Assembly (NCBI GenBank): GCA_902629955.1
Contig: CACOSS010000003.1
Span: 1-64,000 of the forward strand
DNA length: 64,000 bases
Direction of reading: 5' to 3'
Source: an uncultured Pelagibacteraceae bacterium
GTDB taxonomy: Bacteria; Pseudomonadota; Alphaproteobacteria; Pelagibacterales; Pelagibacteraceae
Shown: positions 1 to 64,000 of the stretch, in pieces
Layout of the letters: every line of letters begins with the position of its first letter
Numbering within the stretch: the stretch's first letter is position 1
Translations under genes and position numbers: made by a program
The notes under the pieces: model-generated
Database searches by the model: none
What the model saw: only the letters and a program-made list of their open reading frames with translations
What the model was told of the DNA's origin: nothing

Positions 1-1303
1 AGACTATTTTTTCTCCATCGACCTCTAGTTTAGCTTTAGCTCTAGAAATAATTTTTTCTTGATCATCTTTTGTAACAGAGACGTCATATTCTTTAATTGA
101 AATATATCTTGGAATTTCACCCATAACTCGTCTAGCTAATAATTCAAATGATGCATCTGCTCCATCATAGCTATAACCAATAAACTCTCTATCTTTTACT
201 TCCTCTAAAAGTTTTTTGATTTTAACATCATTTTCCTCTACTTCGATTCCTATTGTTTTTAGTCTTGATAAAATATTTGATCTTCCTGATTGGTCTGAAA
301 CAACTATATTTCTTGTGTTACCAACTTCAGCAGGATTTATATGTTCATAAGTTTTTGGGTCTTTTTGAACTGCAGAAACATGTAAGCCTCCTTTATGTGA
401 AAACGCTGCTGCTCCGACATAAGGAAGATGTTTATTTGGTTTTCTATTTAGTATTTCATCAAGTAATCTAGAACATTGTGTTATGTTTTTAATATTTTTT
501 TCTTTAATATTTATTTCATATTTTTCTCTAAACTCTTTTTTAAGATGAAATGTTGGTATCAATGACATCAAATTTGCATTTCCACATCTTTCACCTAAGC
601 CATTAATGGTACCTTGTACCTGTCTAGCCCCAGATAGAACTGCTGCAATTGAATTTGCAACAGCATTTCCAGTATCGTTGTGAGCATGAATACCTATGTT
701 TTTTCCCGGTATATGTTTAGATACTTCTTTAACAATTTTGGTTACTTCGTGGGGTAAAGTTCCACCATTAGTGTCACATAAAACAACCCATTTTGCTCCA
801 TTTTCATAGGCTGCTTTTATACATTCTATTGCATATTTTGGATTTGATTTATAACCATCAAAAAAATGTTCAGCATCAAACATGAATTCTTTATTATTTT
901 TAACAAAGTGTTTTGTTGTCTCGCTAATATTTTCAAGGTTTTCCTCTTTTGAAATTCCAAGGGCTACATCAACATGAAAATCCCAAGCTTTTCCAACAAG
1001 ACAAACTGAACTTGTATTTGAATTTAAAATAGCTGACAATCCAGGATCATTTTCAGCACTTCTGCCTGTCTTTTTGGTCATACCAAATGCAGTAAAATTT
1101 GAGTTTTTTAGCTTAAGTTTTTTTTGAAAAAATTCTGTATCTATTGGATTTGCTCCTGGCCATCCACCCTCGATATAATCTACACCTAAATTATCTAGGG
1201 CATGTGCAATTTTGGTTTTTTCATCAAGAGAAAAGTGCACACCCTGCGTTTGAGCACCATCTCTTAAAGTTGTATCAAATATATACAGTTTTTCTTTATT
1301 CAT
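1..1303 (-). CDS. cimA: (R)-citramalate synthase (HMGL-like/isopropylmalate synthase family), 3' end cut by window edge
   Basis: Reverse-strand translation from ATG at 1303 reads MNKEKLYIFDTTLRDGAQTQGVHFSLDEKTKIAHALDNLGVDYIEGGWPGANP and continues open to position 1; missing from ORF track because there is no stop in the window. ATGA overlap with cysS stop. Confidence 0.9.
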   Translation of the reverse strand, partial: MNKEKLYIFDTTLRDGAQTQGVHFSLDEKTKIAHALDNLGVDYIEGGWPGANPIDTEFFQKKLKLKNSNFTAFGMTKKTGRSAENDPGLSAILNSNTSSVCLVGKAWDFHVDVALGISKEENLENISETTKHFVKNNKEFMFDAEHFFDGYKSNPKYAIECIKAAYENGAKWVVLCDTNGGTLPHEVTKIVKEVSKHIPGKNIGIHAHNDTGNAVANSIAAVLSGARQVQGTINGLGERCGNANLMSLIPTFHLKKEFREKYEINIKEKNIKNITQCSRLLDEILNRKPNKHLPYVGAAAFSHKGGLHVSAVQKDPKTYEHINPAEVGNTRNIVVSDQSGRSNILSRLKTIGIEVEENDVKIKKLLEEVKDREFIGYSYDGADASFELLARRVMGEIPRYISIKEYDVSVTKDDQEKIISRAKAKLEVDGEKIV

Positions 1304-2661
1304 TTAATTTTCCAAGTTGTTTTACCATCTTTATCTTCAATTAAAATACCTTTGTCTAAGAGCTCATTTCTAATTTTATCAGCTAATTCATAATTTTTTC
1401 TGTCTCTTGCTTTATTTCTTTCATCAATTTTGTTTAAAATTTCACTTTCAGAAAATTTTAAATTTTGTTTTTTAAAATTATCCCATTCCTCTTTTGATTG
1501 ACACAAAAGACCAATAAATTGACATGCTGTTGTAAATAATTCTTTATCTTCTAGTTGTCCATCTTTAGCTTTATCATAAAGTTTATGTAATATAGCAATA
1601 AAACCTGGAGTGTTTAAATCATCATATAAAGGATTTAAATCATCATCTTGTATCAATATTTTTTTGTTTACTGGTACATAGCAATTGTACCACTTGCTCA
1701 AAGTCTTTTGACATTCATCCATGAGTTTATCATTCCAATCTAGTGGTTGAGTGTAATGTGTGCTTATTAATGCTAATCTTAAAACCTGGCCATTATATTT
1801 TTTTTTAAAATCACCAATTTTAAGAATATTTCCCTGAGATTTTGCCATTTTTTCCTTAGACATAGTAATAAAATTATTATGTACCCAATAATTTGCAAAT
1901 TTTTTTGTTTTATTTGCACAAACAGATTGCGCAATTTCATTTTCGTGATGAGGAAATATCAAATCCCTTCCACCTCCGTGAATATCAAATGTATTACCTA
2001 GATATTTTTTTGACATAACTGAACACTCTAAGTGCCAACCAGGTCTTCCTTTGCCCCAAGGTGAAGCCCATGAAGGTTCATCATCATTTGAAGGTTTCCA
2101 TAAAACAAAATCCTCTGGATTTTCTTTTTTATCAGATAATTCTACTCTTGATCCTGCAATTAAATCATCAAGATTTTTATTTGAAAGTTTTCCATATTCT
2201 TTAAAATTTTTAACCTTAAAATAAACATGTTTATGACTTTCGTATGCAAAATTACTCTTAATTAATTCTTGTGTCATATTTATCATTAGCTCAATGTTAT
2301 CTGTTGCCTTAGGTTCGTGGGTAGGTATTTCACAATTTAAATAACTACAGTCATCATGAAATTTTTTAGTAATTTTTGATGTCAATTCAGTTATTGAAAT
2401 ATTTTTTTCCTTCGATGATTGAATTATTTTATCATCTATGTCTGTTATATTTCTAACATAAGTTACTGACTTATTTCCATATTTACATTTTAGAACTTTA
2501 AATAACAGATCAAAAACAACTAAAGGTCTTGCATTTCCAATGTGAGGGTCGTCATAAACAGTTGGTCCACAAACATACATTCCAACTTTTTTTGGATCTA
2601 GTGGTACTAATTTCTCTTTTTTTCCTCCAAGGCTATTTGATAAAAAAATATCTTTATTCAT
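1300..2661 (-). CDS. cysS: Cysteinyl-tRNA synthetase
   Basis: MYVCGPTVYDDPHIGNARPLVVFD, GWHLECSVMS, HGGGRDLIFPHHENEIAQS, KMAKSQGN (KMSKS-like). Confidence 0.97.
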   Translation of the reverse strand: MNKDIFLSNSLGGKKEKLVPLDPKKVGMYVCGPTVYDDPHIGNARPLVVFDLLFKVLKCKYGNKSVTYVRNITDIDDKIIQSSKEKNISITELTSKITKKFHDDCSYLNCEIPTHEPKATDNIELMINMTQELIKSNFAYESHKHVYFKVKNFKEYGKLSNKNLDDLIAGSRVELSDKKENPEDFVLWKPSNDDEPSWASPWGKGRPGWHLECSVMSKKYLGNTFDIHGGGRDLIFPHHENEIAQSVCANKTKKFANYWVHNNFITMSKEKMAKSQGNILKIGDFKKKYNGQVLRLALISTHYTQPLDWNDKLMDECQKTLSKWYNCYVPVNKKILIQDDDLNPLYDDLNTPGFIAILHKLYDKAKDGQLEDKELFTTACQFIGLLCQSKEEWDNFKKQNLKFSESEILNKIDERNKARDRKNYELADKIRNELLDKGILIEDKDGKTTWKIK

Positions 2662-2706
2662 TATTCTAGGAATATACTTAAATATTAGATTTGTGAATCT
2701 AATTGA

Positions 2707-3444
2707 TTAGTTGGGAATCTTACATACTGGAATAGGTTCCATCTTATGCAAGTTAGCTTTTCTTATTTTTAAATATTTATCTCTATTTTTTGAACTTTCG
2801 TTAACCATAGCTTCTTCGAGCTCTTTGTAGGAAAGTCCTAATTGTCCTTCGTCAGTTCTGCCATCGTCCCACAGCCCGTCTGTAGGCGGTGCATCTATAA
2901 TTTCTTTTAATATTTTCAATTCTTTTCCAAGCTCCCAAACTTCAGTTTTATTACAATCTGCTATCGGCGATATATCAACTCCTCCATCTCCATATTTTGT
3001 ATAAAAACCAACACCGAAGTCTTCAACCTTGTTTCCTGTACCTACTACAATACCTTGGTTTGCTGCAGCTACTTGATATAAGGTAGTCATTCTTAATCTT
3101 GCTCTAGAGTTTGCCATGCCGTGCTCATTATCAAATTTCGTTAAAGAAGATTCAAAAGCTTGAAATAGGTTATCCAGTTCAATTGTATGCCCCACTACAT
3201 TAGAAAAATTTTTTTTTAACCATTCTTGATGCTTTAAGCTTAAATCGTGTTGTGTGCTTTTTTGTTTAATAGGCATCGACAAAACGATGGTTTTCATTCC
3301 TGTCATTGCACATAATGTGCTCGATACAGATGAGTCTATACCACCAGAAATCCCAATGACTAAAGATTTTGCTTTATTAGGCATAGAGTCTACGTATTTC
3401 TCTATCCAGCTTTTAATAAAATTAACTTTTTTTGTTATGTCCAT
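2707..3444 (-). CDS. nadE: NAD+ synthase (short, ammonia-dependent type)
   Basis: VIGISGGIDSSVSSTLC PP-loop; GTGNKVEDFGVGFYTKYGDGGVDISPIADCNKTEV. Confidence 0.95.
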   Translation of the reverse strand: MDITKKVNFIKSWIEKYVDSMPNKAKSLVIGISGGIDSSVSSTLCAMTGMKTIVLSMPIKQKSTQHDLSLKHQEWLKKNFSNVVGHTIELDNLFQAFESSLTKFDNEHGMANSRARLRMTTLYQVAAANQGIVVGTGNKVEDFGVGFYTKYGDGGVDISPIADCNKTEVWELGKELKILKEIIDAPPTDGLWDDGRTDEGQLGLSYKELEEAMVNESSKNRDKYLKIRKANLHKMEPIPVCKIPN

Positions 3445-3482
3445 AATTATAATATATTGAGTCGCCTTGATTATTAAAGGGA

Positions 3483-4868
3483 CTAAGATGCCGCTTTAAT
3501 AATATTTTTTGCGTAATTAGAGTTCTTTTTTATTTCATCAGAAATTAAAAAAGCCAACTCAATAGATTGATCTGCATTTAATCTTGGGTCACAATGAGTG
3601 TGATATCTACTAGAAAGATCTTGATCAGAGATATTTTTTGCGCCCCCTGTACACTCTGTCACATTCTGACCTGTCATTTCAATATGCAGACCTCCTGCAT
3701 AAGAACTTTCACTTTGATGCACTTGAAACACATTTTTTACCTCTTTTAAAACATTGTTGAAAGGTCTAGTTTTAAAACCTGTAGAAGAAGCTAAAGTATT
3801 ACCATGCATTGGATCACAAGACCAAATCACGTTTAAACCTTCTTTTTTAATTCCTCTTATTAGTTTTGGTAAAAATTTCTCAACTTTGTCGTGTCCAAAT
3901 CTAGATATCAGAGTAATTTTACCTTTTTCATTTTCAGGATTTATAAGTTCGCAAATTTTGGCTATCTCTTCTGGTTTTGAAGTTGGTCCGCATTTAATTC
4001 CTATAGGATTTTCAATTCCTCTACAGAATTCAACATGACCCCCATCAATCTGTCTTGTTCTGTCACCAATCCAAACAAAGTGCGCGGAAGTATCGTGATA
4101 CTGTCCAGAAGTTGAGTCTATTCTAGTCATTGCTTCTTCGAATGGTAATAATAGAGCTTCATGTGATGTCCAGAAGTTTACGGTTTTTAATCTTCTGTTA
4201 AATTCAGCATTTATTCCACAAGCATCCATAAAAGCTAAAGCGTCTGCAATTTTATCTTCAAGCTCTTTAAATTTTTTTGCTTGGGGACTTTTTTTAATAT
4301 AACCAAGGTTCCATAAATGAACCTTTTTTAAGTCAGCAAATCCACCATGACAGAAAGCTCTTATTAAGTTTAATGTTGATGCAGATTGCGAGTACGCTTT
4401 AAATAATCTTTTTGGATCAGGTCTTCTTGCTTTTTCTGTAAATTCGATTGCGTTTATATTGTCTCCTAAATAACTCGGTAATTCTTTATCTCCTTGTTTT
4501 TCAGTTGGAGCACTTCTTGGTTTGGAAAATTGACCTGCAATTCTACCTAGTTTCACAACCGGTAGTGATGCTGAATAAGTTAATACAAGAGACATTTGTA
4601 AAAAAACTTTAAAATAATCTCTTATGTTGTCTGGATTAAATTCAGCAAAACTTTCTGCACAATCGCCTCCTTGGAGTAAAAAAGCTTTACCATCGACAAC
4701 TTCAGCAAGTTGTCTTTTTAAATGCGTAGTTTCACCAGCAAAAACTAGAGGTGGAAAAGTTTTAAGTTTATTTAAAACTATATTTAATTCCTTTTCATCC
4801 TCATACTTGGGGATGTGTTTTACTGGATACTTTCTCCAACTATTTATGTTCCATTTTTTCATATTCAA
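3483..4868 (-). CDS. Class II 3-deoxy-7-phosphoheptulonate (DAHP) synthase
   Basis: LLQGGDCAESFAEF, YSQSASTLNLIRAF, WIGDRTRQIDGGHVEFCRGIENPIGIKCGP, WSCDPMHGNT. Confidence 0.96.
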   Translation of the reverse strand: MNMKKWNINSWRKYPVKHIPKYEDEKELNIVLNKLKTFPPLVFAGETTHLKRQLAEVVDGKAFLLQGGDCAESFAEFNPDNIRDYFKVFLQMSLVLTYSASLPVVKLGRIAGQFSKPRSAPTEKQGDKELPSYLGDNINAIEFTEKARRPDPKRLFKAYSQSASTLNLIRAFCHGGFADLKKVHLWNLGYIKKSPQAKKFKELEDKIADALAFMDACGINAEFNRRLKTVNFWTSHEALLLPFEEAMTRIDSTSGQYHDTSAHFVWIGDRTRQIDGGHVEFCRGIENPIGIKCGPTSKPEEIAKICELINPENEKGKITLISRFGHDKVEKFLPKLIRGIKKEGLNVIWSCDPMHGNTLASSTGFKTRPFNNVLKEVKNVFQVHQSESSYAGGLHIEMTGQNVTECTGGAKNISDQDLSSRYHTHCDPRLNADQSIELAFLISDEIKKNSNYAKNIIKAAS

Positions 4869-4897
4869 CCTAAGAGTGTTGTAACAGAGTTTATTAT

Positions 4898-6718
4898 TTA
4901 TTCAACTGTCACCGATTTAGCTAAATTTCTTGGTTTATCTATATCATAGCCTTTTTTAAGGGCGGTATAATATGCAAGCTTTTGTAAAGGTATTGTAACT
5001 AAGAAAGGATACAAATCATTTTCTATATTTTCAATTTCTATTTTTTGCCAGATATTTTCATAAACTACTTCATCATCCTCCTTGTTGGTAATCAATAAAA
5101 CTTTAGCACCTCTTGCAATAACTTCTTGCATATTTGAAATAGTTTTTTTGTAATGTTCGTCTCTTGGAGCTATAACAACAACTGGCATTCCATCTTCAAT
5201 TAATGCAAGTGGACCATGTTTCATTTCCCCAGCTGGATAACCTTCGGCATGAATGTAAGCTAATTCTTTTAACTTTAAAGCTCCTTCAAGCGCAATTGGA
5301 TATGAGTATCCTCTTCCTAAAAACATTGAACCTTTTGCATTAGCAAAAGTATTACAAATTAATTGTATTTTATTTTCTGCTGATATTGTTTTATCAACTA
5401 AACCAGACAATAATTTTAGGTTTTCGATTTTTTTAGTATATTTATTTTTATTAATATCACCTCTAAAAAACGAAATTTTTGTGCATAGAAGATATATTAC
5501 TAACATTTGACCTAAAAATGCTTTTGTCGAAGCAACACCAATTTCTGGCCCACAATGTATTGGTAAAACGAATTTAGAGTTCCTTGCAATAGAACTTTCT
5601 ACAACATTTACAATACTGCATGTTTTCATGTTATTTTTATTACATAAATCTAAAGCTGCATAAGTATCAGCAGTTTCGCCTGACTGAGAAACAAAAATAT
5701 ACAAACAATCTTCATGGAACTTATTTTTTCTATATCTAAACTCAGAAGCTATATCTACTTGAACATCTAAATCAGTCAATTGTTCAAACCAGTATTTTCC
5801 AATTAAGCATGAGTGGAAAGCAGTTCCACAACCAATAAGTTTTATTGATTTTAATTCGTCTTTTTTCCATGGAAAATTGTGCAGATTTATTTCATTATTT
5901 ATTTTATCAATATATTCATTAATACAATTTTTAATGGTTAATGATTGTTCATCAATCTCTTTAGCCATGAAATGTTTATAATCACCTTTTTCATAGTTTT
6001 GATCGCCTGATGATAGTTCTAATATTTTTTTATTAACTTTTTTTCCTTTAGAGTCAAAAAAGTCTATTTGTTTTTTTTTGATTACACAAAATTCTCCATC
6101 ATTTAAATAAGTGATTTTATTTGTCATTGATTTTAAAGCATAGGAATCTGATCCTAAATAATTTTCATTTGGACCATAACCTACAGCTAGTGGAGATCCT
6201 CTTCTCGCACCAACAATAAGATCAGGCATATCTTTAAAAATAATGCCTAAAGCAAAACTACCCTCAAGATTATTAAGAGTTTTTATAATTGCTTCATTTA
6301 ATTCATTTTTTTTTAAATACTCTGTAAGAAGATGAACTATTACTTCAGTATCTGTTTGGGATTTAAAATTATGACCTTTGTTAATTAATTGTTTTTTAAG
6401 AACTGTTGAATTTTCTATTATACCATTGTGAACCACTGAAATACTTTCTGTTGAATGAGGGTGTGCATTTACAGTGCTTGGTATACCATGAGTAGCCCAT
6501 CTCACATGACCAATTCCAACATTTCCTAATAAGTTAATTTGAGAAATATTTTTTTCCAAAACATCAACTCTTCCTTGACATTTAACTTCATTAATTAAAC
6601 CCTCGTTTATTGTAGCTATACCAGCAGAGTCATATCCTCTGTATTCAAGCTTTTTTAAAGAGTTTAGTATAGTGGAAGAGACAGGTTTGCTGCTAGTAAT
6701 TCCAATTATTCCGCACAT
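4898..6718 (-). CDS. glmS: Glutamine-fructose-6-phosphate aminotransferase
   Basis: MCGIIGI N-terminal Cys; GHVRWATHG; two SIS domains; C-terminal KPRNLAKSVTVE. Confidence 0.98.
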   Translation of the reverse strand: MCGIIGITSSKPVSSTILNSLKKLEYRGYDSAGIATINEGLINEVKCQGRVDVLEKNISQINLLGNVGIGHVRWATHGIPSTVNAHPHSTESISVVHNGIIENSTVLKKQLINKGHNFKSQTDTEVIVHLLTEYLKKNELNEAIIKTLNNLEGSFALGIIFKDMPDLIVGARRGSPLAVGYGPNENYLGSDSYALKSMTNKITYLNDGEFCVIKKKQIDFFDSKGKKVNKKILELSSGDQNYEKGDYKHFMAKEIDEQSLTIKNCINEYIDKINNEINLHNFPWKKDELKSIKLIGCGTAFHSCLIGKYWFEQLTDLDVQVDIASEFRYRKNKFHEDCLYIFVSQSGETADTYAALDLCNKNNMKTCSIVNVVESSIARNSKFVLPIHCGPEIGVASTKAFLGQMLVIYLLCTKISFFRGDINKNKYTKKIENLKLLSGLVDKTISAENKIQLICNTFANAKGSMFLGRGYSYPIALEGALKLKELAYIHAEGYPAGEMKHGPLALIEDGMPVVVIAPRDEHYKKTISNMQEVIARGAKVLLITNKEDDEVVYENIWQKIEIENIENDLYPFLVTIPLQKLAYYTALKKGYDIDKPRNLAKSVTVE

Positions 6719-7332
6719 TATTTTTTCTTTCTTTTGTAATTTTTTTTTTCTATTTGATTAGATCTTGTCAAAGCCAAACTATTTTTATTTACATTTTTAG
6801 TAATTACAGATCCTGCACCTATCACTGCATTCTTTCTAATTCTTATAGGTGCTACAAGAGAAGTATTCGATCCAATAAATACATTATCTTCAATAATGGT
6901 TTTGTTTTTATTCACGCCATCATAATTGCATGTAATAGTGCCTGCTCCAACATTTGTAAATTTGCCAACTATGCTATCTCCAACATAAGAAAGATGATTT
7001 ACTTTTGAGTTTTTTTTAATTGTGCTTTTTTTTATTTCTACAAAATTTCCAACTTTAGAATTTTTTTCTAGTTTAGTACCTGGTCGTAATCTAGCAAAAG
7101 GTCCTATAGTACAATTTTGTTCTATCTCAACACCTTCGATATGTGAGAAAGCCAAAACTGTTACATTATTTTTAATTTTTACTTTTTTTCCAAAAACTAC
7201 ATACGGTTCTATGATTACATTTTTACCAATTTTAGTATCTTTTGAAAAAAATACAGTTTCTGGAGCAATCATTTTAACTCCTTGTTTGATAAATTTTTCT
7301 CTTAATTTAATGTTTAAATTAATTTGTCTCAT
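6718..7332 (-). CDS. glmU: GlmU-type glucosamine-1-phosphate acetyltransferase, left-handed beta-helix half only
   Basis: CTIGPFARLRPG, NHLSYVGD (catalytic His region), VGAGTITCNYDGVNK, VFIGSNTSLVAPI match the GlmU C-terminal domain; 204 aa, no pyrophosphorylase domain. Confidence 0.9.
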   Translation of the reverse strand: MRQINLNIKLREKFIKQGVKMIAPETVFFSKDTKIGKNVIIEPYVVFGKKVKIKNNVTVLAFSHIEGVEIEQNCTIGPFARLRPGTKLEKNSKVGNFVEIKKSTIKKNSKVNHLSYVGDSIVGKFTNVGAGTITCNYDGVNKNKTIIEDNVFIGSNTSLVAPIRIRKNAVIGAGSVITKNVNKNSLALTRSNQIEKKNYKRKKK

Positions 7333-7402
7333 TCAGTTTTTTCTTATATTTAAGTATGTATGATGTTTAATTCACAAATTATTTCTTAATAATACTTTTT
7401 AA

Positions 7403-8092
7403 ATGAGTCAAAAATATACAATTTTATTTGATCTAGATGGTACATTAGTTGATACAGCTCCCGATTTAATGGCAGCACACAATCATGTAATGAAAAAGTT
7501 TGGCTATAGCACAAAAAGTGTAGATGAAATTAGAAATTTAGTTGGTAAAGGAGCTGCTGTTTTAATTGGAAGATCAATTTGGGGAGCTGCAAAAAAGGAA
7601 TTTTCTAAAATAACAGATGAAAAGATTAAAAATGAAATGGTAAAAGAATTTATAGATTTTTACGGAAAAAATTTAGTAATTCAGAGTAAATTGATAAAAG
7701 GTGTTAAAGAATTTTTAGATTGGGCAAAATCAAATAATATATCAATGGCTGTATGTACTAATAAACAAGAACATTTAGCAATTGAGCTATTAAAAAAAAT
7801 TAATATTTACGATTATTTTGAGTATGTAGCTGGCGGTAACACATTTGATTACTGTAAACCTGATCCTAGGCACTTAACTAGCATAGTTGAGATAATTGAT
7901 GGAAAAATTGACAAGTGTTTAATGTTTGGTGATAGCGAAAATGATGCAGATGCAGCTAAAGCTGCAAATATTCCAATGATACTTTTAGAGGATGGTTATA
8001 CTGATAAAAAAATAGAACAAATTTATCATGATCATCTAATTAAAGATTTTGTAAATGTAGACAAAATTGTCTCCAAATATTTAAATGTTTGA
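7403..8092 (+). CDS. gph: Phosphoglycolate phosphatase-like HAD hydrolase
   Basis: LFDLDGTLVDTAPDL, CTNKQ, GDSENDADAAKAANIP. Confidence 0.88.
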   Translation: MSQKYTILFDLDGTLVDTAPDLMAAHNHVMKKFGYSTKSVDEIRNLVGKGAAVLIGRSIWGAAKKEFSKITDEKIKNEMVKEFIDFYGKNLVIQSKLIKGVKEFLDWAKSNNISMAVCTNKQEHLAIELLKKINIYDYFEYVAGGNTFDYCKPDPRHLTSIVEIIDGKIDKCLMFGDSENDADAAKAANIPMILLEDGYTDKKIEQIYHDHLIKDFVNVDKIVSKYLNV

Positions 8093-8684
8093 TAATAATT
8101 TAGTTTTTGCACTAATAAGTTTTTATTTTGTAATGTATGTAACTCCAGGTCCAAATAATGCTATGGTTCTTGCGTCTGGATTGAAATTTGGTTTTTTAAA
8201 AAGTATTCCTCATATGACTGGTATTACTGTTGGTCATGTGACTCAATTAGTTTTGGTATGTCTTGGACTTGGAAAAATTTTTCAAATATTTCCAGAATTA
8301 CAAAATATACTTAAAATTTTATGTGCAATGTATCTAGTTTATCTTGGATATAAGATAATCGGGTCATTCAGTAAAATTAAAGACGACGGTTCACGACCTT
8401 TAAAGTTTTATGAAGCTGCTCTATTTCAAATAGTTAACCCAAAGGCATGGACTATATCTAGTATGGCTGCATCAGGTTTTTTACCAAAAGACGGGAATTT
8501 ATTTTTCTCAATAATTTTTATTTCATTTGTTGCTCTGATAATTTGTCCAATTTCGATTTCGCCTTGGGCAGCTTTTGGATCTGGTATTAAAAATTTGGTA
8601 AAGAACAATAAAATAAAAGTAATTATAGAGTTTTTTTTAGCATTTTTACTTTTAATAACTGCCATTTTGATTGTAATTGAGTAA
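8085..8684 (+). CDS. LysE/RhtB-family amino-acid exporter
   Basis: YVTPGPNNAMVLASGLKFGFLKSIPHMTGITVGH; multiple TM segments. Confidence 0.88.
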   Translation: MFDNNLVFALISFYFVMYVTPGPNNAMVLASGLKFGFLKSIPHMTGITVGHVTQLVLVCLGLGKIFQIFPELQNILKILCAMYLVYLGYKIIGSFSKIKDDGSRPLKFYEAALFQIVNPKAWTISSMAASGFLPKDGNLFFSIIFISFVALIICPISISPWAAFGSGIKNLVKNNKIKVIIEFFLAFLLLITAILIVIE

Positions 8685-8722
8685 TAAGTCATTATTACTG
8701 TATTAAAATTTAAGGAGTTAAT

Positions 8723-10225
8723 TTGATTATTCACAAAGTAAAAGTTTATCCATCAAAAAAAGATTGCCCTAAAAATAAACAATTAGCGTGGAAGATTGCA
8801 GAGATTGCTAGTGATAATGCAAAATTAAATAAAGATGCAGTAGAAATGGTTATTAATAGAATTATAGACAATGCATCTGTAGCCATAGCATCTTTAAATA
8901 GAAAACCAGTAGTATCATCAAGGGAAATGGCTTTAAAGCATCCTCGTAAAAATGGAGCAACTTTGTTTGGCGTTAATTCAAGTTTTAAATATGATTGTGA
9001 ATGGGCTGCATGGTCAAATGGTACAGCAGTAAGAGAATTAGATTTTCACGATACTTTTTTAGCTGCGGATTATAGTCATCCTGGTGATAATATACCTCCA
9101 CTTCTAAGTGTAGCACAACAAAATAAAAAAAGTGGTTTAGATCTTTTGAGGGGTATAATTACAGCATATGAGGTTCAAGTTAATTTAGTAAAAGGAATAT
9201 GTTTGCATGAACATAAAGTTGATCACATAGCTCACTTAGGTCCAAGTGTTGCTGCGGGAATTGGATCGATGCTTAAATTAAATACCGAAACAATTTATCA
9301 GGCGATACAACAAGCTCTTCACACAACTATTTCTACCAGACAATCAAGAAAGGGTGAAATTTCTAGTTGGAAAGCGTTTGCACCTGCGCATGCGGGTAAA
9401 TTAGCTATCGAAGCTGTAGATAGAGTAATGAGGGGTGAAGGTGCGCCAAGTCCAATTTATGAGGGCGAAGATAGTGTTATTGCAAGAATTTTGGATGGTA
9501 AAAAGGCTTTGTACAAAGTTCCTTTGCCAAAAAAAGGTGAAGTAAAAAAAGCTATTCTAGAAACATATACAAAAGAATATTCAGCCGAATATCAATCTCA
9601 AGCTTTAATTGATTTGGCAAAAAAATTAAAAAAGAAAATTTCAAATTTAAATCAAATTAAAAAAATAGATATTTTTACAAGTCATCATACGCACTATGTA
9701 ATAGGGACTGGAGCTAATGACCCACAAAAAATGGATCCAAATGCAAGCAGAGAAACATTAGATCATTCTATTATGTACATTTTTGCAGTAGCGCTTGAAG
9801 ATGGAGATTGGCATCATGTAAAATCATATACAAAATCAAGAGCAAATAGAAAATCAACAATAAAAATTTGGAAATCGATAAAAACTCATGAAGATAAAAA
9901 ATGGACAAGAAAATATCATGATCCAAACCCAAAAAATAAATCTTTTGGAGCAAAGGTTGTAGTAACTTTGAATAATGGAAAAAAAATCATTGACTCGCTT
10001 GAAAGGGCCGATGCGCACCCTTACGGAGCAAGACCATTTAAAAGAAAAAACTATATAAATAAATTTTTAGCTTTGACTAAAGGTATCTTGGATAAAAAAG
10101 AAAGTGATAGATTTATTAATATTGTTCAAAAACTAAAAAAATTACAGTCTGGTCAACTTGGAAAATTGAATTTGGTTGTTAAAAAAAGTAAATTAAAAAG
10201 AAATTTTAAGAAAGCTATATTTTAA
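8723..10225 (+). CDS. prpD: 2-methylcitrate dehydratase (MmgE/PrpD family), TTG start
   Basis: MmgE/PrpD motifs ([39 protein letters not shown]); AAGGAG Shine-Dalgarno at about 8712 before TTG at 8723; followed by prpB and prpC. Confidence 0.92.
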
Positions 10226-11121
10226 TGCATTTTGTTGAGAAAGATCCAGGTCAAAAAAGATTAGATTTTGTTAACAAATTAAAATCCAAAAAAATTATTA
10301 GAGCACCAGGTGCTTACAATCCTTTAACTGCAAAATTAATTCAGGAAATAGGATATGACGCTGTTTATGTTTCTGGAGGTGTAATGGCTAATGACCTTGG
10401 GTTTCCTGATATTGGATTAACAACTATCGAAGATGTTAGTACAAGATCATATCTTATTTCAAGAGTAACAGATCTTCCAACAATAGTTGACATAGATACC
10501 GGCTTTAAGTCTTGCAAAGAAACTATAGAAACTTTTGAAGAGTTCGGTCTTGCAGCTGTTCATTTAGAAGATCAAATTGAGAGAAAAAGGTGTGGCCACT
10601 TAGATAATAAAGAGCTTATAACAAAAGATAAGATGGTAAAAAAAATTAAAGATTGTGTGTCTGCAAGAAAAGATGAAAACTTTAAAATTATTGCAAGGTC
10701 TGATGCAAAAAGTGTTGAAGGAATTGATAAGATGATTGATAGATGTAAAGCGTATATCGATGCTGGGGCTGAAATAATTTTTCCAGAGGCATTAGCAGAT
10801 GAAAAAGATTTTGAAAAAGTAAGAAAAGAACTCTCGTGCTATTTATTAGCTAATATGACAGAGTTTGGAAAAACAAAACTCTTAAATTTTAAAGAGTTAG
10901 AGAATTTAGGATATAATATAGTTATTTATCCAGTAACAACACAAAGATTAGCCATGAAGAATGTAGAGGATGGCCTAAGGGACATTTATTCCAATGGACA
11001 TCAGAACAATATTATAAGTAAAATGCAAACTCGAAAAAGATTGTATGAGCTTGTTGAATATGAAAAGTACAATTCTTTAGATGAAAAAATTTATAATTTT
11101 AGTACAAAAGGCCACGAATAA
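10225..11121 (+). CDS. prpB: 2-methylisocitrate lyase (ICL/PEP mutase family)
   Basis: APGAYNPLTAKLIQEIGYDAVYVSGG, VDIDTGF, HLEDQIERKRCGHLDNKELI. Confidence 0.92.
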   Translation: MHFVEKDPGQKRLDFVNKLKSKKIIRAPGAYNPLTAKLIQEIGYDAVYVSGGVMANDLGFPDIGLTTIEDVSTRSYLISRVTDLPTIVDIDTGFKSCKETIETFEEFGLAAVHLEDQIERKRCGHLDNKELITKDKMVKKIKDCVSARKDENFKIIARSDAKSVEGIDKMIDRCKAYIDAGAEIIFPEALADEKDFEKVRKELSCYLLANMTEFGKTKLLNFKELENLGYNIVIYPVTTQRLAMKNVEDGLRDIYSNGHQNNIISKMQTRKRLYELVEYEKYNSLDEKIYNFSTKGHE

Positions 11122-12245
11122 TGAGTGACGATATCAAAAAAGGTTTAATGGGTGTTACAGTTGATGAGACTTCAATCTCAAAAGTTATGCCTGAAATTAA
11201 TTCTTTAACTTATAGAGGTTATGCAGCGCAAGACCTTTGCGCTAACTGTGATTTTGAGGAAGTTGCTTATCTTATTTTAAATAAAGAATTACCAAACAAG
11301 AAGCAGCTATTAAAGTTTGTAAAGCAAGAAAGAAATGAAAGGAAACTTTCTAAAACACTTTTAAGTATAATAAAGGAAATGCCAAAAAAATCTCACCCCA
11401 TGGATGTAGCAAGAACTGCTGTAAGCGTAATGGGTCTTGAGGATAGAGAAACAACAGATAATTCACCAGATGCAAATTTAAGAAAAACTATGAGAATATT
11501 TGCTAAAACTCCAGTAGCATTAGCGGCTTTTTATAGACTTAGAAAAGGAAAGAAAATAATTTCACCAAAAAAAAATCTTTCTTTTGCAGAAAACTTTTTT
11601 TATATGTGTTTTGGTAAAGTTCCCCAAAAAGATATAGTTAAGGCTTTTGATGTATCTTTAATTCTTTACGCGGAACATAGTTTTAATGTTTCTACTTTTA
11701 CAGCTAGAACAATTACTAGTAGTCTTTCTGATATACATGGCGCAATAACTGGAGCGATAGCTAGTCTTAAAGGACCGTTACATGGTGGCGCAAATGAAGA
11801 AGTCATGCATATGATGAATAAAATTAAGAGACCAGAGAATGCACTAAAATGGATTAATAATGCTTTAGATAAAAAAGAGGTTGTAATGGGTTTCGGACAT
11901 AGAGTTTATAAAAGTGGAGACTCTAGGGTTCCTACAATGAGAAAGTATTTTGGAAAAGTTGCAAATTTAAAGAAAGATAAAAAATTTGAAAAAATATACG
12001 ACATTGTTGAAAAAGTGATGATTGATAGAAAAAATATTCATCCAAACGTTGATTATCCAACAGGTCCTACTTATCATTTAATGGGTTTTGATACAGATTT
12101 TTTCACGCCAATATTTGTAATATCAAGGATTACAGGTTGGTCAGCACATATTATTGAACAACATGCAACTAACAAACTTATTCGTCCTCTTGCTGCTTAC
12201 AATGGAAGTCATTATAGAAAAGTTTCTCATATTAATAAAAGATAA
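11121..12245 (+). CDS. prpC: 2-methylcitrate synthase (citrate synthase family)
   Basis: LTYRGYAAQDL, GPLHGGANEEVMHMM, GFGHRVYKSGDSR; operonic with prpDB. Confidence 0.92.
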   Translation: MSDDIKKGLMGVTVDETSISKVMPEINSLTYRGYAAQDLCANCDFEEVAYLILNKELPNKKQLLKFVKQERNERKLSKTLLSIIKEMPKKSHPMDVARTAVSVMGLEDRETTDNSPDANLRKTMRIFAKTPVALAAFYRLRKGKKIISPKKNLSFAENFFYMCFGKVPQKDIVKAFDVSLILYAEHSFNVSTFTARTITSSLSDIHGAITGAIASLKGPLHGGANEEVMHMMNKIKRPENALKWINNALDKKEVVMGFGHRVYKSGDSRVPTMRKYFGKVANLKKDKKFEKIYDIVEKVMIDRKNIHPNVDYPTGPTYHLMGFDTDFFTPIFVISRITGWSAHIIEQHATNKLIRPLAAYNGSHYRKVSHINKR

Positions 12246-12869
12246 TTATAATTTAATTTCAACAAACCTTTCTAAAAAAATTTGATACTGGCAGTTATTT
12301 TCTTGTATAAATTCATCGATTGCCTTTTTTACGCCAGCTGCATAAGTTAAATTATAATCATCACATAAAATTGTACCATTTTGTGAAATAATTTTTTTGC
12401 TTAAATTTAAATCGTTTTTCACTGTACTATAATCATGACCTCCATCAATGAATATCAAATCAACATTTTTTAAATTAATATCTTTTAATGCAGTATTTGA
12501 ATTACCTTTAATTAATTCAATATTGTTTTTATAGACTTTTAATAAATCTTGAACAGCCTCAATACTATAAGGGTTATATTTCTTTATATATTTAAAATAA
12601 AGTCTTTTTAGAGGATTATTGATTTTTAATGATGGAGCAATCTCATCTTTATAAATCTCATCTGTTTCGAAAATATCAATTCCATAATATTTAAAATCAG
12701 CACCATGATTTTTAAACATTAAATCACAAACGTTCTTTGCTAAAACACCTTGGAATATTCCTATCTCTAAAAAAGTTTTTGGATTTATTCTGTTTATTTC
12801 TTGTAGAAATAAATTTCCTTCTTTAATTCTTTTAATACTGCTTTTTCTAAAATACTTTTTAAATTTCAA
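12246..12869 (-). CDS. Class I SAM-dependent methyltransferase (Methyltransf_24-like), TTG start
   Basis: FLEIGIFQG, VDLIFIDGGHDYSTVKNDL; paralogous to 29951..30580. Confidence 0.75.
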   Translation of the reverse strand: MKFKKYFRKSSIKRIKEGNLFLQEINRINPKTFLEIGIFQGVLAKNVCDLMFKNHGADFKYYGIDIFETDEIYKDEIAPSLKINNPLKRLYFKYIKKYNPYSIEAVQDLLKVYKNNIELIKGNSNTALKDINLKNVDLIFIDGGHDYSTVKNDLNLSKKIISQNGTILCDDYNLTYAAGVKKAIDEFIQENNCQYQIFLERFVEIKL

Positions 12870-12922
12870 ATATAAAATTCCTTATATTGCTCTCTCTCTC
12901 TAGATTTATACAGATATTAATG

Positions 12923-13492
12923 TTAAATAAAATCAATTACTGATTGAGGATCTGGCCTTCTTCTCTCTTTTGGATCTTCTACTTTATGGCCTATGTATAT
13001 AAAACCTGATATTTTATCTTTTCCAGGTTTTCCTCCTAAGAATTCCAATATTTTATCATTGTATGCATACCATTCTGTTAACCATTGAGCTGCGTATCCA
13101 AGGGATTGGGCGCACGATAACAGATTCATGCATACTGCCCCGGATGAAAGTCTCATTTCCCATTTTGGAATTTTTGGATGATCAACTGGGGTGGATAATA
13201 CAGCTAAAACAACAGAGGCACGCTGCAAACGCTTTGACTCAATATCTAAAGATGTTTCATTTGCATCTGGATTTTCTTTTTTAAATTCTGGCAATATAAT
13301 TTCTTCATCTATTTTTTTTAATTTATCTCCAATGATAACTTTAATCTTCCACGGATTAAGGGCTCCATGATCAGGAACTCTTATTCCTGCATCTAAAATT
13401 TCTTTTAAATGATTAGAAGGTATCTCTTTTGATGACATTTTTTTTGCTGTTACTGATCTTCTCTTTGCAAAAAAAGTACTATCAACAGACAC
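12923..13492 (-). CDS. Nitroreductase-family protein
   Basis: RRSVTAKKMSSKEIP, AGIRVPDHGALNPWK, GYIGHK-type C-terminus (GFIYIGHKVEDPKERRRP). Confidence 0.88.
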   Translation of the reverse strand: MSVDSTFFAKRRSVTAKKMSSKEIPSNHLKEILDAGIRVPDHGALNPWKIKVIIGDKLKKIDEEIILPEFKKENPDANETSLDIESKRLQRASVVLAVLSTPVDHPKIPKWEMRLSSGAVCMNLLSCAQSLGYAAQWLTEWYAYNDKILEFLGGKPGKDKISGFIYIGHKVEDPKERRRPDPQSVIDFI

Positions 13493-13504
13493 AAACTTTA
13501 ACTA

Positions 13505-14521
13505 TTAACTAAAAGCGTCTATCCAGTTACCTTGTGTAGATGCTTTTGAGTACTCAGTGGCCCTACCTTCAAAGAAGTTCATATGCTCAACAGCATTTAA
13601 CATAGTATCCAACCAAGTTAATGGATTTTTTTGAATGTCATAAATTGGCTCTAGACCTAATTGTGTTAGCCTTCTGTTTCCAATAAATCTAATGTAATCT
13701 TTAACTTCTTTTGCAGTTAAACCTTGCATTGGGCCCATTTCAAAAGCTAAATCTATAAAAGCATCTTCATGCTCTATAATTGTTCTACAAGCTTCATAAA
13801 GTTCTTTTTTAAGTTTAGGAGTCCATATCTCAGGATTCTCTTTAATGAACTCTTTAAAAATTCTAATCATAGAATTACAATGAAGAGTTTCATCTCTTAC
13901 GGACCAAGTTACTATCTGACCCATACCTTTAAGTTTATTATGTCTTGGAAAATTTAAAAGAATAGCAAAACTTGCAAATAATTGTAAACCTTCAGTAAAT
14001 GCACTAAAAACTGCAACAGTTTTAGCAATGTCTTCTTTTGAATTTACATTAAATCCTTGCATGTAATCATACTTATCTTTCATTTCTTTATATTTCATGA
14101 AAGCAGAATATTCTGACTCCGGCATACCAATTGTATCTAATAAATGTGAATAGGCTGCTACATGAACTGTTTCCATAGAGGCAAAAGCAGTCATCATCAT
14201 TAAAACCTCTGTCGGTTTAAATACTGATGTATAATGTCTTAAATAGCAGTTATTAACTTCAACATCTGCTTGTGTGAAGAATCTAAAAATTTGAGTAACC
14301 AGATTTTTTTCAGGTTGGGATAAATTTTTTTGCCAATCTCTAACGTCGTCCCCTAAAGGAACTTCTTCTGGTAACCAGTGTATTCTTTGCTGAGTTAACC
14401 ATGCATCATAACACCATGGGTATCTGAATGGTTTATAGACTGGATTCTCCACTAACAAACCCATTTTTTTTGGTTCAATTATTTTCTTCTCTGACTTTTC
14501 TGCTACTGACATGATAGACAC
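13505..14521 (-). CDS. nrdB: Ribonucleotide reductase beta subunit (class I)
   Basis: LTQQRIHWLPEEVPLGDDVRDW, FASMETVHVAAYSHL, WSVRDETLHCNSM. Confidence 0.96.
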   Translation of the reverse strand: MSIMSVAEKSEKKIIEPKKMGLLVENPVYKPFRYPWCYDAWLTQQRIHWLPEEVPLGDDVRDWQKNLSQPEKNLVTQIFRFFTQADVEVNNCYLRHYTSVFKPTEVLMMMTAFASMETVHVAAYSHLLDTIGMPESEYSAFMKYKEMKDKYDYMQGFNVNSKEDIAKTVAVFSAFTEGLQLFASFAILLNFPRHNKLKGMGQIVTWSVRDETLHCNSMIRIFKEFIKENPEIWTPKLKKELYEACRTIIEHEDAFIDLAFEMGPMQGLTAKEVKDYIRFIGNRRLTQLGLEPIYDIQKNPLTWLDTMLNAVEHMNFFEGRATEYSKASTQGNWIDAFS

Positions 14522-16449
14522 TCCTCATATTTGTTTTCATCTTGTTGATTTTGTGATTTTTTTGATTTGTATACATTTGCTGATATATCGGTTGAATTAG
14601 CATCATTAACATTTTCAGCTCTTTGTATTGATTTAGACCTACAATAATAAAGACTCTTTAATCCTTTTTTCCAAGCTTGGAAATGGATTTGATGGAGATC
14701 TTTTTTATGAACGTCCGCAGGTAAAAATAAGTTTATAGATTGTGCTTGTGATATATGCGGTGTTCTGTCTGCACTTAAATCAACAAGCCACCTTTGATCT
14801 AGTTCAAAAGCTGTTTTAAATACATCTTTTTCACCTTGAGTTAAAAAGTTTAAATGTGAAACAGACCCTTGATTAGTTGTAATAGTTGACCAAACTTCAT
14901 CAGTATTTTTTCCATGTTTTTCTAACAATTTTTTTAAGTATTTATTACGAACGTTAAATGAGCCTGACAACGTTTTGTGAGTATAGCTATTAGCTGCAAT
15001 TGGTTCAACTCCTGGAGAAGTGCCGCCACATATAATTGAAATAGAAGCTGTTGGTGCAATTGCTGTTTTATTTGAGAATCTTTCCATAATGCCGTAGTCA
15101 GCTGCATCTGGACATGCTCCTCTTTCCTCTGCTAAATCTTTTGATGCTTTGTCAACATGTTTATGAATGTGTTCGAAAATTTTTTTGTTCCAAGCTTTGC
15201 TCATGACCGACTCTATAGGTATATTTTTCTTTTGATAATAAGAATGAAGACCCATAACACCAAGACCAACACTTCTCTCCCTAAGTGCTGAATAAGTTGC
15301 ATCACTAAATTGTTCTGGTGCATTATTAATAAAATCAGTCATTACATTGTCTAAAAATCTCATAACATCACCTATAAAATTCTCGTCATCTTTCCACTCA
15401 TCGTAATTTTCAACGTTTAAAGATGACAAACAACAAACAGCTGTTCTATCTCTTCCATCTTTATCGATTCCAGTTGGAAGTGTTATCTCGCTACACAAGT
15501 TTGATGTCTTAACTGTTAAGCCTGCTAGTTTATGATGTTGTGGAATTTGTCTGTTAACGGTATCAATATAAATAATATATGGCTCTCCAGTTTCAATTCT
15601 TGCCGTAAGCAATCTGATCCAAAGATTCCTTGCAGATATAGTTGATTGAACAGCTCCATCTTTTGGACTTTTTAGTGCCCACTGTTCATCAAGTTCAACT
15701 GCTCTCATAAATGCGTCTGATACTAAAACTCCATGGTGCAAATTTAATGATTTTCTATTTGGATCACCACCTGTTGGTCTTCTCATTTCTATAAATTCTT
15801 CAATCTCTGGATGATCAATAGGCAAGTAACAAGCTGCAGATCCTCTTCGTAAGGATCCTTGACTGATTGCCATTGTCAAAGAGTCCATAACTTTTATAAA
15901 AGGAATTATTCCAGATGTTTTTCCGACTCTTCCAATTTTTTCACCAATTGATCTAAGATTACCCCAATAACTTCCAATTCCTCCCCCTCTTGCTGCTAAC
16001 CAAACATTTTCACTCCACAAATCCAATATACCGTTAAGACTATCACTAGCCTCGTTTAGAAAACATGATATTGGCAAACCTCTTGTTGTGCCACCATTAG
16101 ATAAAACTGGAGTTGCAGGCATAAACCAAAGATTGCTAATATAGTTATATAATCTTTGTGCATGTAAATTGTCATCAGCGTAATGACTCGCTACTCTCGC
16201 AAATAAATCTTGATATGACTCGTTCTCTCCAACATATCTATCGCTTAAAGTTGCTTTGCCAAAATCTGTTAAATTGTTATCTCTGGATCTATCTATTTTA
16301 ATAGTTATGCCCCTAGAATTTTGAAATAATTCAGTATTATTGCTTAATGAGAATAAATCGGGTCTTTTGTCCTTATTAATCAACTCGTGGTTGTTGTTGC
16401 TGTATTCTGAGACAGCTTTCTTTATAGCCTGAGACACTAATTTGTTCAT
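14503..16449 (-). CDS. nrdA: Ribonucleotide reductase alpha subunit
   Basis: MPATPVLSNGG, LPISCFLNEASDSL, NLCSEITLPT, GLKSLYYCRSKS, C-terminal CLSCQ. Confidence 0.96.
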   Translation of the reverse strand: MNKLVSQAIKKAVSEYSNNNHELINKDKRPDLFSLSNNTELFQNSRGITIKIDRSRDNNLTDFGKATLSDRYVGENESYQDLFARVASHYADDNLHAQRLYNYISNLWFMPATPVLSNGGTTRGLPISCFLNEASDSLNGILDLWSENVWLAARGGGIGSYWGNLRSIGEKIGRVGKTSGIIPFIKVMDSLTMAISQGSLRRGSAACYLPIDHPEIEEFIEMRRPTGGDPNRKSLNLHHGVLVSDAFMRAVELDEQWALKSPKDGAVQSTISARNLWIRLLTARIETGEPYIIYIDTVNRQIPQHHKLAGLTVKTSNLCSEITLPTGIDKDGRDRTAVCCLSSLNVENYDEWKDDENFIGDVMRFLDNVMTDFINNAPEQFSDATYSALRERSVGLGVMGLHSYYQKKNIPIESVMSKAWNKKIFEHIHKHVDKASKDLAEERGACPDAADYGIMERFSNKTAIAPTASISIICGGTSPGVEPIAANSYTHKTLSGSFNVRNKYLKKLLEKHGKNTDEVWSTITTNQGSVSHLNFLTQGEKDVFKTAFELDQRWLVDLSADRTPHISQAQSINLFLPADVHKKDLHQIHFQAWKKGLKSLYYCRSKSIQRAENVNDANSTDISANVYKSKKSQNQQDENKYEECLSCQ

Positions 16450-16471
16450 AAACCCCTTAAAATTTGTTAAA

Positions 16472-16487
16472 CAACTATATGTTGTAT
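16472..16487. promoter_or_regulatory. Candidate NrdR box 1 upstream of nrdA
   Basis: caactatatgttgtat; 12/16 hand-matched to ACACWATATATWGTGT. Confidence 0.6.
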
Positions 16488-16502
16488 GAAGATATCTTTA
16501 AT

Positions 16503-16518
16503 ACACTATATGAATTAA
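16503..16518. promoter_or_regulatory. Candidate NrdR box 2 upstream of nrdA
   Basis: acactatatgaattaa; 11/16 hand-matched to the consensus, 31 bp register from box 1 (15 bp gap). Confidence 0.55.
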
Positions 16519-16593
16519 AAATCAACAGAACATTTATAGAACATTTAAATATTTTAGCAATAAAAAAATTAAAAAAAATATACAAATATCAAC

Positions 16594-18039
16594 ATGTCTA
16601 ATCTAAAAAAAATAGATCCCTTGGGCTTCAGAGAATATGACGCAAGGTGGCTATTTCCTGAAAGCATCAATGAAGAGGGAATCGATTCAGTTGGAAAAGG
16701 TTTTGGAACTCAAGTTATTTCTAAAATAAAAAATCCAACAGTAATAGTTGGACATGATTATAGATCATATAGTGAGAATGTAAAAAAAAACTTTGTTAAA
16801 GGGCTGTTGTCAACAGGTTGCAACGTAAAAGATATAGGTTTGTGTCTTTCACCTACAGTATATTTTTCTCAGTTTAAATTAAATTCAGATGCGGTTGCAA
16901 TGATAACTGCAAGTCATAATGAAAATGGATGGACAGGAATAAAAATGGGTATTGAAAAAGGCTTAACACATTGCAAAGATGAAATGTCAGATCTAAAAGA
17001 TATTGTATTGAATGAAAAATTTTCTAAAGGATTTGGAAAATATGAAGAGGTGAAAGATTTTAATAAAACTTATATAAATGAACTTTCACAAAACAAAATT
17101 AAAAAAAAACTAAAAGTGGTTGCAGCTTGTGGAAATGGTACTGCTGGTATTTTTGCCCCAGATATTTTAAGAGGTATAGGCTGCGATGTAATAGAATTAG
17201 ATTGTAATCTAGATTATACTTTTCCAAAGTATAACCCTAATCCAGAGGATATGAAGATGCTTCATGAAATTGCTAAATGTGTTAAAGAAAATAAAGCAGA
17301 TGTTGGTTTCGGATTTGATGGGGATGGAGATAGAGTTGGTGTAATAGACAACAAGGGAAATGAAATATTTGCAGACAAAATTGGTTTATTAATTGCAAGA
17401 GATATTTCTAATACTCATAAAAATTCAAAGTTTATTGTAGATGTTAAATCAACAGGATTGTTTATGAAAGATGATGTTTTAAAAAAAAATAACTGTAAAA
17501 CTATCTATTGGAAGACAGGCCATTCATATATTAAAAGAAAAGTAAATGAAGATAATGCAATAGCAGGATTTGAAAAAAGTGGACATTTCTTTTTTAATAC
17601 ACCACTAGGATACGGATATGATGATGGTATTAATTCTGCAATACAAGTATGCAAATTATTAGACAATCAAAATGAATATTTAGATTTTTTAATCAATGCT
17701 CTACCAAAAACATATCAAAGTCCTACAATGGCTCCTTTTTGTAAAGATAGCGAAAAATATGGTGTGATAGATAACTTAACTTTGAAAATAAAAGACCTTA
17801 AAGAAAAAAATACTAAAATTGATGGTCAAGAAATAATTAATATTTTAACTGTAAACGGTATAAGATTTACCTTAGAAGATGGATCTTGGGGATTAATTAG
17901 AGCTTCGTCAAACAAACCCTCACTAGTTATTGTCACAGAGAGTCCAACCTCGGATAAAATTAAAAAAGAAATTTTTAATTTCATTGATAAAATTTTACAG
18001 AAAACTGGTAAAATTGGAGAATACGATCAGAAGATTTAA
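16594..18039 (+). CDS. Phosphomannomutase/phosphoglucomutase
   Basis: GHDYRSYSENVK, MITASHNENGWTGIKMG, GFGFDGDGDRVGVID, GFEKSGHFFF. Confidence 0.93.
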   Translation: MSNLKKIDPLGFREYDARWLFPESINEEGIDSVGKGFGTQVISKIKNPTVIVGHDYRSYSENVKKNFVKGLLSTGCNVKDIGLCLSPTVYFSQFKLNSDAVAMITASHNENGWTGIKMGIEKGLTHCKDEMSDLKDIVLNEKFSKGFGKYEEVKDFNKTYINELSQNKIKKKLKVVAACGNGTAGIFAPDILRGIGCDVIELDCNLDYTFPKYNPNPEDMKMLHEIAKCVKENKADVGFGFDGDGDRVGVIDNKGNEIFADKIGLLIARDISNTHKNSKFIVDVKSTGLFMKDDVLKKNNCKTIYWKTGHSYIKRKVNEDNAIAGFEKSGHFFFNTPLGYGYDDGINSAIQVCKLLDNQNEYLDFLINALPKTYQSPTMAPFCKDSEKYGVIDNLTLKIKDLKEKNTKIDGQEIINILTVNGIRFTLEDGSWGLIRASSNKPSLVIVTESPTSDKIKKEIFNFIDKILQKTGKIGEYDQKI

Positions 18040-18873
18040 TTAGATATTTAAATATCTATATATAAATATTGTACCTACAGTATATAAAAAAACTCCAAAT
18101 AATCTTTGGGCTTTTAATTTATCCATTTTATACACTGTGTTTGCTCCTATTCTTGCCATAAAAGAAGTAATTGGGACAAAAAGAATAAAAGCTGGGATGT
18201 TAATAAAACCAATACTAAAAGGTAAATTTACATTAAAATAAAATCCAGAAATTAAAAAACCTATTGATCCAGTAAAAGATATAAAAAAACCAATTGCTGC
18301 AGCGCTTCCTATACATTTGCTTATAGGGTAACCTAAATATCTTAATATAGGCACATTCATCATCGCGCCTGTAATACCCATTGGTGCTGAAATAAATCCA
18401 GACACCAAACCAAAAAAAATGCGCGGAGATAGTGATGAATTAGGCTTAATTTTGTTAATCTTTTCTTGCGCCAACATTAAATAGGCTCCAAATACATAAA
18501 CTACAATTGAAAAAAATAGAACTAACATCTTAGTTTTCATAACTGATGCAAAAGTAGTACCTATCAGAACTCCAATAACAACGAATATACCAAAAGTTTT
18601 AACAACACTTAAATCTACAAGTTTATTTTTGTGGTGTGTAATTACTGAAACTGTTGAGGTAAAAATAGTAATAGTAAATGCAGTCCCTACAGTTAAATGC
18701 ATCAAATAATTTTTATCAAAATTTAGAGTCTCAAAGATAAAGAAAAGACAAGGAACTGAAATTAAGCCACCGCCAATTCCAAATAATCCTGCAAAAAAAC
18801 CAACAGCGATTGCTGCAAAAATTATTAGTAATAAAAAATACCAATATTCGTTTATTAAATATATTAATGACAA
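18040..18873 (-). CDS. TauE/SafE-family sulfite exporter-like permease (copy 1)
   Basis: GLFGIGGGLISVPCLFF, HLTVGTAFTITIFTS, ISAPMGITGAMMNVPILRYLG. Confidence 0.87.
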   Translation of the reverse strand: MSLIYLINEYWYFLLLIIFAAIAVGFFAGLFGIGGGLISVPCLFFIFETLNFDKNYLMHLTVGTAFTITIFTSTVSVITHHKNKLVDLSVVKTFGIFVVIGVLIGTTFASVMKTKMLVLFFSIVVYVFGAYLMLAQEKINKIKPNSSLSPRIFFGLVSGFISAPMGITGAMMNVPILRYLGYPISKCIGSAAAIGFFISFTGSIGFLISGFYFNVNLPFSIGFINIPAFILFVPITSFMARIGANTVYKMDKLKAQRLFGVFLYTVGTIFIYRYLNI

Positions 18874-18886
18874 AAAAGCCTTTTAG

Positions 18887-19723
18887 TTAAGTTATACTAA
18901 AGTATTCGAAGAACGACCTAGCAGATACAATAAGTAAAAAACAGCCAAATATTCTACTTAATAATTTTTTATCGATTTTATACACAACCTTTGCACCTAT
19001 TCTAGCCATGACCATTGTTACAGGTACAAATACAGCAAATCCTAAAAGATTTATGTATCCAACGCTATATGGAGAATTTACATTATCAATTATATTTCCT
19101 CCAATGATCATTGTAGTAGTTCCTGTGATCGCAATTAAAAATCCAACTGCTGCTGCAGTTCCAATTGATGTTCTAATATCATAACCAAATGTCCTTAAAA
19201 AAGGTACCATTAATGAACCTCCACCTATTCCCAAGGGAACTGAAATAAAACCAATTAATAATCCAGAAATATTTTTTACTAAATTTGATATTTCTTTGGG
19301 GTGATCTAATAATTTGTCTCTAAAAAATATAAAAAAAAGTCCAACACAACATGAAAAGAAAGCAAAAAATAAAACCAAACCAGGAGTTTTCATATTAACA
19401 GCTAGAAAAGTTCCAGCTAATACACCTAAGACTATCAATAAACCAAATGTTTTTACCATTTTAAAATTAACAGCATCATGCTCCATATGAGTTTTTGTTG
19501 AAATAATTGATGTTGGGATAATTATTGCTAGAGAAGTTCCAACTGATAAATGCATTCTTGTAACAATATCAAAATCAAGAACACTGAATGCATAGTAGAG
19601 GGCTGGTACCATAATTATTCCACCTCCTACTCCAAGTAATCCTGCCATAAAACCTGCAACAGCTGCCGCAATAGCTAATACTGTTAAAAGATTTATTATC
19701 ACTCCTGTATCAATGTTTTCCAT
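18887..19723 (-). CDS. TauE/SafE-family sulfite exporter-like permease (copy 2)
   Basis: GLLGVGGGIIMVPALYY, HLSVGTSLAIIIPTS, SVPLGIGGGSLMVPFLRTFG. Confidence 0.88.
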   Translation of the reverse strand: MENIDTGVIINLLTVLAIAAAVAGFMAGLLGVGGGIIMVPALYYAFSVLDFDIVTRMHLSVGTSLAIIIPTSIISTKTHMEHDAVNFKMVKTFGLLIVLGVLAGTFLAVNMKTPGLVLFFAFFSCCVGLFFIFFRDKLLDHPKEISNLVKNISGLLIGFISVPLGIGGGSLMVPFLRTFGYDIRTSIGTAAAVGFLIAITGTTTMIIGGNIIDNVNSPYSVGYINLLGFAVFVPVTMVMARIGAKVVYKIDKKLLSRIFGCFLLIVSARSFFEYFSIT

Positions 19724-20727
19724 TAGGCAGTTAATTGATTTGCTTTTTCATTGTTTTGAGCGATATCCATAATATGTTTTGCTTTTTGAAAATCAGAATC
19801 TCTTGCCATCATGTTGTCGCTCAAATATTTTTTCCATTCCTTTGAACCTGGTTGACCATAATAAAGTCCAACGGTATGCCTCATTACTTGATTTACTTTA
19901 GTTCCTGTTTTAAGCTCTTTTTTAAGATATTCTAAAATTTGTTTAACAATGTCTTCTCTCGATAATATTTTTGAATTATTAAATATCTCGTTTTCAATAT
20001 CTTTTAAAAAATAAGGGTTTTGGTAAATTGCCCTACCAATCATTACGCCATCACAATAATTTAAATGTTTTTTAATTTGTTCTGTAGTTGTAATTCCCCC
20101 ATTAATTATAATTTCTAAATCTGGATGTGATTTCTTAATATCATAAACCATTTCATAATTTAATTTAGGAATATTTAGATTTTGTTTTGGGGTTAAGCCT
20201 TTTAATATTGCTTTTCTAGCATGTAAAATAATGGTTTTACAGCCAGTTTGTTTCATTTTATTAACAAACATATTTAAATAATCAAATTCCTCTGTATCAT
20301 CAAATCCTATTCTTGTTTTAGCTGTGACTGGAATACTGCAAGACTTTTTCATTTCAGCCAAACATTCAGATACGAGATCTGGCTCTTTCATTAAACAAGC
20401 TCCAAAAGAATTTTTTTGAACTTTTTTACTAGGACAGCCTAAATTTATATTAACCTCATCATAACCATAATCTTCAGCAATTTTAGCAACCTCAGCTAGC
20501 TCTTTTTTATCTGAACCACCTACTTGCAAAGCTAAAGGTTTTTCGAAATTATCGTATTTGAGCAATTTGTGTTTATCGCCTCGTAAAACAGCTTTAGTAA
20601 CAACCATCTCTGTGTAAAGCATTACATTTTCACTAATAAGTCTTAAGAAATATCTATCATGACGGTCAGTACAGTCCATCATAGGAGCAACTGAAATTTT
20701 TCTATTAATTTTTTTTTTAATATCCAA
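19723..20727 (-). CDS. dusA: tRNA-dihydrouridine synthase A
   Basis: VAPMMDCTDRHDRYFLRLI, LQVGGSDKKELAEVA, NINLGCPSKKVQKNSFGACLM, GVMIGRAIYQNPY. Confidence 0.94.
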   Translation of the reverse strand: MDIKKKINRKISVAPMMDCTDRHDRYFLRLISENVMLYTEMVVTKAVLRGDKHKLLKYDNFEKPLALQVGGSDKKELAEVAKIAEDYGYDEVNINLGCPSKKVQKNSFGACLMKEPDLVSECLAEMKKSCSIPVTAKTRIGFDDTEEFDYLNMFVNKMKQTGCKTIILHARKAILKGLTPKQNLNIPKLNYEMVYDIKKSHPDLEIIINGGITTTEQIKKHLNYCDGVMIGRAIYQNPYFLKDIENEIFNNSKILSREDIVKQILEYLKKELKTGTKVNQVMRHTVGLYYGQPGSKEWKKYLSDNMMARDSDFQKAKHIMDIAQNNEKANQLTA

Positions 20728-22048
20728 GGGCTTTACCCATTACTTTATCAGGTAACCATGTAACAATTTCTGGAAAAATACATAGTATTAAAATTGCTAA
20801 AGCCATTATTATCATAAAAGGCACTGATCCTTTTAAAATTTCTTTCAAGCTAACATCGGGAGTAATACCTTTAATTATATAAAGATTTAGACCCACTGGT
20901 GGAGTAATTAAACCAATCTCCATATTTATCGTAAATACTATAGCAAACCAATAAGGGTCAAAGCCTAGAGTGGTTATTACTGGTAACAATATTGCTGAAG
21001 TCATAACAATTACTGCAACGGGAGGTAAAAAGAAACCAGCTATTAAAAGAAAAATATTTATTAAAATAAATATAACCCATTTATTTGAACTTAGTTCTAC
21101 CATGCTCTGAGCTAAAGATTGAGTTACATAAAGTTGCGAAAGAGTAAATGCAAAAAGATAAGAAGCTGCGATGATGAACATTATCATCACACTTTCTTTC
21201 ATTGAAACTTTAACTATGTTCCATATTTTTTTTGGTTGATAAATTTTATAAACAATTGCTATCATCACAAAAACTAGAAATGCTCCAACTCCTGAAGCTT
21301 CTGATGGAGTAGCTACTCCTCCATATAAAACATACAAAACTCCAGCTATAATTGCTAAAAATGGGAAAATTCTTGGTAACACTTCAAGTTTTTCTTTTAA
21401 GGTGGGACGTTTTCTATTTTTTAAAGCTTTAGCGGCATCTTTATCAATAAAGTAGCTATGAATTAATGCCCATATTGCAAACATACCCGCAAGCATGAAA
21501 CCTGGAATTAAACCACATAAAAACAATCTTCCAATAGAGGTACCAGTTGCAATTCCATAAACAATTAAAACTATACTTGGTGGAATTAAAACTCCCAAAG
21601 TTCCTCCGGCTGCTATAGTTCCAGTAGCAATTTGATCTGAGTATCCTCTCTTTCTCATTTCAGGTATGCCCATTGTTCCAATTGCTGCGCAGGTCGCTGG
21701 GCTTGAACCGCTCAAGGCTGCAAAAATAGAACACGCGCCAATATTAGAAATAACTAATCCACCTGGAACTCTCCATAACCATCTGTCTAAACCAATATAT
21801 AAATCTTTACCTGCTGGTGAATTAGCTACAGCCATTCCCATTAAAATGAACATCGGAATTGAAAGTAAAACAAAAGAATTTAGACCAGCATAGAATGTTT
21901 CAGCAAAAACATCTAACATTTGAAAACCTTCAAAAGAAACAAGTAGTGCTATCGAAACAAAGCTCAAACCAAAAGCGATTGGGATACCAGAAAAGAGAAC
22001 TATCAAAGTAAATACTGCGACTATCAAAGCTATTATTAATGGATCCAT
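20717..22048 (-). CDS. dctM: TRAP transporter large permease (DctM)
   Basis: Polytopic; SGSSPATCAAIGTMGIPEMRKRGY, GTLGVLIPPSIVLIVYG, EIGLITPPVGLNLYI. Confidence 0.95.
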   Translation of the reverse strand: MDPLIIALIVAVFTLIVLFSGIPIAFGLSFVSIALLVSFEGFQMLDVFAETFYAGLNSFVLLSIPMFILMGMAVANSPAGKDLYIGLDRWLWRVPGGLVISNIGACSIFAALSGSSPATCAAIGTMGIPEMRKRGYSDQIATGTIAAGGTLGVLIPPSIVLIVYGIATGTSIGRLFLCGLIPGFMLAGMFAIWALIHSYFIDKDAAKALKNRKRPTLKEKLEVLPRIFPFLAIIAGVLYVLYGGVATPSEASGVGAFLVFVMIAIVYKIYQPKKIWNIVKVSMKESVMIMFIIAASYLFAFTLSQLYVTQSLAQSMVELSSNKWVIFILINIFLLIAGFFLPPVAVIVMTSAILLPVITTLGFDPYWFAIVFTINMEIGLITPPVGLNLYIIKGITPDVSLKEILKGSVPFMIIMALAILILCIFPEIVTWLPDKVMGKALGY

Positions 22049-22542
22049 TACTTATAATCCTTATCATCAGCTAATTTTATGATTTCTGCTATGTATTGAA
22101 GTATCATTAGAATAGCTCCAATCATCATTGAAGAATAAGGTATCCAAAGTGGAGGATCCCAAACTGTTCCTGTTGAATAATTTTTTGTAAAAGCTTCCTC
22201 AACCATTAAAAAACCAAAATAAAAAAGAATTAGAAAGAAAAGTAAACTTAAAAAAGATGTGAAAATTTTTAATCTAATAATATTTTTATTAGATAAAAAA
22301 TCATATATCCATTCCATGCTAACATGTGCCTTTTCACTTAGAACATACGCGCTTCCAATAAACGTTGATGCAACCAAAAGCATTGTAACCAATTCTGTTT
22401 GCCAAGTAATTGCTCTTTGAAAGAAGTATCTTTCAAATACTAATTCTACGATAACTAATATTGATAATAATAATGCTAATACAGCAAACGCTCCACAAGC
22501 TTTTGCAATATGATCACAAAACTTTAAATACTTTTTTTTCAT
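22048..22542 (-). CDS. dctQ: TRAP transporter small permease (DctQ)
   Basis: Four-TM protein, VTMLLVASTFIGSAYVLSEKAHVSMEWIYD; between dctP and dctM. Confidence 0.92.
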   Translation of the reverse strand: MKKKYLKFCDHIAKACGAFAVLALLLSILVIVELVFERYFFQRAITWQTELVTMLLVASTFIGSAYVLSEKAHVSMEWIYDFLSNKNIIRLKIFTSFLSLLFFLILFYFGFLMVEEAFTKNYSTGTVWDPPLWIPYSSMMIGAILMILQYIAEIIKLADDKDYK

Positions 22543-22548
22543 AAAAAA

Positions 22549-22576
22549 AACCCCTATTTAAAATTAAATAGGGGTT
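22549..22576 (-). terminator. Hairpin with U-tract between dctP and dctQ
   Basis: Minus-strand AACCCCTATTTA-ATTT-TAAATAGGGGTT followed by T-run running into the dctQ ATG (22542). Confidence 0.8.
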
Positions 22577-22593
22577 CTTCTTTATATATTTTT

Positions 22594-23604
22594 TTACTTA
22601 ACTGATAAAGCCATTTCCATTAGCTTATCGCCACCTGGAACTTTTTCAGCAAATGCTTTGTGAGAAGATTTCTTAGCAATCTCAACCCAAGCTGCATGGT
22701 CTTTTGCGTTCATATACACTAGTTTTACTCCTGCCGCCTTGTAAGCATCCTCAAATTTTTTATCTAAATTTTCTACTTGAGCAGTCATATATTTTTCTGC
22801 AACTTTTCCAGCTTTCATTAAAGCATCTTGTTGTTTTGAATTTAATTTATCAAAGCTCATTTTTGACATCAAAATTGGCTCATACATAAACCATAAACCA
22901 AATTTACCTGGAGGAGTTGCGCAAGAAACTTGTTCGTAAATTTTATAACTTACAAAACTTCCTGAACTAGTATTTGCTCCAGTAAGTACTCCAGTTTGTA
23001 AACCAGTATAAATTTCAGATGATGGCATACTTTGAATACCTGCACCAGCTGCTTCTAACATTTGGTTGAATGCCTTACCAGCTGCTCTCATTACTTGTCC
23101 TTTTGCGTCACTAGGATTTTTGATACATTTTGTTTTTGATGCAAAACCCCCTCCTAGCCAAGCATCAGATAATACAACTACACCAGCATCATTAATAATT
23201 TTTTTAATCTCAGTCATCATTGGACCTTTGTTAAATCTCAATGCATGATCGTGATTTTTAACTGTTCCTGGCATTAAAGTTGCATCAAATTCTGGATGAA
23301 ACTTAGATGCATACGCTAATGGAAAAGCAGAAATATCCAATTGACCAGTTGTCATTGGTTTCCATTGTTCTTTTGGTTTATAAAGTGATTTTGCAGGATA
23401 AATTCTTATATCTACTCCCACATTTGCTTTTTTCATTTCATCAGCAATTATCTGTACCATTTCGTGTCTTGGATCATATGAACCATCCGCTCTTGGCGTT
23501 CCTGGCCATTGGTGACTTGCTTTTAATGTAACAGCATAAGCCGATCCAATTGTAGTTAAGATAAATACTAATGAAGTTAAAAATAAAGATATTCTTTTAA
23601 ACAT
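22594..23604 (-). CDS. dctP: TRAP transporter solute-binding protein (DctP family)
   Basis: Signal peptide MFKRISLFLTSLVFILTTIGSAYA; LKASHQWPGTPRADG; RAAGKAFNQMLEAAGAG; EIYTGLQTGVLTGAN. Confidence 0.92.
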   Translation of the reverse strand: MFKRISLFLTSLVFILTTIGSAYAVTLKASHQWPGTPRADGSYDPRHEMVQIIADEMKKANVGVDIRIYPAKSLYKPKEQWKPMTTGQLDISAFPLAYASKFHPEFDATLMPGTVKNHDHALRFNKGPMMTEIKKIINDAGVVVLSDAWLGGGFASKTKCIKNPSDAKGQVMRAAGKAFNQMLEAAGAGIQSMPSSEIYTGLQTGVLTGANTSSGSFVSYKIYEQVSCATPPGKFGLWFMYEPILMSKMSFDKLNSKQQDALMKAGKVAEKYMTAQVENLDKKFEDAYKAAGVKLVYMNAKDHAAWVEIAKKSSHKAFAEKVPGGDKLMEMALSVK

Positions 23605-23697
23605 TTTTTCCCCTTCTTTAGTTATTAAAAAAAGTGTATTAAAGATAAGATATGATTAAGAGTCAAGTTCACTATTAACTCATATATAACTTTATTT

Positions 23698-24843
23698 ATG
23701 GATGGACCGTTAAAAAACTTATTAGTTGTTGACTTAACAAGAGTATTAGTAGGCCCTTATTGTACAATGATGCTTTCAGATTTGGGTGCAAGAGTAATAA
23801 AAGTTGAAGCACCAGGTATTGGGGATGACTCTAGAAAATTTGGTCCTTTTGTTAAAGATAACTCTGCTTATTTTATGTCTTTAAATAGAGGAAAAGAGAG
23901 TATCGCCTTAAACCTAAAAGATGATGCAGATAAAAAAATTTTTTTAAATATATTAAATAAAGCAGATATTCTTGTTGAAAATTTTAAACCTGGAACTTTA
24001 GAAAAATGGGGATTTGGCTGGAAAGATATGTGTAATAAATTTCCAAAATTAATTTATGCCTCTGCTTCTGGTTTCGGTCAAACAGGGCCCTTAAAAGAAT
24101 TACCAGCGTACGATATGGTAGTGCAAGGAATGGGGGGATTAATGAGTGTAACTGGTCAACCCAACTCAGAACCTACAAGAGTTGGAACTTCTATTGGCGA
24201 CATCACAGCTGCATTATTTACAACAATTGGAATTAACGCTGCTCTTTACGATAGAGAAAAAACTGGTAAAGGCATGTTCATAGATGTATCAATGCTCGAT
24301 TGTCAAATTGCAATTTTAGAAAATGCGATTGCACGTTATTTATCTAAAAATGAAATTCCAAAACCAATGGGATCTAGACATCCATCAATAGCACCTTTCG
24401 AAGCATTTAAAACTAAAGATAGTTACATAATTATTGCTGCTGGAAATGATAAGCTTTTTGAAAAATTGTGTAATGTTCTTGAATTAAACGAATTACCTCA
24501 AAACGAAAAATTTAAAAGTAATTCATCGAGATGTGAGAATATGAATGATTTAAAATCAATTATGGAAGAAAAATTAAAATCTTTAAATACTAAAGATTGG
24601 ATACAAAAGATGGAAAAAGATAAAATTCCTTGTGGTCCAATATTTAATATTAAAGACGCTGTTGAAAATCCTCAAGTAAAATCCAGAAATATGATAGTTG
24701 ATACTTTTCATAAAGTTGTAGGTGATTTTAAAACAGCAGGTAATCCAATCAAAATGTCATCTTATAAAGACGAAACAAAAAGAGGAGATATCCCAGATTT
24801 AGATGAACATAGAAAAAAAATTATTGAAGAGTTTTGTAATTAA
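23698..24843 (+). CDS. Type III CoA-transferase (CaiB/BaiF family)
   Basis: [64 protein letters not shown]. Confidence 0.94.
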
Positions 24844-25349
24844 CCCTGATTTGTGTCTTCACTAGGTTCTGAAATCTCTTGATCTTTTAGGTCCTCAACT
24901 GAAGCATCCTCAGTTTCTCCTGATGGTTCTGCTTGTTCTATAGGCTGGGTTGGAGAACTTTCAGCAATATCTTCTTTTGAGAAAGATTGAGTTTTTTCTG
25001 GAATCTTTCTTGCTCTTTTTGATGGAAGTATTGGTGCACCACTCTTTGATATTTCTCCTTTATATAAATTTTCAAAATCATCACCTATATCTTCATCCTC
25101 GGTAAGTGAGTCGTCTACTTGTTCAACGTGTTTTCTTAATTTATATACACCGCTCTCAATTAAATCCGGAACTTTAACGTTCTCATTTGCAATTTCTCTT
25201 AATGAAATCACCGTATTTTTATCGTTATCAATACTTACTGTGGGTTCTACACCTGAATTTAATTGCGTCGTTCTCTCTTTGGCAACTAAAACTAATTCGT
25301 AAGGACTTTCAACTTTGTCTACGCAATCTTCTACTGTTACTCTAGCCAT
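24840..25349 (-). CDS. rpoZ: RNA polymerase omega subunit with long acidic C-terminal tail
   Basis: [44 protein letters not shown]; residues ~85-169 low complexity, acidic. Confidence 0.9.
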
Positions 25350-25391
25350 GCCGGGTATTTATACCTGCTGATAAATAAAATCAAGTTATTT

Positions 25392-26600
25392 CTATATTTT
25401 AACTGGGTTTAATCTAGATCGGATTGTAAAAAGCAAAATTAATGAGATAGAGATATAAACGCTAGAAATAACAGCAATTTCCTCTATTGAAAAACCACGA
25501 TCAATTAATATACCAAAAAAAGCTGTTCCAAAAGCTGTAGAGAATACCATCAATGCTGTTGTTAAAGCTTTTATTGACCCAATATGTTTAACTCCATATA
25601 TCTCAGCCCAAGTGGAAGATCCAAGGACGTTAGCTAAACCATTAGATATTCCAATCAAACCTAAAAAAATAAATGCTGTGAAAGGATTGTTAAAATAAAT
25701 TATTACAATTGTTGCAAGTAAAAGAGGTAAATTCATAAAGATTAATATTTTTCTACTGGTAAATTTGTCTATCAAAAAACCTGATATAAACAAAGTTATT
25801 ACAGACATAATTGAATAAACCATAAATGATTGAGCTATAATATACGGTCCCCAATTTTTGGATTCTAAAATAAATGATTGGTATACAAAAGTTCCAGTTG
25901 CTATCCAAGGCATGGCAAGCATATTGGCACTTATAATATAAAATCTATAATCCTTTAAAACTTCTATTCTTTTCCAATCTTTAATTTTTTTTTCACTTTT
26001 ATTATTTTTGCTATCTGTTTCTCTAGAATCTAGATTTAAATTTTTAACTAAAAAAAATGAAGCAATTGGTAAGAATAATATTACTAATACTGAAATAGTA
26101 ATCCAAATAAGTCTCCATTCGAAAATTGTTAACAGATAAATAATTAATACTGGTAAAATAAACTCTGCAGTTGATAAACCAAACCAAGAGGTGCTTAAAG
26201 CTCTCCCTCTAGATCTAGTAAAAAATCTAGATATAGTTGTTGATGCAGTATGAGACATCATACCTTGACCTGAAAATCTCATAAATAATATTGCGAAGAA
26301 TAGAAAATAAATTGAAGATATTTTTGAAAAGAAAAAACAAGAAAAAGCTAATAAAATTATTACTATATAAGAAAATTTAAGGATATTAATATTATCAATT
26401 TTTTTTCCAAACCAAACTAAAATTAAGCTACTGAGTAATGTTGCAGATGCATATATTGAGCCAAATTGTCCATGAGAAATTAAAAGTGTATCTCTAATGC
26501 TTGTATTGAATAGGCCAAGAAAAAAACTCTGTCCAAAACTTGAAAAAAATGTAAAAATAAATCCAAATATAATTACTTTTAAACTTAAACTACTAAACAT
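25392..26600 (-). CDS. MFS transporter
   Basis: About 12 predicted TM segments; FGKKID, FTRSRGRALSTSWFGLSTAEF. Confidence 0.85.
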   Translation of the reverse strand: MFSSLSLKVIIFGFIFTFFSSFGQSFFLGLFNTSIRDTLLISHGQFGSIYASATLLSSLILVWFGKKIDNINILKFSYIVIILLAFSCFFFSKISSIYFLFFAILFMRFSGQGMMSHTASTTISRFFTRSRGRALSTSWFGLSTAEFILPVLIIYLLTIFEWRLIWITISVLVILFLPIASFFLVKNLNLDSRETDSKNNKSEKKIKDWKRIEVLKDYRFYIISANMLAMPWIATGTFVYQSFILESKNWGPYIIAQSFMVYSIMSVITLFISGFLIDKFTSRKILIFMNLPLLLATIVIIYFNNPFTAFIFLGLIGISNGLANVLGSSTWAEIYGVKHIGSIKALTTALMVFSTAFGTAFFGILIDRGFSIEEIAVISSVYISISLILLFTIRSRLNPVKI

Positions 26601-26608
26601 AAATTATT

Positions 26609-27478
26609 ATGAGCTGTAATGTTGCTTTTATAGGTCTTGGTGTCATGGGTTATCCAATGGCTGGTTATATATCAAAAGGTGGACACAATGTAACTGTTTT
26701 TAATCGAACAAAATCAAAAGCAGAAAAATGGATTAGTGAACACAAAGGAAAATTAGCAGAAACACCGGCCGAGGCTGTGAAAGATGCAGAATATATTTTT
26801 ACCTGTGTGGGAAATGATAATGATTTAAGAGAAGTTACTTTTGGTGACAATGGTGCGTTTAAAACAATAAAAAAAAGTGCAATCTATATTGATAACACTA
26901 CTGCTTCAGCAACAATAGCAAGGGAAATTTACGATTACGCAAAAAAAAATGGATTTGGCGCACTGGATGCTCCTGTATCTGGTGGTCAAGCTGGTGCAGA
27001 AAATGGTGCATTAACTGTTATGATCGGTGGAGATCAAGCTGACTTTGATAAAGCAAAAGATAAGATTAATTGCTACAGCAAAAAAATAAAATTACTTGGT
27101 AAAGCAGGAAATGGACAATTAGCCAAAATGGTTAATCAAATTTGTATTGCAGGATTAGTTCAGGGCTTGTCAGAAGGAATTAATTTTGGAATTAAAGCTG
27201 GATTAAAAATGGAAGACGTTATTGAAGTTATTTCAAAAGGTGCTGCTCAATCTTGGCAAATGGAAAATAGGTTTAAAACAATGATTGATGATAAATTTGA
27301 TTTTGGTTTTGCAGTAGATTGGATGAGAAAAGATTTAAAAATCGCAATGGATGAAGCAAAAAATAACGGTTCATTATTACCCGTAACAGAGCTTGTAGAT
27401 AAATTTTATGGAGAAGTTCAGGCTTTAGGCGGTAATCGTTGGGACACCTCAAGTTTAATCAAAAGATTTAGAAAGTAA
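26609..27478 (+). CDS. 3-hydroxyisobutyrate dehydrogenase-family NAD(P)-dependent oxidoreductase
   Basis: FIGLGVMGYPMAGYISKGGHNVTVFNRT, DAPVSGGQAGAENGALTVMIGG, GKAGNGQLAKMVNQ. Confidence 0.92.
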   Translation: MSCNVAFIGLGVMGYPMAGYISKGGHNVTVFNRTKSKAEKWISEHKGKLAETPAEAVKDAEYIFTCVGNDNDLREVTFGDNGAFKTIKKSAIYIDNTTASATIAREIYDYAKKNGFGALDAPVSGGQAGAENGALTVMIGGDQADFDKAKDKINCYSKKIKLLGKAGNGQLAKMVNQICIAGLVQGLSEGINFGIKAGLKMEDVIEVISKGAAQSWQMENRFKTMIDDKFDFGFAVDWMRKDLKIAMDEAKNNGSLLPVTELVDKFYGEVQALGGNRWDTSSLIKRFRK

Positions 27479-27484
27479 TATTGT

Positions 27485-28084
27485 ATGCAACCAGCATACT
27501 ACGAAAACTTAGAAGAAATTCAAAATAAGTATTGGTCTATGTTAAATGATGCTGTGACTAACAGAGGTTCATCATTCAGAATTCCCGTCTTTATTTGCGC
27601 TCATCAAGATGAAGTTGATGGTAGAATTGTTGTTTTAAGAAAATCTGATAGAGCAAATAATTTACTACAATTTCATACTGATTTAAGATCACCAAAAGTA
27701 GATATTTTAAAAATAAATAAAAATGCTTCTCTAGTTTTCTATGATAAAGAGGAAAAGATACAATTAAGAGTGAAAGTTGAGTGTGAGGTTAACAACCAAA
27801 ATTCTACGACTGAAGAGTCTTGGAAAAAAACTCAACATATAAGTAGACGTTGCTATTTAACTGACAGCCCTCCAGGTACCACATCAGAAAATCCAACCTC
27901 TGGAATGATATCTAAATTAGAAGACTTTGATTATACCATGGAACAGAGCGAAGAAGGCTATAAGAATTTTACTGTTATAAAATGTAAAATTAAATCAATT
28001 GAGTGGCTCTATCTTGCAGCCAAAGGACATCGACGAGCAAAATTCGACTTGGAAACCAGTAAAAATTCTTGGTTGGTTCCTTAA
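27485..28084 (+). CDS. Pyridoxamine 5'-phosphate oxidase-family flavin-binding protein
   Basis: RIVVLRKSDRANNLLQFHTDLRSPKVDIL, C-terminal RRAKFD..W; flavin-split-barrel pattern. Confidence 0.8.
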   Translation: MQPAYYENLEEIQNKYWSMLNDAVTNRGSSFRIPVFICAHQDEVDGRIVVLRKSDRANNLLQFHTDLRSPKVDILKINKNASLVFYDKEEKIQLRVKVECEVNNQNSTTEESWKKTQHISRRCYLTDSPPGTTSENPTSGMISKLEDFDYTMEQSEEGYKNFTVIKCKIKSIEWLYLAAKGHRRAKFDLETSKNSWLVP

Positions 28085-28085
28085 T

Positions 28086-29450
28086 CTAATCTAAAGCATC
28101 TGATATAAAAACATCGGTAGCTGCTCTTATTCCACTTCTATTAGCGCCATGAACTGTTCCATAAGCACCGGCTGTTGCCTCACCCGCGAAGAAAATTCTT
28201 TCACCTACAGATCTTTTTAATTCTGGTCTTAAAATTGCTTTACCGGGTATTGCTCCAGAGTAAGCACCTAAAGTGAATGGATTTTTATTCCACCCTGTGG
28301 CTATGGCCTTAACAAAATATTTTTCATAAAATTTTGAACCAAAGTTTGATTTAAGTTGATTAACAACAAAATCTATCATTGCTTGACTACCTTCGTTTTC
28401 TAAATTTCTTGAAAATTCTCCATTTAGAGCAAAAAGACATAAATTAGTTCCGCCCATTCTTAAAAGACCGTAACCAATTCCTTCTGGTGATTTTGCGCCA
28501 TTACTATTAATTTTAGAATAAAAATTAGTATCTTTTTTAAATCTACTTACAAATTTTTTCTTTAGTTCTATTATTACTCGATTAGACGGTCCCATTGTAA
28601 TCCCTTCAAAAGCTTCATATTTTTTAGGAGGTAATTTTGGAAAAAACTTAATTTTTTCTGCTCTTAGAACACCAACAGATGTTGTTACGATACATGCTTT
28701 TGCTTTTATTGTTCCTTTATTAGTTTCAATTTGAACTCCTTTTCCACCCCATTTTATTTCACTCACAATTGTGTTTAATTGTACAGGAACATCTTTTCTA
28801 TAATAAGCTAACAAATTTCCATACCCCTCTCTGCAAAGAGCATTTCCACTTTCCCAATAACTATCTTCATAATTTAGACTGTCATCAGCTATAGAAAGAT
28901 TGTCAAAGTCTCTTGCATTGATTGCTGCATGAGCAGTATCAAACCAGATATTTTTTTTTGTACCCTCTGGAATTTTGTTCATCAATGGCTCATCTATGCC
29001 ACCTTCTGAGTAAATTTTTTTAATTCTTTTATAAACTTTCCAAAAAGTACTTCCACTTACTTTACTTTTTCCATCATAAACAACTGATGTAGATGGCTGA
29101 TTATAAATTTTAAATTTATCTTTTTTTTCTATCCCAAATTTATATAATTCATTACCTTTTCTTGCATGAAGCCAATGAGCACCATGGTCTGCTGGTAGTC
29201 CATTAAAAGAGGTTATATCTGTGTAACATCTACCACCAATTCTATTCATACCTTCAATACAAAGAACTGGTATTTTCCTTCTTATTAGTTCGGCTGTAGC
29301 AGCTAAGCCTGAAGACCCGGCACCAATAACGACAACATCAGGATTTGATTGTGAAAAAGAAATACTTGGAAATATAGCAAGAGCTAAACCTGAGAATGAA
29401 GTTTTTAGAAATTTTCTTCTTCCAATTTTATTTAATAATATTTTTTTCAT
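28086..29450 (-). CDS. FAD-dependent amine oxidase (flavin monoamine oxidase family), Tat-type leader
   Basis: RRKFLKTSFSGLALAIFPSISFS leader; VVIGAGSSGLAATAELIRRKIPVLCIEG; C-terminal RIFFAGEATAGAYGTVHGANRSGIRAA. Confidence 0.9.
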   Translation of the reverse strand: MKKILLNKIGRRKFLKTSFSGLALAIFPSISFSQSNPDVVVIGAGSSGLAATAELIRRKIPVLCIEGMNRIGGRCYTDITSFNGLPADHGAHWLHARKGNELYKFGIEKKDKFKIYNQPSTSVVYDGKSKVSGSTFWKVYKRIKKIYSEGGIDEPLMNKIPEGTKKNIWFDTAHAAINARDFDNLSIADDSLNYEDSYWESGNALCREGYGNLLAYYRKDVPVQLNTIVSEIKWGGKGVQIETNKGTIKAKACIVTTSVGVLRAEKIKFFPKLPPKKYEAFEGITMGPSNRVIIELKKKFVSRFKKDTNFYSKINSNGAKSPEGIGYGLLRMGGTNLCLFALNGEFSRNLENEGSQAMIDFVVNQLKSNFGSKFYEKYFVKAIATGWNKNPFTLGAYSGAIPGKAILRPELKRSVGERIFFAGEATAGAYGTVHGANRSGIRAATDVFISDALD

Positions 29451-29534
29451 AGCTTGTTTATGATATTATTTAAATTTTAATGATACAATTAAATAAAATG
29501 TTTAAAAATAATAAAATGACTGATTATTACCATA

Positions 29535-29930
29535 ATGAAAAAATATAAGGCGATGGTTTTATCCTGTATCGATCCTAGATTTCAACCGAAAGTATTTGAA
29601 TATTTAAAAACTAAAAAACTAACAGGAAAATATAGTTCATTTACCATTGCGGGTGCAGCTATTGGAGTAACCCACAAAAAATTTACAAAATGGCAATCTA
29701 CTTTTTTAGATAATTTATCAACCTCAATTAAATTACATAATATAAAAAAACTTATTGTAATAAATCATAGTGATTGTGGAGCAGCAAAAATAGTAAATGG
29801 TAAAAAGAAATTCAATCACTCTATTGAAAATAAAATACATAAAGATTCATTCAAAAAGATAAAAAAAATTTTAGGTAAAAAATTTCCTAAGTTAAAGGTA
29901 GATTTTAAAATTTTATCTCTTAAAGGTTAA
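29535..29930 (+). CDS. Short beta-carbonic-anhydrase-like protein
   Basis: SCIDPRF (Cys-x-Asp-x-Arg) and NHSDCGA (His-x-x-Cys) match beta-CA zinc/dyad motifs; 131 aa. Confidence 0.75.
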   Translation: MKKYKAMVLSCIDPRFQPKVFEYLKTKKLTGKYSSFTIAGAAIGVTHKKFTKWQSTFLDNLSTSIKLHNIKKLIVINHSDCGAAKIVNGKKKFNHSIENKIHKDSFKKIKKILGKKFPKLKVDFKILSLKG

Positions 29931-29950
29931 TTTATTAAAGTAATTTAAGA

Positions 29951-30580
29951 TTATATTACAATTTTTACTAATCTATCGTTTAAGTTTATAATTTCAGAAA
30001 CTTTTTCTTTTAACTCGTCTACAGCCCTTTTAACACCATATTCAACTTGATCATAATCATCACAAATAATTATTTTATTTTTCTTTAATTTTGAGGTTAT
30101 TATTTTTAAATCATTACTAACTGTTTCGTATGAATGGCCTCCATCTAAAAAAACAAAATCAATATTTTGCAAATCTACTTTCGGCAGCTGAACATCGCTT
30201 GATCCTTTTAGAAGTTCAACAGATGTTCCAAATTTTTTTAATAATCCTCTTACAGACTTTAAAGAGTTTAAATCTTTTTTAAGTATCAAATTAAATAATA
30301 TATGTTTAAATGGATTAGATAACTTATTGTGCTTTACTGTCATTTCTTTATTATCTAAATCTATATTTCTATCCTCAAAAAAGTCTATACCAACAAATTT
30401 AAAGTTATTTTTATGAATTTTGTTTAAAATTTCACAAACATTCCTTGACGTGACACCTTGATAAACTCCAACTTCTAAAAAATTAGCAGGTTTGTATTTT
30501 TCAATTTCTAACAACAAAAGTCTTGCAGAGTCTAAATCCTTTTTAAAACTAGTTTTTCTAAGATAAAATTTAAATTTCAT
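29951..30580 (-). CDS. Class I SAM-dependent methyltransferase, paralog of 12246..12869
   Basis: MKFKFYLRKTSFKKD, FLEVGVYQGVTSRNVCEIL, VGIDFFEDR, IDFVFLDGGHSYETVSNDLKI. Confidence 0.75.
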   Translation of the reverse strand: MKFKFYLRKTSFKKDLDSARLLLLEIEKYKPANFLEVGVYQGVTSRNVCEILNKIHKNNFKFVGIDFFEDRNIDLDNKEMTVKHNKLSNPFKHILFNLILKKDLNSLKSVRGLLKKFGTSVELLKGSSDVQLPKVDLQNIDFVFLDGGHSYETVSNDLKIITSKLKKNKIIICDDYDQVEYGVKRAVDELKEKVSEIINLNDRLVKIVI

Positions 30581-30583
30581 ATA

Positions 30584-31096
30584 TTAAAATATTGATTTTG
30601 AATATTTTTTCCAATTATCCTGATAATGTTTTGTATTTTCAGATACAGCTTTTTTTTCTTCCTCTGTAACCTCTCTCACTACTTTGCCAGGTGACCCAAT
30701 TACAAGCGAATTGTCAGGGATCACTTTATTTTCAGTGATTAATGCTTTTGCACCAATAATACAATTTTTTCCAATTTTTGCGTTATTTAGTATCACTGCT
30801 CCAATACCAATTAGACTGTTATCTCCAATTGAACATCCGTGAAGCATAACTAGATGACCCACAGTAACATTTTTTCCTACTTTTAATGGATAACCAGGAT
30901 CAGTGTGAAGTACACATCCATCTTGAACATTTGACCCCTCGCCTATATAAATATTTTCTAAATCTCCTCTTAAAGTTGCATTAAACCATATACTTGTATT
31001 TTTTTCTAAAGTTACATCACCAATCACAACTGCATTGGGTGCTACCCAATTTTCGCCAGAGTTTTTTGGTTTTTTATCTTTTAAATCATAAAACAT
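30584..31096 (-). CDS. Gamma-carbonic-anhydrase-family hexapeptide protein
   Basis: [82 protein letters not shown]. Confidence 0.93.
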
Positions 31097-31116
31097 AAAT
31101 TATATATTGTTGTAGC

Positions 31117-31671
31117 ATGTCTCTAACAAAAACTCCAATTTGCGATTTTGGAAAAAAAGCTGAAAACTTCAAACTTAAATCTACAGATAATAAAATAATT
31201 TCTTTAAATGATTTAAAGGGCGTAAAAGGAACTTTGATAATGTTTATTTGTAATCACTGTCCATATGTTAAGGCAATAATTAAAGATTTAGTTGAAGATT
31301 GTAAAAATTTAAAAAAATTTGGAATTAATTCAATTGCAATATGTTCTAATGATGTAAAAAATTATCCAGAGGACTCTTTTGAAAATATGATTATCTTTTC
31401 AAAAGAAAATAATTTTTCTTTTCCATACCTTCATGATGAAACACAGGAAGTAGCTAGAACATATGACGCTGTTTGCACACCAGACTTTTTTGCTTATAAT
31501 GGAAACTTGGAACTTCAGTACAGAGGTAGAATTAAACAGTTAAAAGACTTAAAACCTATAGATGACGGTGAGAGTGAGTTATTTAAAGCTTTAACTTTAA
31601 TTTCAAAAACAGGTCAAGGACCTGAGAAACAACATCCAAGTATGGGCTGTAATATAAAGTGGATAAAATAA
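31117..31671 (+). CDS. Thioredoxin-fold/AhpC-TSA-like protein
   Basis: FICNHCPYVKAII, GINSIAICSNDVKNYPEDSFENM, YDAVCTPDFFAYN. Confidence 0.9.
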   Translation: MSLTKTPICDFGKKAENFKLKSTDNKIISLNDLKGVKGTLIMFICNHCPYVKAIIKDLVEDCKNLKKFGINSIAICSNDVKNYPEDSFENMIIFSKENNFSFPYLHDETQEVARTYDAVCTPDFFAYNGNLELQYRGRIKQLKDLKPIDDGESELFKALTLISKTGQGPEKQHPSMGCNIKWIK

Positions 31672-32754
31672 ATGTTTTTAATTTTAACTAGAAATTTCCC
31701 TCCTGAAATTGGCGGTATGCAAAATCTAATGTATGGTTTAACTAAATCTTTATCTAAATTAAATATTGTAAAAGTTTTTGCCGATTATCATAAAAATTAT
31801 TTGAGTTTTGATAATAATGTTAATTTTTCTATTGAAAGAATTGGAGGGCCAAAATTACTTAGAAAATATAGAAAATCTTATTTAATTAATGAATTTATAA
31901 AAAATAACAAAAATGTTAGTTGTATAATTGCTGATCACTGGAAGAGTTTAGAGCTCATTAACACTAGTAAAAAAAAAATATGCTTAATTCATTCGAAAGA
32001 AATTAATCATGAAAAAGGCTCAAAACAAAATAAAAGATTAATAAATATTTTAAATAATGTTGATCATGTAATAGCAAACTCAATTTTTACAAAAAATTTA
32101 GCAATAAATATGGGTGTAAATGAAAATAAAATAGATGTAATTAATCCAGGGGTTGATGCAGTAAAAGAGATTTCTAAAAAAAATTTGGATCAAGCTGAAA
32201 AGATTTTTAATGGAAAATCAAATAGATTAATTACCGTTTCTAGATTCGACAAAAGAAAAAATCATGAAAAAGTAATTATGGCAATTAGAAATTTAAAAGA
32301 ACTGTATCCAAATATTATCTATATTTGTATTGGCTATGGAGATGAGGAGCAAAATTTAAAAAAATTAGTTAATGAACTCAACCTAAATAACCATGTTATT
32401 TTTCTAAAGAATGTTGAAACAGAACTTAAGAATGCCTTAATATGCAAATCAAATATTTTTGTAATGCCCTCTATAATTCATAATAAATCAGTCGAGGGTT
32501 TTGGTATTGCTTATATTGAAGCTGCGCAATATGGGATTCCTTCTATTGGCGGAAAAGATGGTGGAGCTTCAGATGCAATAATACATGAAAAGACAGGATT
32601 AATTTGTGATGGAAATAATCTTGAGGAAATTTATTCCTCATTAGATAAAATGCTTAAAGATCATAAGTATAAAGAATATGGAAAAGAAGCAAAAAAATTT
32701 TCAGAAAACTTTTATTGGGATAAAATAATTAAAAGTTATCAAAAAATTTTATAG
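31672..32754 (+). CDS. Glycosyltransferase family 4 protein
   Basis: TRNFPPEIGGMQNLMYGLTKSL, VSRFDKRKNHEKVI, SVEGFGIAYIEAAQYGIPSIGGKDGGASDAI. Confidence 0.93.
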   Translation: MFLILTRNFPPEIGGMQNLMYGLTKSLSKLNIVKVFADYHKNYLSFDNNVNFSIERIGGPKLLRKYRKSYLINEFIKNNKNVSCIIADHWKSLELINTSKKKICLIHSKEINHEKGSKQNKRLINILNNVDHVIANSIFTKNLAINMGVNENKIDVINPGVDAVKEISKKNLDQAEKIFNGKSNRLITVSRFDKRKNHEKVIMAIRNLKELYPNIIYICIGYGDEEQNLKKLVNELNLNNHVIFLKNVETELKNALICKSNIFVMPSIIHNKSVEGFGIAYIEAAQYGIPSIGGKDGGASDAIIHEKTGLICDGNNLEEIYSSLDKMLKDHKYKEYGKEAKKFSENFYWDKIIKSYQKIL

Positions 32755-33681
32755 AATTATTTTTTCAAAAACTTTTCTTGCACTTAACTTTTTTAAATCA
32801 GCAACTTGAATTGCTTTAAATTTCTCCCTTTCAATGCTTACCTTGTAAGCGGTTGTATGAGATCCAAAAATAGCAATACCTTTAACACCAAGATGAGCTG
32901 ACATATGTGCTGGTCCTGTATCATTAGCTACTACAAAAGAACTTTTTTTAATAAGAGATGAAAGTTGAGGAATTTTAAGAGCTTTACCATTATCTAAAAT
33001 ACATTCCGCATTAAAATTTTGTGCCTCTTGTAGTTCATTGGGCCCTGGTGCAATTACAACTTTATACTCATTTTTTAACTCATCTTTAATTAATTTAATA
33101 AGTTCATTGTAATAGGGCCATTTTTTTAAATGAAGGTGTGGTGAACAAAATGGAAATAAAATAATATATTTTCCTAATTTAAATTTAGAATTAATTTCTG
33201 ATATATCTGAACAAGACCAACCAAAATTTGGTTTGAGAGTATGTTTAGTGTTTAATCCAGAAGTTTTTAATTGATGGTCAAATCTCTCTAAAACTGAAAG
33301 TTTATCAAATTCCTCTTTTGTGGTATTTGGGGGCAATGTTGTTTCCGATGATGACCAGGAATTATAATTTGAATTTGGGAATAATACTTTTTTATAGAAT
33401 GAAGTTCTTGATGAATTTTGTAAATCAAATACTTTTATAAATTTAAATTTTTTTATATTTCTCATTAATAAATATAAATAAATAAGATTAAATCTAGATA
33501 ATCGTTTATCTAGAATTACATCAGTAATGAGAGGGTTTTTTTTATACAAGTCTAAGTAGGGTTTAGAGGTCATAACATAAAGCTTATGATCCTTGTTGTT
33601 TTCATAAATATCTTGAATTGCGCCACTTGCTTGGGCTATATCACCTAAAGATCCATGTTTAATAATTAAAATATTAGACAT
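32749..33681 (-). CDS. Glycosyltransferase family 9 (heptosyltransferase-like)
   Basis: ILIIKHGSLGDIAQASGAIQDI, FVVANDTGPAHMSAHLGVKGIAIFGSH. Confidence 0.9.
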   Translation of the reverse strand: MSNILIIKHGSLGDIAQASGAIQDIYENNKDHKLYVMTSKPYLDLYKKNPLITDVILDKRLSRFNLIYLYLLMRNIKKFKFIKVFDLQNSSRTSFYKKVLFPNSNYNSWSSSETTLPPNTTKEEFDKLSVLERFDHQLKTSGLNTKHTLKPNFGWSCSDISEINSKFKLGKYIILFPFCSPHLHLKKWPYYNELIKLIKDELKNEYKVVIAPGPNELQEAQNFNAECILDNGKALKIPQLSSLIKKSSFVVANDTGPAHMSAHLGVKGIAIFGSHTTAYKVSIEREKFKAIQVADLKKLSARKVFEKIIL

Positions 33682-33713
33682 ATTTTAAACAACTTAACAT
33701 AATATAAAAATTT

Positions 33714-34103
33714 ATGAATAAAATACTTGTTGAAGTTTCAATTGGAGAACTTTTAGACAAAATTTCTATTTTAGAGATCAAACAAGAAAAAATAAAAGAT
33801 CCTGAAAAATTAAAATTCATCAATAATGAACACTCTATATTAAAAGAACAGTTGGAAAAAAATGTAAAATCTGATGATAAGCTAAGTAAACTATATCGCT
33901 CACTTAAAGAAATTAATTCTAAACTTTGGGTCATTGAGGATGAAAAAAGACAATGTGAAAAAGATAAAGATTTTTCAGAGAAGTTTATTAAACTTTCAAG
34001 AGATGTACATTTTCTTAATGACGATCGGGCAAAAATTAAATTAGAGATAAATAATCATACCGGATCAATTATTAAGGAAATTAAAGAATATACTGGTTAT
34101 TAA
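33714..34103 (+). CDS. DUF6165-like small coiled-coil protein
   Basis: MNKILVEVSIGELLDKISILEIKQEKI...; high-helix, charged; family by recollection. Confidence 0.65.
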   Translation: MNKILVEVSIGELLDKISILEIKQEKIKDPEKLKFINNEHSILKEQLEKNVKSDDKLSKLYRSLKEINSKLWVIEDEKRQCEKDKDFSEKFIKLSRDVHFLNDDRAKIKLEINNHTGSIIKEIKEYTGY

Positions 34104-34111
34104 ATTATTTA

Positions 34112-35263
34112 ATGGGTCTGCAATTTTCAAAAGAAGAATTTTTAAATAGACAAAAAAAAGTTTTAAAGTCAATGGGAGAACAAAATCTAGATGCTCTTCT
34201 AATGTTTAGACAAGAGTCTATGTATTGGTTGACTGGTTATGATACTTTTGGATATGTTTTTTTTCAAACTCTTGTTTTAGATAAAAATGGTAATACAATA
34301 TTACTAACTAGAGCTCCTGATTTACGACAGGCTCAAAATACATCAAACATAAAAGATATTAGAATTTGGGTTGATAAAGAGGGTTCCAATCCAGCAAATG
34401 ATCTAAAAGTCATTTTAGATGAGTTGGATCTTAAAGGTAAAAAATTAGGAGTTGAATATGAAGCTTACGGCTTAACTGGAAGAAATGCTTTAAGACTGAA
34501 TAAATCTTTAGAAAATTATTGTAGTGTTGAAGATAAATCAGACTTAATAACAAAATTAAGGGTTGTTAAATCTAAAGAAGAAATTGTTTATGTTAAAAAA
34601 GCTGCGGATCTTGCTGATAAAGCTTTAAATGAAGTTTGGAAACATGCAAAAGCTGGCGTGAGTGAGTCAAAAATACTAGCTGAAATGAATAAAGTTATTT
34701 TTGAGGGAGGTGGGGATTATCCTGCGAACGAATTCATTATTGGCTCAGGAAAAAATGCTTTGCTATGTCGTTATCAAGCAGAAAAACAAATTTTGAGTAA
34801 CCAAGATCAATTAACTGTGGAATGGGCTGGTACATATAAACATTATCATTCGGCAATGTTTAGAACTATTCCCATTGGTAAAGCGGATCCCAAACATCAT
34901 AAAATGCATGAGGCTTGTGTTGAAGCACTAAAAAATTGCGAAAATAAACTCAAACCAGGAAGTAAAATCGGGGAAGTTTTTGACACACATGCGAAAACTT
35001 TTGATGATCTTGGTTTTAATAAAGCAAGAATGAATGCGTGTGGTTACTCTTTAGGCGCTACATTTTCCCCCAATTGGATGGACTGGCCAATGTTATACAC
35101 TGGCAACTCTTATGTTATAGAACCTGGGAATGTATTCTTTATACATATGATTTTAATGGACTCAGAAAATCAATTAGCGATGAATTTAGGAGAAACATAT
35201 TTGGTTAATGACAAAGGTAACGAAAGGCTTGGTAAGCAAAAACTAGATTTGGTTATTCTTTAA
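34112..35263 (+). CDS. M24-family metallopeptidase (Xaa-Pro peptidase/creatinase-like)
   Basis: ALLMFRQESMYWLTGYDTFGYVFFQ, LRVVKSKEEIVYVKKAADLADKAL, FIIGSGKNALLCRYQ. Confidence 0.87.
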   Translation: MGLQFSKEEFLNRQKKVLKSMGEQNLDALLMFRQESMYWLTGYDTFGYVFFQTLVLDKNGNTILLTRAPDLRQAQNTSNIKDIRIWVDKEGSNPANDLKVILDELDLKGKKLGVEYEAYGLTGRNALRLNKSLENYCSVEDKSDLITKLRVVKSKEEIVYVKKAADLADKALNEVWKHAKAGVSESKILAEMNKVIFEGGGDYPANEFIIGSGKNALLCRYQAEKQILSNQDQLTVEWAGTYKHYHSAMFRTIPIGKADPKHHKMHEACVEALKNCENKLKPGSKIGEVFDTHAKTFDDLGFNKARMNACGYSLGATFSPNWMDWPMLYTGNSYVIEPGNVFFIHMILMDSENQLAMNLGETYLVNDKGNERLGKQKLDLVIL

Positions 35264-35937
35264 TTGAAACTGTATTTTTTTTCCAAAAATTTAATCACAT
35301 TGTGGATTATAAAAGTTATAAATAAGTAAATACCACCAGCAACAATAAATACTTCAATAGGTTTAAAAGTCGTTGAAATTATATATTTTGCAACTCCAGT
35401 CAAATCCATCAAAGTAACAGTACTTGCTAAAGAAGTGCCTTTCATCATTAAAATGATTTCATTGCCGTAAGCTGGTAAAGATTGTCTTATGGCGATAGGA
35501 ATTTGAATTTTATAAAATATAATTTTACTAGATATTCCCAAACTCTGACCTGCCTCAATAATTCCAGGTTTAATTGTTTGAAATGCAGATCGTAATATTT
35601 CAGATGTGTAAGCTCCAGTATTAAGTGAAAAAGCAATTATAGCACACCAATAAGGTTCTTTTAAAATTACCCATAATACTGTTGATCGTAAATAATCTAT
35701 TTGACCTAAACCAAAATAAATGATGAATATTTGAACCAATAGTGGTGTCCCTCTAAATACATAAGAATAACCGTAGGCAAATTTATTTAAAATTGGGTTT
35801 TTATTAATTCTTAAAATTGCAAAACAAAGACCAATAATTAATCCAAAAATTAATGATGCAGATAATAGTTTTAGTGTTACTAAAGTAGCATTAAGTAGCT
35901 TTGGAAAACTATTTATCATTAGTTCAAAATCCATCAA
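35260..35937 (-). CDS. Polar amino-acid ABC transporter permease (HisM-like)
   Basis: YVFRGTPLLVQIFIIYFGLG, AYTSEILRSAFQTIKPGIIEAGQSLG, EIILMMKGTSLASTVTLMDL. Confidence 0.92.
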   Translation of the reverse strand: MMDFELMINSFPKLLNATLVTLKLLSASLIFGLIIGLCFAILRINKNPILNKFAYGYSYVFRGTPLLVQIFIIYFGLGQIDYLRSTVLWVILKEPYWCAIIAFSLNTGAYTSEILRSAFQTIKPGIIEAGQSLGISSKIIFYKIQIPIAIRQSLPAYGNEIILMMKGTSLASTVTLMDLTGVAKYIISTTFKPIEVFIVAGGIYLFITFIIHNVIKFLEKKYSFN

Positions 35938-36626
35938 TAGCCCCTGCTGTATCTAACTTCTAATTTATTTATTAACTTCATGCTTAAATATGTTAGCAAT
36001 AAATATAAAACCGCAGCAAATGAATAAAAAAATAATGGATCCCTTGTCGATCCAGCAGCAATGTAAGATTGCCTCATTATTTCAACTAAACCCGTTACTG
36101 AGATAAGTGAAGTATCTTTTAAAGTAATTTGCCAAACATTGCTTAAGTTAGGAATGGCAAGTCTTAACATTTGAGGCATAATCACCTTAAAAAAATGAAC
36201 TGGTTTTTTTAAACCTAAAACCTTTGAGGCCTCAAATTGTCCTTTATCAATTGATTGAATTGCTCCTCTAAAAACTTCTGTTGAATAAGCTCCTGAGATA
36301 ATGCCAATTGCAAAAGACCCAGTTATAAATGCGTTAATTTCAATATATTCATTGTATCCAAATATAGAAGCAACATACATAACTGCTCCACTTCCACCAA
36401 AGAAAAATAAATAAATAACCAATAATTCAGGAACTCCTCTTATAACTGTGGTGTAACAGTTTCCTATAAGATTTAAAAATTTACTTTTGGATAATTTTAG
36501 TGGGGTAAATATTAAAGCAAAAATAAATCCTATGAGCATAGCTGTTATTGAAACAGCAATTGTCATCATGGTTGCGATTAACAGTTCATCGCCCCAGCCA
36601 GTTTTTCCGAATGAAAGAAGTTCCAT
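35934..36626 (-). CDS. Polar amino-acid ABC transporter permease (HisQ-like)
   Basis: TTVIRGVPELLVIYLFFFGG, AYSTEVFRGAIQSIDKGQFEASKVLG, TLKDTSLISVTGLVEIM. Confidence 0.92.
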   Translation of the reverse strand: MELLSFGKTGWGDELLIATMMTIAVSITAMLIGFIFALIFTPLKLSKSKFLNLIGNCYTTVIRGVPELLVIYLFFFGGSGAVMYVASIFGYNEYIEINAFITGSFAIGIISGAYSTEVFRGAIQSIDKGQFEASKVLGLKKPVHFFKVIMPQMLRLAIPNLSNVWQITLKDTSLISVTGLVEIMRQSYIAAGSTRDPLFFYSFAAVLYLLLTYLSMKLINKLEVRYSRGY

Positions 36627-36633
36627 ACAGACC

Positions 36634-36656
36634 GGCGACTATAAATTATAGTCGCC
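36634..36656 (-). other. Perfect hairpin between amino-acid binding-protein gene and first permease gene
   Basis: ggcgactata-aat-tatagtcgcc, 10-bp perfect stem, 3-nt loop; ends 7 nt before the permease ATG; no clear U-tract. Confidence 0.75.
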
Positions 36657-36670
36657 AAATCTAAAATTAT

Positions 36671-37498
36671 TTACATAGATGCATCAAAGCCGAACCACTT
36701 AGTAGCAATTCTACTAATGTCGCCGTTCTTTCTTGCTTTGTCAATTGCTTTATTAAAAGCGTTTAGTAACTCTGTGTCATCTTTTCGTATACCAACACCT
36801 ACACCATTACCAAATGCACCACCTGAAAAGGTTGGTCCAACTAACACAACTGGTTTACCTGATTTTTCTGCATAATCACTAAAAGCTACAGCAGCAGCTA
36901 ATGCAGCATCACATCTACCAGATGCTAAATCTAAGTTTACTTCGTCCTGAGTTTTATATGTTCTTACATTTACTTTTCCAACATCACCCGAGTCTAAAAA
37001 GTTTTGGTGAATTGTTGCAGTTTGCACACACACTGTTTTACCTGCTAAACCAGCTGTCAAAGTTTTAAGTGCTTTTTTTGCTGCAGCATTCGGTTTAGTA
37101 AGATTAATTCCAGCTGGTGTCTCCATGCCCTCTAAACTTGAACCTTTCATCACCGCGAGTGATGCAACTTCGTCGGCATAACCTTGAGAAAAACTAATTG
37201 CTTTCTGTCTTTCTGCAGTTATTGACATACCTGCCATTATTGCATCGAACTTTCTCATAATAAGGGCTGGTATCATTCCATCCCAATCTTGCTCAACTAT
37301 CTCGCATTGTTTACCTATATATCTGCAAAGTGTCCAAGCAAGCTCAACCTCAAATCCAATAAGTTTACCAGAAGCATCCTTTGAATTCCAAGGTGGGTAT
37401 GCTCCTTCTGTTCCAATTTTAATTTTATCAGCATTAGCAGAAAATGATAAAAACAAAGTAATCAAAACTCCTAAGCTAAATTTTTTAATAATATTCAT
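36671..37498 (-). CDS. Polar amino-acid (Lys/Arg/Orn-type) ABC transporter solute-binding protein
   Basis: Signal peptide; IKIGTEGAYPPWNSKDASGKLIGFEVELA, DWDGMIPALIMRKFDAIMAGMSIT. Confidence 0.92.
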   Translation of the reverse strand: MNIIKKFSLGVLITLFLSFSANADKIKIGTEGAYPPWNSKDASGKLIGFEVELAWTLCRYIGKQCEIVEQDWDGMIPALIMRKFDAIMAGMSITAERQKAISFSQGYADEVASLAVMKGSSLEGMETPAGINLTKPNAAAKKALKTLTAGLAGKTVCVQTATIHQNFLDSGDVGKVNVRTYKTQDEVNLDLASGRCDAALAAAVAFSDYAEKSGKPVVLVGPTFSGGAFGNGVGVGIRKDDTELLNAFNKAIDKARKNGDISRIATKWFGFDASM

Positions 37499-37555
37499 AT
37501 CGCCTCCAATATTTTTTTAATAAGTATTTCACAAATTATATGATTTAAAAAGAAA

Positions 37556-38596
37556 TTATTTATTTAATGAAGAAGCAAAATTCCAAGAACAGTCAAAACT
37601 TGGTATATAGATTCTATCCAAGGATGTATTACTGAAGCTTTTTTCAAATAAATTGAGCCATTTTTTAACTTGTTTCGGTTTTTTATCCTGACTGCCAACC
37701 TGTGCAGTTATTGTTCCATTTGGCTTCAAAATTCTTTTAAGTGAATTGATATTTTTTGCAGCAAGATCAATACAATACTGATCATCATTAAGGTCTACAA
37801 ATATTTTATCATATTTATTATCTTCAATTTTTTTAATGCTTTCAAAAGCATCACCCCAAACACACTTAACTGAATTTTTTGTGGTAGCTTTTTTACCTAT
37901 TTTACTTAAATGTTTTTCACATACTTCGACCACTTCAGGATCCAATTCAAACCAGTCTATATAATTAAATCCTTGTGAAATGCACTCTCTAGCAACACCT
38001 CCATCACCACCGCCAATAATTGCAGATTTATCTTTTTGGGGATTTAATTTAATGCCAGAATTAACGAAAGTTGAACTATACAAATGCTCATCGCTCTCAG
38101 CAACTTGAAGTTCATTATCAATAAATAAAGATTTTCCAAACTGTTCAAGATTTAAAATTTCAATGTGCTGGCCAACTTTGGAATTAAAATCTTCCAAAAC
38201 ATCTTTTACCAAATAATACTTTTTAAGTCCTGGCGAACTATAAATATCGTCATAGTAAATAATATTATCTCTATTAAATTCTTTTTTAACAATTTTTTTG
38301 TGTTTAATATCTTTTTTTATAATATCTAAAGCAACTATAGGATTAACCTTACCACATGTAAAAAAATCAAAACTTATAATTCCTTTTTCAGGGAAAGTGT
38401 GAAAACTTATATGACTTTCAGCTAAAAGAGCTACTAGGGTAAAACCCTGTGGTTCAAATTTATATTTTGATATTTCTAGAACTGTTACCTTCGCTTTTTT
38501 TGCAATTTTATATACCAATTTCTCAAAAAATTTTGGATCATACTCTTTAACAGTACCGATAATATCCAATGTTATATGTTCACCAACTTTTGTCAT
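37556..38596 (-). CDS. S-adenosylmethionine decarboxylase (SpeD, class 1-type)-spermidine synthase (SpeE) fusion
   Basis: N-term LLAESHISFHTFPEKGIISFDFFTCG (pyruvoyl Ser61, codon 38414..38416); C-term LFIDNELQVAESDEHLYSSTFV, AIIGGGDGGVARECI, WGDAFESIKK..YDKIFVDLND. Confidence 0.93.
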   Translation of the reverse strand: MTKVGEHITLDIIGTVKEYDPKFFEKLVYKIAKKAKVTVLEISKYKFEPQGFTLVALLAESHISFHTFPEKGIISFDFFTCGKVNPIVALDIIKKDIKHKKIVKKEFNRDNIIYYDDIYSSPGLKKYYLVKDVLEDFNSKVGQHIEILNLEQFGKSLFIDNELQVAESDEHLYSSTFVNSGIKLNPQKDKSAIIGGGDGGVARECISQGFNYIDWFELDPEVVEVCEKHLSKIGKKATTKNSVKCVWGDAFESIKKIEDNKYDKIFVDLNDDQYCIDLAAKNINSLKRILKPNGTITAQVGSQDKKPKQVKKWLNLFEKSFSNTSLDRIYIPSFDCSWNFASSLNK

Positions 38597-38605
38597 AAAA
38601 AATTA

Positions 38606-39265
38606 TTAATTTTTTTTATAATTTTTTGTTTTTTCCAAGATTTTATTCATTTCATTATCTGAAAGAATCTTGGGCTTTCCTAACTTTATTGTATTTATGT
38701 ATTGATGACAAATATTTTCAATCTCTTGAGCAAGTTCAAATGCTTCGTAAAGAGATTTGCCAAATGCAACCTGGCCATGATTAGACATAAGGCAAGCTTT
38801 TCTTTCCTCTAGTGCATTTAGAATATTTTGAGAGAGTTCTTTTGTACCAAAGGTTGCATATTCTGCACATTTAATATTATTTCCACCTGCTAATGCGACC
38901 ATATAATGAAATGCTGGGATATTTTTGCCGTGTGCTGAAACAGCTGTAGCATTTGCTGAATGGGCATGAACTATTGCTTCGGCATCTATTTTATTAATAT
39001 AAATATCTTGATGAAAACGCCATTCTGAAGATGGATTTATAGTTTTGTCTGAAATTTTTTTTAAGTTGTTTGTTTCGTTTAATTCAAGAAAAACTATACT
39101 TTCAGCTACTAAATCTTCGTATTTAATACCCGAAGGTGTAATGAAGAATCCATCTATTCCATTATTAATTCCTCTCATTGAAATATTGCCAGATCTCAAA
39201 GGTGAAAGGTTTTCAGTGTTAAGTTTTTTTGCATACTTAATTACCTCCTTTTTTATTTCTGACAT
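38606..39265 (-). CDS. Class II aldolase, fuculose-phosphate-aldolase-like (candidate 5-methylthioribulose-1-phosphate aldolase)
   Basis: LSPLRSGNISMR, NPSSEWRFHQDIY, VHAHSANATAVSAHGKNIPAFHYMVALAGGNNIKCAEYATFGTKELS, ACLMSNHGQVAFG. Confidence 0.88.
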   Translation of the reverse strand: MSEIKKEVIKYAKKLNTENLSPLRSGNISMRGINNGIDGFFITPSGIKYEDLVAESIVFLELNETNNLKKISDKTINPSSEWRFHQDIYINKIDAEAIVHAHSANATAVSAHGKNIPAFHYMVALAGGNNIKCAEYATFGTKELSQNILNALEERKACLMSNHGQVAFGKSLYEAFELAQEIENICHQYINTIKLGKPKILSDNEMNKILEKTKNYKKN

Positions 39266-39468
39266 TATTTTTTAAGTTTTTTGTTAATTTCTCTTTCACA
39301 AAAAGATTTGATATCATCAATATTTTTATTCTTATCTAATTTTTTTTGAGCAATAATGCATGCTTTCATTGATTTATCTAAACTATGAGACCCATATTCA
39401 ATTCTCGATATATAAAGCATAATAAACGCTATGATCAAAAAAAGTATAAAATATAAATTTTTTTTCAT
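39265..39468 (-). CDS. Small secreted/membrane-anchored protein of unknown function
   Basis: 67 aa, N-terminal hydrophobic segment, two Cys; ATGA-type overlaps on both sides inside the mtnA/aldolase operon. Confidence 0.65.
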   Translation of the reverse strand: MKKNLYFILFLIIAFIMLYISRIEYGSHSLDKSMKACIIAQKKLDKNKNIDDIKSFCEREINKKLKK

Positions 39469-40535
39469 TTGAATAAATTTTTAAGTCCCTCAGTTGTTGC
39501 ATCGCAAACCCCTTTTTCTGTAATGAAAGCTGTTACATATTTAGCTGGAGTTACATCAAATGCTAAGTTCATTGCTTTGCTTTTTTTAGGATAAATTTGT
39601 AATTTTTTAACATTCCCTTTATCGTCTAATCCTTCAATGTATGATAGTTCCTCAGAATTTCTCTCTTCAATAGGAATATCTTTATGATCTTTAATATTCC
39701 AGTCAATTGTAGAACTGGGTAATGCTACATAAAAAGGAATATTATTATCTTTTGCTGCCAAAGCTTTAAGATACGTGCCAATTTTATTGCAAACATCTCC
39801 ATTTGCTAAAGTTCTGTCTGTTCCAACAATACACATATCAACTTTTCCCCTTTGCATTAATAATCCTCCTGTGTTGTCTGCAATTACTGTATTTGGGACA
39901 TGCTCTTCATTAAGCTCAAATGATGTAAGATTTGCTCCTTGATTTCTAGGTCTTGTCTCATCTACCCAGACATGCAAGGGGATTCCTTTCTTATGCGCGT
40001 GATATATAGGAGAGGTTGCGGTTCCCCAATTTATTGTTGCAAGCCATCCTGCATTACAATGTGTTAAAATATTAATAGTATCTTTTTTTTTATTATGGAT
40101 CTCCTCAATTATTTTTAAACCATGTAATCCAATATTTTCACAAAATTTTTCATCTTCTTTACAAATTTTTTTAGCTTCATTTAAAGCTATTTCAAAAATT
40201 TTATCACTATTCACTCCTGAGATATTTTTCATCATTCTATCAACAGCCCATTTTAAATTTATTGCTGTAGGTCTTGATTTAATTAAGTCGTTTGCTGAGT
40301 TTTTCAAAAAAGATTGATCTTTATTTTCTAAAATAGATAATACAAGCCCATAAGCGGCTGTAGCACCTATTAATGGTGCGCCTCTCACTTCCATCTTTTT
40401 AATTGCATTTATTACATCCTTTATAGTTTTAAGGTCCTTAATTAAAAATTTATGTGGAAGTTTTGTTTGATCAATTATTTTGACAATATTATTTTCAAAC
40501 CAAATTGTACGATATTCTTTTGATTCAATTTTCAT
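39465..40535 (-). CDS. mtnA: S-methyl-5-thioribose-1-phosphate isomerase
   Basis: MEVRGAPLIGATAAYGLVLS, THCNAGWLATINWGTATSPIYHAHKKGIPLHVWVDETRPRNQGANLTSFEL, CIVGTDRTLANGDVCNKIGTY. Confidence 0.96.
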   Translation of the reverse strand: MKIESKEYRTIWFENNIVKIIDQTKLPHKFLIKDLKTIKDVINAIKKMEVRGAPLIGATAAYGLVLSILENKDQSFLKNSANDLIKSRPTAINLKWAVDRMMKNISGVNSDKIFEIALNEAKKICKEDEKFCENIGLHGLKIIEEIHNKKKDTINILTHCNAGWLATINWGTATSPIYHAHKKGIPLHVWVDETRPRNQGANLTSFELNEEHVPNTVIADNTGGLLMQRGKVDMCIVGTDRTLANGDVCNKIGTYLKALAAKDNNIPFYVALPSSTIDWNIKDHKDIPIEERNSEELSYIEGLDDKGNVKKLQIYPKKSKAMNLAFDVTPAKYVTAFITEKGVCDATTEGLKNLFK

Positions 40536-40986
40536 TTTTAATTCTATCTAAACTTTTTTTAGGCCAAATTTTATCTCTATTGTAAAATTTATCATAACAG
40601 ATTTTGTTATCTGTTATTTCTATCCATGGATCTTTATTTTTTATAAAGATATGTGCTTGTGGTGTAATCGGATTTTCTAGAGTTTGAGTTCTAATAGCAA
40701 CTCTGCCTTCAGCAATGTTATATTTGCAGTAAACGTAAACACCGCAAATAATACAAAAATAAGCATTTACGCCCTTCCCACTGCCTGTTGGTAATTCTAT
40801 AGACGCTACATCCCCTTTCACCTCTAAATCTTTATCTAAAACCATAGTGTGAATTACGAAGGATGACCCTGTAGAAATTTTACAATCTTTACAATGACAG
40901 GCTTGAGTAAATAATGGTTCATCTTTGATAGTGTATTTTACATTTCCACACCCACATTGACCCTTCAATTCTTTTTTCTTTGTCAT
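40525..40986 (-). CDS. GFA/CENP-V-family zinc-binding protein
   Basis: KGQCGCGNVKYTIKDEPLFTQACHCKDCKISTGSSFVIH, YFCIICGVYVY. Confidence 0.9.
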   Translation of the reverse strand: MTKKKELKGQCGCGNVKYTIKDEPLFTQACHCKDCKISTGSSFVIHTMVLDKDLEVKGDVASIELPTGSGKGVNAYFCIICGVYVYCKYNIAEGRVAIRTQTLENPITPQAHIFIKNKDPWIEITDNKICYDKFYNRDKIWPKKSLDRIKNEN

Positions 40987-41852
40987 TTACCCAAAACTCT
41001 CCCTGCTATAAATTTAAGTTTATTTTTAGTTTTTTCGGTTCTTTTTTCTGGAGCAGTTATAATTGCAACATCTAAACAATTATTAGTCGGATCATTAGGG
41101 TCTATGCCCTTTTCATAACAATCTATTAAATTTTTAATCATGTCCTTTGCCTTAGCGGCATTATCAAAAAGGACTTTAATAACTTTTTGAACATCGACAT
41201 TTTCATGATCTGGATGCCAACAATCATAATCTGTAACCATTGATATGGATGCATATCTTATTTCTGCTTCTCTAGCTAATTTTGCTTCAGGCATATTAGT
41301 CATTCCAATAACATCAGCTTTCCAATTTCTATATAAATTTGATTCAGCAAGTGTTGAAAATTGTGGTCCTTCCATTACAAGGTATGTTCCTCCTCTTTGG
41401 TAATCAATACCAGATTTTTTGATTGACTCCTCACAAGCATTCATAAGACCATTTGAAGTAGGATGAGCCATTGAGACATGAGCAACTATCTCATCGTCAA
41501 AAAAGGTTTTATTCCTTGAAAATGTACGATCAATAAATTGATCTACAATTACAAATTTTCCTGGTTGGAGGTTTTCTTTTAAAGATCCTACAGCAGAAAT
41601 AGATACAATATCTGTTACACCAAGTTGTTTTAATGCATCAATGTTCGCTCTAAAATTAATTTTAGATGGTGAAATATAATGCCCTCTACCATGTCTTGGT
41701 AAAAAATAAACTTCTTTACCCTTATATTTAGTTTTTAATATTTTATCAGATGTATTTCCCCAAGATGTTTTTACATCTAAAAATTCTCTATCTTTAAATT
41801 CTTCCACGTCATACAACCCACTTCCGCCAATAATTGCTAATTTATTTGTCAT
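40983..41852 (-). CDS. mtnP: S-methyl-5'-thioadenosine phosphorylase
   Basis: LAIIGGSGLYDVEEF, FLPRHGRGHYISPSKINFRANIDALKQLGV, MEGPQFSTLAESNLYRNWKADVIGMTNMPEAKLAREAEI. Confidence 0.95.
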   Translation of the reverse strand: MTNKLAIIGGSGLYDVEEFKDREFLDVKTSWGNTSDKILKTKYKGKEVYFLPRHGRGHYISPSKINFRANIDALKQLGVTDIVSISAVGSLKENLQPGKFVIVDQFIDRTFSRNKTFFDDEIVAHVSMAHPTSNGLMNACEESIKKSGIDYQRGGTYLVMEGPQFSTLAESNLYRNWKADVIGMTNMPEAKLAREAEIRYASISMVTDYDCWHPDHENVDVQKVIKVLFDNAAKAKDMIKNLIDCYEKGIDPNDPTNNCLDVAIITAPEKRTEKTKNKLKFIAGRVLGK

Positions 41853-41892
41853 ATTATTTAAAATGCTTTAATTATTTATAACTTAAAAATTT

Positions 41893-42420
41893 ATGGATTT
41901 AAAAGATTATATCAGATCAATACCTGATTATCCAAAAAAGGGAATTTTATTTAGAGATATCACTACCTTAATTGAAGATGAAAAAGCATTTGCTCATTGT
42001 ATAGATTTAATATTTGAAAAATCTCAAAATTTTAATTTTAATAAAATTGCTGCTATAGAATCTAGAGGATTTGTATTTGCTTCTGCTGTATCATATTTAG
42101 CCAAGAAACCTTTTATTATGCTAAGAAAAAAAAATAAACTCCCGTCTGAAACATACTCTGTTGATTTTGAACTCGAATATGGAAAAGCTACTATTGAGGT
42201 GCATAAAGACTCTATAAAAAAAAATGACAAAATATTAATTATCGATGATTTAATTGCTACTGGTGGTACGGCTGAAGCGGCAGCAAAACTGGTAAATATA
42301 TCTCATGGAACAACTGCAGGATTTATTTTTGTAATAAATTTATTTGATTTAAGAGGTTGTGATAATTTAAGGAAAAAAAATTACAAAGTTGAAAATTTAA
42401 TAGAATTTCCTGGACACTAA
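41893..42420 (+). CDS. apt: Adenine phosphoribosyltransferase
   Basis: YIRSIPDYPKKGILFRDITTLIED, AAIESRGFVFASAVSYL, LIIDDLIATGGTAEAAAKL. Confidence 0.96.
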   Translation: MDLKDYIRSIPDYPKKGILFRDITTLIEDEKAFAHCIDLIFEKSQNFNFNKIAAIESRGFVFASAVSYLAKKPFIMLRKKNKLPSETYSVDFELEYGKATIEVHKDSIKKNDKILIIDDLIATGGTAEAAAKLVNISHGTTAGFIFVINLFDLRGCDNLRKKNYKVENLIEFPGH

Positions 42421-43265
42421 TTATCTATTCTAAAACTAGATTTTTTTCCAATTACAGATGCAAAAATTCCACAAAGTCTCATTTTATATATTTTTTTTTT
42501 ATGTGAATTAAAAAGAAATAAATAAATTAAATATTTGAAACCTGCTGAGCTTAAATTTAAAGAAATTTTTATGATAGCATTTAAGAAACCATAATGCTTC
42601 TTATTAAAATAAAACTTAGACCACATCCAATGCCAGTTTCTTAAATATTCAAGTTTTTTATTTGTATTAATACCGCCTTTGTGATTTACAAGAGAGTCTG
42701 TAACAACATATATATATTCATTTTTTTTTCTTATTCTTAAGCAAAGATCGTCATTCTCTAAAAAAAGAAAAAAATTTTCATCAAAAAAATTTTTTTCTTT
42801 AAACTTTTGAAGATTGAATAACATTGAAAATCCATCAATACTTTCAACTAATAAAATATTAGTATTCGTATTTTTAGATGAGATTACCCTTTTATAGTTT
42901 GGAAAATTTTTATTATCATTTAAAGGTGATGCTAAAGTAAATTCAGATACATTATTTAATGCCTCTATCAACTTGCTTAGTGTATTGATGTGTAATTTCG
43001 TATCTGGGTTCAATACAAACGCATAATTAGTTTTACAAGCTTTTAAACCCAAATTATTTCCTGCGCCCATACCTATATTATCTGAGATTATTACCTCAAT
43101 ATTGTCATATTTTGATTTTAAATCTTTTTCTAAATTAATGTTATTTGAGTTTTCGATAATGATTTTTTTTGAGTTCTTAGGAAGTGAATTTAAACAATTT
43201 TGAATAATATTTTCACTTTTATAAGTTACAATTATAAATGTTATATCGTCTAAATTTAATTTCAT
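42417..43265 (-). CDS. Glycosyltransferase family 2 (rhamnosyltransferase-like)
   Basis: FIIVTYKSENIIQNCLNSLP, IGMGAGNNLGLKACKTNYAFVLNPDT, FFLFLENDDLCLRIRKK. Confidence 0.9.
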   Translation of the reverse strand: MKLNLDDITFIIVTYKSENIIQNCLNSLPKNSKKIIIENSNNINLEKDLKSKYDNIEVIISDNIGMGAGNNLGLKACKTNYAFVLNPDTKLHINTLSKLIEALNNVSEFTLASPLNDNKNFPNYKRVISSKNTNTNILLVESIDGFSMLFNLQKFKEKNFFDENFFLFLENDDLCLRIRKKNEYIYVVTDSLVNHKGGINTNKKLEYLRNWHWMWSKFYFNKKHYGFLNAIIKISLNLSSAGFKYLIYLFLFNSHKKKIYKMRLCGIFASVIGKKSSFRIDN

Positions 43266-43314
43266 TAAAATTTAAAAAAGTATACTTAAATAGACAATTG
43301 TTGTAAAAAAAATA

Positions 43315-44340
43315 ATGAAAAAAGTTATAGTTACTGGCGGCCTTGGCTTTATAGGCAGTAATTTAATTAAAATTCTTCTTAAAAAAAAATATTTTGTTAT
43401 TAATATTGATAAGGTTTCTTATTCCTCAAATTTTTATAATGTAAAAAAATTCATAAATAATAGGAATTATAAATTTTTTAAAATTGATATAAATAATGAC
43501 AAAAAAATTTTTAAGATTTTAAAGAAATACAAGCCTTATGCAATTTTTAATCTTGCTGCTGAAACTCATGTTGACAGATCTATTGATGGACCAGAAAGTT
43601 TTATAAAAAGTAATATTTTAGGGGTATTTAAATTATTGCAAGCTTTTAGGAAATTTGTTGAGAGAAATAAAAATTCTTTATTAATTCATATTTCAACTGA
43701 TGAAGTATTTGGAGATGTTTTGACGGGAAGATCGAGGGAAGAAGATGCATACAAACCTAGCTCACCTTATGCGGCATCAAAAGCTTCATCTGATCATTTG
43801 GTGTATTCATACATTAGAACATTTAAAATTCCTGCTATTATTACTAATTGCTCAAATAATTATGGTCCAAGACAACACCCTGAAAAATTAATTCCTAAAT
43901 TAATTTATAATATTTTTAATAACAAAAGCTTACCAATTTATGGAAAAGGTAAAAATTCAAGAGAGTGGATTTATGTTGATGATCACTGCGATGCTTTAGT
44001 AAAAATTTTAGAGAAAGGAAAAACTGGAAATTTTTATAATATTGGATCTAACTTAAATCTAAATAATATTAAAATTTCAAAACTTTTAATCAAAGTGGCA
44101 AAATCAAAATTTAAGATTGGGAAAAACGTAAATATTAAATTTGTAAAAGATAGGCCAGGTCATGATGTTAGATATGCTCTTAATAGTAATAAATTAATTA
44201 AAAAACTTAAGTGGAAACCAAAAATAAATATTCATAAAGGTTTGAGTATGACTTTTGATTGGTATTTAAGAAATCCAGGATATTATTTAAGTTTAAAAAA
44301 AAAAGACATAACTGCAAGATTAGGTAATAAAATTAAGTGA
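43315..44340 (+). CDS. rfbB: dTDP-glucose 4,6-dehydratase
   Basis: VTGGLGFIGSNLIKILL, AAETHVDRSIDGPESFIKSN, ISTDEVFGDV, YAASKASSDHLVYSY, NNYGPRQHPEKLIPKLI. Confidence 0.95.
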   Translation: MKKVIVTGGLGFIGSNLIKILLKKKYFVINIDKVSYSSNFYNVKKFINNRNYKFFKIDINNDKKIFKILKKYKPYAIFNLAAETHVDRSIDGPESFIKSNILGVFKLLQAFRKFVERNKNSLLIHISTDEVFGDVLTGRSREEDAYKPSSPYAASKASSDHLVYSYIRTFKIPAIITNCSNNYGPRQHPEKLIPKLIYNIFNNKSLPIYGKGKNSREWIYVDDHCDALVKILEKGKTGNFYNIGSNLNLNNIKISKLLIKVAKSKFKIGKNVNIKFVKDRPGHDVRYALNSNKLIKKLKWKPKINIHKGLSMTFDWYLRNPGYYLSLKKKDITARLGNKIK

Positions 44341-45206
44341 TTAAAAAAGGTATAATATTATCAGGTGGAATGGGAACAAGAATGAGCCCGCTTACAAAAG
44401 CAGTGAATAAACAATTGCTTCCAATTTATGATAAACCTTTAATTTTTTACCCACTCTCAATTCTAATGTTAGCAAAAATAAAAGATATATTAATTATTGT
44501 TAACAAGGGACAACTCTCGCAATATAAGAAAATAATTCCAAATGGTAATAACTTTGGAGTAAATATCACTTATAAAGAACAATCCTCTCCTAGAGGTTTG
44601 CCAGATGCTTTCTTATTAGGACAAAATTTTATTGGAAAAGATAATGTAGCATTAATTCTTGGTGATAATTTTTTTTATGGTCAAAATTTAACTAAACAAT
44701 TATTAAATTCTGTAAAATTAAAAAAAGGTGCAAAAATAATTTTACATAAAGTAAATAAACCAGAACTTTATGGAGTTGCTAAAATAGATAAAAGAAAAAG
44801 GGTTATTAGTATAAAAGAAAAACCGAAAAAATTTCTTTCAGATCTTGCTATAACTGGTTTGTATTTTTTTGATAACAATGTTGTAAATTATGCAAAAAAA
44901 CTTAAACCATCAAAAAGAAAGGAATTAGAAATTGTTGATTTAATAAATAAATATAAAAAAAACAAAAAATTAACTGCAGATTTAATAGGTAGAGGTGGAG
45001 CATGGCTAGACTCAGGTTCAATTGAAGATTTCTACAAAACTAGTTCTTTTGTATCAGCTATAGAGAATAGACAAGGTTTTAAGATTGCATGTTTAGAGGA
45101 AATAGCTTTAAACAATAAATGGATTTCCAAAAAAGAAGTTAAAAACGCTATACAGTTTTATGGAAATTGTGAATATTCAAATTATTTAAAAAAATTAATT
45201 GATTAG
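44337..45206 (+). CDS. rfbA: Glucose-1-phosphate thymidylyltransferase (GTG start)
   Basis: GIILSGGMGTRMSPLTKAVNKQLLPIYDKPLIFYPLSILMLA, ALILGDNFFYG, GGAWLDSGSIEDF. Confidence 0.95.
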   Translation: MIKKGIILSGGMGTRMSPLTKAVNKQLLPIYDKPLIFYPLSILMLAKIKDILIIVNKGQLSQYKKIIPNGNNFGVNITYKEQSSPRGLPDAFLLGQNFIGKDNVALILGDNFFYGQNLTKQLLNSVKLKKGAKIILHKVNKPELYGVAKIDKRKRVISIKEKPKKFLSDLAITGLYFFDNNVVNYAKKLKPSKRKELEIVDLINKYKKNKKLTADLIGRGGAWLDSGSIEDFYKTSSFVSAIENRQGFKIACLEEIALNNKWISKKEVKNAIQFYGNCEYSNYLKKLID

Positions 45207-45283
45207 TGGTAGCGGGAAGTGGGATCGAACCACTGACCTCGGGCTTATGAGTCCCGCGCTCTAACCAACTGAGCTACCCCGCC
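45207..45283 (-). tRNA. tRNA with CAT anticodon (tRNA-Met most likely; tRNA-Ile2 not excluded)
   Basis: Minus strand GGCGGGGTAGCTCAGTTGGTTAGAGCGCGGGACTCATAAGCCCGAGGTCAGTGGTTCGATCCCACTTCCCGCTACCA; D, anticodon and T arms fold by hand, encoded CCA. Confidence 0.92.
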
Positions 45284-45346
45284 ATTTAATTAATGTTGAT
45301 ATATACTACTTTTATTTTTTTTTGAAACAAGTTTTTGTATTCCAAA

Positions 45347-45559
45347 TTATTTACTTACACCAAATTTACTAAACTTGTACCAAGCTCTTTCGTGAAAATA
45401 GTAAAGAAACATTTTAGTCAGCACTTCCATTCCAGCTATTGTACCTGCCCAATCAAATTTGCCAGTTATGAGCCACGCTATAATAAAAGTGTCTAAACTT
45501 GCTATTATTCTCCACGTAATTGTTTTTGCTAAATGTCTTTTTTTTTCTACACGCTTCAT
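45347..45559 (-). CDS. DUF2061-family small membrane protein
   Basis: KRHLAKTITWRIIASLDTFIIAWLITGKFDWAGTIAGMEVLTKMFLYYFHERAW. Confidence 0.88.
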   Translation of the reverse strand: MKRVEKKRHLAKTITWRIIASLDTFIIAWLITGKFDWAGTIAGMEVLTKMFLYYFHERAWYKFSKFGVSK

Positions 45560-45662
45560 AATTGCCTTTCTATTTCATTCTCCTAGTCACACAATTATTT
45601 TACCTAAAAAGATTTATTAAGAAATTAATAAAATTTATTTTACCATCTTAGCTAAATAAAAT

Positions 45663-46355
45663 CTACTTCTTAAAACAGAAAATTCCATTTGGTCCAATTT
45701 TTTTAATTATTGAATATTTATAGCCTGATAAATAATCTATAAATTTTTTTTCTTTCAATTCTAATTTTGAATCGTACAACTCAACACATATTATTTTTGG
45801 CCTATATTTATTAAGGTCAAATCCCTCAAGAACTTCAAAATCATGTGCTTCTGCATCAATGTTTAATAAATCTATGTCAGGAATTTTCAATTCATATTTT
45901 TCAACAATTTTATTAAAAGTATATTTTTGAATATTTTTTTTAACATATTTATTTCTTGATATACTTTTAGAACTTAACGTGGAAAATTCCTTGCTTAATG
46001 TATTAACTGGACTTAATAAATGATCAAAATAAAATTCGGAAAATTCATTCTTATTAGATAGCGCAGCACAAATATTTTTATCTCTTTCCCTCGCAATATC
46101 AAATAGATCAATTGACGTCTGATTAAGATCAATATTTACTCCTGACCAACCTTTATTATAAATTAATGCAGTATTGCTATATTTTACTGGGTGGTAACAA
46201 CCAATATCTATATAAAAGCCATCGGATTTATTTTTGAAATAACTATTAATAAATAAATCTTCCTGAAATTGAGAATAGGTCAATCTTTTATTTTGAATTT
46301 TATGACGTATGAATAAATTATAATATAAATAAGGTTTGTAAAATAAATTAATCAT
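45663..46355 (-). CDS. FkbM-family methyltransferase
   Basis: SQFQEDLFINSYF, DGFYIDIGCYHPVKYSNTALIYNKGWSGVNID, DIDLLNIDAEAHDFEVLEGFD. Confidence 0.88.
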   Translation of the reverse strand: MINLFYKPYLYYNLFIRHKIQNKRLTYSQFQEDLFINSYFKNKSDGFYIDIGCYHPVKYSNTALIYNKGWSGVNIDLNQTSIDLFDIARERDKNICAALSNKNEFSEFYFDHLLSPVNTLSKEFSTLSSKSISRNKYVKKNIQKYTFNKIVEKYELKIPDIDLLNIDAEAHDFEVLEGFDLNKYRPKIICVELYDSKLELKEKKFIDYLSGYKYSIIKKIGPNGIFCFKK

Positions 46356-46365
46356 TTGATCCAGA

Positions 46366-47208
46366 TTAACTTTTTATCTTCATATTTCCTAAATAAAATA
46401 AAAGAAAACAGTATTGCAATAGCGCATAAATAGTTATTGGAATTAGATATTGAATTTCAGAAAAAAGTAATGAGCCAACTACAAATCCCATAGCGCCATT
46501 TTGTAATAATGCCTCAATTCTAATTGCTCTTTTTGATGAAACATCATCAATAAATATTTGAGTAATAATAAATGACGATAGAAACACTAAAACTAAAATT
46601 AAACTCATTGTGACCCCAACATCATCAAAATAACTTACTAGGTTATTTTTTTCGGTATAAATAGCTATAAAAACAATCGATAAAAAAAGAATGAACGCTA
46701 ATCGATCAAGAGTAAAAGTATATTTTTGAAAAAAATCGGGAAATTTTTCTCTACAAAAAATTCCTATAAAAACTGGTAATGTTATAAATAAAAAAGTCTT
46801 AACAGAAAATGTAAACAATTGTAAGTCAAAACCATAGTTGTACAAAAAATTAGAGAAAAGATTTAAATATAATGGCACCGTTATAAAAGAAAATAATGCA
46901 CATACCGATGTTAAACAAATTGACAATGTAACGTTACCATTTGCTATTCTTGTTGCATAATTAGACATAGCAGCTGATGGCATAATCAACAGAAGAAAAA
47001 TTCCTATTTGAAATTCCTTATCCATCGGTAAATAATTTATGATTATCAAACCAATTATTGGAAGGACAACTATTTGACATAAAATTCCAACTATAAAGTT
47101 TTTAGGTTTGCTAAATACTCTTAAAAATCTATTAATCTTTAAATTTAAACCTAAGGCAAACATTATAAAAAAAACACCAAAAGGTCCCACTAATTTAACA
47201 AATTCCAT
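46366..47208 (-). CDS. Bile acid:sodium symporter-family transporter
   Basis: FFIMFALGLNLKINRFLRVFSKPKNFIVGILCQIVVLPIIG; repeated TM segments. Confidence 0.82.
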   Translation of the reverse strand: MEFVKLVGPFGVFFIMFALGLNLKINRFLRVFSKPKNFIVGILCQIVVLPIIGLIIINYLPMDKEFQIGIFLLLIMPSAAMSNYATRIANGNVTLSICLTSVCALFSFITVPLYLNLFSNFLYNYGFDLQLFTFSVKTFLFITLPVFIGIFCREKFPDFFQKYTFTLDRLAFILFLSIVFIAIYTEKNNLVSYFDDVGVTMSLILVLVFLSSFIITQIFIDDVSSKRAIRIEALLQNGAMGFVVGSLLFSEIQYLIPITIYALLQYCFLLFYLGNMKIKS

Positions 47209-47264
47209 AATATTAATTTACATAATTTTTTTTTATTCTAGATTAATTATTTGTAAAAAACATA

Positions 47265-48254
47265 ATGTCAAAGGAAATTAGATTAAATTTTTCAACAGAG
47301 GTTGAGGTATCACAAGTTTATAATACCCTAACTAAAAACTATATAGAAATAATCACAGATTATTTTGAACTGCAAAGAGTTTGGCTAAATAATGCCTACA
47401 TAACCTTCAAGGATTTAGATAAATACTTTATCTTAATGAGTTTGGTAAGTAAAACTTTTGATGGTTATGCAGAATATTTTAAAAAATATGATTTTGATCA
47501 ATTCTATAATGTTGACCAATATGAACTAACGAAATTTAATATAGTTAATATAGCTAAGGAACTTTCGATATCAAAAGAAACTGCTCGTAGAAAAATTTTA
47601 GAATTAGAGAAAATTGGTATAATAAAAAAAAATAAAAAAGCTGTTGTGGTAAATAGGAAAGCTTATAATCTGCAAAAACCTACTACATCAATACACTTAA
47701 TATCTAAATTTTTAGCAAATCTATCGAGACATTTACAAAAATCTAATATTATAAAACAACAAATATCTTCGATAGATTTTGAATTATTAATAAAAAATAA
47801 TTATACACATTGCTGGAATTATTTTTTAAAATTTCAAATTGAAATGCTGACTACCTTTAAAAAAAAGTTTTTTAGAGATTACGAGACTTTTCAAATTTGG
47901 GCAATGATTGTTTATAATCAAAATTTAGCTTTAACAAAAAAAATCAAATCATCTGCTAAATATCCTGATAAAGTAAAAGACACTTATCTAAGTGAGCTTT
48001 TATCTTTGACTGAAACGTTGGGCCTTAATGCAATGACAATTTCTGATTTAACTGGGATACCAAGACCAACAGTAATTAGAAAATTAAATTTTTTAATGAA
48101 AAATAGATTTATAAATAAAAAAGAAAATGGTCTTTACGTTGTATCTGACTCTAGCAATGTAAAGGAGATTGATAAATATAGATTAGAAAATGTCAATAAA
48201 ATTTCTGAGATGAGTTGTAAATTGTTTAACGCTGCAAGAATGTATAAAAATTAA
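47265..48254 (+). CDS. Putative transcriptional regulator with two winged-helix-like DNA-binding segments
   Basis: IAKELSISKETARRKILELEKIGIIKKNKKAVVVN and ISDLTGIPRPTVIRKLNFLMKNRFINKKENGLYVV. Confidence 0.75.
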   Translation: MSKEIRLNFSTEVEVSQVYNTLTKNYIEIITDYFELQRVWLNNAYITFKDLDKYFILMSLVSKTFDGYAEYFKKYDFDQFYNVDQYELTKFNIVNIAKELSISKETARRKILELEKIGIIKKNKKAVVVNRKAYNLQKPTTSIHLISKFLANLSRHLQKSNIIKQQISSIDFELLIKNNYTHCWNYFLKFQIEMLTTFKKKFFRDYETFQIWAMIVYNQNLALTKKIKSSAKYPDKVKDTYLSELLSLTETLGLNAMTISDLTGIPRPTVIRKLNFLMKNRFINKKENGLYVVSDSSNVKEIDKYRLENVNKISEMSCKLFNAARMYKN

Positions 48255-48258
48255 ATTT

Positions 48259-48555
48259 TTAGAATGATGCAATTGCTCCTGTAATCAAAACTACAGATGC
48301 GATTAAACTTACAAATATTAGGTTTTCTTTCTTTTCTTTTTTCTTTTCTTCTCTTACCTTGTCCATTAGTACATTTATATCTACTTTAATGCTTTTTTTC
48401 TTTTCGATATTATGTTCTAAGTCTATTGAAAGATCTTCTCCATCAATTATAAATTGCTGGTTATTCTTATTAGTAACTTGTTCTGAAGACATAGTATATT
48501 TAATCACGCGTGATTCGATTTTACAATCTACAGGTTGTTCAATTTGAGGTTTCAA
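48259..48555 (-). CDS. Hypothetical protein, probable C-terminal tail anchor
   Basis: 98 aa, charged N-part, Lys/Glu-rich stretch, single C-terminal hydrophobic segment LIFVSLIASVVLITGAIASF. Confidence 0.6.
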   Translation of the reverse strand: MKPQIEQPVDCKIESRVIKYTMSSEQVTNKNNQQFIIDGEDLSIDLEHNIEKKKSIKVDINVLMDKVREEKKKEKKENLIFVSLIASVVLITGAIASF

Positions 48556-48588
48556 ATAACTTTGAGAGATCAGATTGAGTATTCTAGT

Positions 48589-51033
48589 TTAAATTGATTT
48601 AAAGTTATTTTTATTTAAACTTTCTGCTTGAAATTCAGCTTCATACCTTTTTTTAGCAACCTCTACAAAAATCCTCTCATTTTGAAGCTTCTCTTTTGGA
48701 ATTTCGCCACCCACATAACCGAAAGTTAAATTTTTATTAAAACAAAAAGAGTAATTTCCTGATGTTGTTCTTCCAATAATTTCATTATTCAAATAAATAG
48801 GCTCTTCATGCAATAAAAGAGGTTCCCCTGGTTTACTGTTTTTTAATGTTAACATTACAAATTGCTTAGAAGGAGATTTATCTTTAATTTTTAATAATGC
48901 ATTTCTGCCTATAAAATTAATATTTTTTTTATAACTAATAGCAAAGCTTAAGCCTGCTTGATATTGATTTTCCTCAGCGGAAATATCATGACCCCAGTGT
49001 AAAAAACCATTTTCCATTCTCATTATATCCATTGCATGCATACCACAATGAGACATTTCGAAGATTTTTCCATCTAAAAGTACAAGATTATATAGTTTTT
49101 TTGCATCTTCATTTTTTACATAAAGCTCATATCCTAATTCACCAACATAGGACAAGCGTTGTACCCATATATCAATATCTTTTATTTTTATAAATTTTGC
49201 AGAACCAAATTTAAAATTTTCGTTAGAAAAATCATCACTGCTCATCTTTTGCATCATTTCTCTACTTTTAGGTCCAAACAAACCAAAACAACAATAATCA
49301 TCTGTCACATCTTTCATTTTAATTTTATCAGATAAATGTTTTTGAATATGAATTTTATCGTGCTCTCTTGTTGCTGCAGAGCTTACTATTCGAAAATAAT
49401 TTTTATCAATACATACAATACTTAAATCCGCCTCTATTCCTCCATCCTCGTTCAGCATTTGAGTATAAGTTATTTTTCCAGGTATACTCTTTATATTTGC
49501 TGTGCAAATTTTTTGTAATTCATCATGGACATTTTCACCCTTTAAATCAAATTTTGAGAAAGAAGATAGATCAAAGAGTCCTACATTTTTTCTGGTATTA
49601 ATTGTTTCGTGTTTTGCTGATGGATACCAATTTTGAAAACCAAAACTATATTCGTACTTTGGAATTTTTCCATTTAATGAGTACCACATTGGCCTTTCAT
49701 ATCCTGCTGTAACACCGAAACAAGCCCCTGCTTTTTTTAATTCGTCATGATAGGGTAGTAATTTAAAGTTTCTTGATGTTGAGTGTTGTTTGTAGGGCCA
49801 ATGCATACCATACAAATCTCCTAGAGTTTCTGTAACTCTTTCCATTATAAATTTCTTCGATGAATGAAATTTTTGAAATCTTTTAATATCCAAAGAAAAT
49901 AAATCTTCATTTATATGCCCATTGATCATCCATTCTGCAGTTACTTTTCCAGCCCCTCCAGCACTTGCAATTCCAATACTGTTAAAACCACAACAAGTAT
50001 ATAATTTTTTCACTTCTGCTGTTTCGCCTAAAAGATACTGCGTATCGGGTGTAAAAGATTCTGGACCAGAAAAAAACTTTCTAATTCCAGCATCTTTGAG
50101 CATTGGTAATCTATGAAAAGACTTCTTTAAATATGGTTCAAAGTGATCAAAATCATCTGGAAATTCTCCAAAAGAAAAATCATCTGGTACTCTTCCAGTT
50201 TCTTTAAAAGCAGGTTTTGCATTTGGTTCAAATATTCCTACAAGCATTTTGCCCGCATCCTCTTTCAAATATAAACAAGCATTATAATCTCTTAAAACAG
50301 GTAAATCTTTTGGTAAATTTTTGATTGGTTCAGTTATGATATAAAAGTGTTCATTGGGATAAAGGGGTACACTTACATTTATATCTTCTGCTATTTGTCT
50401 TGACCACATCCCAGTAGCGAGCACCACATACTCACAATTTATTTTACCAAAAATGGTATCGACCCCTATAATTTTACCTTTATTAACTAAAATTTTTTTA
50501 ACTGGTGTTTTCTCAAAAATTTTAACACCTTCCATTCTTGCTGCTTTAGCTAAAACATTTGTAACTCCAACAGGGTCAGCTTGACCATCTTTAGGCATGA
50601 ATACACTGCCTTCAATATCTGAGTCCTCAATTACTGGATATAATTCTTTAGTTTTTTTTTTATCTAAAATTTGAACTTCCACATTGGACAATTGTGCAGT
50701 TGTTGCTTGTCTCAAAAGTTCCTGCATTCTATCTTTTGTTGAGGCAACGGTAATAGCGCCATTTTGTTTTAGACCCGTAGACAAACCTGTAGTTTTTTCA
50801 AGTTCATTATATAAATCTAGAGAATACTTTCTTAATTTTGTGATAGTTTGAGATGCACCAAGCTGACCTACAAGACCTGCTGCATGCCAAGTAGTTCCAG
50901 ATGTGAGCTGATCTCTCTCTAATAGAATAGTATCTTTCCAGCCAAATTTTGCCAAATGATATGCGCATGAGGTACCAGCTACTCCTCCGCCAATTACTAC
51001 TACTTTTGTGCTTTTTGGGAGATCTTTTTTCAT
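48589..51033 (-). CDS. Dimethylglycine/sarcosine dehydrogenase-like FAD oxidoreductase with GcvT-type C-terminal domains
   Basis: VVVIGGGVAGTSCAYHLAKFGWKDTILLERDQLTSGTTWHAAGLVGQLG; C-terminal LSYVGELGYELYVKNEDAKKLYNLV, GMHAMDIMRMENGFLHWGHD. Confidence 0.92.
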   Translation of the reverse strand: MKKDLPKSTKVVVIGGGVAGTSCAYHLAKFGWKDTILLERDQLTSGTTWHAAGLVGQLGASQTITKLRKYSLDLYNELEKTTGLSTGLKQNGAITVASTKDRMQELLRQATTAQLSNVEVQILDKKKTKELYPVIEDSDIEGSVFMPKDGQADPVGVTNVLAKAARMEGVKIFEKTPVKKILVNKGKIIGVDTIFGKINCEYVVLATGMWSRQIAEDINVSVPLYPNEHFYIITEPIKNLPKDLPVLRDYNACLYLKEDAGKMLVGIFEPNAKPAFKETGRVPDDFSFGEFPDDFDHFEPYLKKSFHRLPMLKDAGIRKFFSGPESFTPDTQYLLGETAEVKKLYTCCGFNSIGIASAGGAGKVTAEWMINGHINEDLFSLDIKRFQKFHSSKKFIMERVTETLGDLYGMHWPYKQHSTSRNFKLLPYHDELKKAGACFGVTAGYERPMWYSLNGKIPKYEYSFGFQNWYPSAKHETINTRKNVGLFDLSSFSKFDLKGENVHDELQKICTANIKSIPGKITYTQMLNEDGGIEADLSIVCIDKNYFRIVSSAATREHDKIHIQKHLSDKIKMKDVTDDYCCFGLFGPKSREMMQKMSSDDFSNENFKFGSAKFIKIKDIDIWVQRLSYVGELGYELYVKNEDAKKLYNLVLLDGKIFEMSHCGMHAMDIMRMENGFLHWGHDISAEENQYQAGLSFAISYKKNINFIGRNALLKIKDKSPSKQFVMLTLKNSKPGEPLLLHEEPIYLNNEIIGRTTSGNYSFCFNKNLTFGYVGGEIPKEKLQNERIFVEVAKKRYEAEFQAESLNKNNFKSI

Positions 51034-51057
51034 TATTAATATATTTATACCAAATTA

Positions 51058-52047
51058 ATGATCAATAAAGTTAATAAAATTTTAATTACAGGCGGTGCAG
51101 GCTATATAGGAAGTCATGTCGCTGAAAAATTAATCAAGACTAAATGCAAAATAGTAATTGTAGATAATTTGCAGCGAGGTAGCAGAAAACTCATTAATAA
51201 GAAAACTCATTTTATAAAGGCTGATATTAGAAATACAAAAAAACTGCGACAAATTATTTTAAAAAAGAAAATAGATACAATTATTCATTTAGCTAGTTTT
51301 GCTAGTGTAGCAGAATCTCAAAAGTTTAAGAAAAGATATTATTTAAATAATATAATTGGAACTCAAAAACTTCTTCAGGCATGTAAAAATACAAATATTA
51401 GAAATTTTATTTATTCATCATCTTGCTCAATTTATGGAAATGTAAAAGGAAAGGTCAGTGAAACAAAAAAACCAAATCCAAAAAGTTATTATGCTTTTAC
51501 AAAATATAAATCAGAAAATTTAATTAAAAATTTTTCTAAAAAATATCAATTTAAATATGTTATTTTAAGATATTTTAATGTTGCAGGTGCAAGCAACTCA
51601 GGAAAAATAGGTGAAATTGGTAATAGAAATGATCGTTTAATAAAAAATTTAGCAATTCAATTTTTTAAAAATAATGCAAAAATAAACATACATGGAACAA
51701 ATTATAAAACTAAAGATGGAACATGTATAAGAGATTACATTCATGTTTCAGATATAGCAGATATTCACGATATGTGTGTTGATTACCTTAATAAAAATTT
51801 TAAATCAAATACTTTTAATTGCGGTTATGAAAAAGGTTATTCAGTTTTAGAAATATCAAAAATTTTCAAAAAGTTAAAAAACAATACTATTATAAAATTT
51901 GGTAAGAGGCGGCCAGGTGATGTTGGGCAGGTGTTTGCAAATTCAAGTAAATTTAAAAAAATATTTAAATGGAGGCCAAAATATAATGATATAAAAAAAA
52001 TTTTAAATAGTTCAATTAAATGGGAAAAAAAATTAAATCATTTGTAA
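51058..52047 (+). CDS. galE: UDP-glucose 4-epimerase
   Basis: ILITGGAGYIGSHVAEKLI, VDNLQRGS, RYFNVAGAS, DGTCIRDYIHVSDIADIH, RRPGDVGQVFANSSK. Confidence 0.93.
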   Translation: MINKVNKILITGGAGYIGSHVAEKLIKTKCKIVIVDNLQRGSRKLINKKTHFIKADIRNTKKLRQIILKKKIDTIIHLASFASVAESQKFKKRYYLNNIIGTQKLLQACKNTNIRNFIYSSSCSIYGNVKGKVSETKKPNPKSYYAFTKYKSENLIKNFSKKYQFKYVILRYFNVAGASNSGKIGEIGNRNDRLIKNLAIQFFKNNAKINIHGTNYKTKDGTCIRDYIHVSDIADIHDMCVDYLNKNFKSNTFNCGYEKGYSVLEISKIFKKLKNNTIIKFGKRRPGDVGQVFANSSKFKKIFKWRPKYNDIKKILNSSIKWEKKLNHL

Positions 52048-52473
52048 ACCTACACCTGTTTTTGGGTAAGTATAAAGATTGTAATTCGCAGTTAATTCAT
52101 TTCCAGCTTTTATATCCTTTGCTGCAACCATAAAAAAGTATTTTGCATCTGGTTTTTCTTGTAGATTAAAAAAAACGTTTTCACCGTCGTTATCATTGCC
52201 AGGAAATTTTTTTGTTGTAGCGTCAATATCTAGTTTTTGTCCAAATTTAAGTTTAGGCAAAGTGTCAGTTACCATTCTCACCACTGTTGGATCATCGGAG
52301 TGATTATAAAATCCACCTAAAGGTGTTCTGATATATTTATTTTCAAATTGTTCATCTCTAATATGGGTTACTCCGATAAATGTATTTTTTTTTATATCAA
52401 CATTAGTAAACAACCCTAGTCCCTCTATTGGTGAATTTTTAATTGTTAATCCGTCTGGTAAAGGCCTGTACAT
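52033..52473 (-). CDS. SET-domain-containing protein
   Basis: IKNSPIEGLGLFTNVDIKKNTFIGVTHI, LGGFYNHSDDPTVV, AAKDIKAGNELTANYNLY match SET signatures. Confidence 0.82.
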   Translation of the reverse strand: MYRPLPDGLTIKNSPIEGLGLFTNVDIKKNTFIGVTHIRDEQFENKYIRTPLGGFYNHSDDPTVVRMVTDTLPKLKFGQKLDIDATTKKFPGNDNDGENVFFNLQEKPDAKYFFMVAAKDIKAGNELTANYNLYTYPKTGVGLQMI

Positions 52474-52493
52474 TTATTACCCTATATAAATCA

Positions 52494-53609
52494 TCAGTTT
52501 ATTGCTTTATCAGGTGAAACATAACTATGTCCAAAAATATCCGCTACTGCTTTATATGTCACATCACCTTTGCATACATTTAATCCAGCAAGAAAATTTT
52601 TATCTTCACTAAGAGCTTTTTTATATCCATCTTTTGCAAGTTTATTAAGAAATGGTAATGTTGCTTTGTTTAATGCAAATGTTGAAGTTCTGGGAACTCC
52701 ACCAGGCATATTTGCAACACAATAATGAACAATATCATCTACTATATATGTAGGATTTGCATGTGTTGTTGGTTTACTTGTTTCTACACATCCACCTTGA
52801 TCAATTGCAACATCAACAATAACTGAACCACGCTTCATGTTTTTTAACATTTTTTTTGTAACTAATTTCGGCGCTTCTGCTCCAGGTATTAAAACTCCTC
52901 CGACAAGCAAATCACATTCTGCAATAAGTTTGTTTAAATCACATTTTTCACTTAATTCAGGTATAATTTTATCGCCGAACATACTCACAAGTTGTTTTAG
53001 TCGCGCCTCTGATTTATCGACAACGTGAACCTTTGCTCTCATTCCTGTAGCAATTATTGCAGCATTTTCACCAACTACACCACCACCAAGAATAACAACA
53101 TCAGCTGGTTCACCTCCTGGTGCACCACCTAAAAGAACACCTCTCCCTTTTTGATTTTTTTCTAAACAATGTGCGCCTGCTTGAACAGACATTCGACCTG
53201 CTACAGCACTCATAGGTGCTAATAGAGGAAGTCTTCCATTATTATCTGTAACGGTTTCATATGCAATACAAACACCTTTGGATTTAATTAATCCATTAGT
53301 AAGTTCTTTTGCTGCTGCAAGGTGTAAATAAGTAAAAATAATTTGATCTTCTTTTATCATTTTAACTTCGTTTGAAAGAGGTTCTTTAACTTTTACAATT
53401 ATTTCAGAATCATTGAATATATCTTCAGCTTTGTTTACAATCTTAGCGCCAGCATCCTCATATTGCTTATTTTCAAAGCCTGCTTCGTAGCCACCATTAT
53501 TTTCAACTAATACTTCATGACCGTTTTTAATTAGATCTTTCACACTTTCTGGTGTTAGACCAATTCTATTTTCTTGTGGTTTTATTTCCTTAGGAACACC
53601 AATTTTCAT
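52494..53609 (-). CDS. ald: Alanine dehydrogenase
   Basis: MKIGVPKEIKPQENRIGLTPESVKDLIKNGHEVLVENNGG, DQIIFTYLHLAA, PGGVPRTSTFALNKATLPF. Confidence 0.96.
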   Translation of the reverse strand: MKIGVPKEIKPQENRIGLTPESVKDLIKNGHEVLVENNGGYEAGFENKQYEDAGAKIVNKAEDIFNDSEIIVKVKEPLSNEVKMIKEDQIIFTYLHLAAAKELTNGLIKSKGVCIAYETVTDNNGRLPLLAPMSAVAGRMSVQAGAHCLEKNQKGRGVLLGGAPGGEPADVVILGGGVVGENAAIIATGMRAKVHVVDKSEARLKQLVSMFGDKIIPELSEKCDLNKLIAECDLLVGGVLIPGAEAPKLVTKKMLKNMKRGSVIVDVAIDQGGCVETSKPTTHANPTYIVDDIVHYCVANMPGGVPRTSTFALNKATLPFLNKLAKDGYKKALSEDKNFLAGLNVCKGDVTYKAVADIFGHSYVSPDKAIN

Positions 53610-53626
53610 ACCCCTCCAAATGAAAA

Positions 53627-54973
53627 TTAATTTTTTTTACTTTTTGAATAGTTTGTTATCCCTGTCCTTAATTTTTCTATGATTTCATCAATATGTTTTT
53701 TTTCTGAAATAAACATTGGTGCTATTATCAAGCAGTCTCCTGTAGCTTTAAAGTTTACTCCAGCTTCATAACAATGTTTGAATGTTGTTAGGCCTCCAAC
53801 GCCAGGTTTTTTATCCATTTTAATATCAATTCCACCCATCATTCCATATCCTCTAATGTTGTCAACGACATCAATATCTTTTAATGAAAACAAACCTTCC
53901 TGGAAGTAAGGTGACATTTCTTTAGCTCTTTTAAAAATATCATCTTTCTCAATAATATCTTGAACAGCTAGAGCTGCTGCTACTGAAATAGGGATACCAG
54001 AGTATGTATAGCCATGAAACAATTCTATTGTTCCTTTTGGTGCGTTATCTACTATCCCATCATAAATTTCATCTTTACATGCAACTACACCCATTGGACT
54101 TATTCCATTTGTTGTAGCTTTTGCCATTGTCATTATATCTGGAGTTACACCAAACTCCTGTGAACCAAACGCTGAGCCCATTCTTCCCCAGCCAGTAATT
54201 ACTTCATCAAAAATTAAAAGTATCCCATGCTTATCACATATCTCCCTTAATCTTTGTAAATACCCTTTTGGTGGAACCAATGTACCAGTAGATCCTGCAA
54301 CTGGTTCAACAATACATGCAGCAATATTCTCTGCACCAAAATTTATACAAATTCTCTCTAAATCATCTGCCATCTCTACGCCAGTCTCAGGTTGACCACT
54401 TACAAATTTATGTTCTGGCAGATGAGTATGTCTCATGTGAAGCACGCCAGGCATTAAAACGCTTGCAAAAGTTTTTACGTTATTTATCATTCCTCCTACA
54501 GAAGTTGCCCCAATATTCATACCGTGGTAAGCTCTTTCTCTACCAACAAATCTATATCTATGTCCTTCTCCTCTTGCCTTGTGATATGCAATTGCTATTT
54601 TTATAGCAGTTTCAACAGCTGTTGAGCCACAAATTGTATAAAATATTTTATTTAAATTCCCTGGTGTGTGTTTAGAAATTTTAGTTGCTAAATCAAACGA
54701 ACCACCAAACCCTTGTTGAAATGGTTGACAATAATCTAACACTTTTAACTGATTTGTAATCGCTTCAATTATCTCTTTTCTTCCATGACCCAACGGATTA
54801 CAAAACAAGCCTGAGCTTGCATCGATCATCGTTTTACCCTCATGATTTTTTAAATAACATCCTTTTGCTTCTGTAATTAATCTTGGTCTTTCTTTAAAAT
54901 CTTTATTGGATGTAAATGGCATCCAGTGTTCATTTAAAGAATTTGGAATTTTTGTTTTATTATCTGTGCTCAT
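53627..54973 (-). CDS. Class III omega-amino acid/taurine:pyruvate-type aminotransferase
   Basis: DASSGLFCNPLGHGRKEI, CGSTAVETAIKIAIAYHKARG, LIFDEVITGWGRMGSAFGSQEFGVTPDIMTMAKATTNGISPMG; divergent from tauABC. Confidence 0.87.
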   Translation of the reverse strand: MSTDNKTKIPNSLNEHWMPFTSNKDFKERPRLITEAKGCYLKNHEGKTMIDASSGLFCNPLGHGRKEIIEAITNQLKVLDYCQPFQQGFGGSFDLATKISKHTPGNLNKIFYTICGSTAVETAIKIAIAYHKARGEGHRYRFVGRERAYHGMNIGATSVGGMINNVKTFASVLMPGVLHMRHTHLPEHKFVSGQPETGVEMADDLERICINFGAENIAACIVEPVAGSTGTLVPPKGYLQRLREICDKHGILLIFDEVITGWGRMGSAFGSQEFGVTPDIMTMAKATTNGISPMGVVACKDEIYDGIVDNAPKGTIELFHGYTYSGIPISVAAALAVQDIIEKDDIFKRAKEMSPYFQEGLFSLKDIDVVDNIRGYGMMGGIDIKMDKKPGVGGLTTFKHCYEAGVNFKATGDCLIIAPMFISEKKHIDEIIEKLRTGITNYSKSKKN

Positions 54974-55101
54974 AAATTTTGTAAGTTCTTAGTTTCTAGA
55001 CTAATTATTTATTTTTAACTAGAAAATTTTCTTAGTTTAACACTAGGTTATAATTATACAACCTAAGATTGTTTAATCAAAATGATTAGCTTAAATTAAT
55101 C

Positions 55102-55115
55102 TAAATGATCATTTA
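55102..55115. promoter_or_regulatory. Perfect 14-bp palindrome TAAATGATCATTTA in the tauA/aminotransferase divergent region
   Basis: Direct read; lies in the largest non-coding gap seen in this window. Confidence 0.45.
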
Positions 55116-55172
55116 CATAAGCTAAATTATGAACTTAAATATATATATAAATAATAATTAAAAAGGGGAAAA

Positions 55173-56114
55173 ATGAAAAAAATAATTAGTTTTCTTCTAG
55201 GTTGTTTTGTTGCTCTCAACTTAACTATTTCTACTGCAAATTCTGCAGCGACTGAAGTTAGAGTAGCTTACTTTCTAGAATGGCCAAGTCCAAACCTTGA
55301 AGACATGCAAAAGAAAAATTTTGCTAAAGCTTTAGGTGTACCAGTAAAATGGACAAACTTCACGAACGGTGGAGCAATGACTGATGCTATGTTAGCAGGA
55401 GACATTGATATTTCTTATTCACAAGGATTAGTACCTTTCATTAACGCAGTAAAATCTAAAGCGCCTATTAAGCTTGTTGATATAGCTATGGAGTATGGAA
55501 TGGGTGGAACTACTTGTGTAACATCAAATGCATCAGGCATAACAAAAGCAAATGCTACTGAATTAGAGGGTAAAAAAGTTGCTGTTCCTCTAGGAACAAT
55601 GGCTGAGTATGTTTTTGATGAAAGTATGAAAGTAGTAGGTGCTGACAGAAAAAAAATGGATATCATTCAAATGGATCCTGAAGAAGGTGCTGCTGCTTTA
55701 GTAAGCGGTGATGTTGTAATGGCATGTTTATTTGGAGGAAACTCTATTAAAGCTGCAACTGCAGTCGGATCTAGATTACTTACTGTTCAAGAAGCAAGAG
55801 ATGCTGGAATACTTGGAATAGATATTACTTCAGTAACTACAAAGTTTATGAAGGAAAATCCTGGTATGCTTAGAACTTTTATTGAAGTAACTCATGAAGC
55901 AAATGCAAGATATAGAGCTGGCAAAAGCGATATGAATGCAATGTCAAAAGCTTCAGAAATGAAAGTTGGTGATATGAAAGAAACTTTAAGTGGTTTCAAA
56001 TTTCTAACACCTGAAGAAACTAAACAGTCTATGAAAAGTGGAAATCTTGATGCATTCCTAAAAGGAATGGGAACACCAAGAGGAAACGTAGATACTAGTT
56101 TCTTACCTTTATAA
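55173..56114 (+). CDS. tauA: Taurine-type ABC transporter solute-binding protein
   Basis: Signal peptide; VRVAYFLEWPSPNLEDM, KWTNFTNGGAMTDAMLAGDIDISYSQGLVPFINAV. Confidence 0.88.
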   Translation: MKKIISFLLGCFVALNLTISTANSAATEVRVAYFLEWPSPNLEDMQKKNFAKALGVPVKWTNFTNGGAMTDAMLAGDIDISYSQGLVPFINAVKSKAPIKLVDIAMEYGMGGTTCVTSNASGITKANATELEGKKVAVPLGTMAEYVFDESMKVVGADRKKMDIIQMDPEEGAAALVSGDVVMACLFGGNSIKAATAVGSRLLTVQEARDAGILGIDITSVTTKFMKENPGMLRTFIEVTHEANARYRAGKSDMNAMSKASEMKVGDMKETLSGFKFLTPEETKQSMKSGNLDAFLKGMGTPRGNVDTSFLPL

Positions 56115-56135
56115 TCTTAGGGTAATTTAAATTTT

Positions 56136-56174
56136 AATAGGCGCCAATTGTAATAAATTGGTGCCTATTTTTTT
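56136..56174 (+). terminator. Intrinsic-terminator-like hairpin between tauA and tauB
   Basis: aataggcgccaatt-gtaata-aattggtgcctatt then ttttt; 14-bp stem with one G:U. Confidence 0.85.
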
Positions 56175-56202
56175 GTTTAAAATTCAAATATAAAGTCTCT
56201 TT

Positions 56203-57000
56203 ATGAGTGATCTAATTTCACAAAATCTAAATATGATTTTTAAAACTCCTAAGGGAGAAACTGTACACGCATTAAAAGATTTAAACTTTACTCTCAAAAA
56301 AGGAGAGCTTCTTACAGTACTTGGGCCGTCTGGTTGTGGAAAAACCACACTACTAAATATTACTGCAGGATTTATTAAACCAACTTCAGGAAGTATTACT
56401 CTTAATAATAAAGAAATAGATGGGCCAGGAGTTGAGCGAGGAATGGTTTTTCAACAAGGTGCTTTATTTGAATGGCTTACAGTTGCTGAAAATGTGAACT
56501 TTGGATTAAGAATGAAAAAAGAAGATCCAGTTGAAACTCAAAAAAAAGTTGATGAATGGTTAGAGATTGTTGGATTAAAAGGTTTTGGAAACACTCCAAC
56601 TTATCAATTATCTGGTGGAATGCAGCAAAGAGTTGCTCTTGCAAGATGTTTAATCAATAACCCAGATTTAATTTTAATGGATGAACCATTAGGAGCTCTT
56701 GATGCTCTTACACGAGAAAAAATGCAGTCTCTTGTTTTAAAAATTTGGAAGGAAACTGGTAAAACAATTATTCTTATTACTCACTCGGTTGAAGAAGCCT
56801 TGCTTCTAGGTGAAAGATTATATGTGATGGCTCCAAGGCCAGGAAGGATACATAAAGAATACAATCTACCATTTGCTTCAATGGGATTAAAAGAGGACCT
56901 AAGAGAAATTAAAAAAAATAAGGATTTTTCTCAAAAACGAGAAGAAATCCTTGAAATGATCTGGAACATGGAAGAAGAAATTATGGGGAAAGATAATTAA
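56203..57000 (+). CDS. tauB: Taurine-type ABC transporter ATP-binding protein
   Basis: GPSGCGKTTLLN, LSGGMQQRVALARCLINNPDLILMDEPLGALDALTRE. Confidence 0.92.
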   Translation: MSDLISQNLNMIFKTPKGETVHALKDLNFTLKKGELLTVLGPSGCGKTTLLNITAGFIKPTSGSITLNNKEIDGPGVERGMVFQQGALFEWLTVAENVNFGLRMKKEDPVETQKKVDEWLEIVGLKGFGNTPTYQLSGGMQQRVALARCLINNPDLILMDEPLGALDALTREKMQSLVLKIWKETGKTIILITHSVEEALLLGERLYVMAPRPGRIHKEYNLPFASMGLKEDLREIKKNKDFSQKREEILEMIWNMEEEIMGKDN

Positions 57001-58926
57001 ATGTTAACTCAAATATTAACTTTTTTAATATTTTTTGCTGTTGTTGGCTGTATTCTTTATGGACGAAGATTAATAAGAACTGAAAAAGTAGATGCAGTAT
57101 TTGGAAATCCAGAAAGAGCTTTAGGTGGTACTCACTGGGTAATTGTTGGAAGTAGCTTTTTACTTTTAATTTGGCTCTATTATTCTTGGGATATTGCTAA
57201 AGGATTTTATCCTAAATCTGCAAATGAACTGTGCCAAGTTGCAAAAGTGAATGACTCTCTTCTTGGATTGAAATATCAATTTCCAATTGAGGAAAGAGAG
57301 TTCAAAAGCACTTCACAAATCAAAAAGGAGAATAAAAATTTAAAATTAATTCAAAATGAAATTCAAAATTCTGAGGAACTAAATAGCCAACAAAAAACAA
57401 TACTAATTAGTTACATAAGTAAAACTAATCAACTCATCCCATTACTCACAAATAAAGATTTATTAGAAATTGAGACCCAACTAAAAATAGATGATATCAC
57501 TGGAAAAATTAATCTATTAACTGAAAATTTCCAAAAACCTGATTACCCGTTTGAAACCGAGCAAGAGTTCAATAAAAGAATGAAAGCTGTAAATGAAGAA
57601 GGTGGTTGGGGTATTACTAAAGTAGATGCAGGGTCAGGATCTATTGAAAATACGTTAGAGGTACCTTTGGTACCTGCAACATATAAGGGTTTAAAGTTTC
57701 ATGCCGCCGCCCAAGAATTAAATTTAATAAGTGATGAATTTTTTAAGTTAAGAAATCATAACCCTCAATTTAAAAGCAGGATTAAAGAACTAAAAGAGGA
57801 AATTAAATCTTATAGAAAAGACTTAAGTGATAGTGAGGAAGTGGCTTCAACATACGCAAAGAATATTGTTAAGATTGCTAGAAGAATTGAATTTGCAAGT
57901 ATCTATCCTCCAAACTCATTAGATAAGATGCAGGCAGCAATTATCAAATTTGATAATGCACAAAAAAAAGAACAAGGTGGATTGAGATTAATCGATATTT
58001 TCTTATTTCCTGCAGGAACTATCGTTGCTAGTGGTCCTAGTTGTTCAGAACAAGGATCAGGTAGATGGCTACCTAAACCATCCGATACTTTCAACAAATT
58101 CATATTAATGTCAAAACCAAGTGTGGGCTACAAAGATATTCCTCTATTATGGATACAAATGGTTGATGTGAGCAAAATGATTGGCTTTATTTTGCCAGAC
58201 TGGATTGCAGATGTTTTGCCGGGTGAATATCCTGTTCACACTAAAGAAGGAATAGTAAAACAGAACTTTAAAGGTGGAGTTCTAAAAATTGTGACAGGTG
58301 ATTTTAACTTGTTTAAAGTACCTGTGCCTTATGGACATATTTGGGATTCTTTTTTAAGAGTTTTTCTCGGATTAGTTTTTGGTATATTAATTGGTGTACC
58401 CCTTGGTCTATTTATGGGATTAAATAGATTTGCAAAAGGGTTTTTTGATCCTTTAATTGAACTTTACAGACCTGTTCCTCCACTCGCGTGGGCCCCACTT
58501 ATTATTTCGGTTTTAGGAATTGATAATACAGGAAAAGTTTTTTTACTATTTATGGTGTCATTATCAATAATGATAATCTCAGCAAGGGCGGGAGCATCTG
58601 GTACGCAATTGTCTAAGATACATGCTGCTCACTCATTAGGTGCTTCAAAAAAACAAATATTGAGACATGTGATATTCCCTAATTCCTTACCTGAAATTTT
58701 GACAGGAATAAGAGTAGCGGTTGGAATGTGCTGGGGAACATTAGTAGCTGCAGAATTTTTAGCTGGAACAACAGGAATTGGATTTGTTGAAAATGTTGCA
58801 AAAAAATATTTTCAGTATGAAGTAATTTGGATAACAATATTCATAATGGGAATGCTAGGGCTTTTGTTTGATGTAACACTTCGTAAAATAATCGATAAGA
58901 CTATTCCATGGCGAGGTAAAGGTTAA
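57001..58926 (+). CDS. tauC: Taurine-type ABC transporter permease with ~430-aa N-terminal extension
   Basis: C-terminal permease (GLVFGILIGVPLGLFMGLNRFAKGFFDPLIELYRPVPPLAWAPLIISVLGI, SLGASKKQILRHVIFPNSLPEILTGIRVAVG); long TM-coil-rich N-terminus. Confidence 0.88.
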   Translation: MLTQILTFLIFFAVVGCILYGRRLIRTEKVDAVFGNPERALGGTHWVIVGSSFLLLIWLYYSWDIAKGFYPKSANELCQVAKVNDSLLGLKYQFPIEEREFKSTSQIKKENKNLKLIQNEIQNSEELNSQQKTILISYISKTNQLIPLLTNKDLLEIETQLKIDDITGKINLLTENFQKPDYPFETEQEFNKRMKAVNEEGGWGITKVDAGSGSIENTLEVPLVPATYKGLKFHAAAQELNLISDEFFKLRNHNPQFKSRIKELKEEIKSYRKDLSDSEEVASTYAKNIVKIARRIEFASIYPPNSLDKMQAAIIKFDNAQKKEQGGLRLIDIFLFPAGTIVASGPSCSEQGSGRWLPKPSDTFNKFILMSKPSVGYKDIPLLWIQMVDVSKMIGFILPDWIADVLPGEYPVHTKEGIVKQNFKGGVLKIVTGDFNLFKVPVPYGHIWDSFLRVFLGLVFGILIGVPLGLFMGLNRFAKGFFDPLIELYRPVPPLAWAPLIISVLGIDNTGKVFLLFMVSLSIMIISARAGASGTQLSKIHAAHSLGASKKQILRHVIFPNSLPEILTGIRVAVGMCWGTLVAAEFLAGTTGIGFVENVAKKYFQYEVIWITIFIMGMLGLLFDVTLRKIIDKTIPWRGKG

Positions 58927-58942
58927 TTAATTTTTGCATCTT

Positions 58943-59827
58943 ATGAGAATTTTTGATTGCACAACTTTTTTTGAAGAACATTTGATGATGGATTTAAGAT
59001 TTAATATCTTAAACGAATATGTTCAAAAATTTATTGTGGTAGAATCAAGATATTCTCATAGCGGAAAGGAAAAAAAACTTAATTTTGATTTAAATAATCA
59101 TAAAAAGTTTAAAGATAAAATAATTTATTTAGTAATCGATAAAGAACCAGAAGATATTATTAAATTAAAAAATGATGACACAATCTCATCAGTGCAAAGG
59201 CTTAATAGTGTCAAAAGAATAGAACAATCATATGAATATATGAAATTTGGTCTTAAAGATGCAACTGACAATGATATAATTATATTTGGTGATAATGATG
59301 AAATTCCTGATTTAAAAAAATGTAATTTGAAAAATATAGGAAAAAAAATTTATATATTTGAACAAAAAATTTTAAATTATAAATTAAATTTATTATACGA
59401 TTTGATACCTTGGTATGGATCGAGAGCTTGCAAGTTAAAAAATATTAAATCATTTCCATGGCTTAAAAACTTAAAAAATAAAAAATATGCTTTTTGGAGA
59501 TTGGATGTTTTATTTAACAAATTGAAATCTATGAATGTTGAAATAATTAGAAATGGTGGATGGCATTTTAATAACTTAAAAACTGCTGAAGAGCTTTACA
59601 ATAAATTGGTTAATCTTGGTCATCATAATGAATTTGACAAATCAAAACTAACTGTGAAAGATTTGCAAAGTAAAATTGACAATAAACTAGCATTTTATAA
59701 TCATAAGGCAGATAAAACCTCAAATAATAAATACGAATTTGAATATAAATTAAAAAAAATAGACGATGATCAACTACCAAGATACTTGATAGATAATAAA
59801 GAAAATTACATTGAGTGGTTTGATTAA
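58943..59827 (+). CDS. Glycosyltransferase family 17-like protein (ATG at 58943 preferred over TTG at 58934)
   Basis: MRIFDCTTFFEEHLMMDLRFNILNEYVQKFIVVESRYSHSGKEKKLNF, DNDIIIFGDNDEIPDL, GGWHFNNLK. Confidence 0.8.
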   Translation: MRIFDCTTFFEEHLMMDLRFNILNEYVQKFIVVESRYSHSGKEKKLNFDLNNHKKFKDKIIYLVIDKEPEDIIKLKNDDTISSVQRLNSVKRIEQSYEYMKFGLKDATDNDIIIFGDNDEIPDLKKCNLKNIGKKIYIFEQKILNYKLNLLYDLIPWYGSRACKLKNIKSFPWLKNLKNKKYAFWRLDVLFNKLKSMNVEIIRNGGWHFNNLKTAEELYNKLVNLGHHNEFDKSKLTVKDLQSKIDNKLAFYNHKADKTSNNKYEFEYKLKKIDDDQLPRYLIDNKENYIEWFD

Positions 59828-59828
59828 A

Positions 59829-61658
59829 TTAATTTTTTTTTTGCAGTATTTGATAATTATTAACTTTGATCAATAATTCGTAGTTATCATTTATATATTC
59901 ACTTAGGATTGGGAGTTTTTCATTTATGTCAAGATCCCAGCCATAACTTGGACCACCTGAAATAATTAAATTATTTTGATTTAGTTCAGATATTACCTTC
60001 CTTTGGTTTTCAAATGTTCCTATGCTCCATGTAAAATAAAATTTAGAACAACTTTTTTTTCTTAATAGATATAAGAGAGCAACATCATTTGAAAATAATT
60101 GTATACAATTTTTATCATTTAATTCTGAAGATATTTTATCAATTAACTCTAATTCATTTTCTTTTAAAAAATTTTTATCATCTAATTTTACAAAATTTTT
60201 AATTCTAGAATTATATGTTTTTAGATTCTCTAAATTATAATTAAAATTCAAGCTAATAAAGATCAGCAATAAAAAAATAATTAAATTCTTACTCTTATTA
60301 AAAATATTTGAGATACTTTTACCAATAAGAATAAAAAACAAATTAAGCAAAAAAAGAGCTTGGAAGATTAATGGGTAAGCAAAGGTTTCCTTAATGTGTG
60401 GGCCGTCAGATCTTCCCAATGCATAAAGATAAGTCATCAAAGAAACAAGTGAAATATAAAACAATACAAATTTAAAATTATTTGAAATCTTAAAATTTGA
60501 GTTAAAAAATAACTTTATGGATATTACGAAATTAATGATTAATAGAATTAATGTTTTAGTAGATCTGGTAGAGTTTAAATCGTCGCTAAATGGTTGAGGG
60601 TGAATTATTCCATGTATATAATTCATTTGAAAAATAATATTTTTTGAATTTTCTAAAAAATAATAAAATTCATCACCTAAAATTAAAAAGGAAATATACC
60701 AGGATGTAGTTATAAAAATAATAGAATAAATTAAATTCTTATAATCTTTTTTAATCAGAATAAAAAAAATTAAAGAGATTAGAATTATGTTATAGACTAT
60801 CCCTCTATCTAAGCTCCACATCAAAACTGGAAAACTTAAAAAAAATAAAATAGCAATTATAAAAGTTTTGTTTTTATTATTATTAAAAAAATCTACAATA
60901 AGGATCAATGAAACCAGGATTGGTATTTCTCTATAACTTATGTGATTTGAAGTAAAAGTATCGTAATCTAAAAAATTGATAAATATAAACGAATTTATCA
61001 AAAAAAAGATAGGTTTTAAATTTTTTTCTAAGTTTAAAATATTTGTAATTTTAAAAACAAATATTAAAAAAAGTATTTTTAAAATTAATATATAAACTAA
61101 TATTGATATCCGAAATCCCCCAATGCTTATATCATTAAAAAAGTTCCAAGATAACTTAGCATTTATTGTTTCAAAAAAAATTCCAACTATCACATAAGAG
61201 TTTGACCATAAAGAATTATCCAATGAACTTCTGAATGCAGAGCTAAGTTGTTGCCCTTCGTGAACTAAATCCAATTCTTGAGTTGGTAAATTTAGAGAAA
61301 GAAAATCTAATAATAAAAAAAAAAATATTAAAAAAAAACTTAAATAAAGATGTGAATTAGCTTTATCATCTATAAACTCTGTATTTTTAAAATTATAAAT
61401 GAATTTATTTATTTTTTTTTTATTTAAAATAAGAAATGTTACCAGCCACGATAAAACAGGTAATGAAATAAAAGTTAAATACCTTAAAATATCATTCAGA
61501 GAATTATGATTATTTTTTGAATATATTCCAATTATATCAATATCAGGAAAGGAAATTTCAATTTTGTTCCAAATATATGTAGTGAAAAAAACAAAAAAAA
61601 TTAAAAAAATATATGGTAATAATTTTGTTTGTTTGAGTTTCATTTTTTTAAATGACAC
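59829..61658 (-). CDS. Large polytopic membrane protein of unknown function (envelope/glycan region)
   Basis: 609 aa, many hydrophobic segments, soluble C-terminus. Confidence 0.65.
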   Translation of the reverse strand: MSFKKMKLKQTKLLPYIFLIFFVFFTTYIWNKIEISFPDIDIIGIYSKNNHNSLNDILRYLTFISLPVLSWLVTFLILNKKKINKFIYNFKNTEFIDDKANSHLYLSFFLIFFFLLLDFLSLNLPTQELDLVHEGQQLSSAFRSSLDNSLWSNSYVIVGIFFETINAKLSWNFFNDISIGGFRISILVYILILKILFLIFVFKITNILNLEKNLKPIFFLINSFIFINFLDYDTFTSNHISYREIPILVSLILIVDFFNNNKNKTFIIAILFFLSFPVLMWSLDRGIVYNIILISLIFFILIKKDYKNLIYSIIFITTSWYISFLILGDEFYYFLENSKNIIFQMNYIHGIIHPQPFSDDLNSTRSTKTLILLIINFVISIKLFFNSNFKISNNFKFVLFYISLVSLMTYLYALGRSDGPHIKETFAYPLIFQALFLLNLFFILIGKSISNIFNKSKNLIIFLLLIFISLNFNYNLENLKTYNSRIKNFVKLDDKNFLKENELELIDKISSELNDKNCIQLFSNDVALLYLLRKKSCSKFYFTWSIGTFENQRKVISELNQNNLIISGGPSYGWDLDINEKLPILSEYINDNYELLIKVNNYQILQKKN

Positions 61659-61711
61659 TTTTGATTTAATTAAATAATATAAATTGAATTAACAATATAA
61701 TTATATTTTCT

Positions 61712-62413
61712 ATGAAAGCAAAGCTACAGAATAAGTCCGTAACGCTTATGTTTCCCTTATATAAAGATAAAAAAACAGTGAGAAAAATGATTATAAATAG
61801 TTTGAAAATATTAAAAAAAGTAACAAAAAAATATGAAATTATTGCTGTAGACGACGGTTGTCCTGAAAAATCTGGAGAAATTGTAAAGGAATTTTCAAAA
61901 AAAAATAAAAAGATTAAAGTTTTTTTTCACAAAAAAAATATTGGTTATGGGGCTGCTATTAAAACAGGATTTAAAAAAAGTAAATGCGACTGTATTTTTG
62001 CGATTGATGGAGATGGGGAATATGATGTAAATATTTTACCAGAGTTATTAAAAAAGCTAGAAAAGTCTGATTTAGTAATTACAAGAAGATATAAAAAAAA
62101 ATATAATACCTGGAGACACATAGTCTCGTGGACATACAACGCAGTATTAAGATTTCTGTTCAATACTCCATATAGAGATATCTCAAGTGGCTCAAGATTA
62201 GTAAGTAAAAAATTGATCAAAAAAATAGAAATAGATACTAATAGTCCTTTTTTAGGAGCGGAACTAACAATAAAAGCTAACCATAAAGGTTATAGGGTAA
62301 GTGAACATGGAATTTTTTACTACCCAACTGGATTTAGATCTGGTTCATCTGTCAGCTTTATGAATATCATATTAACTATTCGTGATATGATGAATTTATA
62401 TTTTAAATTATGA
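61712..62413 (+). CDS. Glycosyltransferase family 2 (polyprenyl-phosphate glycosyltransferase-like)
   Basis: VTLMFPLYKDKKTVRKMI, EIIAVDDGCPEKSGEIV, NIGYGAAIKTGFKKSKCDCIFAIDGDGEYD. Confidence 0.9.
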   Translation: MKAKLQNKSVTLMFPLYKDKKTVRKMIINSLKILKKVTKKYEIIAVDDGCPEKSGEIVKEFSKKNKKIKVFFHKKNIGYGAAIKTGFKKSKCDCIFAIDGDGEYDVNILPELLKKLEKSDLVITRRYKKKYNTWRHIVSWTYNAVLRFLFNTPYRDISSGSRLVSKKLIKKIEIDTNSPFLGAELTIKANHKGYRVSEHGIFYYPTGFRSGSSVSFMNIILTIRDMMNLYFKL

Positions 62414-63732
62414 CTAAAAAAAAAATTTACTCATTAGATAAAAATTATTCAGCAGATATTTTTTTTAAAAGACCAGATAAATATAAAGAAATCGAGATAA
62501 TCAGTTCAAAATTTGAAAATATTATTACAATGGGATCTTGCAACTCATATACTCCAGCAAGTTTTAGAAAAAATGCTTTAAGTATTCAACTAACCAAGTT
62601 TAATAGAATTATTGAATTTGATAAAAGTCAAAAATTGATAACTGTTGAGGCTGGTATTATGTTATCAGATCTTTTTAATTTTACGCTTGCTAGAGGTTTG
62701 TGGGTTCCGCAAATTCCAGGCTATCCAACAATCACAATCGGAGGCGCAATTGCCTCAAACTCGCATGGAAAGTCATGTGGTTTCCATGGAACTATTAAAA
62801 AACAGATCAAGAGGATTAAAATTTTTCACAAGTTACATGGATGGTTAAATTTATCAAATGAGGAAAATAAAGATATTTTTGATCTAACAATCGGTGGACT
62901 AGGCTTAACAGGATCAATAGTTGAAGTGCAATTAAGGTTAGAGGAGTTATCAGGGAATAATTTTGTTACGAAAATTATTGAGACCGACTCATCAAATGAC
63001 ACTGTAAAAAAAATTAACTTTGATGTTAAAAAAGAAACTTATTGTTACTCATGGAATAGAAGTGATAGTTTTAAAAATTTTGGAAAAGGATTTGTTTTCC
63101 AAAATGAATTAAATATTAGTTCTAATAATAAATTAACTAAAAATATAAAATTAAATAACTCAGATATTAATAAAAATTTTATAATAAACTTCTGGAATAA
63201 ATATTCTGTTTTTTTTGCTCAATCTGTATACCAAAATTACTTTAAATTTTTAAAATCTAAACAGCATGAGGAAAGTTTTCAAAAAGCAATATTCCCTTTT
63301 ATTGGCAAAGAATTTTATTTTAAATTATTTGGTAAAAAAGGATTTTTAGAGAGTCAGATAATTGTGCCTTTTGATAAAACAGAGGTTTTTATTGATGAAG
63401 TTGAGACAATTTTTAAGAAACATGACCCACTTATAACTCTATACTCTTTAAAAAATTTTAAGGGTGAGCAAAAAAACTTGCAGTTTGAAAATGATGGCAT
63501 CTGTTTTACATTTGATTTTGTGAAAAATTCAAAAAATTTATTTTTTATGGATGAGTTAGACAAAATTTGTGAAAAACATCTTCTAACGCCATCAATCATT
63601 AAAGACTCTAGACTTAAATTAGAAACAATAGAAAAATGTTATAAAGATTTAAATAGATTTAAGGAAGAAATAAATAAATTTGACAATAAAAGAATATATA
63701 AATCAACTCTTACTGATAAATTGATGATATGA
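62410..63732 (+). CDS. FAD-binding oxidoreductase, DprE1-like
   Basis: ITMGSCNSYTPASFRKNALSIQLTKFNRIIEFDKSQKLITVEAGIMLSDLFNFTLARGLWVPQIPGYPTITIGGAIASNSHGKSCGFHGTI, TIGGLGLTG. Confidence 0.85.
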   Translation: MTKKKIYSLDKNYSADIFFKRPDKYKEIEIISSKFENIITMGSCNSYTPASFRKNALSIQLTKFNRIIEFDKSQKLITVEAGIMLSDLFNFTLARGLWVPQIPGYPTITIGGAIASNSHGKSCGFHGTIKKQIKRIKIFHKLHGWLNLSNEENKDIFDLTIGGLGLTGSIVEVQLRLEELSGNNFVTKIIETDSSNDTVKKINFDVKKETYCYSWNRSDSFKNFGKGFVFQNELNISSNNKLTKNIKLNNSDINKNFIINFWNKYSVFFAQSVYQNYFKFLKSKQHEESFQKAIFPFIGKEFYFKLFGKKGFLESQIIVPFDKTEVFIDEVETIFKKHDPLITLYSLKNFKGEQKNLQFENDGICFTFDFVKNSKNLFFMDELDKICEKHLLTPSIIKDSRLKLETIEKCYKDLNRFKEEINKFDNKRIYKSTLTDKLMI

Positions 63733-64000
63733 GTAATTTAATAGTTGGAGCATCTTCAGGTCTTGGAAGAGAAATTGCATATGAATTTGCAAGAAATTCA
63801 AAAAATCTTATTTTAATTTCAAGAAATCTTAAGGATTTAGAGATTTTAAAATCTGATTTGGAAATTAAATTTAAAATTGAGGTAAATGTTTTTCAGTTAG
63901 ATTTTAGTGACTTAAATAAGGTCTCTAAATTTATTTTAGATAACAAAAAAGTATTAGAAAAGATAGATGGAGTATTATTTCCAATTGGAATGATGAGAGA
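63729..64000 (+). CDS. Short-chain dehydrogenase/reductase, DprE2-like by context, 3' end cut by window
   Basis: ATG overlaps DprE1-like stop (ATGA); translation MSNLIVGASSGLGREIAYEFARNSKNLILISRNLKDLEILKSDLEIKF... open to 64000. Confidence 0.8.
   Translation, partial: MSNLIVGASSGLGREIAYEFARNSKNLILISRNLKDLEILKSDLEIKFKIEVNVFQLDFSDLNKVSKFILDNKKVLEKIDGVLFPIGMMR

Follow-up and report, generated by a model that had tools for sequence, protein, structure and literature searches.

In SAR11, the gap between a TRAP solute-binding protein gene, dctP, and the gene of the small membrane subunit, dctQ, holds a conserved intrinsic terminator hairpin whose U-tract touches the dctQ start codon, and strong hairpins, most of them terminators, follow the binding-protein genes of the same genome. 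We consider it probable that the dctP-dctQ element acts as a leaky internal terminator and as a stabiliser of the mRNA 3' end, yielding DctP in excess, and that it also masks the start of dctQ on any RNA that reads through. The analysis started from a stretch of 64,000 nucleotides, here called the window, and was extended to the draft genome that contains it and to related genomes.

The dctP-dctQ junction and its conservation

Pfam searches identified three TRAP genes on the minus strand, in the order dctP, dctQ, dctM. The solute-binding protein DctP has 336 aa (22594..23604; PF03480, E 2.8×10−40), the small membrane subunit DctQ 164 aa (22048..22542; PF04290, E 7.2×10−26) and the large membrane subunit DctM 443 aa (20717..22048; PF06808, E 1.7×10−92). 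Between the dctP stop codon TAA (22596-22594) and the dctQ start codon ATG (22542-22540) lie 51 nt, composed of an AU-rich spacer, a stem-loop and eight T. The spacer ATATATAAAG (22580..22589, minus strand) separates the stop codon from the hairpin (22549..22576, minus strand), in which the 5' arm AACCCCTATTTA (22576-22565) and the 3' arm TAAATAGGGGTT (22560-22549) form a perfect 12-bp stem closed by the 4-nt loop ATTT (22564-22561). The U-tract (22543..22550, minus strand) touches the ATG with its last U; two of its eight T (22550-22543) are also counted within the stem. An earlier note on this DNA had described the 12-bp stem and a U-tract ending at the dctQ ATG; its coordinates and sequence were correct, and the eight T do reach the base before the ATG. 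The folding energy of a 56-nt junction segment was −21.6 kcal/mol, compared with −7.3±2.6 kcal/mol after shuffling (z −5.5; none of 200 shuffles was as good). The hairpin is genuine and far above chance.

We sought dctQ relatives in 151 genomes of the genus and in the contigs of named genomes, and obtained 130 orthologous dctP-dctQ junctions that represent 92 distinct sequences. Ninety-one of these 92 qualify as intrinsic terminators; in the single exception, from the cultured strain HTCC9565, the stem is shorter and CCCCTA still pairs with TAGGGG across a longer loop. The spacing of the parts is conserved as well: the last G of the stem is 7-8 nt from the dctQ ATG in 90/92 distinct junctions, and the CCCC run follows the dctP stop by 16 nt in 74/92. 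The distance from stop codon to stem is 19 nt in the window junction and in seven others.

The stem itself varies among orthologues in a paired manner (CTATTTA/TAAATAG, CTGTTTA/TAAACAG, CTACTTA/TAAGTGG, GCCCTTGTTT/AAATAAGGGC and CCCCTGC/GCAGGGG). In a set of 24 diverse sequences, 96.9% of the cells pair and both sides have changed at five of the 12 pairs. Doubly changed cells numbered 22 as against 5.3 in shuffles, none of 500 shuffles reached 22, and sliding the partner by one base lowered pairing to 65% or less. Judged from these sequences, paired changes preserve the dctP-dctQ stem. The loop is free to vary, while arms, spacer and U-tract are constrained, the U-tract being among the most conserved parts of the element. 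Hairpin and abutting U-tract are retained in orthologues in which DctQ is only 65-68% identical (L111-L115).

The spacer ATATATAAAG has a per-base conservation of 0.96-1.00 in 114 distinct sequences, compared with a mean of 0.79 for the third codon positions of dctP. In most of the close orthologues it sets the 16-nt distance from stop codon to stem. Its near-invariance is seen in orthologues L066-L110 and L136-L215 and is lost in the divergent L111-L115. It may serve as a spacer, as a −10-like box or as an RNase site.

Hairpins after binding-protein genes across the genome

The genome belongs to SAR11 (Pelagibacteraceae), its nearest records being genomes of this family, many from single cells, and strain HTCC9565. 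It is a draft of 907,931 bases in 44 contigs and is approximately 75% complete. A simple ORF caller gave 885 genes, and individual start sites among them may be wrong. Candidate binding-protein genes came from proteins with a putative signal peptide and from the neighbours of hairpins, and Pfam was used to check them. One more gene emerged when the whole genome was searched for four binding-protein families and for paralogues, and members of families outside these searches could be missed; the added gene, on contig C2, encodes a Peripla_BP_6 protein and has its neighbour on the opposite strand.

The earlier note had proposed that hairpins at binding-protein junctions be compared with those in other gaps genome-wide. 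We made this comparison over all co-directional gaps of 15-400 nt, with thresholds (−9 kcal/mol, U content) chosen for this analysis rather than calibrated on terminators known from SAR11, and found terminators at 9/10 binding-protein junctions and in 6/184 other gaps (Fisher P=5×10−11). Hairpins of −9 kcal/mol or stronger, with or without a U-tract, were present at all 10 binding-protein junctions and in 12/184 others (P=4×10−11); with gaps limited to 40-100 nt, the counts were 10/10 and 5/72 (P=1.4×10−9). When the 100 nt past each gene end were considered instead, hairpins followed 11/11 binding-protein genes and 46/848 other genes, and terminators 10/11 and 11/848, respectively. Ten of the 21 strong gene-end intrinsic terminators in this genome, about half, thus follow binding-protein genes. 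Two of the ten binding-protein genes with a co-directional neighbour (OpuAC type, on C9 and C10) precede non-transporter genes, and the terminators there may simply end the unit; with both excluded, the enrichment was 7/8 against 6/184 (P=8×10−9).

In six other SAR11 genomes, a strong hairpin was found after 34/38 binding-protein genes of the DctP and SBP_bac_3 families, and 23 of these genes had a terminator. The four genes lacking a strong hairpin were L228, L229, L246 and L247. The first two belong to one SAR11 DctP family (in G086 and G118) in which the gap to the next gene is 28 nt, a natural contrast to the junctions that carry the element.

Strong terminators are also found after non-transporter genes, namely after the gene of proteorhodopsin, identified by Pfam, and after groEL, recA and the genes of S-adenosylmethionine synthetase and a pilin-like protein, identified by N-terminal sequence only. 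Since such genes carry it too, the element may be a general mark of highly expressed genes. The proteorhodopsin terminator lies before a ferredoxin-like gene downstream on the same strand (contig C5, 45012-45088; L042). Other closely spaced gene pairs were also separated by strong hairpins without a U-tract (C9, 1638-1680, L012; C2, 95562-95602, L035), an example being GAGGAGCGAAGTAATTCGCTCCTC after the gene of a 453-aa protein. A dispersed repeat of the REP type was rejected as the origin of the elements: the stems differ at every binding-protein junction. Among 26 dctQ loci from other alphaproteobacterial families, several have strong hairpins after the upstream gene; as the genomes are GC-rich, the ORF ends uncertain and the comparison free of a matched control, we draw no conclusion from them.

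Two further binding-protein junctions lie in the window, and the earlier note had regarded their hairpins as similar to that of dctP-dctQ. Both do have hairpins, and they are of two kinds. On the plus strand, the junction between an NMT1-like binding-protein gene and an ABC ATPase gene (56115-56202) holds a terminator hairpin with a U-tract (56136..56176); it resembles the dctP-dctQ element as a terminator, though with 33 nt between the end of the stem and the ATPase ATG. On the minus strand, the junction between an SBP_bac_3 gene and a permease gene (36627-36670) holds the strong hairpin GGCGACTATAATTTATAGTCGCC (36634..36656), which lies 7 nt before the permease ATG but has no U-tract. The label "terminator" therefore fits most binding-protein junctions of the genome but not the whole class, one of the three window junctions being without U-tract.

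The SBP_bac_3-permease hairpin is kept in position, again without a U-tract, in G012, G082, G086, G107 and G118 (L241-L245), and its stem differs in several of these five other SAR11 genomes. The retention of such U-less hairpins shows that intrinsic termination cannot account for all of the conserved function. Protection of the mRNA 3' end and occlusion of the start site are candidate functions common to both kinds of hairpin, and the former probably matters alongside termination.

Predicted occlusion of the dctQ start

The earlier note had suggested that the hairpin could limit translation of the membrane subunits as well as transcription; the support for this part of the proposal is a prediction. 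For each of 855 starts, we calculated the opening energy of positions −18 to +12 (median: 9.1 kcal/mol). The dctQ start had the highest value of all 855 (30.9 kcal/mol). The permease start after SBP_bac_3 ranked third (27.0 kcal/mol), an SDR gene following OpuAC on C10 fourth (24.9 kcal/mol) and a permease start on C2 fifteenth (19.7 kcal/mol). The remaining genes that follow binding-protein genes have their hairpins further upstream and show ordinary opening energies, and occlusion therefore belongs to the abutting subset and not to the whole class. The dctQ start is thus predicted to be occluded by the hairpin, with a ranking that partly restates the presence of a strong hairpin there; as the rank follows from that hairpin, it does not by itself demonstrate that translation is affected.

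It had further been claimed that the only bases resembling a Shine-Dalgarno sequence lie inside the 3' arm. This is true, but the argument carries little weight because such motifs are rare in this genome: AGGA, GGAG or GAGG was found upstream of only 102/859 genes (41 in shuffles). A leaderless dctQ mRNA was rejected, as the ATG is preceded by GGGG and eight U and by no −10 box.

Function of the hairpin and relation to known systems

In the reading that we favour, a leaky terminator with stabilising and start-covering effects, most transcripts from the dctP promoter would stop in the U-tract and give a dctP-only mRNA, the 3' end of which would be shielded by the hairpin. A minority would read through into dctQM. 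With the U-tract in direct contact with the dctQ start codon, no promoter can fit between the terminator and dctQ, so that dctQM should rely on read-through RNA. On this RNA, the same hairpin is predicted to mask the dctQ initiation site and to reduce translation. We infer that partial termination, excess dctP mRNA, 3' protection and reduced dctQ translation together limit dctQM relative to dctP; DctP would then be far in excess of DctQM, which would suit the scavenging of dilute nutrients. Where other binding-protein junctions have a hairpin but no U-tract, the hairpin probably acts to the same effect by mRNA protection and start-site occlusion.

Internal terminators after solute-binding protein (SBP) genes have been described in Clostridia (PMC9045158). 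The stem-loops after SBP genes of Ruminiclostridium gave 21-96% termination in reporters, with more than 90% for long U-tracts, and at least 15 stem-loops have been predicted after SBP genes of E. coli (PMC9045158). The dctP-dctQ element resembles type I of Ruminiclostridium: one stem-loop follows a binding-protein gene that lies 5' of the translocator genes (PMC9045158). Its folding energy of −21.6 kcal/mol lies within the reported type I range of Wu et al. (−38 to −10 kcal/mol), and its U-tract, with eight U here and 7-8 in most orthologues, exceeds their limit of >5 U. By analogy, termination efficiencies in SAR11 might be expected to be like those of the Ruminiclostridium stem-loops. The systems of that study are Gram-positive ABC importers with measured termination, whereas dctP-dctQ belongs to an alphaproteobacterial TRAP operon and is known from sequence; unlike them, its U-tract enters the next start codon and its hairpin lies within the initiation region.

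Read-through might also depend on the translation of dctP, as the distance from stop codon to stem falls in the range in which ribosomes suppress termination in E. coli. There, a trailing ribosome can partly suppress a terminator: termination efficiency was about 0.12 with a distance of 17 nt in one series, 0.8 with 18 nt in a second, and maximal beyond about 27-30 nt (PMC4824070). A device of two layers is conceivable on this basis, in which the spacer fixes the distance and both read-through into dctQM and opening of the dctQ start by the same helix depend on how close ribosomes stay to RNA polymerase on dctP. The output of dctQM would then reflect translation in addition to transcription, with variants of the device at most SAR11 binding-protein junctions; we regard this extension as speculative and rather doubtful.

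Alternatively, the hairpin could be mainly a stabiliser of the malE-malF type: the full operon mRNA would be cut downstream, exonucleases would halt at the hairpin and leave a stable dctP mRNA, and the U-tract would be incidental. In E. coli, malE and other SBP mRNAs are selectively stable; differential decay stabilises the part of the mRNA that encodes the binding protein in five operons for ABC transporters, and most of the 3' ends concerned carry stable hairpins (PMC5927463). At malE-malF, too, a stable hairpin stands right after the binding-protein gene and extra binding-protein mRNA is expected (PMC5927463). The hairpins without U-tract that are kept between SBP_bac_3 and permease genes fit this explanation, and the one in the window (36634-36656) is nearer to the malE-malF structure than the dctP hairpin is. 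However, the malE-malF segment is kept via mRNA decay, while the dctP hairpin has a U-tract, and this U-tract is highly conserved; moreover, it is terminators, beyond hairpins alone, that are strongly enriched. We therefore think it unlikely that stabilisation is the main function. Termination and stabilisation can coexist at dctP-dctQ.

Less likely still is an ordinary, full terminator of a dctP-only unit that genome streamlining has squeezed against dctQ, with dctQM driven from another promoter that lies within the hairpin or before it, for example at TATATAAAG. SAR11 genes are indeed tightly packed, with a median of 3 nt between co-directional neighbours, and the spacer ATATATAAAG, near-invariant in close orthologues, would put the transcription start at the 5' arm. 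RNA starting there would still contain most of the hairpin and the U-tract, however. The motif is gone in L111-L115, which are divergent but retain the hairpin, and is not general at other binding-protein junctions. We accordingly rejected a promoter within the junction: divergent orthologues have lost the −10-like TATATAAAG, and the region does not exceed shuffled sequences in its number of promoter-like matches.

The least probable explanation is a regulated attenuator, or a dctP 3' end that gives rise to a small RNA, in which a ligand, protein or antisense partner would alter termination. It has a precedent in enterobacteria, where early Rho-independent termination after the binding-protein gene gltI produces SroC along with a monocistronic mRNA (PMC9438474), and the invariant spacer ATATATAAAG calls for some explanation; but SroC is a processed 163-nt RNA, the dctP-dctQ loop is freely variable and the spacer of ~13-19 nt offers little space for an antiterminator or a long seed. 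At Rfam gathering scores, positions 20000-60000 of the window gave a tRNA as the only match and no riboswitch or attenuator.

A conserved hairpin is also known from Candidatus Pelagibacter ubique, the rhtB-linked motif, which is followed in about half of the cases by 6-9 U and is sometimes near livK or livM (PMC2704228). As described there, that motif is bulged with a conserved loop and bulge, unlike dctP-dctQ with its freely variable loop, and the dctP-dctQ element is not described in the covered passages of this Pelagibacter structured-RNA survey (PMC2704228). Among open PMC papers, we found no report of such terminators in SAR11 or in TRAP operons, nor of a fusion with the start codon. The principle of an internal terminator or stabiliser after a binding-protein gene is already known. 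As variants of it, three features appear to be new, namely that SAR11 uses it almost universally, that the operon is of the TRAP type and that the U-tract is fused to the start codon.

Few cells on Earth outnumber those of SAR11, and a large share of SAR11 protein consists of periplasmic binding proteins. If hairpins such as that of dctP-dctQ set the excess of these proteins, a main feature of nutrient uptake in poor waters would be hard-wired in short elements, open to reading in every SAR11 genome and to comparison between lineages. How much binding protein is made per pump would then be predictable, and the prediction testable.
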